From the NCBI GenBank assembly GCA_024637095.1, contig JAGXFV010000043.1, positions 1 to 51,729 on the forward strand: 51,729 bases of DNA, in the 5' to 3' direction. This stretch comes from Actinomycetes bacterium (GTDB lineage Bacteria; Actinomycetota; Thermoleophilia; RBG-16-64-13). Shown here piece by piece: positions 1 through 51,729 of the stretch; the first letter of the stretch is position 1; every line of letters starts with the position of its first letter. The notes under the pieces are model-generated. The model made no database searches and was not told the origin of the DNA. It saw only the letters and a list, made by a program, of their open reading frames with translations. The translations under genes were made by a program, and so were the position numbers.

Positions 1-3
1 AGA

Positions 4-11
4 CTCCTCCT
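4..11 (-). promoter_or_regulatory. Shine-Dalgarno site of the riboswitch-controlled gene
   Basis: On the minus strand these bases read AGGAGGAG, a near-perfect ribosome binding site, about 50 bases downstream of the GEMM-I aptamer. With normal spacing the start codon falls just left of base 1. The bases between aptamer and this site (59-12) contain a small CCAGG/CCUGG hairpin (60-56 with 49-45) that could be part of the expression platform. No long U tract follows it, so control of translation is as likely as termination. Confidence 0.7.
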
Positions 12-59
12 AATGACGAGGCCGACCGGATAGCACGATGCTGTCCAGGTTGGCCCCTG

Positions 60-143
60 GAACTTCGGTAGCCCGGCCGACTCCTAAGCGGAGTTCCGTG
101 GCTTTGCGCCCCCACCTCACGATGGGTTTGCCTTTTCGCGTTC
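60..143 (-). ncRNA. GEMM-I (cyclic-di-GMP class I) riboswitch aptamer
   Basis: Read on the minus strand, this stretch has the conserved order of the GEMM-I aptamer. There is a short closing stem GAAC/GUUC (143-140 with 63-60), then GGCAAACC, then a six-pair stem CCCAUC/GGUGGG capped by a GUGA (GNRA) tetraloop at 120-117. Next come the hallmark GGCGCAAAGCCACGG segment, a second hairpin ACUCC/GGAGU (94-90 with 84-80), and the terminal GGCCGGGCUACCGAAG. The family binds c-di-GMP, or 3',3'-cGAMP in the GEMM-Ib variant. By hand alignment to Vc2, the base equivalent to G20 is G, which favours c-di-GMP; a one-base slip would change that. The regulated gene lies left of the window. Confidence 0.88.
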
Positions 144-378
144 TGGCGGTCCTATGTCGAGTGCTGATTCGCTACCGTTAAGAACGCGGGAGGGCGAACG
201 AAGTTACGCGTTCAGTGCGCGAACGCGCGTTTGAGGAGAATATTGCCGGGGGACAATAATCGGCTGGATAATCAGCCTCAGCACCGAGGAGGAAAGACTG
301 GCTGGCGCAGCGGCAGAACCGGTCGAGAGCCGGAGCGTAGACAACTCCCCCGCTCCGAGAGACCAAATTCCCGGCCGC
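144..378. other. Intergenic region upstream of the riboswitch
   Basis: This stretch lies between the end of the flippase gene and the riboswitch. It must hold the minus-strand promoter for the riboswitch transcript, but I see no -10/-35 pair good enough to mark. A GCGCG-rich inverted segment lies near 207-230. A possible 62-codon minus-strand reading frame (178-366) has no recognisable features or ribosome binding site and is not called. Confidence 0.5.
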
Positions 379-1830
379 CTAAGTAGGCAGAATTTCGCTA
401 GTTCGTCGCAGGTAGCGAATGAATAGGTAAGCAGCGAACATGTAGACGATCCGCCCAGCGACCATAGCCTGAGGAAAGTCTGTCAAGTCCACTTGTCCGT
501 TGATGAGCCAAAGAAGACTCAGGCCGTTAGCCAGGTAACCCAGAAGGATCGCGGCCACATACATATCTTGGCGGCGCACTACGTTGAAGATGGAGTTAGC
601 GGGCTGAAAGCTGCTGACGACGGGCAATAGCAGCCCCCATTGCATTGCCGGAACGGCGTCCACGTACGCGGGAACGACCAGTCTCACGGCGGGCCCCACA
701 AACCACCAACCCACTCCCACCACCAGGACAAGCCCGACGGCTGTGATGAGAATGGGCTTCCGAACCATTACTGCAAGATCCTCGACGCTGCTATTGCGGC
801 CGTATTGCTCGGCCATCCGCGGATACACCACCTGGGAGACCGCTTGGGGTATGAACTCCACAGCGGCAATGGCCACCAGCACCATAGAGAAGAGTCCCAT
901 TCCTTCGGTACCGGCCAACCTCAGGACCAAAGTCGAATTGATCGTCGTCCACCATCCGTACAGCATTCCGACTCCGAAGATGGGGGCTCCCACGATCAGA
1001 AGGTGTTTAAGGTGAGGGAAGTCCCAACGAGGACCTACCCTCACGGGTCGCCAGTAGTGAAGAATCGCCGTACTTACGGCCCCGGCGATCAGTGCGCGCA
1101 AGCACAAGCCATAGAAGTCCTGCCACCAGACAACGCTAATTAGCGCGAGCAATAGTCCAGCCTCCACCACTCCCACCAGAGCGAGCCTCGCGAAATCGTG
1201 CGACGTGCGATAGGTCATCTGGAGATAATTGGTGTTGTAGAACAAGTTGAGAGCCAGGAGAGCATGTGTGAACCAACCTGCAGCCCTCAAGGTCTCTCCC
1301 TCAGCCAAGTGCCAACCGGCAACGCCCAACAGTGCCATCGCCACCACGCTCCCCACTATGAGCGCCCAGGCCTGAGCTGCCGCGGCCAACTCCCGCACCA
1401 GCTGCTGATGGCCGCGGCCGACATGGTAGGGAAGTTCTCGATTGAGACCGTTGAGAACGCCCAACTGCAGAACGGGTGCATACCCGAGGGCGAGCCCGAT
1501 ACCGTTGAAGAGCCCCAAGGTTGAAGGAGCAACAAACCGGCCGATGAGCACCCCGCTGGCCAGACGCAGGGCCATCGAAACGAAGTTGCCTCCCGCCAGA
1601 GAGCCGATCAAGAACGAGAGTGAACGCTGCGGAGTAACGGCATCCGAGTCTGCGCCGGGGCCGTCCGCCGGACTGCCGGTCAAGGACTCGGCTGGCTCAG
1701 CCTGCGTTGATCTCTCTGGTGCGGGTGTCAGCTCGCTCAAGCCAGTCGAGTCCGAAATCTGCCCCATGGGCAAAGTCGCAGACCGGCCGCCCTCACTGCC
1801 GACAGCCGGGCGTTTCGTTCGGAGTGCCAC
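379..1830 (-). CDS. Wzx-like polysaccharide flippase / transport protein
   Basis: Predicted multi-pass membrane protein of the polysaccharide transporter (MATE/Wzx-like) superfamily. It would move lipid-linked oligosaccharide repeat units across the cytoplasmic membrane. After a polar, Pro/Ser/Ala-rich leader of about 65 residues, the chain shows roughly a dozen hydrophobic segments beginning with SFLIGSLAGGNFVSMALRLA and ending at AAYLFIRYLRR, typical of the family in length and spacing. The GTG start at 1830 has no obvious ribosome site; the true start may be further in, for example ATG at 1770. It faces away from the Wzy-like gene at 2056, which with the glycosyltransferases fits a Wzx/Wzy-dependent assembly locus. 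The specific substrate cannot be read from sequence. Confidence 0.8.
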   Translation of the reverse strand: MALRTKRPAVGSEGGRSATLPMGQISDSTGLSELTPAPERSTQAEPAESLTGSPADGPGADSDAVTPQRSLSFLIGSLAGGNFVSMALRLASGVLIGRFVAPSTLGLFNGIGLALGYAPVLQLGVLNGLNRELPYHVGRGHQQLVRELAAAAQAWALIVGSVVAMALLGVAGWHLAEGETLRAAGWFTHALLALNLFYNTNYLQMTYRTSHDFARLALVGVVEAGLLLALISVVWWQDFYGLCLRALIAGAVSTAILHYWRPVRVGPRWDFPHLKHLLIVGAPIFGVGMLYGWWTTINSTLVLRLAGTEGMGLFSMVLVAIAAVEFIPQAVSQVVYPRMAEQYGRNSSVEDLAVMVRKPILITAVGLVLVVGVGWWFVGPAVRLVVPAYVDAVPAMQWGLLLPVVSSFQPANSIFNVVRRQDMYVAAILLGYLANGLSLLWLINGQVDLTDFPQAMVAGRIVYMFAAYLFIRYLRRTSEILPT

Positions 1831-2055
1831 ATAGTAGTCGGGTTTGAAGCATGCGCTCTCCCGAGGGTCCTTCGCGGCCGCGCTACTTCCAATTCTCCGC
1901 CTCCACCCACCTCAAGGAGACGATCCGTGGGACGATATGGATAACCAGTGACGGCAGAGACTGCCGCCACTCCGGTCTCAAGCTGGAGGGGCGGTTGGGC
2001 TAGGTGGGGGCTCTTTTGCAAGAGCAAGGAAACCGATGACGATATTCGATCCAGC

Positions 2056-3486
2056 ATGAAGACCTCCAATCAAGCACTCGACTACGTGGCTCGGGTTGTC
2101 GCCCCGATGATCATCATGAGCACCACAGCGCTGGTAATCGTCCTAGACGCACCCTACGCGGTTGCGGCCTGGGGGGTTATTGTTCTGCTTGCCACGTTCG
2201 CATGGAATCGCTTCAATCCCTTATGGCCTTTCCTTGCTCTCGTTGCAGCCATCCAGGGGGGCATCCTTCTGCAGCTTCCCCCGGCGGCCGGCTCTCTTCA
2301 GACCGCGCTGCCTCTCCTCGGTGCACTGGTCCTGACTTCCCTCTTCATTAACGGCAACCTGGTGCCGCGAGCAGACCGCGTTCGGCTCAATCATGCCCGT
2401 TTCCCTCTTCCCCTTATGATCTTCCTGGTCACAGTGCTGGTCACGGACTTGGCCCGAGCATGGACATCAGAGTCGTTTGCGTCTGCGATGCAAGGCAGCC
2501 TCACGTATGTCCAACTCGCCGCACTCACGTTCGTGGCGGTCCTTCTGCTTACTGACCCCCGCCGAGTAACTTTGATGGCATATGCGATCATTGCCAGCGG
2601 GGTCGTGGCCGCAGTCATGACCCTTGCCGCCCAGTTAGGACCAGGACCTTCCGCAGCCGAAATCGTCGACCGAGGTTACACCCGCGCCGTCGGCGCACTT
2701 ACCGACCCCAACTTCTTCTCATTTCAGCTGCTCGTACCGTTTGCCTTCGCATTCTATATGTCCATCACTGCCGTATCCCGGGTGGAACGAGTTGCTCTGG
2801 TGCTCGCCTCGGCCGCCCTGGTCGCGGCCGTTGTCAGCACTTACTCCGCCGGAGCAATCGTGGGCCTCACCGCGGCTGTCGCCGCCACCCTAGTTCTCCA
2901 GCTCCGGGTGTCGATCTCCCGAGCCCTGACCGCCTTCGTAGCAATCTGCCTCGTCACAGCAATCGTAGCGGCCGCCGCACCGCCTCAGTATCTCGACACC
3001 GTCAACGCCAAATACGCCGCGATTACGAATACGACGCCTGAGGAGTGGGGAACCGGTCGTGGGGCCGCTTGGATAGCAGCCCTACGGACCTTTGAAAGCA
3101 ACCCCTTGCTAGGGGTCGGCACCCCGACGGAGAACATCCAGATCGCGATTGCCGAACATTTCGATTTCGCTCCGGTGACCAGGAAGGCGGCGCATAACAT
3201 GTATCTATCCACCGCAGTCGGGATGGGGGCCATAGGACTTGCCGCGTTCACCGTCCTCCTGATCAGCTCTCTGGCCACCTTGTGGTCGAGGTTCTCGGAT
3301 TTCAGCCGCGCCCACTCTGCGGAGGCCGCGCGCGCAATCGGCTGCCTCCTCCCCCCCCTCGTAGTGGTGATGGTTCAAGGGCTGCAACTCGACCTGCATC
3401 TCGAAAAGTACCTCTGGCTGCTTATCGGGGCAACGATTGCGATCCGTGAATGGAGGAATCCTGCCGATGCGGGCAGCGCGGACTGA
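2056..3486 (+). CDS. O-antigen ligase / Wzy-like polymerase family membrane protein
   Basis: Polytopic membrane protein of the O-antigen ligase/polymerase (Wzy_C, RfaL-like) superfamily, which joins or polymerises lipid-linked glycans on the outer face of the membrane. Many hydrophobic segments alternate with short loops. A large central loop (about residues 290-360, TGRGAAWIAALRTFESNPLLG followed by HNMYLSTAVGMG) carries the usual His-Asn and Arg-Gly-rich signature of the family. ATG 2056 is chosen because the hydrophobic chain begins there; the same frame stays open upstream to a GTG at 1948, with neither start having a strong ribosome site. The gene overlaps the next glycosyltransferase by about 20 bases. 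Confidence 0.8.
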   Translation: MKTSNQALDYVARVVAPMIIMSTTALVIVLDAPYAVAAWGVIVLLATFAWNRFNPLWPFLALVAAIQGGILLQLPPAAGSLQTALPLLGALVLTSLFINGNLVPRADRVRLNHARFPLPLMIFLVTVLVTDLARAWTSESFASAMQGSLTYVQLAALTFVAVLLLTDPRRVTLMAYAIIASGVVAAVMTLAAQLGPGPSAAEIVDRGYTRAVGALTDPNFFSFQLLVPFAFAFYMSITAVSRVERVALVLASAALVAAVVSTYSAGAIVGLTAAVAATLVLQLRVSISRALTAFVAICLVTAIVAAAAPPQYLDTVNAKYAAITNTTPEEWGTGRGAAWIAALRTFESNPLLGVGTPTENIQIAIAEHFDFAPVTRKAAHNMYLSTAVGMGAIGLAAFTVLLISSLATLWSRFSDFSRAHSAEAARAIGCLLPPLVVVMVQGLQLDLHLEKYLWLLIGATIAIREWRNPADAGSAD

Positions 3487-4648
3487 TAGTCTCGACCTCC
3501 CAGGACCAACGCCCCGCGTTCTCCTGGTGGCCGAAGACGGCAATTCTGGCGGGATAGGAAGATACTGCCTGGACCTTTGTGCCCTGCTGGGAGCGCAGGC
3601 GGCTCTGGTCTGTCTCTGCTCCGAAGTCGACACCGGAGACTGCGACGATTGCTGGCTCGCACGCCAGGCCGCCCAGAACGGCACGAGGATAATCCCGATC
3701 TCAATGCCCGCAAAATCATGGCGCGACGCCTATCGACAACTCCGCGCCGTTCTTGTCGCGCTGGAGAACCCCGTACTGCACGTGAATGGTCGCCGGGGCA
3801 ATTTCCTGGCCCTCCTAACGCGGGCTGCTGGCGATGTCAGCTTCGCCACCACCGCTCATGGAGTCCTTGGGACACATTACCGGGGGAACATGGTCTACCG
3901 GCATGTGGATAGGTGGACGTGGAGCGCGGCGAACGCGGTCGTCGCGGTCAGTTCTCATACGTACCGTCAACTGCTCACTGCGGGGGTGGGCCGGAACAAG
4001 ACGCGGCGCGTGCTGAACGCCCTTCCCCGGACTCGAATTGAGCATATGACCCAGACGTCACTTAGGAAACCTGCGCCTCGGACGACCGAAAACCTCGTGG
4101 TCGGATACCTCGGCCGGCTCGGCCCGGAAAAAGGAATCGAAGAGTTCGGACGACTGGCCCTGCGGCTGGCGGCGGAGGTGCCGGGGGTCCGCTTCAGAGT
4201 GGCGGGAGAAGGCCCCCACCGCGCCTGGCTGTCCCGGGAATGCCGACAACTATTGGCTTCGGAGACCATGGAACTCTTGGGCGAGGTGCAAGATCCCACT
4301 GTCTTCCTTGGCGGAATCGACATTTTGGTGATGCCGTCCCGGAATGAGGGACTGCCCTATGCGCTGCTCGAGGCGATGGCCGCCGGTTGCGCCGTGGTGG
4401 CATACGGGGTGGGGGGAATACCGGAAGTAGTGCGGGACTCCGGCCTCGGTGTGGTTGTCGGCCCCGGGGATCGGCTCAGGCTCTATTCCAGCCTAAGACA
4501 GTTACTGTCAACTCCAGAATCAGTCGCCCGCATGGGAGAGGCGGCAGCCGCCCAGGTCGCAGCGGGATACACCTTAGAAAGCCGCCTCCCGGGACTCCAA
4601 GAAATCTACGCGCTCTGTGGGGCGTCAATCATGCCGAAAGAGCACTGA
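3467..4648 (+). CDS. GT4-family glycosyltransferase
   Basis: Retaining GT-B glycosyltransferase of family GT4, predicted to add a sugar from a nucleotide donor to the growing lipid-linked oligosaccharide at the inner face of the membrane. The N-terminal half has the GG-IGRY acceptor-side motif. The C-terminal half has VGYLGRLGPEKGI and the E-x7-E donor motif in RNEGLPYALLEAMAAG, followed by GGIPEVV. ATG 3467 is preceded by GGAGG at suitable distance and is preferred over the upstream TTG 3437 in the same frame. It overlaps the polymerase gene by 20 bases and is followed after 4 bases by another GT4 gene, so the three are probably one transcript. Confidence 0.88.
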   Translation: MRAARTDSLDLPGPTPRVLLVAEDGNSGGIGRYCLDLCALLGAQAALVCLCSEVDTGDCDDCWLARQAAQNGTRIIPISMPAKSWRDAYRQLRAVLVALENPVLHVNGRRGNFLALLTRAAGDVSFATTAHGVLGTHYRGNMVYRHVDRWTWSAANAVVAVSSHTYRQLLTAGVGRNKTRRVLNALPRTRIEHMTQTSLRKPAPRTTENLVVGYLGRLGPEKGIEEFGRLALRLAAEVPGVRFRVAGEGPHRAWLSRECRQLLASETMELLGEVQDPTVFLGGIDILVMPSRNEGLPYALLEAMAAGCAVVAYGVGGIPEVVRDSGLGVVVGPGDRLRLYSSLRQLLSTPESVARMGEAAAAQVAAGYTLESRLPGLQEIYALCGASIMPKEH

Positions 4649-4652
4649 CGGC

Positions 4653-5837
4653 GTGCGTGTAGCCGTGGTCGACTTCACCAGCAACACGCCCTTCTTCTCC
4701 CGAGCGTTGAGCGATGCCCTGGAGGGCGAGGGACGGCTCTCGATCGAACTCATCAGTCCTCTTTTCTATCCGGAGCCAGAATATTTGGCGAACGCCCGGC
4801 GTCCTGGATGGGTTGTCGATTGGGCCATTCACGGGGCAAGCCGCAGAAGCACACGCGTTCCGTTGAGGGCACTCGAAGTGCTTGCCAACCTGGCTTCGCT
4901 CTGCAGGGCAATCCTGCGAGGGGATTACGACGTTGTCCACCTCCAATGGGTACCCGAGGAAGACAAGCAGACCGTGATGATGCGGCTGTTGCGGTGGGCA
5001 TGTGACCTTTCCGGCTGCTTGCTTACCCTGTCCGTACATAATGCCGTTCCTCACGACACCGAAGACGCGAACCTCAGGACGATCGGATCCAATCTTCGCT
5101 TGGCCCACCTGCTCATTTTCCACAGCGAAAATGTGCAGAAGCAGGCGGAGGCAAGGCTCGACGCACAAAACCCCAGTGCAATGATCCCCTGTCCTCATGT
5201 GTCCGTAGGGGATCTGCCTTCCAAGAAGGAGGCGAGAGCTCGCCTCGGAGAAGGGAACCGCCCGGTCGTGCTTCTCTTTGGCCTGATCAGGCCCTACAAG
5301 GGGCTTGATCTGTTACACGAGGCCTGGCCCGAGGTGAGAAATGCCTATCCAGACGCCCGTCTGTGGGTCGTGGGAAAACCGGAGGGCGACATAGCCGAGG
5401 AGCACGTCAAGCAGATCGCCGTGCTACCCGGTGTCAAATTGACAGACCGGTATGTGACGTGGCGCGAGATGCTGGACTTCATGGCCGCCACGGATGTCGC
5501 CGTGTTCCCCTACCGAGACGCGTCGCAGTCCGGGGCCCTCATGACCGCGGTGAGTTGCGGACGTCCGGTGGTCATTACTCCGGTCGAGGGCCTGATAGAG
5601 CAAACGGCTGATCTTACCTCGAGTTCGATGGCGGAAAACATCAGCGGACCTGCTCTCGCAGCGGCGCTCAACGACGCCCTGGAAAACAGGCAATTGCTGG
5701 GGATACGAGCAGAAGAAGACCGGCGCCGGCTCGAGGCTTCGCCGATTGGATGGGCAACCGCCGCCAGGACAATGGCCGAGCGATACCGTCGGGCGCTTAA
5801 AGAACTAAGCCACCCCGACCCGCAGACTAACCCGTAG
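4653..5837 (+). CDS. GT4-like glycosyltransferase
   Basis: GT-B glycosyltransferase, about 394 residues. The protein begins VRVAVVDF, a typical first beta strand, so GTG 4653 (4 bases after the preceding stop) is preferred to GTG 4617. The donor-binding half has LLFGLIRPYKGLDLL, then WVVGKPEG, then VFPYRDASQSGALMTAVSCG where classical GT4 enzymes have the E-x7-E motif. Here the first acidic position is replaced by the DASQSG loop, a variant seen in some GT4 subgroups. It probably works in the same polysaccharide pathway as its neighbours. Donor and acceptor are unknown. Confidence 0.82.
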   Translation: MRVAVVDFTSNTPFFSRALSDALEGEGRLSIELISPLFYPEPEYLANARRPGWVVDWAIHGASRRSTRVPLRALEVLANLASLCRAILRGDYDVVHLQWVPEEDKQTVMMRLLRWACDLSGCLLTLSVHNAVPHDTEDANLRTIGSNLRLAHLLIFHSENVQKQAEARLDAQNPSAMIPCPHVSVGDLPSKKEARARLGEGNRPVVLLFGLIRPYKGLDLLHEAWPEVRNAYPDARLWVVGKPEGDIAEEHVKQIAVLPGVKLTDRYVTWREMLDFMAATDVAVFPYRDASQSGALMTAVSCGRPVVITPVEGLIEQTADLTSSSMAENISGPALAAALNDALENRQLLGIRAEEDRRRLEASPIGWATAARTMAERYRRALKELSHPDPQTNP

Positions 5838-5876
5838 GCGCAGACATACGTAACTGTTTACACATCAGGAGCCAAC

Positions 5877-7169
5877 ATGGTAAGGGTATTGCTCATCAAC
5901 GACTCCCTTAGTAACCCCAACTGGGGAGATCGAGCTGCTGCCGTGTCCCTCCGAAGGATGATTGCAGAAGTGGGGGGAGAAGTAGCCCACTTTATCACCG
6001 AGCGATCTCTCATATTCTCTACCTTTGCTAAACCACAAACTTACGTGGATGCTCCCGAAGAGCCTAAAGCTAGAAACGTTCTCAGAGAATTTATTCCGCC
6101 GGTGTTATTGTCCATTCGTCGCAGATTGATGGGCGAGTCCACTATAGATGCCAGCTCGCGCCTCATCCCACAGTCCGTTGACGATTTTGATCGTTATCTG
6201 AAAAATGCCTTGACCACCCCCGATCAGTATGGATACTTACTCCAAGCCATATCAGAGTGCGATATGGCAATAGTGCACGGCAACGGATGCATGGTGGGTA
6301 GCGGCATTATTCCACGGAGCGAACTATTTATCAGCTATCTTATAATGAAACATTTCGACAAACCGGTGTCAATAGTCAATCACACTGTAGACTTTGATAC
6401 TCCCGTACTCAAGCGTATGGCGCAATTGGTCTATCCTATGTTTGATGATGTGGTGTTTCGCGATATCTTCTCGGCAGAACGATGCGAGTTCTGCAATGGA
6501 AGATTTGCTCCGGATACGGCCTTCATCTTCGAGCCAGCCGCCAAAGACGAATGGAAGGCGGTCGCGGGCCGATCTACATACTTCGACGTATGGCCAGACC
6601 GTGGTTCTTTCGATCCATCCACGCCGTACATTTGTGTCGGAGGCTCGTCCGGGTACGGTTTCGAAGCTAGCGAATCTCCAGTCTTTCGCGGGTACAGCGA
6701 CCTGATACGGGGCGTAAAGCAGGTTTACGACGGACAGATCGTCTTGACGGCTTCCGATCTCACCGACAAAGAACTATTCCGCCCGCTTGCGGAGGAGCAC
6801 TCCCTGCCGCTTATCGGTGTGAGAACCCCTATTCAGCAGGTGGTTGACATCCTAGGCAATGCTGAGGCCTATGTGGGCGGGCGATGGCACCCTGCGATCT
6901 TCGCGCTACGCGGAGGAGTTCCTCTCGTGCCGCTCTCTGCCAAGACTTTCAAAATGCAGGCACTGGCGAACATGGCCGGCCTGAAGGGCCCGGTGTTCGA
7001 CGTACGAGGGCTTAGCGGGCAAACCGAGGAGCTGTGCCGGCGGCTGGAAGACCTCTTGGCCGAAGGTGAGCAGTTGAGGCACAGGCTGAAGTCTTGGGCT
7101 AGTCACATGGCCGACAACAGCTGGGACAACGTTGCCTACCTGTCGAACAGCGTGTCCCGCCGCCGATAA
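5877..7169 (+). CDS. Polysaccharide pyruvyl transferase family protein
   Basis: Member of the polysaccharide pyruvyl transferase family (CsaB/WcaK type), which puts pyruvate ketals from phosphoenolpyruvate onto sugars of surface polymers; some relatives have other activities. The N-terminus LLINDSLSNPNWGDRAA, the central IVHGNGCMVGSG, and the C-terminal YVGGRWHPAIFALRGGVPLV followed by SAKTFKMQALA match the GT-B-like family, including the conserved GGRWHP-type His motif. ATG 5877 has AGGAG nine bases upstream. The 5' part is unusually AT-rich (about 46% GC by hand count over 6001-6420), suggesting a different origin from the flanks. It is last in the plus-strand run and converges with the next gene. 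Confidence 0.82.
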   Translation: MVRVLLINDSLSNPNWGDRAAAVSLRRMIAEVGGEVAHFITERSLIFSTFAKPQTYVDAPEEPKARNVLREFIPPVLLSIRRRLMGESTIDASSRLIPQSVDDFDRYLKNALTTPDQYGYLLQAISECDMAIVHGNGCMVGSGIIPRSELFISYLIMKHFDKPVSIVNHTVDFDTPVLKRMAQLVYPMFDDVVFRDIFSAERCEFCNGRFAPDTAFIFEPAAKDEWKAVAGRSTYFDVWPDRGSFDPSTPYICVGGSSGYGFEASESPVFRGYSDLIRGVKQVYDGQIVLTASDLTDKELFRPLAEEHSLPLIGVRTPIQQVVDILGNAEAYVGGRWHPAIFALRGGVPLVPLSAKTFKMQALANMAGLKGPVFDVRGLSGQTEELCRRLEDLLAEGEQLRHRLKSWASHMADNSWDNVAYLSNSVSRRR

Positions 7170-7203
7170 GACCTAAACCTAGCTAACCCCGCGGCAGCCC
7201 ACA

Positions 7204-8418
7204 TCAATCCAGCGAAGGGACTTCACCGGCCGCAACCGACCGGAGAAGCCTTTCACAGGCATCTGCCAGGTTTTTCCAACTGTACTTCTCGGTGACCAGC
7301 GAACGCGCTTCGGCGCCAATCCTGGCTGCCAGTTCGGGCTCTTGCCAGAGTTCGCTGATTCGATCTATCAATTCCTGGTCCGAATTCGCCAGCACGACGT
7401 GCCGGCCAGCTGCGGCGCTTTCGATTCCCGCAATCGCCAACGGAGTGACCACGACCGGCTTGCCCATTGACATCCCTTCGAGAACCTTGTTCTTGATTCC
7501 CGCCCCGGACTGCATTGGCGCTACCAGAACCGCAGCTGCGTCGAGGTAAGGTCGGATGTCGGGGACGGAACCGGTTACGACGATGTCCGCATCCGTTCTC
7601 GCTGCCGACAGCAGCCGTTCGCTGGGATTAGATCCAACCAGCCAGACCCGCGCCCGCGGATGGCGCTGCTTGAGGCTTGGCCAGGCTCGCTCCAGGAACC
7701 ACAGGGCCGCCTCCACGTTAGGAGAGAAACCCATCGAGCCGTGAAAGGCTACGGTGAAGGGCTCCAGATGCCTGCCCGATGGCGAGAAATATTCGGAGTC
7801 CACCCCGTTGGGACTCGAGAAGATCCGTGCACTCGGCACAATCTGCTTCGCCCGGAGCGCGTCGGGTTCGGCGACGAAGACCGAGGCGGCAAAAGACCCG
7901 TATATTCTCTCCAGCCGCCGGGCCTGCAGACGGTTGAGCGCCAGACGGAAAGAGTGAAGGATGTTCTCCGGGGTTTCTCGTTCTAGGGCGAGCGTCAGAG
8001 AGTCGTGAGGGAAGGCCACGCAGGGTATCCCTTGAGCGTACTGCTGGTACTGGAGCATGGCGACGCCCTCGAACTGAATCACGTCGGGAGGGTCAAGGCT
8101 CAATTTCGCAAGCAACTCGTTGGAGAATTCCGCCGAGGAGCAGGCCAAGACCTCCCATGGAGTGAGGATAGTTGGCCACCTGCGCGGTGAGGACCATGTC
8201 GGTACGCGGCTTGTCTCAAAAACCGATACGCTCGCACAAAACGATTCGACCGGCTCTTGTCCAAGCATGTTCTTAGACTCATTGGAATCTGAGGCAAAGG
8301 CCATGAGGTCTACCGCATGACCTTGACGATGGTACCCCTTGATCAGTTGGTATAGCAGCAGCCGGAACCCGTCGACAAGTGAATCGGGATAGGATTGGGC
8401 AAGTACTTGTATCCGCAC
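7204..8418 (-). CDS. GT4-family glycosyltransferase
   Basis: GT-B glycosyltransferase of about 404 residues. It begins VRIQVLAQSYPDSLVDG, a normal first strand, so GTG 8418 is preferred. The frame remains open to 8493 and a longer product is possible. Donor-side features are VAFHGSMGFSPNVEAALWF, VWLVGSNPSE, VTGSVPDIRPYLDAAAVLV and APMQSGAGIKNKVLEGMSMG, where the acidic pair of the E-x7-E motif is partly replaced, as in the GT4 subgroup that includes many exopolysaccharide transferases. It ends convergent with the pyruvyl transferase gene 34 bases away, and is downstream of the 8515-10227 gene on the same strand. Confidence 0.82.
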   Translation of the reverse strand: MRIQVLAQSYPDSLVDGFRLLLYQLIKGYHRQGHAVDLMAFASDSNESKNMLGQEPVESFCASVSVFETSRVPTWSSPRRWPTILTPWEVLACSSAEFSNELLAKLSLDPPDVIQFEGVAMLQYQQYAQGIPCVAFPHDSLTLALERETPENILHSFRLALNRLQARRLERIYGSFAASVFVAEPDALRAKQIVPSARIFSSPNGVDSEYFSPSGRHLEPFTVAFHGSMGFSPNVEAALWFLERAWPSLKQRHPRARVWLVGSNPSERLLSAARTDADIVVTGSVPDIRPYLDAAAVLVAPMQSGAGIKNKVLEGMSMGKPVVVTPLAIAGIESAAAGRHVVLANSDQELIDRISELWQEPELAARIGAEARSLVTEKYSWKNLADACERLLRSVAAGEVPSLD

Positions 8419-8514
8419 GTAACTTGTCTTTCTACTAGTTGTTGCCCGCCTGCCCGAAATCGACCGCCGCGGGCGCTCACAGTCGAAAACCAAACCGGCA
8501 TGGCGATCAAGGAG

Positions 8515-10227
8515 CTAGATTCTGGATTCGATGGTTTCGAGAATCCTAGCTGCTGCTTTTCCATCATCGCTGTACAATCGCTCTGAAATGAAGTGACGCC
8601 ACGCCTGGCTCCGGCCTCCCCAATAATCGTCGCGGCTCATCCCGAGCAAGGTGCGCAACTTCACCTCTGCCGTCGAGGCGTCATCCGCAAACTCGGCGAC
8701 GCCTTCGTCTACGAAGGCACGGTCGGGGGCCTCCTGCATGTTGCCAACATCCACGATAAGCACAGGTGTCCTCGCGACGATCGCCATGATCGCTAAAGTA
8801 GTGTAGTTGCAGATAACCACGTCTGCGGCGCACATTAGAGATTCGTTGTCCTCAAGAGTGCCGACTATGCAGAAATCCATACCGCGTTGGGATGCGGCGT
8901 CGGTTTCAATTGCGCCGCCGCCCTCGTCAGAGGGGTGGAGCTTGAAGAGCAGTTGAGTCCCGCCCACCTTGCTGACTGCCCGAGTTATTATCGCCAATTC
9001 CGCCTTCTTGACACTGCGGGGATAGGAAGCATGAACCTGCCAGGTCGCAACGACGACCCAGGGTTTTGACGGATCGAGTAGGTAACGCCCAACAAGTTCG
9101 GCGCGAAGCCTTTTGCGTTGTGTGCGCAAGTGAACTGTTCGGTCGTACAATGTTGTGCCTACGACAGCCAACCGGTCCGGCGAGGCTCCTCTCTTGAGAA
9201 AGATTCTCCGGGCGAACTCGCCATTGAGAAAAGTCGTGGCCTCCAGAGGCTGGGAGATTTCGGGGGCGTCCATAGGTAGCCCATACTGTATGGAGAAAGC
9301 CTGGGCTCCTCCCAATTGAGCCCCCACGATCAGGGACCTCACAGCCTCGCCGCCGTCTTGAGGAACCACGATCGCCTTGATCCGGTGTCGCCTGCACCAC
9401 TGCTCGGTGGCCAAGATGGTACCGAGGACGGAGCCCATCTGGTTGACTCTCTTGGATAAGAAGGGAAGAAGCAGGGGCCGCAGATCCCATCCCTTCCAAT
9501 CAGCGAAGTATTCCATGCGGCCGTCGCGCCTTGCCTCGATCCAATTTCGCCGGAACTCTCCACCCGTACGCCAGGCCTCCCAAGCGGTACGTGGTGAAAT
9601 CATGCTGTTCGGCGTCTCCCATCGCCAACCGGAGGGAAGCGGGAAAGGTGGGGCTGTCTCGAGACCGGCGAGAACAGTCGTCGGCCGCTCTTGGGCCGGA
9701 ACGCGCTCTGCAACTGGAACGATAGCCGGCGCGATCTTCTGGGACCAGGGGAAGAAAGCCAGTCGAATCTGATCCGAGGACCCGGAACTGCCGTGGCCTG
9801 TACGAGAACGGACAATTTGCAGAGGCAGGGATAGTGGTCTATAGAAACTGCCCTCGTAGACCAGTGCCCTGACCAACTCGCCTGTCGGCAGACGGGAGGC
9901 AGCCCGGATCTTTGCTCCCTCGTGTCTAGCCGCTACCGACCTCGAGGCACGCACCTTGACCGAACCGGTTTCTCCCAGCAGGCTCACACTTCCCGCAAGC
10001 TCCACGACAGCCTCGTCCATCACGGCGAGCTCATGGAACCAGTAAGGCCACACGAGTCCTATCCAGCTCCCCTCGAAAAGACGGGCTAGATCGATCCCTC
10101 GGTACATCAACAGGCCCTCGAGGACCCCGCCGCCCGCGGCCGGATCTCCGAACAGGTCGTTGTAGAGTAGCCGCGGAGCCTCGCCCCCACCCCACTCGCT
10201 TCTCAGGCGCCAGGCGCCTGTAGCCAT
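8515..10227 (-). CDS. GT-B-like surface carbohydrate biosynthesis protein, unassigned
   Basis: A 570-residue soluble protein without a firm family assignment. The C-terminal third looks like the donor-binding half of GT-B/CDP-glycerol-glycerophosphotransferase-like or capsule-type transferases: VVVATWQVHASYPRS, then LLFKLHPSD, then ESLMCAADVVICNYTTLAIM, then VLIVDVG. The KLHP and CNYTT patterns resemble proteins that place a phosphate-linked or capsular sugar. The N-terminal half (to about residue 250) has no motif I recognise. ATG 10227 has GAGAGG eight bases upstream. It is divergent from the nonulosonic acid operon, with 182 bases between them. Role in polysaccharide assembly is inferred from position and fold only. 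Confidence 0.6.
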   Translation of the reverse strand: MATGAWRLRSEWGGGEAPRLLYNDLFGDPAAGGGVLEGLLMYRGIDLARLFEGSWIGLVWPYWFHELAVMDEAVVELAGSVSLLGETGSVKVRASRSVAARHEGAKIRAASRLPTGELVRALVYEGSFYRPLSLPLQIVRSRTGHGSSGSSDQIRLAFFPWSQKIAPAIVPVAERVPAQERPTTVLAGLETAPPFPLPSGWRWETPNSMISPRTAWEAWRTGGEFRRNWIEARRDGRMEYFADWKGWDLRPLLLPFLSKRVNQMGSVLGTILATEQWCRRHRIKAIVVPQDGGEAVRSLIVGAQLGGAQAFSIQYGLPMDAPEISQPLEATTFLNGEFARRIFLKRGASPDRLAVVGTTLYDRTVHLRTQRKRLRAELVGRYLLDPSKPWVVVATWQVHASYPRSVKKAELAIITRAVSKVGGTQLLFKLHPSDEGGGAIETDAASQRGMDFCIVGTLEDNESLMCAADVVICNYTTLAIMAIVARTPVLIVDVGNMQEAPDRAFVDEGVAEFADDASTAEVKLRTLLGMSRDDYWGGRSQAWRHFISERLYSDDGKAAARILETIESRI

Positions 10228-10409
10228 CTAATGCCTCTCGGTAGGACAACCAGCAATGCGGTCAAGAGTCTACCAAGCCAGCGACCCGAGCAATCAGCCT
10301 CTGTTGTCAAAGACTCTGCGAACAGCGAGGTCACTTCAGTTGGGGTTCTTATGCGACGATATTGTGTATGTTCTCTCTTGAACTCCGATCCGAATAAGGG
10401 TGGCACATT

Positions 10410-11384
10410 TTGAGCAGAGTTCTGGTCACGGGCGCGGCCGGCTACATAGGTTCCGTCCTCGTCCGCTTTCTCCTGGCGGACGGCTACGCGGTCCGAGCTT
10501 ACGACAACCTCACCTTCGGTGGGGAATCGCTGATCCCGGTGTACAACCACCCGGAGTTCGGGTTCGTAAAGGGGGATGTGCGGGACGCCCAGCAACTTGA
10601 AGCCGCGCTGATGGATGTCGACGCGGTCGTTCACCTGGCCGCCATCGTGGGAGATCCCGCCTGCGCCAAGCAACCGGAGCTTGCGCGAGAAATCAATTGG
10701 GAAGCGTCGCGCGTTCTCTTCGACCTCGCAAGCGCTGCCGCCGGAGTCGAGCGCTTCATCTTCGCCTCGACCTGCAGTAACTACGGGAAGATGGAAGGGG
10801 ATGGATTTGTCAACGAAGACTCTCCGCTAACCCCGGTTTCCCTTTACGCCAAGCTGAAGGTGGAATTCGAGCAATACTTGATGGGAAGTGATATCTCCGA
10901 GACCTTCGTTCCGACCGCTCTGCGTTTCTCCACCGTTTATGGGCTTTCCCCTCGGACCCGCTTCGACCTCACAGTGAACGAATTCGCCCGGGACGTCGCG
11001 CTCGGACGCGAGCTTGAAATCTTTGGCGAGCAATTCTGGCGCCCCTACTGTCACGTCGATGACCTAGCGCGGGCGTGCATCTTCACGCTTAAGGGCGACG
11101 CGGCGAAGGTGCGACAGAACGTGTTTGGCGTGGGCGACACCGATCAAAACTACCAAAAGAAAATGCTGGCAGAAGAGCTCTGGAAGATCGATCCGGATGC
11201 GAAGATACGCTTCGTGCACAAAGACGAGGATCCGCGCGACTACCGTGTTGACTTCTCGAAGATAAGAGAGCAGCTGGGATTCAAAATAACCAAGCGAGTG
11301 CCGGAGGGCCTCAGAGAGATCTACGACATCGTCCGCCAGGGAATCATCTCCAACCCAGACGCAGATGTTTACAAGAATATCTGA
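10410..11384 (+). CDS. NAD-dependent epimerase/dehydratase family (extended SDR)
   Basis: Extended short-chain dehydrogenase of about 324 residues, acting on a nucleotide sugar. The N-terminal VLVTGAAGYIGSVLVR is the NAD-binding GxxGxxG motif. The active site shows STCSNYG and SLYAKLK, giving Thr/Ser plus the YxxxK pair. The STDE motif of 4,6-dehydratases is absent, so this is more likely an epimerase or 4-reductase than LegB-type dehydratase. The TTG start at 10410 has AAGGG upstream. It heads a tightly packed operon; the next gene starts 15 bases later. Substrate unknown; it could prepare the sugar for the nonulosonic acid pathway or another residue of the polymer. Confidence 0.82.
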   Translation: MSRVLVTGAAGYIGSVLVRFLLADGYAVRAYDNLTFGGESLIPVYNHPEFGFVKGDVRDAQQLEAALMDVDAVVHLAAIVGDPACAKQPELAREINWEASRVLFDLASAAAGVERFIFASTCSNYGKMEGDGFVNEDSPLTPVSLYAKLKVEFEQYLMGSDISETFVPTALRFSTVYGLSPRTRFDLTVNEFARDVALGRELEIFGEQFWRPYCHVDDLARACIFTLKGDAAKVRQNVFGVGDTDQNYQKKMLAEELWKIDPDAKIRFVHKDEDPRDYRVDFSKIREQLGFKITKRVPEGLREIYDIVRQGIISNPDADVYKNI

Positions 11385-11399
11385 GGGTGGGGAGCAAGC

Positions 11400-12554
11400 A
11401 TGATTCCGCTATCGGTTCCCCATATCAAGGGCAATGAGTGGAAGTACGTCAAGGAGTGCCTGGACACCGAGTGGGTGTCCACCGCCGGCAAGTACGTCGG
11501 CCAGTTCGAAGAGTCTCTCCGGGAGTACACTGACGCAGGTCACGCGGTGGCCTGCGTCAACGGGACGGCCGCCCTACAGGTCGCACTACGCATCGTGGGA
11601 GTTCTCCCGGGCGACGAAGTGATTGTGCCCACCGTAACCTTCGTAGCCACCGTTAACGCGGTGTCGTACCAGGGTGGCGCCCCGGTCTTCATGGACTGCG
11701 ACGACTACTACAACATCGACTCTGCCAAGGTGCTGGAGTTCCTGGAGAAGCAAACCGAGACTAGGGACGGCTCCACCTACAATCGGGCGAGCGGCAAGCG
11801 GATTGCCGCACTGGTGCCCGTCCACGTCTTTGGAAACGCCGCGCGACTGGAAGATCTGCTCGACGCGTGTCGGGAGCGCAACATCAAGATCGTGGAAGAC
11901 GCCGCCGAGAGCCTGGGCACCGCATACACGGAGGGCCGACTTACGGGCCGACACACAGGCACCGTCGGCGATATTGGCTGCTTCTCCTTCAACGGCAACA
12001 AAATCATCACCACCGGCGGAGGCGGGATGATCGTCACCGACAACCCCGAGTACGCCGAGAGGGCACGATACCTGACTACCCAGGCCAAGGACGACGAGGT
12101 CCGCTACATTCACGAGGACATCGGCTACAACTACAGACTGACCAACGTTCAGGCGGCGATTGGAGTCGCCCAGATGGAGTCCCTCCCTGAGTTCCTCGAG
12201 GCCAAGCGCAGGAATTTTCTGAGCTACGAGTCAGCTCTGGAAGACGTGGAGGGACTGCAGCTGGCTACCAGCCCCGCCTATGCTCGCAACAACCATTGGA
12301 TGTATCCACTCCGCATAGACAGGCAAGCCTACGGCCGCGATCGTGAAGCGCTCATGCGCGACCTACAATCCAAGGGAGTCCAGACCAGACCCCTATGGCA
12401 GCTCAACCACCTGCAGACCCCGTTCCGAGACTTCCAACACTACCGCATCGAAATGGCCCCAAAGCTGCTGGAGGAAACGCTGAATCTCCCGTGCAGCGTC
12501 AACCTGACTCAAAGCGACGTCGAGTACGTGGTGCAAGCTCTAGTCGATGAGTAG
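11400..12554 (+). CDS. legC: LegC-family sugar aminotransferase (DegT/DnrJ/EryC1)
   Basis: PLP-dependent aminotransferase that converts a 4-keto-6-deoxy amino sugar nucleotide to the 4-amino sugar. The start IPLSVPHIKGNEWKYVKE, the EWVSTAGKYV segment and the FMDCDDYYNID segment are typical of the LegC branch used for legionaminic acid. The PLP lysine is in SFNGNKIITTGGGG (about residue 200), with the cofactor Asp in VEDAAESLG. Length (384) is normal. The gene overlaps the NeuD-type acyltransferase by 8 bases. The expected partner dehydratase is not in the operon; the membrane dehydratase at 23001-25064 could supply substrate. Assignment to legionaminic rather than another 5,7-diamino sugar is inference. 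Confidence 0.82.
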   Translation: MIPLSVPHIKGNEWKYVKECLDTEWVSTAGKYVGQFEESLREYTDAGHAVACVNGTAALQVALRIVGVLPGDEVIVPTVTFVATVNAVSYQGGAPVFMDCDDYYNIDSAKVLEFLEKQTETRDGSTYNRASGKRIAALVPVHVFGNAARLEDLLDACRERNIKIVEDAAESLGTAYTEGRLTGRHTGTVGDIGCFSFNGNKIITTGGGGMIVTDNPEYAERARYLTTQAKDDEVRYIHEDIGYNYRLTNVQAAIGVAQMESLPEFLEAKRRNFLSYESALEDVEGLQLATSPAYARNNHWMYPLRIDRQAYGRDREALMRDLQSKGVQTRPLWQLNHLQTPFRDFQHYRIEMAPKLLEETLNLPCSVNLTQSDVEYVVQALVDE

Positions 12555-13176
12555 GGTGGTGGTAATTGGAGGTGGCGGGCACGCCAAAGTGGTCGTCGCC
12601 GTTCTCAAGAAGCTTGGCTTCGTCGTGGCCGGCTACACCGACCCCCGCGACCGGGGTCCGCTTCTCAGGGCGGCCTTTCTAGGGAATGATGAGGTGCTGG
12701 AGGATCTGATTCGCAAGGATCCTTCCTGCCTCGCGGTTCTGGGCACAGGCAAGCTCGATACCTCTCCGTCCAGGATGGACCTCCAACGAGCGGTTCGCTC
12801 CCTGGGATACCGTTTCCCCACGATTTCTTCTCCTCAGGCGATAGTGAACGAGGAGGTGGAACTCGGCCCGGGCACCGTCGTCTTCGATGGAGCAGTGGTC
12901 AACAGCGGCACTACCGTGGGTGGCTGGTCCATTCTCAACACCAGCAGCACAGTGGAGCATGACTGCGTCATTGGGGAAGACGTCCATGTTGCTCCCGGCG
13001 CCACGGTGAGCGGGGGTGTCAGGATCGGTGACAATTGTATGATAGGGGCGGGAGCCACCCTAATACACGGGATCACGGTCGGTGCCGATTGCCTGGTGGG
13101 AGCGGGCTCGACCGTGGTCGACGATCTGCCTGACCCCGGCACCTACATGGGCAGTCCCGCCAGGAGGATCTCGTGA
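12547..13176 (+). CDS. NeuD/PglD-family sugar O/N-acyltransferase
   Basis: Left-handed beta-helix acyltransferase of the NeuD/PglD family, 209 residues. The N-terminal MSRVVVIGGGGHAKVVV is the Rossmann-like sugar-nucleotide binding part. The C-terminal two thirds is hexapeptide repeats, with STVEHDCVIGEDVHVAPGA containing the catalytic His, ending in the usual GSPARRI. In nonulosonic acid pathways this family acetylates the 4-amino sugar nucleotide made by LegC-type enzymes, or O-acetylates sialic acid. Directly following LegC, N-acylation is the better guess. ATG 12547 overlaps the previous stop by 8 bases; its own stop overlaps the next GTG by 4 bases. Confidence 0.88.
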   Translation: MSRVVVIGGGGHAKVVVAVLKKLGFVVAGYTDPRDRGPLLRAAFLGNDEVLEDLIRKDPSCLAVLGTGKLDTSPSRMDLQRAVRSLGYRFPTISSPQAIVNEEVELGPGTVVFDGAVVNSGTTVGGWSILNTSSTVEHDCVIGEDVHVAPGATVSGGVRIGDNCMIGAGATLIHGITVGADCLVGAGSTVVDDLPDPGTYMGSPARRIS

Positions 13177-13868
13177 CCCGCCTGGCGGTGATCCCCGCCC
13201 GCGGCGGGTCGAAGCGGGTTCCTGGGAAGAATGTCAGAAATCTCCGGGGCAAGCCGCTCTTGGCCTATACGATCGAGGCCGCCCTGCAAAGCGGGCTGTT
13301 CCATCGCGTCGTCGTAACCACCGACGCAGAGGAGATTGCCCAGGTTGCCGCCCAGTGGGGCGCTGAGGTCCCCTTCATGCGGGCCCCCCAACTGGCCGAT
13401 GACATAACCCCGGTCTCGGCTGCGACGGCAGATGCGTTGAAGCGAGTTGACCCCACCGGAGATCAGTACGCCTTCGTGTGTCAACTGATGCCCAACTGCC
13501 CGTTGAGGACCGCCGCAGACATCCTCGCAAGCTACGACCAACTGAGCAACAGCGGGTCGGCGGCGCAACTCTCGGTAGTCCGCTACGGCTGGCAGAATCC
13601 CTGGTGGGCCATGAGCCGCCAGGACAACCTGACCCTGGAGCCTCTTTTTCCCGACGCCCTAACGGAGCGCAGCCAGGATCTTCCGGAACTATTCTGCCCG
13701 ACGGGTGCAGTCTGGTGGGCTCGCGCTGAGGTTCTGAGACGGCAGGGCACCTTTCACGTGCCCGGAAGGACCGGCTGGGAGATTTCGTGGCAGCACGGCC
13801 TCGACATCGACACCGAAGACGACTGGGCCATGGCCGAAGTCCTGGCCGCGGGAATCCAGTCCGCATGA
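13173..13868 (+). CDS. Acylneuraminate (nonulosonate) cytidylyltransferase
   Basis: CMP-sugar synthetase of the NeuA/LegF/PseF family, 231 residues. It activates a nonulosonic acid with CTP to give the CMP donor. The signature AVIPARGGSKRVPGKNVR at the N-terminus binds CTP, followed by KPLLAYTIEAAL and later VCQLMPNCPLRTAADI. The GTG start shares four bases with the upstream stop (GTGA), and its stop overlaps the next ATG the same way, indicating translational coupling. Presence together with the NeuB-type synthase at 14803 is the core evidence for a nonulosonic acid pathway. Which acid is used cannot be told from this gene. Confidence 0.92.
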   Translation: MTRLAVIPARGGSKRVPGKNVRNLRGKPLLAYTIEAALQSGLFHRVVVTTDAEEIAQVAAQWGAEVPFMRAPQLADDITPVSAATADALKRVDPTGDQYAFVCQLMPNCPLRTAADILASYDQLSNSGSAAQLSVVRYGWQNPWWAMSRQDNLTLEPLFPDALTERSQDLPELFCPTGAVWWARAEVLRRQGTFHVPGRTGWEISWQHGLDIDTEDDWAMAEVLAAGIQSA

Positions 13869-14806
13869 GCAAGGCCACAGGATCAGTGACTAAAGATCTC
13901 GCGCTCTACACCACGGTCTACCCGGCGGCGCATCCCTTTCTCGCCGCCTGGTACGGCTCGGTTCTCGAACAAAGCGATCAGGACTTCGATCTCTGGATCG
14001 GCGTCGACAAGATGTCGAGCGATGATGTCCGTGCAGCGGTAGGGCAAGAATTCCCTGCGTCGTGGGTGATCGCTTGCGACGGCGACACGCCCGCCAGCAT
14101 CCGCGACCGGGCGCTCGATCGAATCAGCCAGAGGTATGGAGCCGTAGTACTGGTGGATAGCGATGACCTACTACATCCCTCTCGGGTGGCTGCGGCACGC
14201 TCGGCGCTGGAGACGAGCGATCTCACCGCATGCGCGCTCCGACTGGTCGATGAGGCAGGGCTAGACCTGGATTTGCAGCTGGGCCTGCCTCGAGGCAAGC
14301 AGCCGGAAGATGTGCTCCCGCGACACAACGTATTCGGATTCAGCAATACCGCCTTCCGCTCGAGTCTCCTGCGCCGCTGCCTGCCAATCCCCGCTGATGC
14401 GGTTCTCGTAGACTGGTTCCTGGCGACGCGAGCCTGGCTGATGGGGGCGCGGCTCACCTTTGATTCAGCGGTTAGAATGGACTATCGTCAACACGGCGCG
14501 AACACCGCCAGAGTTCGCCCTCCCTTCGCCGAGCAGCAACTGATCGAGGATACCCGGCTCGTGCGCGACCACTTTCGCATCTCGGTCTCACACCCCCCGG
14601 AAGGGACCCTTCCCGATCGTCTTGCCACCGTTCAGCGGGTGGCGAGAGATGTCGACGCTTTCCACGAGAACGTGGTTGAGCACCCCACCCGGCTGGAGCA
14701 ATATGTCACGGCGCTGAATGGACTGGAGCCGCTACCGGTATGGTGGTCCTGCGTGGCCCATCCGGCGCTAAGTTACTTTTGGACACTCGAGAAGGAGCAA
14801 AGATGA
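13865..14806 (+). CDS. GT2-type glycosyltransferase family protein
   Basis: Soluble 313-residue protein with a GT-A-like fold. LALYTTVYPAAHPFLAAWY leads into the first strand and VVLVDSDDLLHPSRVAAAR contains the DxDD metal/nucleotide motif of GT2-type enzymes. NVFGFSNTAFRSSLL and VLVDWFLATRA complete the acceptor side. ATG 13865 overlaps the previous stop by four bases (ATGA); the same frame remains open further upstream within the cytidylyltransferase gene but that is unlikely to be used. Lying between the CMP-sugar synthetase and the synthase, it may transfer the nonulosonic acid or a neighbouring sugar. It has no resemblance I can see to classical sialyltransferase families, so this is only inference. 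Confidence 0.68.
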   Translation: MSKATGSVTKDLALYTTVYPAAHPFLAAWYGSVLEQSDQDFDLWIGVDKMSSDDVRAAVGQEFPASWVIACDGDTPASIRDRALDRISQRYGAVVLVDSDDLLHPSRVAAARSALETSDLTACALRLVDEAGLDLDLQLGLPRGKQPEDVLPRHNVFGFSNTAFRSSLLRRCLPIPADAVLVDWFLATRAWLMGARLTFDSAVRMDYRQHGANTARVRPPFAEQQLIEDTRLVRDHFRISVSHPPEGTLPDRLATVQRVARDVDAFHENVVEHPTRLEQYVTALNGLEPLPVWWSCVAHPALSYFWTLEKEQR

Positions 14807-15855
14807 GTACCGTGAAACTGGGGAACTCATTTGTGGGCGAGGGAGAACCTCCCTACATAATCGCCGAAATCGGTTCCAACCATAACGGTGACATGGACCT
14901 GTGTCGACGACTGATCGACGCCGCCGCCGATGCCGGCGCCAACGCCGTGAAATTCCAGTCGTGGACCGAGTCCTCTCTCATCTCGAAAGAAGAGTACGAT
15001 CGCAATCCCGAGTATTCCGATAAGAAACGGCACTTCGGCTCACTGCGGGAGATGGTCAAGGCATATCAGTTGACCAGCGAGCAGCACGTCGAAGCCCGCG
15101 CTCACGCCGCCGCTCGAGGCATTGACTTCTGCTCCAGCGTGTTCTCCCCGGATGAGGTGGACTTACTGGAGGAACTTGACGTTCCGTTCTTCAAAATCGC
15201 CTCCATGGACATCATCTATTTGCCCCTTCTTGCCTATACCGCAAGAAAGCAGCGGCCGATGGTGATCTCGACCGGCATGGCCACCCTAGCGGAGATCGAA
15301 CGGGCGGTGGAGGTAGTTCGGGGGCAGGGAAACGAACAAATCGTGCTGCTTCACTGCATCTCGATCTATCCGCCGGAGATGGACACTATCCGGCTGCGCA
15401 ACATGGCCACCTTGCGGCAGGCATTCGATGTCCCGGTGGGTTTTAGCGATCACAGTCTGGGGACCTCGATTCCCTTGGCTGCCATCGCCCTGGGGGCTGC
15501 CCTCGTCGAAAAACACTTTACGCTCGACAAGAACATGCCCGGTTGGGACCACGCCATTTCGGCTGACCCCGACGAACTGCGCACCATCGTGGAAGAGGGA
15601 CGCAACGTATACACCGCGTTGGGCGGTTCTACGCGCATCGTCACCGAGGCCGAGGTGGAGAAGCGCAAGGCCTTCCGTCGAAGCCTGGTCACGCGTCACC
15701 CCCTCCCCAGCGGGCAGTTGATCTCGGAGGAAGATCTCGATGCCAAGAGGCCCGGCACGGGAATTTCTCCCGCGGAACTCGAGTACGTCGTCGGTCGAAA
15801 GCTGGCGAGGGACCTCGGTCAGGACGAAGTTGTCCGCTGGGAGGATCTCGTTTGA
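14803..15855 (+). CDS. N-acetylneuraminate/legionaminate synthase family (NeuB)
   Basis: PEP-dependent nonulosonic acid synthase of the NeuB/LegI/PseI family, 350 residues. It condenses phosphoenolpyruvate with a six-carbon amino sugar. The TIM-barrel part begins with YIIAEIGSNHNGDMDL, then NAVKFQSWT, FFKIASMDI, VISTGMATLAEI and GFSDHSLG. The C-terminal SAF (antifreeze-like) domain, from about residue 285, contains RRSLVTRHPLPSGQLIS and caps the active site of the dimer partner. ATG 14803 has AAGGAG at good spacing and overlaps the previous stop by four bases. Sequence alone does not separate sialic, legionaminic and pseudaminic acid types; the LegC partner favours legionaminic. Confidence 0.93.
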   Translation: MSTVKLGNSFVGEGEPPYIIAEIGSNHNGDMDLCRRLIDAAADAGANAVKFQSWTESSLISKEEYDRNPEYSDKKRHFGSLREMVKAYQLTSEQHVEARAHAAARGIDFCSSVFSPDEVDLLEELDVPFFKIASMDIIYLPLLAYTARKQRPMVISTGMATLAEIERAVEVVRGQGNEQIVLLHCISIYPPEMDTIRLRNMATLRQAFDVPVGFSDHSLGTSIPLAAIALGAALVEKHFTLDKNMPGWDHAISADPDELRTIVEEGRNVYTALGGSTRIVTEAEVEKRKAFRRSLVTRHPLPSGQLISEEDLDAKRPGTGISPAELEYVVGRKLARDLGQDEVVRWEDLV

Positions 15856-17261
15856 CCCAAGGATCGACAGTTCATGTGGTGCATTGCATCGACACCGAGG
15901 GGCCTCTGTACGAGTCCGTGGAGGCCACCTTTGAGCGGCTCCACGACATATTCAGGCTGGACTTCGAGCCCAGTCTCGCACTCCTGGAAAGCCTGCAAGC
16001 CGGGGACGTAGACCTAGGCGGGCGCGAAGCGGCAGTAAGGAAGGTCGTCGACCCACACCTGCTGGCGTACAACGATACCTGGGACAAGCTGGACGGCATG
16101 CTCGCAGACTGCTTGTCCGAAGAATTCCGGACGAGGGTCCGCGACACCGAAGGAGGCGGCTGGGTCTACAACTGGTTCTGCGTGGACCACGTAGACTACG
16201 CAGTCAACCCCCGCCACCGAGACATGGGGTACCACAACATCTTCGACCACTATCGATCCGCCCTGCGGGACTGGGGGAGCGGGCGGGACGAAGTGCACTT
16301 CCACTATCACCCCCACCCCTTCTCAAAAGAGGCGCACCGCTCGGCCACGCACTGGTGGGCTTCCTCGGACAGCCTTTACCAAGTGCTCTCGCGGAGGGTA
16401 ATCGACCGGCAGTGGTTCCCGGCAGCCCACCGGCCCGGGTTCCACGTCATCCGTCCCGACAGCCATTGGTTCCTCGAGCAACATGTCCCGTTCGACTTCT
16501 CCAGCCAAGCCTCCCTTCCGACAACGGAGGACAACGCCCAACTCGGCCTCGACAGCGGTCGATGGGGCGACTGGAGGCGGGCGCCGGCCACCTGGGAGCC
16601 CTATCACCCCGATCACGACGACTATCAGGTTTCCGGCGCCTGCCGCAGGTGGATTGCGCGCTGCTTGAACCTTGGCACGCGATACCGGCTACTTACGGAA
16701 GCCGACGTGCGCCAGGCTTTCCAGGAGGCGGCCCAGGGGCGGCCGGTCGTCCTCGGCGTCACGAACCACGATTTTCGTGACCTGCGCCCCGATGTCCGCG
16801 AGGTCCAGAGCCTAGTCGCAAGAGTGGCTGTCGAGTTCCCCGAAGTCTCCTACCGGTATTCGGGAGCCGTGGACGCAATGCGTTCGGCGCTTGGCCTGAC
16901 CGCTCAACCGCCCTGTGACCTCGCTCTCTCGCTGGAGCAGCGTGGCGACGGCACGCATGTACTTCAGGTGGAAACCAAAACACCGACTTTTGGCCCTCAG
17001 CCGTGGCTCGCGCTAAAGACGACCTCAGGGACTTACCATCACGATAACTTCGATTTTGAGGTGCCCTTCCGGCGGTGGCGCTACGTGTTCGACGAGGAGA
17101 CTTTTCCTCTAACTGCCCTAGAAACCGTTGGCGTAGCCGCTAACAATGCTTACGGGATAACCACGGTGTCACTGCTGGACGCGACCTCCGACAAGGTTTC
17201 CACCAAGCATTGGAACCTCCCCGAGGACGATAAATCGGTATCCCAGGGAGGTTCCCTGTGA
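15852..17261 (+). CDS. Unassigned polysaccharide-deacetylase-like (NodB-fold) protein
   Basis: A 469-residue protein I do not recognise as a named family. The N-terminal VVHCIDTEGPLYESV resembles the first metal-binding strand of NodB-type deacetylases (Asp-Thr-Glu). Further on are VHFHYHPHPFSKEAH, a cluster of His and Pro like the His metal motif, HRPGFHVIRPDSHWFLE, and VVLGVTNHDFRDL. The last 130 residues look like a beta-rich accessory domain. Start is TTG 15852, sharing four bases with the upstream TGA. In the operon it sits between the NeuB-type synthase and the PtmE-like enzyme, so a role in deacylation or modification of the amino sugar is plausible but not shown. Confidence 0.62.
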   Translation: MTQGSTVHVVHCIDTEGPLYESVEATFERLHDIFRLDFEPSLALLESLQAGDVDLGGREAAVRKVVDPHLLAYNDTWDKLDGMLADCLSEEFRTRVRDTEGGGWVYNWFCVDHVDYAVNPRHRDMGYHNIFDHYRSALRDWGSGRDEVHFHYHPHPFSKEAHRSATHWWASSDSLYQVLSRRVIDRQWFPAAHRPGFHVIRPDSHWFLEQHVPFDFSSQASLPTTEDNAQLGLDSGRWGDWRRAPATWEPYHPDHDDYQVSGACRRWIARCLNLGTRYRLLTEADVRQAFQEAAQGRPVVLGVTNHDFRDLRPDVREVQSLVARVAVEFPEVSYRYSGAVDAMRSALGLTAQPPCDLALSLEQRGDGTHVLQVETKTPTFGPQPWLALKTTSGTYHHDNFDFEVPFRRWRYVFDEETFPLTALETVGVAANNAYGITTVSLLDATSDKVSTKHWNLPEDDKSVSQGGSL

Positions 17262-18688
17262 CCGCGCTTCACTTTGACCGATCCTGGGAAGACGCGATCA
17301 TCGCCCCCGAACTGCCCATCGAAGACGCAATCTCCAAGCTGGACAAGGCCGGGACCGGAGCTTTGGTTCTCCGCACTCCTGAGGGACGACTGGTGGGAAT
17401 ACTGACCGACGGTGACATCCGCCGCGCCATCCTGAGGGGGGTGTCGCTGGAGGAACCCACCCGGTCGATCGCTAAACTCGACCCGCTCACCGCCGGCCCT
17501 GCGATCTCGTCGAACGATGCCCTCTGCCTCATGGTGGAGCATCAAATCGATCACCTTCCTATCGTGGACAAGGAAGGCATCTTCCGAAGTCTGCTGCTGC
17601 GCAAAGACCTAGCAGCAGAAGAAGGTCTGAGCAAGACTGCCGGAGAACTCCTGCCCAAAGTGACCGTTTCCCCCGATCTCCCCGTCGTCGCGGCGATGGC
17701 CCGGTTGGACGAAGCCGGCACTGGTGCGCTGGCTCTGTGCTCTCCGGACGGTAAGTTGATCGGAATACTGACCGACGGCGACATCCGCCGGGCGGTTCTG
17801 CGCGGGGTGTCCCTGGAAGAACCCTCCCGGTCGATAGCCAACCTCGATCCGATCACTGCGGAAGGCCGAGTTTCCGCGACGGACGCGCTGCGCCTGATGA
17901 CCGAGCGCGACATCAACCAGCTCCCGGTGGTGGACCGGGATGGCGTCCTCACCCAGTTCTTGCTTCGCCGCGATCTCGCACAGGAGAACCGCCTGGACGT
18001 TTCGGCCGTGATCATGGCCGGTGGGTTCGGGAAGCGTCTGCTGCCCCTCACGGAGCAGATCCCCAAACCGATGCTGCCTATCGGAGACCGCCCGCTTCTC
18101 GAGCGCACCATCGAGCAGCTACGCCGCTCCGGCATCCAGGAAGTGAACCTGACCACTCATTACCTCCCTGAGCACATAGTCGAGCATTTTGGCGACGGTG
18201 AAGCTTTTGGGGTCCGGCTCAGTTACTCGAGAGAGGACCATCCGCTGGGCACCGCCGGGGGTCTCAGACAGGGCAGTCGGCCCGCCGGACCATTCCTAGT
18301 GTTGAACGGGGATGTCCTGACAGGCGCGTCGTTCGAACGGATGCTGCACTATCACCGCGAGAACGCCGCGGAACTGACTGTGGGCGTGAGAAAGTACGAA
18401 GTCAAGGTCCCCTTTGGGGTAGTAGAGAGCGAGGATGCCCGCGTCACCGGTCTGCAGGAAAAGCCGGCGCTCAGCTTCCTGATCAACGCCGGCATCTATG
18501 TGCTCGAGCCCGTAGTCTATGACCTTATTCCGGAAGACACCTATTTTGACATGACTGACCTCATCCAGAAGATGCTTTCCGATAATCGCTCGGTTGTGAG
18601 CTTCCCCATCATCGAATACTGGCTCGACGTCGGCCGTCATGAGGACTACCAGCAGGCTCAGGAAGATGTCCGTAACGGCCGAATCTGA
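17258..18688 (+). CDS. PtmE-like sugar-1-phosphate guanylyltransferase with two CBS pairs
   Basis: Nucleotidyltransferase with regulatory domains. Residues about 10-245 hold two homologous CBS-pair units (each about 122 residues), sharing VGILTDGDIRRAILRGVSLEE in the first and IGILTDGDIRRAVLRGVSLEE in the second. Residues about 248-476 are an NTP_transferase domain with VIMAGGFGKRLLPLTEQIPK and the metal motif LNGDVL near residue 350. Campylobacter PtmE, the GlcN-1-P guanylyltransferase of legionaminic acid synthesis, has this layout with one CBS unit. Here the unit is duplicated. GTG 17258 overlaps the previous stop and has AGGGAGG upstream. CBS pairs usually bind adenine nucleotides, so feedback or energy control is likely. 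GMP transfer is inferred. Confidence 0.82.
   Translation: MTALHFDRSWEDAIIAPELPIEDAISKLDKAGTGALVLRTPEGRLVGILTDGDIRRAILRGVSLEEPTRSIAKLDPLTAGPAISSNDALCLMVEHQIDHLPIVDKEGIFRSLLLRKDLAAEEGLSKTAGELLPKVTVSPDLPVVAAMARLDEAGTGALALCSPDGKLIGILTDGDIRRAVLRGVSLEEPSRSIANLDPITAEGRVSATDALRLMTERDINQLPVVDRDGVLTQFLLRRDLAQENRLDVSAVIMAGGFGKRLLPLTEQIPKPMLPIGDRPLLERTIEQLRRSGIQEVNLTTHYLPEHIVEHFGDGEAFGVRLSYSREDHPLGTAGGLRQGSRPAGPFLVLNGDVLTGASFERMLHYHRENAAELTVGVRKYEVKVPFGVVESEDARVTGLQEKPALSFLINAGIYVLEPVVYDLIPEDTYFDMTDLIQKMLSDNRSVVSFPIIEYWLDVGRHEDYQQAQEDVRNGRI
17303..18000 (+). repeat. Tandem 366-bp direct repeat encoding duplicated CBS pairs
   Basis: Two in-frame copies of a CBS-pair unit lie 366 bases (122 codons) apart. 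For example ACTGACCGAC occurs at 17401 and again at 17767, each followed by near-identical codons for the GDIRRA segment. Nucleotide similarity is high around this core and fades toward the ends, so the duplication is not brand new but still clear at DNA level. Confidence 0.85.
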
Positions 18689-19985
18689 CTTCGCGAACGC
18701 CGGCCAGAAGATGTACGAGCTCCTGACGGAGCTGTTCCCTATCGCACGCAGCCTCACAGGCGACGGCGTGCGCCAGACCCTACAGATCCTGCAGCGCTCC
18801 ATACCGCTTACCGTGCACGAGGTGCCGTCAGGCTCTCGCGTATTCGACTGGACGATCCCCGATGAGTGGAGCATCCGGGATGCCTATATCCTAGACGAAC
18901 ACGACCGGCGCGTGGTCGACTTTCGGGACAACAATCTGCACGTGGTCGGCTACTCAGTGCCGGTAGACCGGGTGATGTCGCTCGAGGAACTACAGCCTCA
19001 CCTACACTCGCTCGAGGACCAGCCGGACGCTATCCCTTACGTTACGTCCTACTACTCCAAGCGGTGGGGATTCTGCCTCACCCACCGGCAACGGCAGTCG
19101 CTACGCGAAGGGCAATACCGTGTAGTGATCGACAGCGATCTGCGGCCGGGCTTCCTCACATACGGCGAGTTGCTCATCCCCGGGACCACCCGCGAAGAGG
19201 TCTTCATCTCCACTTACATATGTCATCCATCGATGGCCAACAACGAGCTTTCCGGACCCGTAGTGACCACGATGCTGTCCCGGTGGATCGCCAGTCGGCC
19301 TCGACGTTACAGCTACCGCATCGTGTTCATTCCCGAGACGATCGGATCGCTGACTTATCTCAGCCGCCATCTGGATGAGCTCAAGCGCAACGTGATCGCG
19401 GGCTTCAACGTGACCTGCGTCGGCGACGACAGAGCCTACTCCTACCTTCCTTCGCGGGCCGGAGACACCCTGGCAGATAGGGCCGCTCTTGCCGTCCTGC
19501 GAGATAACCACCCGGAGTTCATTCGCTACTCCTATCTGGACCGGGGCAGCGATGAGCGACAGTACTGCAGCCCAGGAGTGGACCTGCCCGTCGCCTCGGT
19601 GATGCGCTCCAAATACAGGGAATACCGGGAGTACCACACCTCATTGGACGATCTCTCATTAGTCAGTTCTGCGGGCCTTCAGGGCGCGTTCACAGTACTC
19701 CACGAGTGCCTGGAGTTGATCGAAGAGAACCGGATCTACCTCTCCACCAACCAGGGCGAGCCCCAGCTCGGGCGGCGTGGTCTCTATCCCAATCTCGGGA
19801 CGAAGAATCCCCACCGACAGGCGAACGAGATCCTCGACTTCCTGGCTTACGCGGACGGCTCCAATGATCTCATCGACATCAGCAGCATCATCGGTGTCCC
19901 GGTCTGGCGGCTCTATTCGTTAGCCCAAACTCTTGAGGCCGAAGGGCTCATCAAGGAGCGGCAAACTCCGGAAATCCGCGGCTGA
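18666..19985 (+). CDS. DUF4910/DUF2172 aminopeptidase-like protein with C-terminal winged helix
   Basis: 439-residue protein of the DUF4910 aminopeptidase-like family, with an inserted DUF2172-type segment and a C-terminal HTH_47-type winged helix. LFPIARSLTGDGVRQTL starts the fold. Candidate zinc ligands are in TYICHPSMANNELSGP, RGSDERQYCSPGVDLP and YREYHTSLDD, matching the pattern of M28-like peptidases. The last 65 residues (from PHRQANEILDFLAYADG) form the winged helix. Function of the family is not established to my knowledge; it is often found in polysaccharide loci. ATG 18666 has AGGAAG upstream and overlaps the PtmE-like gene by 23 bases. ATG 18639 is an alternative. It is last in the operon and converges with the kinase at 19988. 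Confidence 0.8.
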   Translation: MSVTAESDFANAGQKMYELLTELFPIARSLTGDGVRQTLQILQRSIPLTVHEVPSGSRVFDWTIPDEWSIRDAYILDEHDRRVVDFRDNNLHVVGYSVPVDRVMSLEELQPHLHSLEDQPDAIPYVTSYYSKRWGFCLTHRQRQSLREGQYRVVIDSDLRPGFLTYGELLIPGTTREEVFISTYICHPSMANNELSGPVVTTMLSRWIASRPRRYSYRIVFIPETIGSLTYLSRHLDELKRNVIAGFNVTCVGDDRAYSYLPSRAGDTLADRAALAVLRDNHPEFIRYSYLDRGSDERQYCSPGVDLPVASVMRSKYREYREYHTSLDDLSLVSSAGLQGAFTVLHECLELIEENRIYLSTNQGEPQLGRRGLYPNLGTKNPHRQANEILDFLAYADGSNDLIDISSIIGVPVWRLYSLAQTLEAEGLIKERQTPEIRG

Positions 19986-19987
19986 TT

Positions 19988-21670
19988 CTAGAAGCCCTTG
20001 GGGAGCGTGCGCCGCTTGGCAACATGATCAGACCCGTCGCCGGTCCCGCCTTCAGGGCTGAGCTCAATATTGGGGGTCTCTGGATTCAAGAAGTACCCGT
20101 AACTGTGGTATGTGGATTCATCCATGCCTTTGACACCTCCGGCCACTACTCCGAGGGCATGCGCACCGGTTCTTTCCAGCAAAGTATGTAATTGACGAGC
20201 CTCATCTTTAGTCGTGGAATTAAGACGGGCACACACGATTACCGCATCGACCTGTCCAACCAGGCTAAGAGCATCCGACACCAGCAAGACGGGTGGGGTA
20301 TCTATCAACACATAGTCCCCCAGCTCAGCAGCGTCTTGTATAAGCCACTTCATTTGGTCCGATCCTAAGAACTCAGCAGGATTTGGAGGTAGGGGCCCAG
20401 ACGCAAGACAGAACAAGCTACTGTTAAGGAAGGCCGGGCTCGCTGGAGGGGACCCAATACGCGGCTTGGTGAACTTGGTGTGGTCGATTTCAACCGACTG
20501 CAATGCTTCCTGCAGGCTGAGTGCCCCAGCCAAGACGTCAGAGATGCCCCGTCGGCTCGGAACTCCCAGATACCTGTGAACCATTGGCCGACGGAGGTCA
20601 GCTTCCAACACCGTTACTCTGGCGCCGGCCATGGCGAGGCTAATAGCCAGGTTGACCGTGGTAACGGTCTTTCCTTCTTGAGGGAGCCCACTTGTGACCA
20701 AGATGGTCTTAACCTGCCTATCGAACTCGAAATACTTCAAATTACTCCGCAGCGCGCGAAATGCCTCCACGAACTGCGGCGCTCCGTGGGTGTAAGTCAC
20801 CAGCCCCACGGGCTCGCCCTCTGCCGGAGTTACGTGACTACCGACCTGGGGGATAGCCGCCAGCACAGGCAGTCCAATTTCCTCCTCCAGAGCGTCCACC
20901 GTCTTGATTCTCCTGTCGAGGCGGTCCACGACGAAAGCCAGTAGTACACCCGAGAAAAGCCCGAGACCCCCAGCGACCATTCCGTTTCTAATCGGCCGCG
21001 GGGCGAATGGCTCGTCAGGGATTGTCGCTGTCTGCACGATCTCGTACCCGCCGGTCTGCATACTCTCAATAATTCGCAACTCTTCGGCTTTTTGAGTGAG
21101 GATTACGCCCCTGTCAGAGGCCCTGTCTGCAGCCGTCATGGAGGCCAATTCTTCCTCGATCTGGGCGCGGGCTTGAGATAGAGCCGCACGGTCTGCTTCC
21201 TGGCGGTAGCGAATGAACTGACTTGCGAAAGAGTTACTGACCGCTGCAGCCTCTTGAGCGTCAGTGCTGACAGCCCTGATCTCCAATATCTGTGTGTTCG
21301 TGCCTCTATCGACGCTGATCATCTCGAGAAGTGACCCGCCGCTGCGAGGCGAATTCAGATCTTCCTTCACCATTTGGGCAACAACGTCGAGCTTGACAAG
21401 TCTAGAGCCCGTTTGCAGATCGCTGCCAACATCCGTGGGAGCGAAGAGTTGGGTGTCGAACAGCCCGCGGTCGAAAGAGGTCGTCTGACGGAGAATGCTG
21501 GCTGTCGCCCCATACTGGGGGGTTGCCCATGCATAGGAGTACAGCAGAACCAGCGCGACGATGGGTAGCAGTACCCCCAGCACCCACCACTTGCGGTCCC
21601 GCAGCACACGCATATACGTGGCAAGCGGGAAACTGTCAGTTCTTTCCGCGGACGAATCTCGTGCGCTCAT
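19988..21670 (-). CDS. Wzz/BY-kinase: chain-length regulator fused to tyrosine autokinase
   Basis: Polysaccharide co-polymerase with a cytoplasmic bacterial tyrosine kinase. Wzz domain: residues about 15-245, with transmembrane segments near 29-48 and 228-250 flanking a large external loop. Kinase: Walker A SGLPQEGKTVTTVN near residue 328, Walker A' VTVLEADLRRPM, Walker B VLIDTPPVLL. The tail has Tyr residues in STYHSYGYFL for autophosphorylation. It would control polymer length and export through phosphorylation cycles. ATG 21670 lies 11 bases after TAGAAT on the same strand, with no clear ribosome site. A paralogue lies at 36508-38127. Its stop is two bases from that of the convergent DUF4910 gene. 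Confidence 0.92.
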   Translation of the reverse strand: MSARDSSAERTDSFPLATYMRVLRDRKWWVLGVLLPIVALVLLYSYAWATPQYGATASILRQTTSFDRGLFDTQLFAPTDVGSDLQTGSRLVKLDVVAQMVKEDLNSPRSGGSLLEMISVDRGTNTQILEIRAVSTDAQEAAAVSNSFASQFIRYRQEADRAALSQARAQIEEELASMTAADRASDRGVILTQKAEELRIIESMQTGGYEIVQTATIPDEPFAPRPIRNGMVAGGLGLFSGVLLAFVVDRLDRRIKTVDALEEEIGLPVLAAIPQVGSHVTPAEGEPVGLVTYTHGAPQFVEAFRALRSNLKYFEFDRQVKTILVTSGLPQEGKTVTTVNLAISLAMAGARVTVLEADLRRPMVHRYLGVPSRRGISDVLAGALSLQEALQSVEIDHTKFTKPRIGSPPASPAFLNSSLFCLASGPLPPNPAEFLGSDQMKWLIQDAAELGDYVLIDTPPVLLVSDALSLVGQVDAVIVCARLNSTTKDEARQLHTLLERTGAHALGVVAGGVKGMDESTYHSYGYFLNPETPNIELSPEGGTGDGSDHVAKRRTLPKGF

Positions 21671-21736
21671 TTTGATGCTCTATTCTAAGTTATGGGGTTC
21701 GACCCGTGCACAAGGAACGTTAGAGCGTAGGCGGCG

Positions 21737-22795
21737 TTACCTGTTCTGGACGCGATCACTATACCCCGAACCCTCGGCTGGGGACGGCCGCCACCTCCGA
21801 GCGAATCTGAAGACACCCACCAGAAACCCGGAACCATAACCAAAATGCATGGCCGCAAATGCCGGCGGTAGCGCGCGCAGATGCTCCATCCCGTGGCGCA
21901 ATGCCAACCACACCGAGGCAGCTACGTTCGCTGCGCTGTAGGCTGCGAGCAGAAACACGAGGGGAACCCGGGCTGTGCGCCACAACAGCGAGCTCACGGC
22001 TGACCCCGCGAGGCCGAGGACGAGCAGGGAGGGCACGAAGTGCCTCAGCCGCATACGGCTCGGGTGCTTTTGCGCCACCCGTACCTTCCAGAACCCGTAC
22101 TGGTAATACTGCTTGACCAGGCGCCTCAAGGAGGAACGGCTGTAATAGATCGAGGTGACGTCGGCCGCAAGCAGCAGACGCCCCCCTTGATCTCTGATGC
22201 GGAAGTTGTATTCGTCGTCCTGGTCACGCACCATCTCTTCGTCGTAGGCTCCCGCCTTCTCCATCGTCCTCCTGGGATAAGCCGGAAAGGGAATTGTGTC
22301 CACCATCATGTCCCGGCCGGAGACCGTCCGGAAGGAACTGCCCCCGACCCCGAACTTGGAGGCGGACGCGAGCGCTATTGACCGCGCAATCGCGGTTTCT
22401 CCGACTGTTTGGCAACTGCCCCCCACCCCGTCTACACCATCTTCGAGCAGGTGCCGCACGCAGTTACTAATGTAGTCAGGAGCGATCTCGCAGTGCCCGT
22501 CGACTCGGATCAAGATCTCGCCTTGTGCCTGAGCATAGGCCAGGTTGAGCCCGGTGGGAGCAATCTCTCCGGGATTATCGAGTATCGTAACCCTCCCATG
22601 GCCACGGGCCATGCTCTCGATGACCTCCCGAGTGCGATCAGCCGAACCCCCGTCGGCAACAATGATCTCTACCCGATCTTTCGGATAATCCTGGTGCAAA
22701 ACTGAGCCCAAGCTCTTTTCGATGTACGCCTCTTCGTTTCGGACAGGCATGAGTACACTGACGAGAGGGAGCGAGTGCCTGGTCCTGTCATCCAT
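21737..22795 (-). CDS. GT2-family glycosyltransferase with membrane tail
   Basis: Inverting GT2 glycosyltransferase, about 352 residues. VSVLMPVRNEEAYIEKSL is the first strand, EIIVADGGSADRT binds the nucleotide, and ILIRVDGHCEIAPDY holds the DxD-type metal site. The catalytic area continues at MVRDQDDEYNFRIRDQGG. After residue about 255 there are three hydrophobic segments, so the protein is membrane-associated, like ExoA/succinoglycan-type transferases. ATG 22795 has GAGG eight bases upstream and is preferred to TTG 22807. It is downstream of the dehydratase gene on the same strand and upstream of the Wzz kinase, so these three may form one transcription unit. Confidence 0.88.
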   Translation of the reverse strand: MDDRTRHSLPLVSVLMPVRNEEAYIEKSLGSVLHQDYPKDRVEIIVADGGSADRTREVIESMARGHGRVTILDNPGEIAPTGLNLAYAQAQGEILIRVDGHCEIAPDYISNCVRHLLEDGVDGVGGSCQTVGETAIARSIALASASKFGVGGSSFRTVSGRDMMVDTIPFPAYPRRTMEKAGAYDEEMVRDQDDEYNFRIRDQGGRLLLAADVTSIYYSRSSLRRLVKQYYQYGFWKVRVAQKHPSRMRLRHFVPSLLVLGLAGSAVSSLLWRTARVPLVFLLAAYSAANVAASVWLALRHGMEHLRALPPAFAAMHFGYGSGFLVGVFRFARRWRPSPAEGSGYSDRVQNR

Positions 22796-22807
22796 TAATG
22801 ACCTCAA

Positions 22808-23000
22808 GATCGGGAATCAAGCGACACGGCGAGGACAACTCATCCCCGAGAGGGGTGCCCTCCGGGGAGGGCCCCAAAATGGAACGGTCTTAAAACACTG
22901 AACCGCTCTGCGAAGCAGATCGAGCGAAGGCGCAAATCACACGCGCGCCAGAGTCTAATCGAGAGCCGGGCCAAGAGGCCGCCCTCGGACTTGTCCTGCC
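22808..23000. other. Intergenic region with two adjacent short hairpins
   Basis: Between two minus-strand genes. It holds CCCC-GAGA-GGGG (22844-22855, a GNRA-type tetraloop on the plus strand) and GCCCTCC/GGAGGGC (22857-22863 with 22866-22872). No T tract follows either on the minus strand, so I do not call a terminator. No reading frame with gene-like features is present. Confidence 0.4.
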
Positions 23001-25064
23001 TCACCTGTTGGCAACAGGTCTGGAGTCCGGCACGAAGTGCCTGAAAGCGGGCTCCGTTTCCCCAGCACCGACATCTGGCCCGCCTTCGTCCGGCTTCGTC
23101 CCGCGCTTCTGCAGTTGATGCACGACCCTGTCTGCGGCCGGCAGCGGAAACTCCCGCAGCTCCGCCCGGCCGTTTCCGTTCTGGGCGTGGTAGGTAGGGG
23201 CGCAGCGCATCATCGCCGCCCGGATCTTGTCGGAGTCGGCGTTGGTCTCGGCGAGGTGTATCAACTCGCGCAGATTGCCGTCGAAGTTGCCGGGCAGGTC
23301 GCTGGGGTTCGGGCTCAATGCACGGCTAAGGGTGGCCACGTTGATCAGGGGGTGCTCGGTATGGGCGAATTCCTCCCCGCAGCACACCAAGTGCTCTTCC
23401 AGCTTCTCCCCGGGCCGCAGGCCGGTGAATTCGATCGCGATGTCCCGCCCTCTACCCAGCAGGCCGATCATTTGCTCGGCGAGCGAGAGGATGGTAACGG
23501 GTTCGCCCATCTCCAGCACGAAGACGCCGGTGGAGCTACGATCCCGGCGGGGCAGCGTTTCCACAAGTGTAGCCGCCTGCAGGACCAGCCTGACCGCCTC
23601 CTCGATGGTCATGAAGTAACGCGTCATGTCGGGGTGGGTGATGGTCACCGGCCCACCGGATTCGATCTGCCGGCGGAAGATGGGGATGACGCTTCCACGG
23701 CTTCCCAGCACGTTACCAAAACGCACCGAAGCGAATCTCGTGCCCGGATGGTGGATGGCCATACGCCTGACGATCAGCTCGCCGATGCGCTTGGTGGCGC
23801 CCATCACGTTGACCGGATCGACGGCCTTGTCGGTGGAGATGTTGATGAAGCGCTCCACTCCGTAGGCGGCGGCGGTTTCGGCCAAGATCGCGGTTCCCTT
23901 GACGTTGGTGATCACCGCTTCGTCGGGATTCACCTCCATCAAAGGCACATGCTTGTATGCAGCGGCATGGAAGACCACTTCAGGACGCACCCGGGCGAAC
24001 AGCCATTCCACCTTGTGACGGACGCTCACGCTCATGGGATGAACCGAGTAGCTGGAGGCGCCCAGTTTCCTCAGGTCTTCGTGCAGGTGGTAGAGCGCGG
24101 ACTCGTCCTTGTCCACCAGCACGAGCTGCGAGGGATGAAATGCGGAGATCTGCCGGCTGAGCTCAGAGCCGATGGAGCCGGCGGCCCCCGTGATGAGGAC
24201 GCGACGACCGCGGATGAACTCCGCGATAGCTTCCACGTCGATTTCCGCCTTGGGGCGGCCGAGCAGGTCCTCGATCCTGAGCTCCCTCGCATCGGCCAGG
24301 GATGCCTCCCCGTTGACCAGATCGCCAAGGCTGGGAAGTGTCTTTAGTTTCGCGGTGGTTCGGCTACAGATCTCATGGATACGCGCCATGTCGCTGGGTT
24401 CCGCGGACGGAATGGCTATGAGAATTTCGTCGATCCCGTAGCGGTCGACAAGCGAGGGGACATCATCGACCGTCCCTACCACCGGAACGTCGCGGAGGCG
24501 CATACCTTTGAGCCTGCGGTCGTCATCTACCAAGGCGACGATTTTGGCCCCTATGGACGGATTGCGGTGGACCTCGGAGACGACGGCACTCGCTGCTGCT
24601 CCCGCTCCGACCACGAGCAGGTTCCGGGTCTCACCCTCGGGCGCGCCGGAGTTTTCGAAGAGAATCCGCCAGTAGACCCGGTAACCGGCCATCGCCACCA
24701 CTGACAGAAGAGCCCCGATCAAGACCACGGAAATCGGCGCGATTCGCGAACCGGGGAGCGCCAGGACAACCAGCAGCAGGAAGGTCATCGCGAACAAACC
24801 GCTCTTGGCCATTCGCAGAGCCTGGCCAACGCCCAAGAACCGCGTGACAATCCGGTATATTCCTACGCCCCAATTGGCGCCAAGATGGACGGCGATAGCC
24901 AGCGGCGGGAATGCCTGGAAGGACCCGGAGATCCCAAGGTCCGCGGGAACGGTTCCGTCAAACCGCAGGAGAAGGGCGCAATAGTAGGCGGCGAAAACCA
25001 AGAGGCCATCGGCAAGAACCAGCGCCGCGCGCCTGTGAGGAAGCCTATCAATTAAACGATACAT
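23001..25064 (-). CDS. Membrane-bound nucleotide-sugar 4,6-dehydratase (FlaA1/CapD/PglF type)
   Basis: Large CapD/WbpM/PglF-type enzyme of about 687 residues. Four N-terminal hydrophobic segments (to about residue 115) are followed by a CoA-binding-like domain with LLVVGAGAAASAVV and then the catalytic SDR domain starting VLITGAAGSIGSELSRQ near residue 285. The active site has NISTDKAVDPVNVMGATKR, the Thr-Asp-Lys variant with Met in place of the usual Tyr, typical of this family. These enzymes convert UDP-GlcNAc to the 4-keto-6-deoxy sugar, the substrate of LegC/PglE-type aminotransferases. ATG 25064 is preferred to the upstream GTG 25091. It probably feeds the nonulosonic acid operon or another deoxy sugar. 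Confidence 0.9.
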   Translation of the reverse strand: MYRLIDRLPHRRAALVLADGLLVFAAYYCALLLRFDGTVPADLGISGSFQAFPPLAIAVHLGANWGVGIYRIVTRFLGVGQALRMAKSGLFAMTFLLLVVLALPGSRIAPISVVLIGALLSVVAMAGYRVYWRILFENSGAPEGETRNLLVVGAGAAASAVVSEVHRNPSIGAKIVALVDDDRRLKGMRLRDVPVVGTVDDVPSLVDRYGIDEILIAIPSAEPSDMARIHEICSRTTAKLKTLPSLGDLVNGEASLADARELRIEDLLGRPKAEIDVEAIAEFIRGRRVLITGAAGSIGSELSRQISAFHPSQLVLVDKDESALYHLHEDLRKLGASSYSVHPMSVSVRHKVEWLFARVRPEVVFHAAAYKHVPLMEVNPDEAVITNVKGTAILAETAAAYGVERFINISTDKAVDPVNVMGATKRIGELIVRRMAIHHPGTRFASVRFGNVLGSRGSVIPIFRRQIESGGPVTITHPDMTRYFMTIEEAVRLVLQAATLVETLPRRDRSSTGVFVLEMGEPVTILSLAEQMIGLLGRGRDIAIEFTGLRPGEKLEEHLVCCGEEFAHTEHPLINVATLSRALSPNPSDLPGNFDGNLRELIHLAETNADSDKIRAAMMRCAPTYHAQNGNGRAELREFPLPAADRVVHQLQKRGTKPDEGGPDVGAGETEPAFRHFVPDSRPVANR

Positions 25065-25315
25065 GACCCTGCTTTGCCGCGGTGACCACACCGTCGCGGC
25101 GAATCCGTTGCCTCCCCGTAGAATCCCCTGGCGACAATTTCATCATAGTGAAAGCTTTCTAATTGTACACCGTGGAAGTCGTCGCCCTGTAAGGCCCTTT
25201 TTCCTTTCTCAGGAAAAGTTAATCAACAGCCGATAGATTCCCTTGGCTGCAAAGGGTTTCTCGCCAGACGGGGACCGGCGTGGCGAAGCAACACAATCGC
25301 AATCCGGAGGCACCC
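25065..25315. other. Divergent intergenic region with pseudoknot-like leader
   Basis: Separates the minus-strand dehydratase and the plus-strand SLH protease. On the plus strand, CAGCC (25227-25231) can pair with GGCTG (25245-25249), while CCCTT in its loop (25240-25244) can pair with AAGGG (25252-25256), giving an H-type pseudoknot. TCGCC (25261-25265) can then pair with GGCGA (25282-25286). GGAGG at 25306-25310 is the ribosome site. I cannot match this to a known riboswitch class. No promoter is clear enough to mark. Confidence 0.45.
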
Positions 25316-27445
25316 GTGCACAAAGTGGCTCTCGGCTCCAAGGCCGCGTTCCCTCTGATATTCCTCTTCCTCGCGCTTCTGTTTGCGGTGCAATCAGCGC
25401 CTGTCCGGGCCACCACCGTGATCCAGTTGTCCCTCGGCGAGATGGCGGAACTCGCCGACTACGTCGCGGTGGTCGAGGTGAAGAGCACCAGCGCCCGCCA
25501 AGTGCAAGGCCAGAGCGCGATCGAGACCACCGCAGATCTGCGCGTCCGCCGGGCGATGAAGGGCCCCGGCCGGGGGAGGACCGCTTTACCCGCCGTGGCC
25601 AAAGCCCCGGGTGGAAAACTCGGCGGGCTGACGATGGTCGTCCCGGGATCGCCGGCATTCCGCCCCGGCGAGAAGGCGCTCCTCTTCCTCGACGCAGAAG
25701 GCAGAGTAATAGGGGGATGGCAGGGCAAGCTTCGCGTAGAGGGTGAGCGGGTGCCCGAACTCGGGCTGACACTCGAAGAGGTGGAAGCCGTGGTCGCCGG
25801 GCGCGACAAAGCGAACTCGGCCAACACCGTCGTCCCCACCGCCTCCCCCTCCGAGGCAACCGCGGAGTCGGCTATCGCCGACGCCCCGAACCCCGCAGCC
25901 GCCGCGAGCACGGCCGGTCCCGTAATCGCCGACATTACCCCAGACTCGGGTTCCGCGGGCACCCACACCCTGGTGACCCTCACCGGCTCGGGTTTTGGGA
26001 CCAGCCAGGTAGGTGCGGGCGTCGACTTCACCTACCGGGGTGACACGCCCGTCCGCGCCACAAGCATCCGCGAATGGACCGACGCGCGCATAGTCGCCGA
26101 AGTACCCATTGGCTACGTCAGCAACTACCCCGCCTCCGCCGGCTCGGGCTACGTGACCGTCGTCAACTCCCTCGGAGAGCGCAGCAACGGCGTCTGGTTC
26201 GACGTGACCTTCGGCTACGGCGGCATCCGCTGGCAGGGCGACAACGTGTCGTTCAGGGTGAACGCCAACACCGCCGACACCGCCCTAGAAGGCTCCTCGG
26301 TCGGCGCCGCCGCCTCCACCTGGAGCGCTGCGGGCGGCTTCACCTTCCAAAACCTCGGAAGTTCCGCCGTCACCGACAACTCTCGAGACGGACAGAATTC
26401 CATCTTCTGGAGCAGCACTCTGCTCCCGGTGGGCATGCTCGCCCAGGCCTCCTACTGGACCTCGAACGGGATCATCTACGAAGCCGACATCGCCTTCAAC
26501 GATTACTACAACTGGGGAACCGGCTCCTCGTACTCCGTCTACGACGTGCAGAGCACCGCCTTGCACGAGTTGGGCCACTGGCTGAACTTACGAGATCTCT
26601 ACGGCGATGATCGCGAGAAGGTGCTGTTTGGTCAGGGGAGCCCGGGAACCCAGAAGCGAGTCTTGAGCGCCGGAGACATAGCCGGACTGCAATGGATTTA
26701 CGGCGCCGGCACAGCTCCCCCGGTCACGAGCACAACGTCCACAACCACGTCCACCTCGAGTACCTCGACCACCAGCACCACGCAGGCTACTCCGTCGACC
26801 ACGAGCACGACCACACCGTCGGTGACGACCACCTCGATCCCGTCAACGTCGACCTCCACCACCGTGCCGAGCCCCGGACCCGGGCCCTCGCCCGCCCCGA
26901 GCTTCCTGGACGTCTCCACGCAACACGAGTTCTATGCGGCGATAAGCTACCTGGCGGCGGAGGGAGTCATAGGGGGTTACGCAGACGGCACCTTCGGCCC
27001 GTACAACCCCGTGCTCCGGGCCCAATTGGCGAAGATGGCGGTGCTGGGCTTCGAGCTGGACGATACGGGTGACTTCCTCACCCAGGCGAGCTTTCCGGAC
27101 GTCCCTTACAACGGAGCCGCCTATCCCTTCGAGTTCGTGGAGCAGGCGGCGCGGGCAGGAATCATCAACGGCTACGCCAACGGCAACTTCGGGCCGTATG
27201 ATCGGCTGACCCGCATCCAGCTGGTGCGCATCCTGGTGCGCGCGGGAGGCGACGAGCTGGCCGCCCCACCGGCGGGCTACGATCCCGGCTTTGCCGACGT
27301 GCCCCCGTCAGACCTTACTTACGTGGCTACCGCCCACTTCAACGGGCTCGTGAACGGCAAAAGCGCGAGCCTCTTCGATCCCTACGGAACGGCAACCCGC
27401 GGCCACGTGGCCAAGATCCTGTACAACACTTTGATGGCGGACTGA
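25316..27445 (+). CDS. Secreted SLH-domain zinc metalloprotease with TIG domain
   Basis: 709-residue exported protein. Signal peptide residues 1-34 (hydrophobic FPLIFLFLALLFAVQSAP, cleavage near VRA). An unassigned domain follows to about 190, then an IPT/TIG Ig-like domain (about 200-285: PVIADITPDSGSAGTHTLV). A matrixin-like metallopeptidase carries HELGHWLNL with zinc His residues 417 and 421. The third ligand is unclear because LRDLYGDD replaces the usual LGLxH. A Thr/Ser linker (about 468-520) leads to three SLH repeats (from 529) with LRAQLAKM, TRIQLVRI and TRGHVAKI. GTG 25316 is chosen over GTG 25280 because GGAGG precedes it and the signal peptide begins there. SLH repeats anchor to pyruvylated wall polymers. 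Confidence 0.88.
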   Translation: MHKVALGSKAAFPLIFLFLALLFAVQSAPVRATTVIQLSLGEMAELADYVAVVEVKSTSARQVQGQSAIETTADLRVRRAMKGPGRGRTALPAVAKAPGGKLGGLTMVVPGSPAFRPGEKALLFLDAEGRVIGGWQGKLRVEGERVPELGLTLEEVEAVVAGRDKANSANTVVPTASPSEATAESAIADAPNPAAAASTAGPVIADITPDSGSAGTHTLVTLTGSGFGTSQVGAGVDFTYRGDTPVRATSIREWTDARIVAEVPIGYVSNYPASAGSGYVTVVNSLGERSNGVWFDVTFGYGGIRWQGDNVSFRVNANTADTALEGSSVGAAASTWSAAGGFTFQNLGSSAVTDNSRDGQNSIFWSSTLLPVGMLAQASYWTSNGIIYEADIAFNDYYNWGTGSSYSVYDVQSTALHELGHWLNLRDLYGDDREKVLFGQGSPGTQKRVLSAGDIAGLQWIYGAGTAPPVTSTTSTTTSTSSTSTTSTTQATPSTTSTTTPSVTTTSIPSTSTSTTVPSPGPGPSPAPSFLDVSTQHEFYAAISYLAAEGVIGGYADGTFGPYNPVLRAQLAKMAVLGFELDDTGDFLTQASFPDVPYNGAAYPFEFVEQAARAGIINGYANGNFGPYDRLTRIQLVRILVRAGGDELAAPPAGYDPGFADVPPSDLTYVATAHFNGLVNGKSASLFDPYGTATRGHVAKILYNTLMAD

Positions 27446-27457
27446 AAGCCGGCTGGA

Positions 27458-27491
27458 ATGCGGCGGCCGGAGCGCGCTCCGGCCGCCGCAT
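27458..27491. terminator. Perfect 34-base palindrome, likely bidirectional terminator
   Basis: A 34-base perfect inverted repeat with 17-base arms and no spacer (arm sequence begins ATGCGGCGGCC and ends at the central CGCG). It lies between the convergent SLH protease and FAH-family genes. Only short T runs flank it, so termination is inferred from position and strength of the hairpin. Confidence 0.65.
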
Positions 27492-27522
27492 CTACTCATC
27501 GTAATAGCGCGCGGTCTCCGGC

Positions 27523-28320
27523 TCAGGTCTCCGCCACGGTATTGGTCAAGTCCCCGATCCCCTGAATCGAGATGGTCACCTCGTCTCCCGGCCTCAGCCA
27601 GCGAGGCGGGTCTTGGTTCAACCCGACACCCGCGGGCGTACCCGTCAGCAGCACGTCCCCCGGCACCAGCGTCATTATCTGAGATAGGTGGGCGATGAGA
27701 CCCGCCACCATGGTGTTCATGTGCCGGGTAGTCGAGTCGATCATGACCTCGCCGTTGAGGGTGCAAAGAATGTCCAGCTGCTGCGGGTCAGCCGGTTCCA
27801 GTTCGTCCGGCGTCACCAGCCAGGGACCCATGGGCAGGAAGCTGTCGATCGCCTTGCCCCACAGCCACTGCCCCGCTTTGGCGGTCATATCGCGGGCGGT
27901 GACGTCGTTGGCGCAGGTATAGCCCGCCACGTATTCCAGGGCCTCTTCCGCGGTGACGTTGCGAGCGGCGCGGCCGATGACCACCGCGAGTTCGGCCTCG
28001 TAGTCGGGTTGCCCGCACATGGGCGGGATGATGATGGGATCACCGGGACCGATGATCGAGTTGGCGAATTTTGGGAAGAGGATGGGCAGCTCCGGGATCT
28101 GCTGGCCGGTCAACTCCGCGAAGTCCCTATAGTTGAGCCCGATGCCGATTACCTTGCTCGGGTTGGGCACGGGGGCGTGCAGCTTTACCGAGGCCAGTTC
28201 GACCGGAGCTCCATCCTCATGGGTGCCGTTCACCAGGTAGGTGCGAAGGTCCGCACCCATGGGAATGATGCGATCTCCGTCCACGCGACCAAAACCGTCT
28301 TCGTAGGTGACCAACCTCAT
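27523..28320 (-). CDS. Fumarylacetoacetate hydrolase family protein
   Basis: 265-residue member of the FAH superfamily, which includes hydrolases and decarboxylases of oxo-acids from aromatic breakdown. KVIGIGLNYRDFAELTG starts the domain. The metal-binding core is seen in QPDYEAELAVVIGRAARNV (conserved E-E-D type ligands), GYTCANDVTARD, and the end MTLVPGDVLLTGTPAGVG. ATG 28320 has GAGGAGGG just upstream, a strong site. The gene is divergent from a truncated IclR-type regulator, a usual neighbour of catabolic genes. The true substrate is not predictable from the sequence. Confidence 0.9.
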   Translation of the reverse strand: MRLVTYEDGFGRVDGDRIIPMGADLRTYLVNGTHEDGAPVELASVKLHAPVPNPSKVIGIGLNYRDFAELTGQQIPELPILFPKFANSIIGPGDPIIIPPMCGQPDYEAELAVVIGRAARNVTAEEALEYVAGYTCANDVTARDMTAKAGQWLWGKAIDSFLPMGPWLVTPDELEPADPQQLDILCTLNGEVMIDSTTRHMNTMVAGLIAHLSQIMTLVPGDVLLTGTPAGVGLNQDPPRWLRPGDEVTISIQGIGDLTNTVAET

Positions 28321-28505
28321 CTGGAGCCCTCCTCAGGATCATCTCCGGGCGATGCAGCGCCGCTTTCCAACCGAAGCGTACCGCTCATCACCGACCATAA
28401 ACCGTTCGGCTGATCCAAGGTCATTTGCCGGTATTCGGCCTCTACAATCGCTCATCATCGGCAAATATCGCCGCCAGACCGTATATCTTGCCAAAGGGGG
28501 CGTCA

Positions 28506-28805
28506 GTGGGTTCCACGAAGGCCGGGGTTCCATGCCAGTGTGTCTATCGATCGCTGGTACTGCTCGAAGCCCTCGCGGAGCATCCCAGCGCCCGCCTAAC
28601 CGACCTGGCCCGCGAGGTCAGTCTCAACAAAGCCACCGCCCATCGGTTGCTGGCGACCACGCAGGCGCGCGGCTTCGTGGTGCAATCCGAGCTGACTCAG
28701 GAATACTCGCTGGGACCCCGAATCGCCGAACTGGAGCGTGCTCACTCCGAGGCCACCGGAGCCGCTATGGGCACAGGCGAAGACAAAGTCGTCGCGCTGG
28801 CCTGA
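28506..28805 (+). pseudogene. Truncated IclR-family transcriptional regulator (HTH only)
   Basis: 99 residues containing only the IclR winged-helix N-terminal domain: YRSLVLLEALAEHPSARLTD, REVSLNKATAHRLLATTQAR and YSLGPRIAELERAH. Family members continue for about 170 more residues with an effector domain; here the frame stops after EDKVVALA and no continuation is visible in the other frames before 28881. GTG 28506 has AAGGGGG six bases upstream. The frame is open further upstream. Expected role was repression or activation of the divergent FAH-family gene. It could be a decayed gene or a working stand-alone DNA-binding protein; I favour decay. Confidence 0.7.
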
Positions 28806-28881
28806 GAACGGATGTGCGGCTGCGCCCCACCCGTAGCCGGCCACGATCCAGAACGGAATAGCGCAGGGCTCTCTCCCTTGG

Positions 28882-30498
28882 CTAGACCTTCAGGCCATCG
28901 GCCGCGCGAATGGCATGCCGGGCTACTTCAAACTGCTCATCCGCCCGCATAACGTCTGTCGGCGCCCCGTTTCGAACCGCCTCGAGGAAGCTGTCCAGTT
29001 CGGCCCGGAATCCCTTGTCGGGCACGGGGAGACTCTGCGATAGCGTCTCGCCATCGGCCCGGATCTCCAGAGCGGCCCAATTGTTGACCCAAGCCGTCAG
29101 GCCTCCCCCGGCCACCCATACCTGTTCCCCTAGCAAACGCGGATCCCCGGTGGGGCAGTAATGCACGACCGCTCGACTTCCGTCCGCAAAAGCCATCCCG
29201 ATCAACAGGTTCTCGGGATTACCGGCTAGCCCCTCAGCCTCCACCCGCTCGAACGGGCTATCTACCAGGAAGCGGGCGAGATCGATGAAGTGCACCGCGT
29301 GGCCAAGCAGTCGTCCTCCTCCCTGGCTTCGATCGCTGCGCCAGTGCCCGAGGGGCAGCGGACGCGCATTGACCACGATGCTCAGCTGAAAGGGCCCGGA
29401 ACGCCCTCGCAGCGCCCGGGCCAGAGGCCCGGCCAAAGGAGCGAAGCGTCGGTTGAAGCCGGTGAGCAGTTGCAAACGACGCCGTGGCTGCGCGCGCCGC
29501 GTCTGCGCGAGAGCCGACTGCACCTCCTCGATCCCGGGCTCGGTCAGGGCGAGCGGCTTCTCCACGAGCACGTGGCGGCCGGCGCGTAGCGCCGCCGCCG
29601 CCAACTCGGCATGCGTGTCGTGACGGGTGGCGATGACGACCGCCTCGGTTTGGGGGTCGTTCAATAGACGGGTGATTCCTTCATCGCCGGTGGCGGCGAA
29701 CTGAAAGCCGAAAGAAGAAGCCGCCTTCGAAGCGGATTCCTGGCGAAGCGTGACCACGCCGGTCGGGCGCACCGCTCCCTTCTCGATCTGCTGCCTGAGC
29801 CCCGGCGCCAGAAAGTCGTGCAGATATCTGCCCGCCCCGATCATGCCCAGGCCGATGGGACGACCGAGGGACTCTGTCGGCAGCGGCTGGTCCTTCCCGG
29901 TCAGGCCCGACGGCGGCCGGTCCCGCTCGCGGCACTCATATAGCAGGTGGGGAATTCCCGCATGCATGAGCGTCCCGTTCGCACGGAAGCCCAGTTTCTC
30001 CAGAACCCTGCGGGAGGCCAAGTTCTGCGGCAGGGCCAGGCCGATGGTCCTTCCGGCCAGTGTTCCCAGGCGCCGTGCCTCTCTGAGTGCGGCCGTCGCC
30101 GCCTCCGTTGCCAAGCCCTGCTGTCGCACTCCGGGTGCCAGCGCGTAGAAAACCTCCGCCGAGGGCTCCCCCAGCGAACAGGGCTCGGAACAAGCTCGAC
30201 CGCCCGCCAGCCATAGTTGCCGTAATCCGACCCATCCGACCCATTCCCTGGATTCGCGGAGGCGGAGCACCCAGGTCATCCGCCAGGCCCGCCCGCGGCT
30301 CGGTTCCTGCAACGCCTCTCCCTCCGCGATCGCCTGGATCAAACGCAGGCGCGTCTCGTCCCGCGGGCGCGGTCCGCCAACCAAGCGGGAGAAGTCCGGA
30401 TCTGCCCACCACTCGACCATCACTCTCTCGTGCGATGGCGAAAGCGGCTCGCCGAGCAGCCGGGCGGTCAGCAGACGAGGATAGGGCAGATCGAGCAT
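28882..30498 (-). CDS. GNAT acetyltransferase fused to Gfo/Idh/MocA oxidoreductase
   Basis: 538-residue two-domain protein. Residues 1 to about 190 are a RimJ/RimL-type GNAT acetyltransferase ([32 protein letters not shown] as the acetyl-CoA loop, [17 protein letters not shown]). Residues about 215-538 are a Gfo/Idh/MocA NAD(P)-dependent oxidoreductase ([16 protein letters not shown] dinucleotide fold, [33 protein letters not shown] with the catalytic EKP Lys, [18 protein letters not shown]). Both halves are complete. ATG 30498 is six bases after TATGCT on the same strand and has no ribosome site, so the message may be leaderless. The frame stays open to 30645. Likely modifies an amino or keto sugar; the substrate is unknown. 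Confidence 0.8.
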
Positions 30499-30630
30499 TG
30501 TCTGAGCATACCGCGGGACCGACCCAACGCCTGTGCGAACTGCGCGACCCCGCGGGCGATTGGCCGCCGGCTCCCGCGTCTCCGAGCGATATGCTTCAAT
30601 AGCGCGAGATCCGGACGAAGGGAGCCAACG

Positions 30631-32094
30631 ATGGCGGAGCAACATTCAAACAGGGAAGCGGCCCAAGGCGGCGCGCTCGACTATAGAGTGGCCGACATCG
30701 GCCTGGCCGATTTCGGCCGCCGCGAGATCGAGATCGCCGAGAAGGAAATGCCCGGCCTCATGGCCACCCGCCGCAAGTACGGCCCCGAGAAGCCGCTCGC
30801 GGGCGCCCGGCTCAGCGGTTCACTGCATATGACCATCCAGACCGCGGTCCTCATCGAGACCCTGGTCGAGCTGGGCGCCGACGTCCGCTGGGCCAGCTGC
30901 AACATCTTCTCCACCCAAGATCACGCGGCGGCCGCCGTCGCGGCCGCCGGCATTCCCGTCTTCGCCTGGAAGGGCGAGACCCTCGCCGAATACTGGTGGG
31001 CCACCAAACAGGCGCTCACCTGGCCTGACGGCCGCGGCCCCAACCTGATCGTGGACGACGGTGGCGACGCCACCCTGCTGCTCCACCGCGGCTACCAAGC
31101 CGAGGAAGACGCCACCATCCTCGACGAGCCCACCGACAACAAAGAACTGCAACTGGTCAACCATCTGCTCAAGGAGAACCTGGCGGCCGACCCCGATTTT
31201 TGGCGCCGCACCCTGGCCGACTTCCACGGCATCAGCGAGGAGACCACCACCGGCGTGCACCGGCTCTACGAGATGCAGAAGCAGGGCACCCTGCTGGCGC
31301 CGGCCATCAATGTCAACGACTCGGTGACCAAGTCCAAGTTCGACAACATCTACGGCTGCCGCGAGTCATTGGTGGACGGCATCAAGCGCGCCACCGACGT
31401 CATGATCAGCGGGAAGATCGCCATGGTCTGCGGCTTCGGCGACGTGGGCAAGGGCTCCGCCCAGTCGCTTTCCGGCTACAACGCCCGGATGCTGGTCTCC
31501 GAGGTCGACCCCATCAACGCCCTGCAGGCCCTGATGGCCGGCTACACCGTCACCACAGTCGAAGAGGCCCTGCCCATGGCGGACATATACGTCACCGCCA
31601 CCGGCAACCGGGACATCATCCGGGTCGAACACATGGAGCGGATGAAGGACCAGGCCATCGTCTGCAACATCGGCCACTTCGACAACGAGATCCAGGTCGA
31701 GGAGCTCAAGAACTACCCCGGCATCGAGCACACCGAGATCAAGCCGGGTACCGACCGCTACACCTTTCCCGACGGACACTCCATCTTCCTGCTGGCCGAC
31801 GGGAGACTGGTCAATTTGGGTTGCGCCACCGGCCACCCCAGCTTCGTCATGTCGAACAGCTTCACCAATCAGACCCTGGCCCAGCTCGACCTGTGGCGCG
31901 GCGCGGACGACGAGCCGGGCGGCAGGCCCAAGCAGGTAGGCGTTTACGTGCTCTCCAAGAAACTGGACGAAGAAGTCGCCCGCCTGCACCTGGATCACCT
32001 GGGAGCCAAGCTGACCACCCTGAGCGAGGAGCAGGCCGAGTATATCGGCGTGCCCGTGGACGGGCCCTATAAGCCTGAGACCTACCGGTACTAG
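30631..32094 (+). CDS. ahcY: S-adenosylhomocysteine hydrolase
   Basis: Cytoplasmic NAD-dependent enzyme that splits S-adenosylhomocysteine into adenosine and homocysteine, ending each methylation cycle. 487 residues, within the normal range for the longer bacterial form. Seen: [19 protein letters not shown] and [16 protein letters not shown] at the substrate site, [20 protein letters not shown] with the catalytic Lys and Asp, [15 protein letters not shown] as the NAD fold, NIGHFDNEI, and the conserved C-terminal YKPETYRY that completes the partner subunit's NAD site. ATG 30631 has GAAGGGAG upstream; frames open further upstream lack homology. A PfkB kinase follows after 2 bases, suggesting removal of adenosine by phosphorylation. 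Confidence 0.97.
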
Positions 32095-32096
32095 AC

Positions 32097-33326
32097 GTGC
32101 CGCACACGGAAGCAGACGTGCCCCACTCCGAAGCGCGCCCCTCATCGCCCAAGGCCCTGATCTGCGGCACCTTCGCCTACGATACGATCATGATCTACTC
32201 CGGCCGCTACCGCGACCATCTGCGCCCCGAGGCCGCCCACGTCCTCGATCTCTCCTTTCCGTACGAGCAGATCCGCACTGATTTCGGTGGCTGCGGCGCC
32301 AACGTCAGCTACCATCTGAGACAACTGGGCATGTCGGTGCTGCCTCTCGCCACGGTGGGGGTCGATTTCGAGCCCTACTCCCTTTGGCTGGATCAGCAAC
32401 TGATCCCGCGGCGCTACATTCAAGTGATCGAGGACGAGATGACCGCCCGCGCCTACATCATGACTGATTTGGAGGACAGCCAGCTGACCGCCTTCCATTC
32501 GGCGGCGTCTGCCTGGGCACACAACAACTCGGTGGCTGAGGCGCTGGCGGCCGAAGCCCGACCGGCCCCGGAGGAGTCGACCGGTTCGACCACCGCGGAA
32601 CCGCCCCATGCGGCGGAGGCCCGGGCCGACGCGACTGGGAGTACGCACGGTTCGGGCACCCAAAGCGATTCTGGGGCCCCGGGCGGCTCGGCCGCCCACC
32701 GCGTCGAGGTGGGGGATTATGGCGGGTTCGCCGAGTACGAAGAACCCGAGCTCGCCCGGCTCCTCCCGGATCCACACAAGGGTGTCTCCGGGGAGCCCGG
32801 GCCCGTGACCATTGGGATGATCACTCCCGACGATCCTCGGGCGATGATGGTCCACGCCGTCGACTTCGCCGCCGCCGAGGTTCCGTTTCTCTTTGACCCG
32901 GGCCAGCAGATCGGTTCACTCTCCCCCGAGGAGCTACTGCACATGATCGACCGGTCGACCTGGCTGGCGCTCAACGAGTACGAGGCGGAGCTCGTGAGCG
33001 CCCGGACTGGACTTGCCCGGACAGAATTGGCCGCCAAGGTGGAAGCGCTGATCGTCACGCGAGGCCGGCAAGGATCGACCATTTGGGCCGCGGAGAAGGA
33101 GCTGACCATCGAGGCGGTTCCTTCCGCGGCCGCCGTCGACCCCACCGGCGCGGGCGACGCCTACCGCGCAGGACTGCTCTTCGGCATTATGCGCGGCTAC
33201 GACTGGCCTTTGACCGGCCGCATCGCCTCGCTCATGGGGGCCATGGCCACGGAGCACTTCGGGGCGCAGGGCCTCTACGTCGACCCGGAGGAATTCCAGC
33301 AACGCTTCGACACGGCATTCCTTTAG
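32097..33326 (+). CDS. PfkB-family kinase with internal insert, probable adenosine/nucleoside kinase
   Basis: Ribokinase/PfkB-fold kinase, 409 residues against a usual 300-330. ICGTFAYDTIMIYSGRY starts the fold, RTDFGGCGANVSYHLRQLG is the first PfkB signature, and VDPTGAGDAYRAGLLFGI is the second, with the catalytic Asp. An extra stretch of about 85 residues (roughly 150-235), rich in Ala, Ser, Gly, Thr and Glu, interrupts the domain after the DLEDSQLTAFH strand. It starts with GTG two bases after the ahcY stop. Given that position, adenosine kinase is the best guess, because adenosine is a product of AhcY; other sugar kinases of this fold cannot be excluded. Confidence 0.82.
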   Translation: MPHTEADVPHSEARPSSPKALICGTFAYDTIMIYSGRYRDHLRPEAAHVLDLSFPYEQIRTDFGGCGANVSYHLRQLGMSVLPLATVGVDFEPYSLWLDQQLIPRRYIQVIEDEMTARAYIMTDLEDSQLTAFHSAASAWAHNNSVAEALAAEARPAPEESTGSTTAEPPHAAEARADATGSTHGSGTQSDSGAPGGSAAHRVEVGDYGGFAEYEEPELARLLPDPHKGVSGEPGPVTIGMITPDDPRAMMVHAVDFAAAEVPFLFDPGQQIGSLSPEELLHMIDRSTWLALNEYEAELVSARTGLARTELAAKVEALIVTRGRQGSTIWAAEKELTIEAVPSAAAVDPTGAGDAYRAGLLFGIMRGYDWPLTGRIASLMGAMATEHFGAQGLYVDPEEFQQRFDTAFL

Positions 33327-33331
33327 CCGGC

Positions 33332-35794
33332 GTGCTCGACGCCGCACAAAGCGCGGACCCCGCCGAAGCCAGACGCTTTACCGGGCTCTTCTGGGCGGTT
33401 CCCGTAGGGCTTCTGGTCCTTCTCTGGCTGCTGCTCGCCTTCTCCTCGGGTGGCTTCCAGGAGCACCAATGGTTACCCGGCGCTCTCGCGACCGCCTTTC
33501 TCGGCGTCGTGGCGGCGGCGCTGGTCGCCTACCCACGCCGCCCGCGGCAATTGTCGCTGGCGGTGCTCGCACTGTTGCTTCTTTATGCCGTTTGGGTGGC
33601 GGTTTCGTGGCGCTGGGCGGGGTCCAAGCACCTGGTCTGGGAGGAAATCAACCGGACCTTCTTCTACCTCTTGGTTCTCACGCTCGCGTTGATGTACCTG
33701 ACCGCTGCCCAGGCGCGCGTGGCCCTGCGCTATCTGCTCATGCTGGGTGCGGTCGCGCTGCTGCTGCTCACCGCCCGCGCTCTCTGGCAGGGCGAGGGCG
33801 ACGGGGTCCTCTTCATCCAGAATCGCTTCCAGTATCCCGTCAGCTATCCCAATAATGCGGCCGCGCTCTTCCTGATCCTTTTTTGGCCGCTCCTCTGGGT
33901 CGCTGCAGATCCCCGCGAATGGGTGCCCATACGCGGACTTGCCCTGGCAATCTGCGCGTCTCTGCTTGCGCCCGCCATCCTCACCCAGTCGCGCGGCGGA
34001 TTCTATGCCGCCATTCTGACCGGTCTCATCTATTTCCTCCTCTCGCCCGCGCGTTTGAGAAGCCTTTTCTTTCTCCTTCCGCCGGTTCTGTTGCTCGTCT
34101 GGTCAATACCGACGCTTGCCGACTACTGGCGAGAGGGCCCCCAGGCGGTCGGCGGATCCGCGGCCGTTAGCGTGATGGGGGTCTCGGCCCTGATGGCCGG
34201 CATCGTGGGGATCGTCCTGGCGCTCCTCGAGAACTGGATCGCCGTCTCCAGGCGGATGCGGCTCGCTTTCGGCTCGGTGACTCTGATCGCGGTGATAGTG
34301 CTCGCGGTTTGGGGGTTCATCCAGTTCGACGAGCACGTGGGAGGCGCCCGGGACTGGGCGGCAGAATCCTGGGACACGTTCGTCGCCGAAGGTTCGGTGG
34401 AAGTGATCCCCGGCACCGCGAGCGAAGACTTCCGGATTGCCGCCCTGTCGGCGAGCGGGAGGATAGGCATATGGCGGGACGCCTGGACGCTCTACGAGCT
34501 AAACTCGACCAAAGGCGTGGGCGCCAACAACTTCATCTACGCTTACGACCGGATCCGCACCACCGACGCCGATGTGCGCCAACCCCACTCGCTCCAATTG
34601 CGTCTGCTGTCCGAAACCGGAGCGATCGGGGCCCTGCTCTTCTTCTCCGCCGTCTTGGTCGCGGTGGGGGGGATTCTGGTGCCCCGGTTCGGGGCCACTT
34701 TCAACCGGTGGCGCCCTCCCGGCTACGGGGCGCGCCGGGGACGCGTCGGTGACGACCCTCAGGCTTACGCTTGGCCGGTCGCCCTGTTGATGGGCTTCGG
34801 CTATTGGGGTATTCAGGGCAGCGTCGATTGGCTGTGGCACATGCCCGGAGTCACCGTGCCGGCCCTGTTGGTCCTGGGTCTGGCTCTCGCCGAAACCGAT
34901 GCCCTGGTGGGTGAGTTCTGGCCACGCGCGGGCGCCCTGCTGGCGGGGTGGGGGAAGCGCCTGGGTTTTGGGGCGGAGACTCCGAGCGAGGCGCCCGCGG
35001 TCGAAGAAACCAACGAGAACCTCGCCGACCTCGATACTGGTCTCCATACCGGCTACCGTCGTTCTGAGCGCCACGAATCCAAGGCGCATCGGCGGGTCAA
35101 GCGGAAGGCCCGCCGTGAGCGCCTGCGCCTGCTCTTGCAGCCCTACGGGCTCCTGTCTCACCTATTCCGCGGGACCCTGCTCGGCTTGTCGCTGGCTCTG
35201 CTGGGCAGCCTCGCGTTTCCGTATCTAGCCATTCGCTACACCGAATCCGCGCTCTCAGCGAGCACCACCGACAAGGAAGCGGCGCTCGACCTGGCCGACA
35301 CCGCGGCCGGGCTCAATCCATTGGCCCCAGAGCCACTCTTCGCCTCAGGCGCCATTCACCGGACCGCTACGCGCGACGCCCTATCCAACCCGTCAAATGA
35401 AACCGGTGCGTCCCCGTCCGGAAGCCCCATCGAAACGGCGCAGAAAGAACTGGAGGCCGCCCTCGTTGAGATGATCCGGGGCATCGAGCGGGAACCGGTG
35501 AATTGGGCCCTCTACAACCGAGCCGGCGAAGTCGCCCTGGCGCAACTGGCCGTGATCCGCCCCGATCTCCCCTACACCGGCCGGACGGAAAGCTGGGCGG
35601 AACTGGCATTACCCTACGCTCTTCCCCAAGCCGACGCCGGGAACAGTCAGGCGCTGCTCGATCAGGCGCGAAGCCTCTTCGAGGCGGCCAGGGAACGCAA
35701 CCCCCGCGCAGTCGGGCCGCAAAGGAATCTGGAACTGATCGTCGAACTCACCGAACTAGTAAAGGAAACGGCCCCCGCAACCGACGTTCAGTAG
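33332..35794 (+). CDS. O-antigen ligase/Wzy-like membrane protein with soluble C-terminal tail
   Basis: 820-residue membrane protein. About a dozen hydrophobic segments occupy residues 10-530. The Wzy_C/O-antigen-ligase signature is seen at YPNNAAALFLILFWPL, TQSRGGFYAAILTGL and the loop GIWRDAWTLYELNSTKGVG with PHSLQLRLLSETG. A polar stretch follows (residues about 545-600), then one more membrane segment near 615-635, then a soluble tail rich in Ala and Leu resembling helical repeats (ALDLADTAAGLNPLAPEP). GTG 33332 begins right after the PfkB stop. It is a paralogue by family of the gene at 2056, at the far end of the locus. Whether it ligates or polymerises is unknown. Confidence 0.78.
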   Translation: MLDAAQSADPAEARRFTGLFWAVPVGLLVLLWLLLAFSSGGFQEHQWLPGALATAFLGVVAAALVAYPRRPRQLSLAVLALLLLYAVWVAVSWRWAGSKHLVWEEINRTFFYLLVLTLALMYLTAAQARVALRYLLMLGAVALLLLTARALWQGEGDGVLFIQNRFQYPVSYPNNAAALFLILFWPLLWVAADPREWVPIRGLALAICASLLAPAILTQSRGGFYAAILTGLIYFLLSPARLRSLFFLLPPVLLLVWSIPTLADYWREGPQAVGGSAAVSVMGVSALMAGIVGIVLALLENWIAVSRRMRLAFGSVTLIAVIVLAVWGFIQFDEHVGGARDWAAESWDTFVAEGSVEVIPGTASEDFRIAALSASGRIGIWRDAWTLYELNSTKGVGANNFIYAYDRIRTTDADVRQPHSLQLRLLSETGAIGALLFFSAVLVAVGGILVPRFGATFNRWRPPGYGARRGRVGDDPQAYAWPVALLMGFGYWGIQGSVDWLWHMPGVTVPALLVLGLALAETDALVGEFWPRAGALLAGWGKRLGFGAETPSEAPAVEETNENLADLDTGLHTGYRRSERHESKAHRRVKRKARRERLRLLLQPYGLLSHLFRGTLLGLSLALLGSLAFPYLAIRYTESALSASTTDKEAALDLADTAAGLNPLAPEPLFASGAIHRTATRDALSNPSNETGASPSGSPIETAQKELEAALVEMIRGIEREPVNWALYNRAGEVALAQLAVIRPDLPYTGRTESWAELALPYALPQADAGNSQALLDQARSLFEAARERNPRAVGPQRNLELIVELTELVKETAPATDVQ

Positions 35795-35814
35795 ACATTC
35801 GACTTCACCTGAGG

Positions 35815-35843
35815 TTGTTTGAATTGTGATTTGGGGGTAATGT
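35815..35843 (+). promoter_or_regulatory. Probable sigma-70-type promoter of the small secreted protein
   Basis: TTGTTT at 35815-35820 and TAATGT at 35838-35843, separated by 17 bases, lie in an AT-rich stretch about 45 bases before the start codon. This is the best -35/-10 pair I can see in the region. Confidence 0.5.
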
Positions 35844-35889
35844 GTATTCGTGCGAGAAATCGTACTGCCGTGTACCAAAGGGAGGGTTC

Positions 35890-36264
35890 ATGAAAAGGGT
35901 AATTCTTTTGGGAGCCGCAGCGGCACTGATGGTTCTGGTGCTTGCGGTCCCAGCAATGGCGGCAACGCCGACGGAAATCTACAACGACTATGCCGCCGAT
36001 GGCGACTTGGACGGCGACTACACTGACGCCGAACTGCGCGCTGTGCTGGATGATGCAATGCTTGAGGAGTACTCCGACCAGGATGTGCTCGGCGATCTGC
36101 GCGATCTGGTTCGGCAGACGCTGGCCGGCGGCGGCACGAGCGGCGACGACACGAGCGGCGGTCGTACGACCTTCCCGTTCACCGGTTTCGAGATCGCACT
36201 GGCATTGCTTGGTAGCGTCGCCCTCATCGGTGGCGGGGTTGCCATCCGTCGGTCCGCCCGCTAG
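35890..36264 (+). CDS. Small secreted protein with LPxTG-like (FPFTG) C-terminal sorting signal
   Basis: 124-residue exported protein of unknown function. Signal peptide: MKRVILLGAAAALMVLVLAV, cleavage near AMA-A at about residue 25. The mature part is acidic and short (TEIYNDYAADGDLDGDYTD, then GGGTSGDDTSGGR). It ends with FPFTG, a hydrophobic segment (FEIALALLGSVALIGGGVAI) and the basic tail RRSAR, the three-part layout of cell-wall sorting signals. The first position is Phe rather than Leu, so sortase recognition is inferred. ATG 35890 has AAAGGGAGG upstream. It has its own promoter and a strong terminator, suggesting a separately expressed, perhaps abundant, surface protein. Confidence 0.82.
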   Translation: MKRVILLGAAAALMVLVLAVPAMAATPTEIYNDYAADGDLDGDYTDAELRAVLDDAMLEEYSDQDVLGDLRDLVRQTLAGGGTSGDDTSGGRTTFPFTGFEIALALLGSVALIGGGVAIRRSAR

Positions 36265-36307
36265 CAACGAACGCAGCTCGCGCTGGAGCTGGATGAAGTC
36301 GTGAACC

Positions 36308-36330
36308 GACGCCGCCCTTAGGGCGGCGTC
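36308..36330. repeat. Perfect 10-bp stem hairpin
   Basis: GACGCCGCCC and its exact complement flank a TTA loop. It lies just after the small secreted protein gene. There is no T tract, so it may protect the 3' end of the message or assist the terminator that follows. Confidence 0.6.
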
Positions 36331-36347
36331 CCAATGGTCCGGCATGC

Positions 36348-36380
36348 AAAGGGCCCCGGTTTTCCGGGGCCCTTTCTTTT
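36348..36380 (+). terminator. Rho-independent terminator after the small secreted protein gene
   Basis: A 12-base-pair stem (AAAGGGCCCCGG paired with CCGGGGCCCTTT) with a TTTT loop at 36360-36363 is followed by CTTTT. It is placed correctly to end the 35890-36264 transcript. The A-rich left flank may also let it work for the minus-strand kinase transcript ending at 36508. Confidence 0.9.
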
Positions 36381-36507
36381 ACCGTACGCGGTGCGCAAAC
36401 GAACGAGGCAAACGAACGAGGGGTCGATTTCGGCGCCTTCGCTTTCCAGTGCCGGGGAAGGCGCGGCTCTCGCTCGCCGCGACAGGCGGGGGCAAGCCGC
36501 CAACTAC

Positions 36508-38127
36508 TTACCCCAGCTTCTGCGCCTGGGGTTCTCCTGCGGGAGCCGCCGAGTAAGATCCGTAACTGTAGTACTTCTGCTTGTCCAGCTTGACCCCGCC
36601 GGCCACCAGCCCCAGGATCCTCGCACCGCTGCGGCCCAGGATGGCGCGGATCTCCCGGGCATCGTCGCGGGTGGTCTCGTTGACCCGAGTGGTCAGTATG
36701 ATCCCATCGCAGTACTTGGCCAGGTTGAGAGCGTCTGAGGCAAGCAGGATCGGCGGGCTGTCGACGATGACGTAATCGGCCGCCTCCCTCGCCCGCAGCA
36801 CCAACTCCTCCATTCGGTCGGAGCCGAGCAGTTCCGCGGGGTTGGGTGGCAGAGGACCTGAGGTCAACGCATACATGTTCTTCTGCAGCCGCGTGCTTGT
36901 CTGACGGCCGGCCTCGTCCGGGGCGAACTCGTCCGTGCGCACCAACTGGATGGCTTCCGAGAAGGTCTGCTGACCCGCCAGCACGCTGGTTGTGCCGATC
37001 TGGTTATCCAGCCCGAGGTACTCGTGAAGCATCGGCCGGCGAAGGTCGGCCTCGACCAACAGTACCCTGTGGCCGGAAAGCGCGAGAATGACGCTCAGAT
37101 TGATCGAAGTCACCGATTTACCCTGCTGCGGCAGACCGCTGGTGACCAGGATCACTTTGAGATTACCGTCGTAGTTCAGGAAATGCAGATTAGACCTAAG
37201 TACCCGGAAAGGCTCCAAGAGGGGCGAATTCCGGTCGGGAAAGCCGACCGGTAGGTCCGAACGCCTACCCAGATCCTCGCGATGGTGCAGCCAGCGCCCC
37301 CCGAGCGCAGGAACGGATGCGAGCACGGGAAGCTGGAAAGCACGCTCGAGAGCCTCCTCGTCCTTGAGCCGCCTATCGAGATACGCGAGCAGAAAGGCTA
37401 GGCCGACTCCCAGTACCAACCCGACCACCAGGGCCAACGCCCCGTTTCGCAGCGGTTGCGGCGAGAAGGCAGCTTTGGGAACATCGGCCGGCTGCACCAG
37501 GCGAAAACCGCCGTCCTGAAACTGCTCGAGAATCTGCAATGACTCGAACTTCTCTCTCAGCATCAGTCCATACTCGGAACGGCGTTCTTCTGCTGTGAGC
37601 GCGTCCAGTTGCTCGCCCACCTGGTCGCGCGCGTCGATAATGGCGGCCCGGTCGGTGTCCCGGCGAAACTCGATGAACTGGGTGGCGAAGGATTGGGCTA
37701 CCGCGGCGGCTTCTTCGGGGTCGGCGCTTACCGCCGAGATTGCGATGACGTCGGTGGCGCCCTGCGGCTCCACCGTGACCATATCGACGAGCTCGTCGAT
37801 ATCCCGGTTTGTGCCGAGTTCCGTACGCACCTCTTGGGCGACTGCATCTACCTTCACCAGACTGGCGCCGGTTTGGATGTCGCGCTCCTGATTGCGGGTC
37901 TCAAAGAGGGGCATGTCGAACAGTGCGGTTTCGAAATTAGTCCTGGCATAAAGGATTTTGGCTGAGGCTCGATAGCGGGGGGTCTGCAGGAAGGCAATCA
38001 GCAGGACGGAGAAGACCACGACCAAAGTGGTGAGGAGAACGACCCACTTGCGCTCGCGGAGGACCCGGAGGTAGTCCGCGAGCTCGATCGTCTCTATTTC
38101 TTGCTGCGCCGGGCGGGGAGATTCCAT
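36508..38127 (-). CDS. Second Wzz/BY-kinase polysaccharide co-polymerase
   Basis: 539-residue paralogue of the kinase at 19988. The Wzz part begins ELADYLRVLRERKWVVLL with membrane segments near residues 32-52 and 225-250; both proteins share an external DIQTG/DLQTG-SLVK-type loop. The kinase part has Walker A TSGLPQQGKSVTSIN near residue 330, Walker A' VLLVEADLRRPMLH and Walker B YVIVDSPPILLAS. The tail carries a Tyr cluster in QKYYSYGSYS, more Tyr-rich than its paralogue. It would regulate chain length and export of a polymer, perhaps together with the O-antigen-ligase-like protein at 33332. ATG 38127 lacks a clear ribosome site. It ends near the bidirectional-looking terminator at 36348. 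Confidence 0.92.
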   Translation of the reverse strand: MESPRPAQQEIETIELADYLRVLRERKWVVLLTTLVVVFSVLLIAFLQTPRYRASAKILYARTNFETALFDMPLFETRNQERDIQTGASLVKVDAVAQEVRTELGTNRDIDELVDMVTVEPQGATDVIAISAVSADPEEAAAVAQSFATQFIEFRRDTDRAAIIDARDQVGEQLDALTAEERRSEYGLMLREKFESLQILEQFQDGGFRLVQPADVPKAAFSPQPLRNGALALVVGLVLGVGLAFLLAYLDRRLKDEEALERAFQLPVLASVPALGGRWLHHREDLGRRSDLPVGFPDRNSPLLEPFRVLRSNLHFLNYDGNLKVILVTSGLPQQGKSVTSINLSVILALSGHRVLLVEADLRRPMLHEYLGLDNQIGTTSVLAGQQTFSEAIQLVRTDEFAPDEAGRQTSTRLQKNMYALTSGPLPPNPAELLGSDRMEELVLRAREAADYVIVDSPPILLASDALNLAKYCDGIILTTRVNETTRDDAREIRAILGRSGARILGLVAGGVKLDKQKYYSYGSYSAAPAGEPQAQKLG

Positions 38128-38246
38128 TCGCGCAAGTCTACCCTGTGCCCTCGCAAAGAACCATCGCGAGCTGTGAAAGGCGGGTCAAGGCGATGGCCGC
38201 GGGCCCGGGCCGAGGCCGACGCTGGGGCCGGAGGCCTGAGAGCAGG

Positions 38247-39236
38247 TTAGGTGGGGCAACCCTCGATCAGTGTGGCGCGCAGCGAAGTCTCCCCCGAATA
38301 GTTCCTCGGATAAGGTGCGTCCCCCCAGGTGCGGCCCAGCAGAAAGGTTCGCAGGATCTTGTGCAGCTTGGGCAGGCGGCAAGAGGCCCGCTCGACCAGG
38401 AAGACGGGGTAAGCCAGGCGGTACCCCCTGATCGGAACCTCCGCCAGTGAGCCGTCGGCCACCTCTCGCCATACCCCGCACCAGGGGGCAAGTGAATAGC
38501 CCATGTTGGCCATAACCGCAGACTTCTTGCCGGCAAAAGTCTTCATCTCCGCCACTATGTCCAAGTCGTCGTAGCTCACCCCGACCTCAGCCAGAGCCCG
38601 GGCGCTCAACTGACGGCACTTGGTCCAGGACTCGCGGGCTACGTACGGGTAATCGCTGAGTTGGCTGACGTCCACCTCGCCGGCCCGGGCCAGGGGGTGA
38701 TCCGGGTGACAGATCACCACAAGCGGCTCATCGTGCAAATGGGTCCACCGGAGGTGCGGGTCGTCCTCTCGGTCGGGCACGATGCCCAGATGGACGGAGC
38801 CTTGACGAACCGCATCCACGATCTCGTGAGTATGGTCGATGATCAGACGAATACCGGCGTCTTTGTTGGCCTTGCGGAAGGCGACGAGCGCTTGGGGGAG
38901 GAGGTGTTCGCCAAGGACGGTCTCGACCCCCAGCCATACCTCGGTACTCCCCTCGCCCATGGTGCGGATCTGCCGCTCGACCGCAACGGTTTGCTCCAGC
39001 ACCTCGCAGCAGTAATCGTAGAAGATACTTCCTTCGGCTGTTGGCTCTATCCCGCGGCTCGTCCGGCGCAGCAACTCCACCCCGAGACTGGTCTCGAGCG
39101 CGCGGATCTGTTGCGAGAGCGCGGACTGGCTGAGAAAGAGCAGGTTCGCGGCTTGGTTCAGACTTCCCGCATCGACGGCGGATTTGAAAGCGGCGAGAGC
39201 GCCGAGTCGAACGGCGGATGTGGAAAAGGAGCCCAA
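38247..39236 (-). CDS. LysR-family transcriptional regulator
   Basis: 329-residue LysR-type DNA-binding regulator. Residues about 10-70 are the winged helix (GALAAFKSAVDAGSLNQAAN, FLSQSALSQQIRALETSLGV, RRTSRGIEPTAEG). Residues about 95-310 are the two-lobed effector-binding domain (VWLGVETVLGEHLLPQALVA, HLGIVPDREDDPHLRW, CHPDHPLA). The TTG start at 39236 has GGGAGG close upstream. No metabolic gene is divergently placed, so its target is not evident. The Wzz kinase lies downstream on the same strand after 119 bases. Effector unknown. Confidence 0.92.
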   Translation of the reverse strand: MGSFSTSAVRLGALAAFKSAVDAGSLNQAANLLFLSQSALSQQIRALETSLGVELLRRTSRGIEPTAEGSIFYDYCCEVLEQTVAVERQIRTMGEGSTEVWLGVETVLGEHLLPQALVAFRKANKDAGIRLIIDHTHEIVDAVRQGSVHLGIVPDREDDPHLRWTHLHDEPLVVICHPDHPLARAGEVDVSQLSDYPYVARESWTKCRQLSARALAEVGVSYDDLDIVAEMKTFAGKKSAVMANMGYSLAPWCGVWREVADGSLAEVPIRGYRLAYPVFLVERASCRLPKLHKILRTFLLGRTWGDAPYPRNYSGETSLRATLIEGCPT

Positions 39237-39359
39237 GTCCTCCCGAGCCTAAGGTGAATGGATGAACGGCCTCCACCCGGGCGTGATTCTACCAAATGGA
39301 GGACGGAGCGTGAGCGTGCACCCGGTCGATGGGGCCGTTGGAGCGGCGAGGCCGCATGT

Positions 39360-40475
39360 CTAGGGCGTGGTGATCCCCTCACTGCTGACCACCCAACGAA
39401 ACTCTTGAGGTACGTCCACGCGGGCTCCCTCGACTTCCATTTCGAGCGCTTCGGGTCGTCCGGTGATGATTAGAACGGGGCCTTCGGCGTCGATAGCGAG
39501 ACGCTCCCCGGCCTGCTTCAATCCCGCGAAGTACTTTGGTTTCCCGGATTCGCCGGTGACCTCGAGCCAGACCTCATCCGAGGTTCGCAGTTCCAGAGCG
39601 AAGGCGGTTGAACCCGGAGCCGCCGAGGGAGCTACCGACTGCGGTCGGGTGGATTGTGCGGATGAGCCGGCGGACATGGCGGGACGATCGCTTGCATCTG
39701 CCGTACTCTGCGACCCCTCGTCGCCGCCGTTCACTCCTGCCGCCTGGCCACTGATAGCTCCTTCCTGCCCTTCTGCTGGGTTCCCCGCCGCCGTGCCGGC
39801 CTCGACTCCGGCGTCGCCCCCACTGGCCTGATCCGCCTGTGCGCTCGTCGTTTCTGCCGTGCCTGCCGCGGTGGCTTCGACTTCCCCGCTGAGGTAGCGC
39901 CCGAGCAGCAGGCCACCGGTCGCTATGACGCCCAGCATACCCACAAGCAGCGCTGCAGCCATCAAGGTGCGCAAGACCCCGCGCCCATTCGCGGGACGGG
40001 CACCGCGTGACCGGCTCTCGTACACGCTCCGCTCCGGGGTAGCGCTCTTCTCAGCCGCCCGGCCTACCCCATTGCCCGGCCCAGAGGAAGGTGTCCGCAC
40101 CAATGGCGCGCTTTCGACGAGCGGCGGTGAGGGACGGCTCCCGAGGGCCGAACGTGCGTCTGTCCGGCGGCTGTGGCCTTCCCGCAGTTCGCGCGGGTGG
40201 GCGCCGTCGAGCAACCGGCTAACCGCCTCGAGGAGATCCACGGAGTCCAGCCCGAGACATGCTCCGTAGCGAACCACCAAGCTGCGGATATAGCCCGGCC
40301 CCAGCTTGCGGCTGAGTTCGCCGTCCTCGAGCATGCGAAGGAACGCCTCGCGCACGTCCATGCGCGTTGCTATCTCCTCGATTGAATAGCCGGCTTCCTC
40401 GCGAGTCCGGCGAAGGTACGCGAAGACGTCGATGTCTGCCTCAGTCAACCGCTCGTTCTCGATGACGGCGCTCAT
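39360..40475 (-). CDS. RodZ-like protein: cytoplasmic HTH, one TM segment, DUF4115 domain
   Basis: 371-residue protein with the RodZ layout. An N-terminal HTH_25 domain (FAYLRRTREEAGYSIEEIAT, RMDVREAFLRMLEDGEL, LGPGYIRSLVVRYGACLGLD) occupies about residues 15-85. A polar linker, one membrane segment near residue 165 (LMAAALLVGMLGVIATGGLL), a long Gly/Ala/Ser/Gln-rich stretch, and a C-terminal DUF4115-type domain (LELRTSDEVWLEVTGESGKP) follow. RodZ links the cell-shape machinery (MreB) to the wall. ATG 40475 has AAGGAAG eight bases upstream, while the frame runs on to 40559. It overlaps or nearly touches the amidohydrolase gene upstream. Confidence 0.85.
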   Translation of the reverse strand: MSAVIENERLTEADIDVFAYLRRTREEAGYSIEEIATRMDVREAFLRMLEDGELSRKLGPGYIRSLVVRYGACLGLDSVDLLEAVSRLLDGAHPRELREGHSRRTDARSALGSRPSPPLVESAPLVRTPSSGPGNGVGRAAEKSATPERSVYESRSRGARPANGRGVLRTLMAAALLVGMLGVIATGGLLLGRYLSGEVEATAAGTAETTSAQADQASGGDAGVEAGTAAGNPAEGQEGAISGQAAGVNGGDEGSQSTADASDRPAMSAGSSAQSTRPQSVAPSAAPGSTAFALELRTSDEVWLEVTGESGKPKYFAGLKQAGERLAIDAEGPVLIITGRPEALEMEVEGARVDVPQEFRWVVSSEGITTP

Positions 40476-40555
40476 CCAGGCTTCCTTCCTCAAGGCCAGC
40501 GGGTCGCCCATAACATTCACCGGGAGCCTTCTCACTCCTTCAATCGGCTCATGTG

Positions 40556-41356
40556 TCATGTTTCAACGCCCCTGGTCGAGGATTCGATGGGCAGCCCGTC
40601 ACAGAAATCCGTGAGTGCGGCCAGAACGCGGTTCGACTTATCCTCCGGCGAGAGCTCTTCGGAGCGCGACAGTTCGATCTGCACCCAGGGTAACTCCGAT
40701 GCGTGCGAACTCGTGATCCAACCTCCCTTGAAAGGGTCGTTGAGGGAAACCGATGGCCCGAACTGGGCGGTGAAGCAGCGGGCCAACCGCGTGAACCAAG
40801 GCCCGGGCAGCGTTCCGCCGGCATCGCTCAGGCAGGCGAGTGGGCGCTTCCGACCGGGGTCCGGGCCCGCCGAAGGACCTGTCGCCGCCATTGTGTGGCA
40901 GTCCACGCCCAACACCACCCCCTCCATAGCCGCCAACCGAGATAGGTGTTCATGATAGGGGCGATAATAGCGCTGGAGAAGCGTGTCTACCACGGATTCC
41001 GGCGGGAACGGATTGTAGACCGGATCCTCCGAGCAGGTCGCGGTCTTCACCACTCCATCCGGGCCAAAGTCGCCCGAGGCCCGATTGAGGTCGACTATGG
41101 CTCGGGCCACGTCGCTCGAAAGAAAAGCGCGCACCCGCCCATCAAGGCGCGCATAGACCTCGCGTGCCTGGCCATCCGCGTCGTCGGCGATCTGGGCGTC
41201 GGTCAGGATGCGATAGGGCTCCGCTTCGGGCGGCACGGCGAGCCCAGCATGCGGTACCGAGACCAGAAGCGGCAAGACTCCGGGTCCCGCCGCAGTCCGC
41301 TCGTGTAGCGGTTCCAGAGAGGCAGGCATCAGCCCGAGTCTCTCCCGGTTGCGCAT
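40556..41356 (-). CDS. N-formylglutamate amidohydrolase family protein
   Basis: 266-residue zinc hydrolase of the N-formylglutamate amidohydrolase family (HutG-type), which releases formate from N-formylglutamate in histidine breakdown; many relatives have undetermined substrates. LLVSVPHAGLAVPPEA starts the domain, VDLNRASGDFGPDG and GVVLGVDCHTMAATGP carry the conserved metal and substrate residues, and NDPFKGGWIT and ELPWVQIELSR complete it. No other histidine-utilisation gene is in the window. It lies between the alpha/beta hydrolase gene (2 bases away) and the RodZ-like gene, so all are likely co-transcribed. Confidence 0.87.
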   Translation of the reverse strand: MRNRERLGLMPASLEPLHERTAAGPGVLPLLVSVPHAGLAVPPEAEPYRILTDAQIADDADGQAREVYARLDGRVRAFLSSDVARAIVDLNRASGDFGPDGVVKTATCSEDPVYNPFPPESVVDTLLQRYYRPYHEHLSRLAAMEGVVLGVDCHTMAATGPSAGPDPGRKRPLACLSDAGGTLPGPWFTRLARCFTAQFGPSVSLNDPFKGGWITSSHASELPWVQIELSRSEELSPEDKSNRVLAALTDFCDGLPIESSTRGVET

Positions 41357-41357
41357 C

Positions 41358-42065
41358 CTAGCGCGGCTCAGTCAGATGCGCCTCGAACCAGTTGCGCGCA
41401 TGGCGCGCCACCTCTTCCAGAGCGCCGGGCTCCTCGAAAAGGTGGGTCGCCCCGGGCACCACCTGCAATCTCTTGGCCATTCCTTCCGGCAGGGCCTCGA
41501 GGGCCTGCTGGTTGAGCCCAAGGACCACATGGTCGTTACCCCCCACCAGCAGCAGAGTCGGAGCCTGCACCAACGGCAGCGCTTCGCCCGCAAGATCGGG
41601 GCGACCTCCGCGCGACACTATCGCACCGACGCCCTCCGGATGCCTAGCCGCCGCCACGAGGGCAGCCCCTCCGCCCGTGCTCGCCCCAAAATACCCTACC
41701 CTCAGTCCCCGCGCTTCCTCGCGGCCACGGAGCCAATCTGCCGCACCGGACAGACGCTCCGCCAGTAAATCGATGTCGAAGCGCAGATGCCCGCTCCACA
41801 TGTCGCGCTGCTCCTCTGCCTCGGTCAAGAGGTCGAACAGCAGCGTGCCGATGGCCGCCTTGCGGATCACACGCGCGACATACTTATTGCGCGGGCTGTG
41901 GCGGCTGCTCCCGCTCCCATGGGCGAAGATCACCACCGCCTGAGTACCCCGCGGCATGGCAAGCACGCCTTCCAGTCGGACGGGCTCACCCTCGGCCTGG
42001 GCCACCTCGACAGTGACCTGACTCTCCACGGCCATGCCCTTCCCCGCGCCCATCCGACTCCTCAA
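41358..42065 (-). CDS. Alpha/beta hydrolase (dienelactone hydrolase-like)
   Basis: 235-residue alpha/beta hydrolase. VVIFAHGSGSSRHSPRNKYV forms the oxyanion region, GYFGASTGGGAALVAA holds the nucleophile elbow (G-A-S-T-G, Ser), LLLVGGNDHVV the acid, and VPGATHLFEEPGALE the catalytic His. It overlaps the upstream phosphoribosyltransferase by four bases (ATGA). In other actinobacteria the same two domains occur fused in one protein (for example the Rv0571c type), which supports a shared function. Substrate unknown. The N-terminal 15 residues before the fold are not conserved in appearance. Confidence 0.87.
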   Translation of the reverse strand: MRSRMGAGKGMAVESQVTVEVAQAEGEPVRLEGVLAMPRGTQAVVIFAHGSGSSRHSPRNKYVARVIRKAAIGTLLFDLLTEAEEQRDMWSGHLRFDIDLLAERLSGAADWLRGREEARGLRVGYFGASTGGGAALVAAARHPEGVGAIVSRGGRPDLAGEALPLVQAPTLLLVGGNDHVVLGLNQQALEALPEGMAKRLQVVPGATHLFEEPGALEEVARHARNWFEAHLTEPR

Positions 42066-42769
42066 CTCGCGCCCCTCTTCGGTCCCGCCTCCGAGCGGAG
42101 TATCGGCTCTTGCTCGAGCTCCGCCCGCCGTGCGCCCAATAGCTCCCGCACTTCATCGTCACTCGTCTGAGAGAAGTCCTTGTACCAGGCCCCCACGGCA
42201 TAGAAGGGTTCGGGGGTGATCGCGCAGACTACCTCGTCCACTTCTCCCGCGAACTCCTCGCAGGTCTGCGGGGCCGCGGTGGGAACCGCCACTACTATGC
42301 GTGAGGGCCCCAACTGCTTCAGAGCCTGCACCGCGGCCCGCATGGTCGATCCCGTCGCCAGCCCGTCATCCACCAGGATAGCCGTCATGCCTCGCACGTC
42401 CGGAGGAGGCCGGCCCCCGCGATACTCCCCCTCACGCCGGTCGAGTTCCCGGCGCTCTCGCTCGGTCACGCCCTCCAGCACCTTTCTGTCGACTGAGAGG
42501 TAGGAGAGGACCTCGTCATTCAGCACGCGCACGCCGCTCGAGGCGATGGCTCCCATGGCCAACTCCTCGTGCCCGGGCACGCCCAGCTTGCGCACCAAAA
42601 ATACGTCGAGCGGCGCCCCGAGAACCCGGGCCACGCGATAGCCCACGGGAGTGCCGCCGCGGGGAAGGGCCAGGATGATGACGTCATCCCGGTCGGCGTA
42701 GGCACGGAGGCGATCCCCCACGACCCGACCGGCCTCATCTCGATTCTCGAATTGTCTCTCGCCGTACAT
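42062..42769 (-). CDS. Phosphoribosyltransferase-domain protein
   Basis: 235-residue PRTase type I fold protein. VIILALPRGGTPVGYRVARV is the first strand and loop, FLVRKLGVPGHEELAMGAIA is a hallmark of this subgroup, and TAILVDDGLATGSTMRAAVQ is the PRPP-binding motif (DDGLATG). VCAITPEPFYAVGAWYKDF with a C-terminal SQTSDDEV segment is also characteristic. Its base acceptor is not known for this subgroup. It starts at ATG 42769 and overlaps the alpha/beta hydrolase by four bases. Usually found with, or fused to, that hydrolase. Confidence 0.9.
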   Translation of the reverse strand: MYGERQFENRDEAGRVVGDRLRAYADRDDVIILALPRGGTPVGYRVARVLGAPLDVFLVRKLGVPGHEELAMGAIASSGVRVLNDEVLSYLSVDRKVLEGVTERERRELDRREGEYRGGRPPPDVRGMTAILVDDGLATGSTMRAAVQALKQLGPSRIVVAVPTAAPQTCEEFAGEVDEVVCAITPEPFYAVGAWYKDFSQTSDDEVRELLGARRAELEQEPILRSEAGPKRGAS

Positions 42770-42796
42770 CGAGGGTATCCGCCACCGTCGCAGCAG

Positions 42797-43246
42797 CTAC
42801 CCCTCCCACAGCTCTCGCAGCCCCGGAGGCAGACTGCCTGTGACGTCCTGGATCTCGCCGGAGGAGATTCTGCGGGCAAGGACGGCGAAGACCGCTCGGG
42901 CTTCGCGCGCTGGCTCGACCGGTCCACTCGTAACGATGCCTTCAGCTACCCGCTCGAGGAACTCCTCCCGGTCGGCCTTTATCGGCTTGCCCTTTGCCGT
43001 CCAGCCTTCATAGTACATACCCCGCAGAAGCATGGGCAACTGAGCCCCGAGTTGCACCGCCTCCGCGGGAGGCAACCGGTCCCGCAAGGCCTGCAGCACG
43101 GAGCGGAGGCTGATGTACGCGCGCCGACGGTCCTCGGTGTGGAGGTTTGTCTCGAGTTCTCCCAACCACTCGTTCGTGTCCTGCACAGTTCGATCGAACA
43201 CCTTCAACCCGGTTTGGCTCACGATCGTCACCTCCACTTGGTGCAC
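42797..43246 (-). CDS. DUF2267 domain protein
   Basis: 149-residue soluble protein of the DUF2267 family. The domain is seen in VFDRTVQDTNEWLGELETN, RRAYISLRSVLQALRDRLPP, EAVQLGAQLPMLLRGMYYEG and FLERVAEG. Function is not established; these are common in actinobacteria and proteobacteria, often near stress or membrane genes. The GTG 43246 start has no good ribosome site; GTG 43237 is an alternative. Located 27 bases from the phosphoribosyltransferase, same strand. Confidence 0.85.
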   Translation of the reverse strand: MHQVEVTIVSQTGLKVFDRTVQDTNEWLGELETNLHTEDRRRAYISLRSVLQALRDRLPPAEAVQLGAQLPMLLRGMYYEGWTAKGKPIKADREEFLERVAEGIVTSGPVEPAREARAVFAVLARRISSGEIQDVTGSLPPGLRELWEG

Positions 43247-43378
43247 CCAATTGAAGTATTGGTGGATGCCGGGACTGGTAAACGGCTCCTTGGCTTGGTG
43301 TAACCCCCCGCCCGCGGAACCGAGACCGTCTCCATCACCGATCTGCGCACGGGATTGCGCGCAGGGCCGTCACATGGC

Positions 43379-44260
43379 TCAGCAGACAGTCGGCTCCAGT
43401 CGCCGGGCTCCCTCTTCGGGCACGATCTCTTTCCCGGTGTGATGCGTATATACCTTGGTGAACTCCGCACCAAATAGGAAGATGATCGCCGAGTAGTAGA
43501 CCCAGATGAGCAGGGCCACCAGCGATCCTGCTGCGCCGTAGGTCGACCCGGTGCTGCTGTAACCCATATATATGCTGATCAGGTACTTACCGACAATGAA
43601 GAGCACAGCGGTAACCGCGGCCCCCACCCACACATCTTCCCAGGCGATCTTAACGTCGGGGAGCGCCCGAAAGAGCAGCGCGAACAGAGGCATGATGAGA
43701 AGAAGCGAGACAAAGACATCGATCACCCAGGGGATGAGCCGACTCCCCCCGAAATAGCCGGAAACCCAGTCCCCTGCAGCCGTGATGAAGGCACTCGAGA
43801 TCGTGACCGCTAAGAGCAGGACCCCCGCCAGAATAATCACGAGAAGGCCCTTTGCCCGGGAGATCACGGCCGCCTTCAGGCCGCCAGGTTTCTCTACTTC
43901 CCATACCTTGTCGAGCGCTTCTTGCAGTTGCGAGACTATGCCCGTCGCGCCGAAAACGAGGAGGGCGAAACCAAAAACCACGCCGATGATCCCCCCGGTG
44001 GTGGAGCCCTTCTGGCTGATAACCGTCTCCACGGTTCCGGCGACGTTGCTGCCCATCATCTCCTTTACCTGAGAGACCACTTGGTCCTGTGCCGACTGAG
44101 TGCCTATCAGCAAACCGGCGATGGTGATCAGCAAGAGCAGAAGCGGTCCCAGCGATAGCATGGTGTAAAAGGAGAGGGCTGCCGCCAGACGCGTTACCTT
44201 GTCATCCAACCCGTCCCTTACCGTCTGTTTCGTGACCGCCCAAACGTCCCCGGCACCCAT
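43379..44260 (-). CDS. YihY/BrkB-family inner membrane protein
   Basis: 293-residue membrane protein of the YihY/BrkB family (once called ribonuclease BN, which is now known to be wrong). After the amphipathic start VTKQTVRDGLDDKVTRLAAA come six hydrophobic segments: SFYTMLSLGPLLLLLITIAG, GIIGVVFGFALLVFGATGIV, LLVIILAGVLLLAVTISSAF, WVIDVFVSLLLIMPLFALLF, VGAAVTAVLFIVGKYLIS and LVALLIWVYYSAIIFLFGAE. The last contains the conserved YYSAxIFLFGAEF signature. ATG 44260 has ATGGAGG upstream and is preferred to the 44299 start. Function unknown; possibly transport or envelope. A 346-base non-coding stretch follows upstream. Confidence 0.9.
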   Translation of the reverse strand: MGAGDVWAVTKQTVRDGLDDKVTRLAAALSFYTMLSLGPLLLLLITIAGLLIGTQSAQDQVVSQVKEMMGSNVAGTVETVISQKGSTTGGIIGVVFGFALLVFGATGIVSQLQEALDKVWEVEKPGGLKAAVISRAKGLLVIILAGVLLLAVTISSAFITAAGDWVSGYFGGSRLIPWVIDVFVSLLLIMPLFALLFRALPDVKIAWEDVWVGAAVTAVLFIVGKYLISIYMGYSSTGSTYGAAGSLVALLIWVYYSAIIFLFGAEFTKVYTHHTGKEIVPEEGARRLEPTVC

Positions 44261-44606
44261 TGGCTCGCCTCCATCGCGATCCCTGCAGCGCTCGTACATT
44301 CTTACCCGCGGCGTATGCCACGACGGTCCCTCAGGTTCGCTGCAAGTTCTTCTTCAGCTTTTATCGGAATGCCGTATACCCGGAAAGCCTTGAACTATCG
44401 CAAATGCAGCGACTTCTGCGGGCGGGGGGGTGGGGCGGCGGCTTCCTACGCCCGACAAAACTAAACGGAGGTCGGACAGGGGCTAGAGGGTCAAGAAGGG
44501 CGGGTGGGGCGAAACAAAAGCCCGTTTCGCCCCACCCGCCGACTTCAGGAGGGATAGAGGAGCGGATTCGGCCAAATCCGTCCCTCGAGGTCGCTTTGGG
44601 GTCAGA
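44261..44606. other. Intergenic region with a strong inverted repeat
   Basis: No gene is supported in this 346-base stretch between two minus-strand genes. It contains the 17-bp inverted repeat at 44499-44540 and an irregular G-rich segment near 44420-44440. The promoter of the YihY/BrkB gene must lie here on the minus strand, but no convincing -10/-35 pair is visible. Confidence 0.5.
44499..44540 (-). terminator. 17-bp perfect inverted repeat, probable terminator of the 71-residue gene
   Basis: Arms 44499-44515 and 44524-44540 are exact complements (GGCGGGTGGGGCGAAAC on the plus strand), with an eight-base loop. It sits 66 bases downstream of the minus-strand gene ending at 44607. On that strand the hairpin is followed by CCTTCTTG, only weakly T-rich, so a terminator role is likely but not certain. 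Confidence 0.6.
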
Positions 44607-44822
44607 CTACGGCAGAGTCAGCACGTCCGGTTCGTCGCGGTACTCCGCCAGCACCTCGCGCAGCAAGGCGCTCAGACAGATGTGCTCGTCTGCCTCTTCG
44701 GGGCGAAGGGCTCCCTGAGCGCGAGCAGCGGAGTTACTCGTGTCCCGGTCGAGATCTCCGGAAATCACCCGGAGCCCGGGACGTTGCGGCGGCGGAAGCT
44801 GGATTTTGACGGCGCGTTCCAT
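44607..44822 (-). CDS. Small hypothetical protein, 71 residues
   Basis: MERAVKIQLPPPQRPGLRVI begins a 71-residue soluble protein with no recognised domain. It has a Pro-rich N-terminus and an acidic C-terminal half (RPEEADEHICLSALL, EVLAEYRDEPDVL). ATG 44822 has AGGAGGTG with ideal spacing, one of the best ribosome sites in the window, which is the main reason to believe it is real. A terminator-like hairpin follows downstream. It lies beside the histidine kinase gene on the same strand but separated by 43 bases. Function unknown. Confidence 0.6.
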   Translation of the reverse strand: MERAVKIQLPPPQRPGLRVISGDLDRDTSNSAARAQGALRPEEADEHICLSALLREVLAEYRDEPDVLTLP

Positions 44823-44865
44823 TGGGACACCTCCTGCTGTATGCAAGCAGTTTCGCCGCGGCGGG

Positions 44866-46320
44866 TTAAGTTGCTGTTAGAGGCGAGTTAGAATGCTCTA
44901 ACGGCCCCTCTAACAATGGAATCCGCATCACGAAAACCGCGCCGAGGGTCCCATTATTCCGCGCAATAAGCCGGCCCTGATGCACCTCCGCCAGTCGCCG
45001 GGCGATCGCCAAGCCCAGGCCGCTCCCTCCGCCGCCACCGGGGCGATTCTGCCCGGGAGAGCGATAGAACCGGTCGAAGACTCGCTCGAGCTCATCCTCG
45101 CGGATTCCCGGACCATCATCTTTGACCGTCACCTCCGCCCACGGCCGATCCTCCGTACAGACCACATCGATCCGGCCTCCCTCGACCGTGTGACCGACCG
45201 CGTTACTTATCAAGTTGAGTAGCGCCTGCAGCAGAAGATCGCGATTCCCGAGCACCGGCAGCGCACCGCCATGGGTGAAGGTAAAGCGGCGCAGGCCCAA
45301 GCCTTGTCCTCGCACTATCGCCTCTTCTACGACCTCACCCAGATCGAGCGGCCCCAGCGGCGGAGGTCCGCCGGCCTCGAGCCGGGCCAGGCGCAACAGA
45401 TCGCTCACCAGGTCGCTGGTTCTCTTGAGCTCCTCGAGCACCAGATCAACAGTCGCTCCCTGATCCTCGGTGAGGCCGCCTTCGGCGCGCATCACGTCCA
45501 GATGCCCTCTTGCAATGGTCAGTGGCGTGCGCATCTCGTGAGAAGCATCCGCGATAAAGCGGCGTTGTTCCGCGAAGGCAGCTTCCAGCCGATCCAACAT
45601 CCGATTCAAGGTGTCCACCAGCTTGCCCACGTCGTCCTCTTCGGGACCTTCGTATTCGACCCGTTGGGACAGGGAAGCGTGCGTGACCAGACCGGCGGTG
45701 CGTGCAGCTGCGTTTAGGGGTCGCAAGGACGCGGCCGCGATTCGCCGGGAGATGAGACCGCCTCCGGCGCTCACGGCGATTCCGGCGATCAACAATGCCC
45801 GGGCTAGGTCTCCCGCCGTGCTTTCGAGCGGTTCAGTAGGTAGGGCCGCCTGAAATACCGCCAGCAACTCTCCAGAGGGGTCGAACACCGGAACTGTCGC
45901 CAGGCGATAGGTCTCCGATTCCACCTCGATCTCGGCGAAGGAGCGGGTGGTTCCCGCCGGACCGAGATTGGTGATGTTCCGCCGAATGGGCGCCGGCGGC
46001 TCTCCCGTGGCCGAGAGCAATTCGCCGTCCGCCATCCACAGGACGAGAACCGCCTCCGCGCCGTTGGACCGTGCGCTGAGATACGCGCGCGAGGCCTCTC
46101 GCAAGTCGTCTGCGCCCCTATCCGTGGCACTCTGCACCGCGGCCACATATGCCTCGGTCTCTCGGAGGAGGGCTTGATCGAGTTCAGCCGAAAGCTGCCG
46201 GGAAAATATGGTGTAGGAGACGGCGGAGAGAAGCGCAACTCCCAGCGCGATACCGGCGGTGATACCCCACGCCACCCGCGCGGAGGCGGAGAGTTTCCTG
46301 GGGAGATGAATACCGAACAT
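44866..46320 (-). CDS. Sensor histidine kinase (OmpR-partner type)
   Basis: 484-residue membrane sensor kinase. A first membrane segment near residues 15-38 (WGITAGIALGVALLSAV) and a second near 175-195 flank an external sensing domain. A HAMP-like linker follows, then HisKA with FIADASHEMRTPLTIARGHL (phospho-acceptor His261). The ATPase domain carries NLISNAVGHT (N box), VKDDGPGIREDELERVF (G1), and GSGLGLAIARRLAEVHQG (G2). ATG 46320 begins 2 bases after the response regulator stop, with GAGGTA upstream; the open frame beyond it is antisense-like and not used. Forms a two-component pair with the next gene. Signal unknown. Confidence 0.92.
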   Translation of the reverse strand: MFGIHLPRKLSASARVAWGITAGIALGVALLSAVSYTIFSRQLSAELDQALLRETEAYVAAVQSATDRGADDLREASRAYLSARSNGAEAVLVLWMADGELLSATGEPPAPIRRNITNLGPAGTTRSFAEIEVESETYRLATVPVFDPSGELLAVFQAALPTEPLESTAGDLARALLIAGIAVSAGGGLISRRIAAASLRPLNAAARTAGLVTHASLSQRVEYEGPEEDDVGKLVDTLNRMLDRLEAAFAEQRRFIADASHEMRTPLTIARGHLDVMRAEGGLTEDQGATVDLVLEELKRTSDLVSDLLRLARLEAGGPPPLGPLDLGEVVEEAIVRGQGLGLRRFTFTHGGALPVLGNRDLLLQALLNLISNAVGHTVEGGRIDVVCTEDRPWAEVTVKDDGPGIREDELERVFDRFYRSPGQNRPGGGGGSGLGLAIARRLAEVHQGRLIARNNGTLGAVFVMRIPLLEGPLEHSNSPLTAT

Positions 46321-46322
46321 GC

Positions 46323-46988
46323 CTACCTCGGTAGTCGGTACCCAACTCCGCGCACGGTTTCGATTACCGATGGCTCGCCCTCGATGTCGAGCCGGCGGCG
46401 GAGATAGAGAACGTAGACGTCGACCACGTTGCTCTCGGTGTCGAAGTTGATCCCCCAAACCGCGTCCAGCAACTGCTGCCGGGCAAGCACCTGCCCGGGG
46501 TGGCGCATCAGGTATTCGAGCAGGGAGAACTCGCGCCCGGGAAGATCGTACTGCTTGCCCCTGCGATCAACCACGCGGGTGCGGGTATCGAGGCTGAGAT
46601 CACCCACTTCCAGAAGGTCGGTGCGGGCTTGTTCCTGCCGAGTCAGGGCTCGTACCCGAGCGGCCAGTTCCCGGAAGGCGAAGGGCTTGGTCAGGTAATC
46701 ATTGGCGCCCATGTCGAGCAGGGAAACCTTATCATCCACCTCTACGAGGGCGCTCAGCACAAGAACGGGGACGTCACTCGAGCTCTCGCGAAGTCCACGC
46801 AGAACCTCCCGGCCATCCCCATCGGGCAACACCAGATCCAGCACAACCAGGTCGTGCTGTCCGCCCAGACCCGCGTCGATGGCTTCCGAGACCGTCCCGA
46901 CGCGATCTACTGTATGGCCCTCGGCCTTGAGGCCCTTCACGATGAACGAGGCGATCTTATCCTCGTCCTCGACCAAAAGGATTCTCAA
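46323..46988 (-). CDS. OmpR/PhoB-family response regulator
   Basis: 221-residue DNA-binding response regulator. The receiver domain shows ILLVEDEDKIASFIVKGL (acidic pocket), LVVLDLVLPDGDG with phospho-acceptor Asp51, VLVLSALVEVDDKV, and NDYLTKPFAFRELAARV with the conserved Lys. The C-terminal winged helix (from about residue 125) has LPGREFSLLEYLMRHPGQVL, VWGINFDTESNVVDVYVLYL and VRGVGYRLPR, the full OmpR type. The start is 6 bases from the stop of the Lys/Ala-rich protein gene upstream; the kinase follows after 2 bases. Targets cannot be read from the sequence. Confidence 0.95.
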   Translation of the reverse strand: MRILLVEDEDKIASFIVKGLKAEGHTVDRVGTVSEAIDAGLGGQHDLVVLDLVLPDGDGREVLRGLRESSSDVPVLVLSALVEVDDKVSLLDMGANDYLTKPFAFRELAARVRALTRQEQARTDLLEVGDLSLDTRTRVVDRRGKQYDLPGREFSLLEYLMRHPGQVLARQQLLDAVWGINFDTESNVVDVYVLYLRRRLDIEGEPSVIETVRGVGYRLPR

Positions 46989-46993
46989 ACGAT

Positions 46994-47824
46994 CTACTTC
47001 TTCTTTCCCTTGGAGGGTGACGGTTTGCCACCCGATGCTGCCTCGCTATGCGATTGCGCTCCAGTACTCTTTGCCGCCTTTCCCGTTGCAGGAGCGGCCC
47101 GCTTCTGTGCCGGCTTCGCCGCTTGCTGTTTGTGGACGGCTTTACTCTTGGCGGATTTGGTGACTTTGGCTTTGGGCGCCGCCTTCTTCTGGGCCGGTGA
47201 GGCCTTAGCCGTTGCGAGAACGGGCTTCTCCGCGGCCGGCTTGGCCTCCTCGGTGGCCTGCGGTGCTGGCTTTGGCTTTGGGGGAGGTTTGACCTTCTCC
47301 GCGGCCGGCTTGGCCTCCTCGGGCGCTTGCGCAGCCGTGCCGAACCCGACCTCTTCGTCGGGCTTCTCCGCTTTCTTATCGTCGAGCTTCTCCGCCTTCT
47401 CATCGTCGGGCTTCTCCACCGTAACCAGAATAACCGGTGCCGAGGAAGTGAGCGTCGTTTCAGCGACCGCGGAAGGCATCGGCCGGGTGGGGCTCGTCGT
47501 TTCGGCCAACGGACGGTTGGCAAGGGTGTAGCCCGTATTATCTACCAGGACCGCGCGCGCCGAAGAGGCGGATTCCCTTGGGCTCGTTGGGGTCAGTCTC
47601 TCGGCCACCGTCGTTACGGTGGTAGCCGTCGAAGGCGAAATTTCGACCGTCTCTAGTTCAGAGGGGTCATCAGAAAGCCACCCACCGACCTCCTGCATAA
47701 TGGCAAAGGGTAGCTCGCCATCAGCCGGGCCTTTCACGCCAAAGATGTACTGGTACAGGACGACCATGTTGACGACCATAAGCACGGCCAAGAGTGATTT
47801 GAAGACCAGTTCTGACTTTCTCAT
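46994..47824 (-). CDS. Membrane-anchored Lys/Ala/Pro-rich protein of unknown function
   Basis: 276-residue protein. Residues about 9-30 are a single hydrophobic segment (LVFKSLLAVLMVVNMVVLYQ) that could be a signal anchor. Residues 35-140 are Thr/Ser-rich, and the rest is Lys, Ala, Pro and Glu repeats such as EEAKPAAEK and KAEKPDEE, ending in a highly basic GKPSPSKGKKK tail. No enzyme or binding domain is visible. ATG 47824 has GAGG seven bases upstream and follows a TATAAT at 47920-47915. Located just upstream of the two-component genes on the same strand and possibly co-transcribed. A basic tail could interact with acidic wall polymers or DNA; that is speculation. Confidence 0.72.
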   Translation of the reverse strand: MRKSELVFKSLLAVLMVVNMVVLYQYIFGVKGPADGELPFAIMQEVGGWLSDDPSELETVEISPSTATTVTTVAERLTPTSPRESASSARAVLVDNTGYTLANRPLAETTSPTRPMPSAVAETTLTSSAPVILVTVEKPDDEKAEKLDDKKAEKPDEEVGFGTAAQAPEEAKPAAEKVKPPPKPKPAPQATEEAKPAAEKPVLATAKASPAQKKAAPKAKVTKSAKSKAVHKQQAAKPAQKRAAPATGKAAKSTGAQSHSEAASGGKPSPSKGKKK

Positions 47825-48162
47825 TTGTCGCCTCGCTCTCGGGGGCGGCTGGCTCCGGTGTGGCCTTGCCCGGCACCGCGGACAACAGCGGCACGCATAC
47901 GCAAAGTCCTCAACATTATAAGCGATTACATCGGCAAAAAGATATGCTTAGTTTAGCCTCTTTTTTCTCACGAGTAGTACATCATTAGACCCACATTAGA
48001 AACATCGAGCAGATCTACTTGACTAGCTACGTGAGCACGAAAATCAGGCCACAGACGGATCCCAGTTTACCCCGCCGGAGCCGGCGATGGGAGTCCCTGC
48101 GGGCGGGAATTCCATCTTCGTTAGCCGGGCGAAAATGGAGCCGGAATCGCGAGAAGCTCAAA
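47825..48162. other. AT-rich intergenic region, promoter of the 46994-47824 gene
   Basis: About 340 bases without a gene. The part 47911-48010 is AT-rich compared with the rest of the window. It includes the -10 element noted separately. I see no hairpin or small gene that I would support. Confidence 0.5.
47915..47920 (-). promoter_or_regulatory. -10 element (TATAAT)
   Basis: On the minus strand these six bases are an exact TATAAT, about 90 bases before the start codon of the Lys/Ala/Pro-rich protein. No good -35 is seen at 17 bases, only an AT-rich stretch with TTTTTGCC. Probably the promoter for this gene and perhaps the two-component genes after it. Confidence 0.5.
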
Positions 48163-48235
48163 TGCCCCCGGCAGGAATCGAACCTGCGGCACAAGGTTTA
48201 GGAAACCTTTGCTCTATCCCCTGAGCTACGAGGGC
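48163..48235 (-). tRNA. tRNA-Arg, anticodon CCT
   Basis: On the minus strand a full cloverleaf is seen. The acceptor arm GCCCTCG pairs with CGGGGGC with one T-G pair and discriminator A. The D-arm starts TAGCTCAG, the anticodon loop is TTCCTAA inside GGTTTCCTAAACC, and the T-arm shows GGTTCGATTCC. The anticodon CCT reads AGG arginine codons. No CCA is encoded. It lies between intergenic DNA and the methyltransferase gene, both on the minus strand. Confidence 0.95.
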
Positions 48236-48245
48236 GCGGAGGGGG

Positions 48246-48254
48246 ATTTTAGCA
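48246..48254 (-). promoter_or_regulatory. Extended -10 promoter element of tRNA-Arg
   Basis: On the minus strand TGCTAAAAT lies so that transcription would begin about 4 bases before the tRNA. No matched -35 hexamer at 17 bases is seen. The identical nine bases occur before the DUF4126 gene at 51455-51463, which supports a promoter role. Confidence 0.5.
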
Positions 48255-48344
48255 TCCGCGTAGTCAAACCGCGGGGGTACCGAGACTTGACAACAACACT
48301 TGACAGACAGGACAGACACGCGATCGCGCCTCCCAACGGTCGCC

Positions 48345-49151
48345 CTATCCCCGCTTGCGCACCTTCCAGATCTGCTCGTATGGCCAGCGACGGGCCCAAT
48401 CGCGCACCTCGTCCGTCACGTAGGTGCTGACCGCTGCTGCGGCAGGCCGTAGTTCGATCAGGTCCTCGACGTCCAGACCGTTTCCACGGAAAAGGCGAAT
48501 CCACTCGCCGTAAGGCAGCATGAACTCAACCCAGTCCTCATCGATCACTGCCTTGAGGCTGAAGTAGTCGCGCACGAGTTCCTTGCAGGGAACGTCCTTA
48601 TCCAAGGCCAAGCAGAGCACCTGGATGGGAGTCGAGCCGCTGAACGCCAGCAGGCCACCCGGGCGCAGGAGCCGCGCGGCCTCCGGGATGGTGCGGTAGG
48701 GATCGGTGAAGGCGGTGGCGCCCCAATCGCAGAAAACGATGTCGAAACTCTCACCGGGCAGGGGCACCGCCTCGGCGCTCGCGTGGATCAGGGGGAACTC
48801 GAGCCCAGCGGTTTCCATCAGCCGGCGGGCATGTTCCAACTGATTCTCGGAGACGTCCAGCCCGACGGGACGGGCGCCCCGCTTCGCCAGCGCGATAGAC
48901 CATTGCGCGGCCCCACAACCCAGCTCGAGAACGTCACGGCCCTCGACGTCACCCAGCACCTGGAGTTCCGATTCGGGAATCTGCCAAACCCCCCAGGCGA
49001 GTCCTCCCGACTCGGCCAGTTGCGGGCCGTGGTCCAGCTGGTAGCTGAGACTGACTTCATTCCAGGATTCCCGGTTTATGCGCGCATGAGGCGAAAGGTC
49101 GTCCTCCTCCAGCCCGGAGCGCCGCTCCTTTCCGCCGCTTCCGGCGGTCAC
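48345..49151 (-). CDS. Class I SAM-dependent methyltransferase
   Basis: 268-residue methyltransferase of the Methyltransf_11/25 type. DVLELGCGAAQWSIALAKRG is motif I, VGLDVSENQLEHARR binds the ribose, and FDIVFCDWGATAFTDPYRTI with EAARLLRPGGLLAF are motifs II and III. The N-terminal region INRESWNEVSLSYQLDHGPQ and C-terminal half are typical of small-molecule methyltransferases without a known substrate. The GTG start at 49151 shares four bases with the ddl stop (GTGA), indicating coupling. The tRNA-Arg gene follows downstream on the same strand. Confidence 0.88.
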   Translation of the reverse strand: MTAGSGGKERRSGLEEDDLSPHARINRESWNEVSLSYQLDHGPQLAESGGLAWGVWQIPESELQVLGDVEGRDVLELGCGAAQWSIALAKRGARPVGLDVSENQLEHARRLMETAGLEFPLIHASAEAVPLPGESFDIVFCDWGATAFTDPYRTIPEAARLLRPGGLLAFSGSTPIQVLCLALDKDVPCKELVRDYFSLKAVIDEDWVEFMLPYGEWIRLFRGNGLDVEDLIELRPAAAAVSTYVTDEVRDWARRWPYEQIWKVRKRG

Positions 49152-50131
49152 GCCCGCCGTCCATGGCGATGGCGTGCACCGGAGAGGAAGGCGGTGCGGG
49201 TGACCGCTTCCACGAGTTCCTCGAAGGAAAGCCCGGCGGCCTCAGCCGCCAGCGGCATGAGCGAGGTCTCGGTGAGCCCGGGGATGGTGTTCAACTCGAG
49301 TACCCACGGCGTGCCTTCCTCGTCCAGGATGACGTCCACCCGGCCGAAACCCTCGCATCCCAGGGCCTCGAAAGTGCGGCGCGCGGCATCCTCCACCCGG
49401 GCTGCGGTTTCTGCGTCCAAATCTGCCGGAGCCGTGAAGTCGGTCTCTCCCGGCGTGTAGCGGGACTCGAAGTCGTAAAAGGCGTAACGGCTCTTGGGGG
49501 TAGCCTCGACGATCGGCAGAATCTGCAGACCTTGTCCGGGCCGTTCCAGCAGGCTGATCGCCAATTCTCGACCAACGACGTGCTTCTCCAGGAGTACTTT
49601 CCGGTCGAAGGAAAGGGCGGACACCATGGCCCGGGGCAGATCCCGGGCTTCGGCCGCGAAGTTGATTCCCAGAGCCGACCCCTGAGCGGCCGGCTTCACC
49701 ACGATGGGCAGGCCGAGCTCGCGGGCGATTACTTCCAGGGCGTCCTTCGCCCCCAACTCCCTGAAGGCGGCATCGCTAAAGGCGTGAAAAGCAGGCGTGG
49801 GTATGCCCTCGGCTTCCAGGATGTGCTTGGTCAGCACCTTGTCCATCGCCTGGATGCTCGCCCTGACACCCGAACCGATGTAGGGGATGTCCAGGATCTC
49901 CAGAAGTTCCTGCACGGTGCCGTCCTCCCCGCCCTTACCGTGCAGAGCGATGAACGCTACATCCGGGCGAAGCTCCGCCAGCCGGCGCACCAAAGATTCG
50001 TCCACGTCGATCTCGGTAACCCGGTAACCCCCGCTCGTCAGCGCACGGCTGACTCGCTGGCCCGTGAGGAGAGAGACGTCCCGCTCCAAAGACCTTCCCC
50101 CATAAAGAACGGCTACGTGCTCCTCACCCAT
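49148..50131 (-). CDS. ddl: D-alanine--D-alanine ligase
   Basis: ATP-grasp ligase joining two D-alanines for peptidoglycan, 327 residues, slightly shorter than typical. Seen: VAVLYGGRSLERDVSLLTG at the N-terminus (Glu contacting the first D-Ala), VAFIALHGKGGEDGTVQELL, IPYIGSGVRASIQAMDKVLT, LPIVVKPAAQGSALGINF, and GFGRVDVILDEEGTPWVLE with LNTIPGLTETSLMP as the metal and second D-Ala site. ATG 50131 has GGAAGGAG upstream and is preferred to starts up to 50311, which would extend into the aminotransferase gene. It overlaps the methyltransferase by four bases and the aminotransferase by eight. Some relatives make D-Ala-D-Lac; not distinguishable here. Confidence 0.95.
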   Translation of the reverse strand: MGEEHVAVLYGGRSLERDVSLLTGQRVSRALTSGGYRVTEIDVDESLVRRLAELRPDVAFIALHGKGGEDGTVQELLEILDIPYIGSGVRASIQAMDKVLTKHILEAEGIPTPAFHAFSDAAFRELGAKDALEVIARELGLPIVVKPAAQGSALGINFAAEARDLPRAMVSALSFDRKVLLEKHVVGRELAISLLERPGQGLQILPIVEATPKSRYAFYDFESRYTPGETDFTAPADLDAETAARVEDAARRTFEALGCEGFGRVDVILDEEGTPWVLELNTIPGLTETSLMPLAAEAAGLSFEELVEAVTRTAFLSGARHRHGRRA

Positions 50132-51422
50132 CGCTTCTCCTTCCCCCCGTCGCTTCATCTTCCGAACCCTCCGGCCACTCGCCCAATCCCATGGCGCGCA
50201 GCAGTTCGATCTGGTCACGAATGACCGCCCCCAGGCGCCGCACACCCTCCTGCAACCTCTCCTCGGGGACGGCGCTGAAGGAAAGCCGCATGCTCTGCTC
50301 CCCCTCGCCATTGACGAAGAAGGCCGCTCCTTTGACGAAAGCCACGTTCTCGTCGATCGCCTTGACCAGCAGATCGGCCGTGTCCAGGGGCCCGGGCAGG
50401 GTGGCCCAGACGAAGAAACCGCCCTCGGGCACCGTCCAATGGGATCCCCGGGGAAGCTCCTCGCCGAGGGCCTTCAGCATGGCGTCGCGACGGCCACGAT
50501 AGATGCCGCGCTGCTTGTCCACGTAATCCCGCCAGGCGCCGCTTGCCACGAATCCATGTACGAATAGCTGGTTGTAAGGGCTGGAACACAGGTCCGTCGC
50601 CTGCTTGCCGAAGATCACCTTGCCCAGGATGGGAGGCGGCGCCACGATCCAGCCGACGCGTATCCCCGGCGAGATGATCTTGGAGAACGAGCCCAGGTAG
50701 ACCACGTTGTCGTGCTTGTCCAGCGAAAGCAGCGTGGGGAGCGGTTCTCCCTCGAAGCGGAGTAATCCATAGGGATTGTCCTCGACGAGGATGAAGGCCC
50801 ACTCCTCCGCCAACTCCACCAGACGTCGGCGGCGCTCGAGGCTCATGGTGGTGCCCCCGGGGTTACTAAAGTTGGGGACCACGTAAACCAGCTTGACCCG
50901 ATACCCCCCGCCCCGCAGTTCCGCCAGTGCGGCCTCCAGCTCCTCGATCACCATTCCCTGATCGTCCATGGCCACGTGGCGGACGTCGGCCTCGTAGGTG
51001 GAAAAGGTGGTAAGGGCGCCGGCGTAGGCGGGGCCTTCGGTCAGCACCACATCCCCCGGATCGACGAAAGTCTTGGTGATCAGGTCTATGGCCTGCTGGC
51101 CGCCCGTCGTGACCAGCACGTGGGCGGGATCGATCTGAGTGCCCTCTGCCGCCATCACCTGGGCGATGTCCTCTTTGAGAAAATCAAAGCCCTCGGTGGG
51201 ACCGTACTGCAGAGAAAGGGCGAGATTCTCCGTCCCGATGTCCGCGGTGATTCGCCGGAAGACCTCCGCCGGAAACGCATCGGTCGCAGGGAGCCCACCG
51301 GCCAGCGAGATGATCTCCGGCCGAGCGGTCAGACTCATCAGGTCGCGCATGGCCGATGAGCGCATGACCCGGGTCCGGCCGGCGTAGCGGCTTTCGTACT
51401 TGTCTGTGTGGTGTCTCCTCAT
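50124..51422 (-). CDS. PLP-dependent aminotransferase (class I, MocR/LysN-like, 2-aminoadipate type)
   Basis: 432-residue fold-type I aminotransferase. ISLAGGLPATDAFPAEVF and LQYGPTEGFDFLKEDIA start the fold, VLVTTGGQQAIDLITKTFVD and LTEGPAYAGAL bind the cofactor, VVPNFSNPGGTTMS and ILVEDNPYGLLRF carry the PLP Asn and Asp, and YLGSFSKIISPGIRVGWI holds the Schiff-base Lys. The class is typical of 2-aminoadipate or multi-substrate aminotransferases; being next to ddl could suggest amino-acid supply for the wall, but this is not established. ATG 51422 has weak upstream signals, and the protein is full length. Confidence 0.92.
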   Translation of the reverse strand: MRRHHTDKYESRYAGRTRVMRSSAMRDLMSLTARPEIISLAGGLPATDAFPAEVFRRITADIGTENLALSLQYGPTEGFDFLKEDIAQVMAAEGTQIDPAHVLVTTGGQQAIDLITKTFVDPGDVVLTEGPAYAGALTTFSTYEADVRHVAMDDQGMVIEELEAALAELRGGGYRVKLVYVVPNFSNPGGTTMSLERRRRLVELAEEWAFILVEDNPYGLLRFEGEPLPTLLSLDKHDNVVYLGSFSKIISPGIRVGWIVAPPPILGKVIFGKQATDLCSSPYNQLFVHGFVASGAWRDYVDKQRGIYRGRRDAMLKALGEELPRGSHWTVPEGGFFVWATLPGPLDTADLLVKAIDENVAFVKGAAFFVNGEGEQSMRLSFSAVPEERLQEGVRRLGAVIRDQIELLRAMGLGEWPEGSEDEATGGRRSDG

Positions 51423-51454
51423 CGCGTCTGACGGGCAGTATATCGAGCGTGAGG

Positions 51455-51463
51455 TGCTAAAAT
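51455..51463 (+). promoter_or_regulatory. Extended -10 element before the DUF4126 gene
   Basis: TGCTAAAAT ends 9 bases before ATG 51473, so transcription would start at or next to the start codon. This suggests a leaderless message. The same nine bases precede tRNA-Arg on the other strand. Confidence 0.45.
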
Positions 51464-51472
51464 CGCGGCCGC

Positions 51473-51729
51473 ATGGACTTCTTGTTCACCAGCCTGATAG
51501 CCACCATCGCCCTCGGAGCGGGACTCGCAAGCCTCGCCGGGGTACGGGCCTTCCTGCCTCTGGCCATCGTGGGCCTGCTGGGCCGGCTCGACATCTTCTC
51601 GACGATGGACTTCACCGGTACCGGATTCGCCTTTCTCGAGTCGTCTTGGGTTCTGGCCCTCCTCTTGACCCTCGCCGTCATCGAGATCGGGGGCGACAAG
51701 GTCCCGGTGGTCGATTCCGTCCAGGACCT
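51473..51729 (+). CDS. DUF4126-family membrane protein (5' part, cut by window edge)
   Basis: Starts MDFLFTSLIATIALGAGLAS and continues to the window end, 85 full codons. LAGVRAFLPLAIVGLLGRLD and LTLAVIEIGGDKVPVVDSV are the DUF4126 signature (RAFLP and EI-DK-P). Two or more hydrophobic segments are visible. The function of the family is not known. The start is supported by the membrane-like beginning and the promoter element just before it; GAGGTG is a little too far for a normal ribosome site. Confidence 0.85.
   Translation, partial: MDFLFTSLIATIALGAGLASLAGVRAFLPLAIVGLLGRLDIFSTMDFTGTGFAFLESSWVLALLLTLAVIEIGGDKVPVVDSVQD

Follow-up and report, generated by a model that had tools for sequence, protein, structure and literature searches.

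The analysed DNA, called the window below, is a stretch of 51,729 nt corresponding to the whole of contig G000:C17, from a source genome of 49 contigs (2.47 Mb, 96.6% complete). On its minus strand, close to base 1, lie a class I cyclic-di-GMP (GEMM-I) aptamer at 142–63, a terminator-like hairpin and a ribosome binding site. As the contig physically stops at base 1, the gene downstream of these features cannot be read. Upstream and in the same direction, a gene at 379–1830 (minus strand) encodes a Wzx-like polysaccharide flippase (PF13440, E 9.2e-7). It is followed at 2056–13868 by the rest of a polysaccharide locus, for which Pfam identified an O-antigen ligase-like protein, glycosyltransferases, a pyruvyl transferase, an epimerase, a DegT aminotransferase, a PglD-like protein and a cytidylyltransferase. 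These matches agree with the preliminary description, which had placed the aptamer at the end of a polysaccharide locus. A protein search of GTDB contigs with the window flippase returned no match. Another SLH-domain protein was observed at 26795–27424 of the window, in a frame of 740 aa.

The aptamer was identified by Rfam profile search. RF01051 (c-di-GMP-I) matches the minus strand at 64–142 with 63.4 bits (E 4.3e-12), well above its gathering cut-off of 35 bits, and RF03167 (c-di-GMP-I-GGC) matches at 63–140 of the same strand with 61.0 bits, for a cut-off of 59 bits. The assignment to class I c-di-GMP riboswitches, previously made by eye, is thereby confirmed, as is the presence of the core elements on the minus strand. 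These comprise P2 (131–106), capped by the GNRA tetraloop GUGA (120–117), P3 (103–70), the core motifs GCAAAGCCACGG and GGCCGGGCUACCGAAG, and a closing P1 formed by the two ends of the aptamer, with pairings GAAC/GUUC and CG/CG and an extension of 143–141 with 62–60. Like other members of RF01051, the window aptamer has two helices, a GNRA loop on P2, the C44–G83 interhelical pair and the bases equivalent to G20, A47 and C92 of Vc2; it differs by a short P3 cap, the rest lying within the variation of the family. It is a standard, canonical GEMM-I aptamer, and its biology is ordinary for GEMM-I. Taken by itself, its free energy does not stand out (z −1.57).

We aligned 30 aptamers from the same family and scored them on the GEMM-I structure. 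Overall, 83.3% of the cells are paired and 17 pairs have changed on both sides. The proportion of paired cells reaches 98.9% in P2 and 93.3% in P3, and stands at 41.7% in P1, a helix that is poorly aligned in this cross-subtype alignment. The interhelical pair equivalent to C44–G83 is kept in all 30 aptamers. None of 500 shuffles matched the observed alignment on any of five measures, and sliding the partners by 1–3 columns roughly halved the number of paired cells, the observed value exceeding all slid controls. This covariation, above all shuffles and slid controls, argues that the aptamer is not a chance match. We estimate at about 0.9 the probability that 142–63 is a c-di-GMP-I riboswitch in a gene leader, a figure that excludes both the identity of the target and the direction of the switch.

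The contig stops 63 nt past the aptamer. The ribosome binding site previously described at 11–4 (minus strand) is indeed found there, as AGGAGGAG, with 5 nt between GGAGG and the contig end. Seven related leaders of this type (L037, L041, L046, L051, L052, L054, and L173) have their start codon 62 to 68 nt after the aptamer and GGAGG 4–8 nt ahead of the start codon. With this spacing and placement, the start codon following the window leader is expected no more than about 5 nt beyond base 1. The earlier proposal of a regulated gene just outside the window is therefore supported as to its placement, the gene itself lying beyond the end of the contig.

The nature of this gene can be approached through the seven relatives. 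By eye, all the proteins encoded downstream of these leaders have hydrophobic N-termini. According to Pfam, the targets of L037 and L051 combine a beta-helix of the pectate-lyase/rhamnogalacturonase type with SLH domains, those of L046, L054, and L173 contain a beta-helix of this type without SLH, and that of L052 is a cellulase-like protein; Big_7 or SLH accompanies the beta-helix among these targets. The L041 target has a weak, below-cut-off match to a carbohydrate-esterase N-domain. These comparisons suggest that the regulated gene encodes an exported cell-surface protein. The role in envelope assembly first envisaged for the target should accordingly be amended: an exported surface protein with beta-helix and S-layer domains is likelier than an envelope-assembly enzyme.

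Within the source genome, the best candidate for the target is an N-terminally truncated gene opening contig C46, an assignment that we consider somewhat better than an even bet. The 380-aa open frame at the start of C46 lacks its N-terminus and combines a beta-helix region with three SLH domains, an architecture also seen in the G006 and G003 targets. It is followed by a second beta-helix gene and, on the opposite strand, by genes for a UDP-sugar dehydrogenase and an epimerase. We infer that this end of C46 adjoins base 1 of the window. Among the contig ends of the genome, all of which were read, no other was seen to carry a truncated beta-helix gene that reads inward. Furthermore, G005:C142 carries a homolog of the flippase of the window (46%) 1.5 kb from, and convergent with, a homolog of the C46 dehydrogenase (65%), the orientation predicted by joining C17 to C46. 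Against the join, none of the contig ends, that of C46 included, overlaps the window start, and in G005 a different gene, without riboswitch, lies between the two. As a query, C46 gave 28 matches in its own genome, mostly to SLH modules. Genome G001, of the same genus, was considered as a guide to the target and rejected, its C46-like match being restricted to the SLH module and borne by a different protein; no switch of the window type was found in G001. Shared terminal sequences were observed between the contig ends C10/C45, C14/C34, and C14/C26 of the source genome, where repeats therefore probably broke the assembly.

A competing explanation retains the same riboswitch and assigns it to a different exported gene, one that fell into a gap of the assembly. 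In its favor, targets vary between relatives. Against it stand the uniqueness of the C46 end and the G005 synteny in favor of the join, so that we hold a gene lost in the gap to be a serious but somewhat less probable option than the C46 gene.

Between the aptamer and the ribosome site, a 40-nt terminator-like hairpin occupies 57–18 of the minus strand (−23.4 kcal/mol). It is followed by GUCAUU, without a U-tract, and has counterparts in several relatives. The leaders G015:C7 (L173), G012:C106 (L052), G006:C1 (L051), and G011:C62 (L046) share the aptamer subtype of the window and a hairpin after the aptamer, and they precede exported targets at 62–68 nt from the start codon, as expected for the window. 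In the first three, homologous hairpins are followed by U-tracts and look like intrinsic terminators, whereas the copies of G011 and of the window lack this tract. The hairpin does not overlap P1. As a bound aptamer consequently leaves the hairpin free, an OFF switch is favored, and we propose with moderate confidence that c-di-GMP turns expression off. In this model, c-di-GMP binding would stabilize the aptamer, the downstream hairpin would be free to form and expression would fall; at low c-di-GMP, the 3′ strand of P3 could pair instead with the 3′ arm of the hairpin. This alternative pairing involves 10 nt in the window and 13 nt in G015. As an antiterminator, this pairing was obtained in 47 of 300 shuffles for the window, which is within chance, and in 6 of 300 for G015, where the case for it is stronger. 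Having no U-run and a pairing recovered in 47 of 300 shuffles, the window copy thus lends the OFF mechanism weak support. Sequestration of the ribosome site by the 5′ arm of P3 was also considered and rejected, as it involves only five pairs.

The same aptamer might instead act as an ON switch, the ligand exposing the ribosome site or preventing termination. The absence of a U-tract after the window hairpin and the partial pairing, in the unbound ensemble, between the ribosome site and sequence upstream of it are in line with this tentative alternative. In the relatives with intact U-tracts, however, the terminator is placed after P1 without overlapping it, so that a bound aptamer does not compete with the terminator, and we regard an ON switch as the less probable direction. 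The missing U-tract could also be the mark of a decayed riboswitch without regulatory effect; this is improbable for a fully intact, covarying aptamer core associated with a strong ribosome site at a conserved distance.

The ligand can be predicted from the residues known to contact it. In Vc2, these are G20, A47, and C92 (PMC4744006, PMC3764141). Their equivalents in the window are G at 132, A at 105 (from the RF03167 alignment) and C at 68, all on the minus strand and invariant among the 30 aptamers. An A at position 20 is the hallmark of cGAMP switches, and in Gmet_0970 the A20G substitution turns the specificity from cGAMP to c-di-GMP (PMC6456294). From these bases, c-di-GMP is the expected ligand of the window aptamer: all three positions are of the c-di-GMP type, which argues against both cGAMP and the GGC label. 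This label, which would imply a GGC-type variant with another ligand, arises because, in cmscan, RF03167 has the best E-value of its clan for the window and most relatives, and the window does fit the overall RF03167 consensus. However, this consensus, on which our reading of the label rests, shows a conserved G at the position of A47, where A is present in the window and in all 30 relatives, and in bit score RF01051 exceeds RF03167 for the window; a GGC-type variant is very improbable. The case calls for caution with the Rfam label of best E-value when a ligand-contact base contradicts it. Where the Hypr enzymes, which make cGAMP, have S, the five readable GGDEF domains of this genome, in which 7 GGDEF and 3 EAL matches were found, have D (four) or N (one). 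A cGAMP-sensing GEMM-Ib switch as in Geobacter, which is alike in fold and in its association with surface genes and belongs to a family in which cGAMP switches are known ahead of surface and pilus genes (PMC6456294), has A at position 20 where the window has G, and is the least probable of all the explanations.

At least one GEMM-I is present in 17 of the 18 f1 genomes examined. A scan of GTDB contigs for the aptamer core retrieved 69 stretches, in Actinomycetota, Chloroflexota, Sericytochromatia, and others, and the frames located 3′ of these cores encode mostly exported proteins, as judged by eye; no aptamer core was found in the viral contigs scanned. The source genome carries a second GEMM-I aptamer (G000:C31:1539–1613; L084, L002), which precedes a type IV pilin gene and is conserved in at least seven related genomes. 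On its downstream side, a U-tailed hairpin contains GUGGUUUGCC, which is complementary to GGCAAACC(A/G)C of the aptamer, a sequence arrangement that suggests an antiterminator and an OFF response to c-di-GMP. In G010 (C1:492329–492415; L042), a GEMM-I aptamer is located 59 nt ahead of a gene for a GGDEF protein, where it could possibly exert feedback on c-di-GMP synthesis. An Armatimonadetes contig (L252, 4001–4134, minus strand) carries two GEMM-I cores at a distance of 111 nt, which may form a tandem switch. A Cobalamin riboswitch (92.4 bits) was detected in G001:C18 (L165, 640–817, minus strand).

With this aptamer, a little-studied lineage of uncultured actinobacteria gains a well-supported c-di-GMP switch, together with a probable class of targets. 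Beside a polysaccharide locus, a surface protein that probably binds or cuts polysaccharides would thereby be tied to the c-di-GMP level. No PilZ match was found in the genome of the window. A bolder and rather unlikely proposal is that c-di-GMP signaling in this Thermoleophilia lineage relies largely on RNA: in a genome with no detectable PilZ, paired GEMM-I switches would control the pilin and surface proteins that are anchored by SLH domains and associated with polysaccharides. If this were true, pili and surface coat would be set together by the same c-di-GMP signal.
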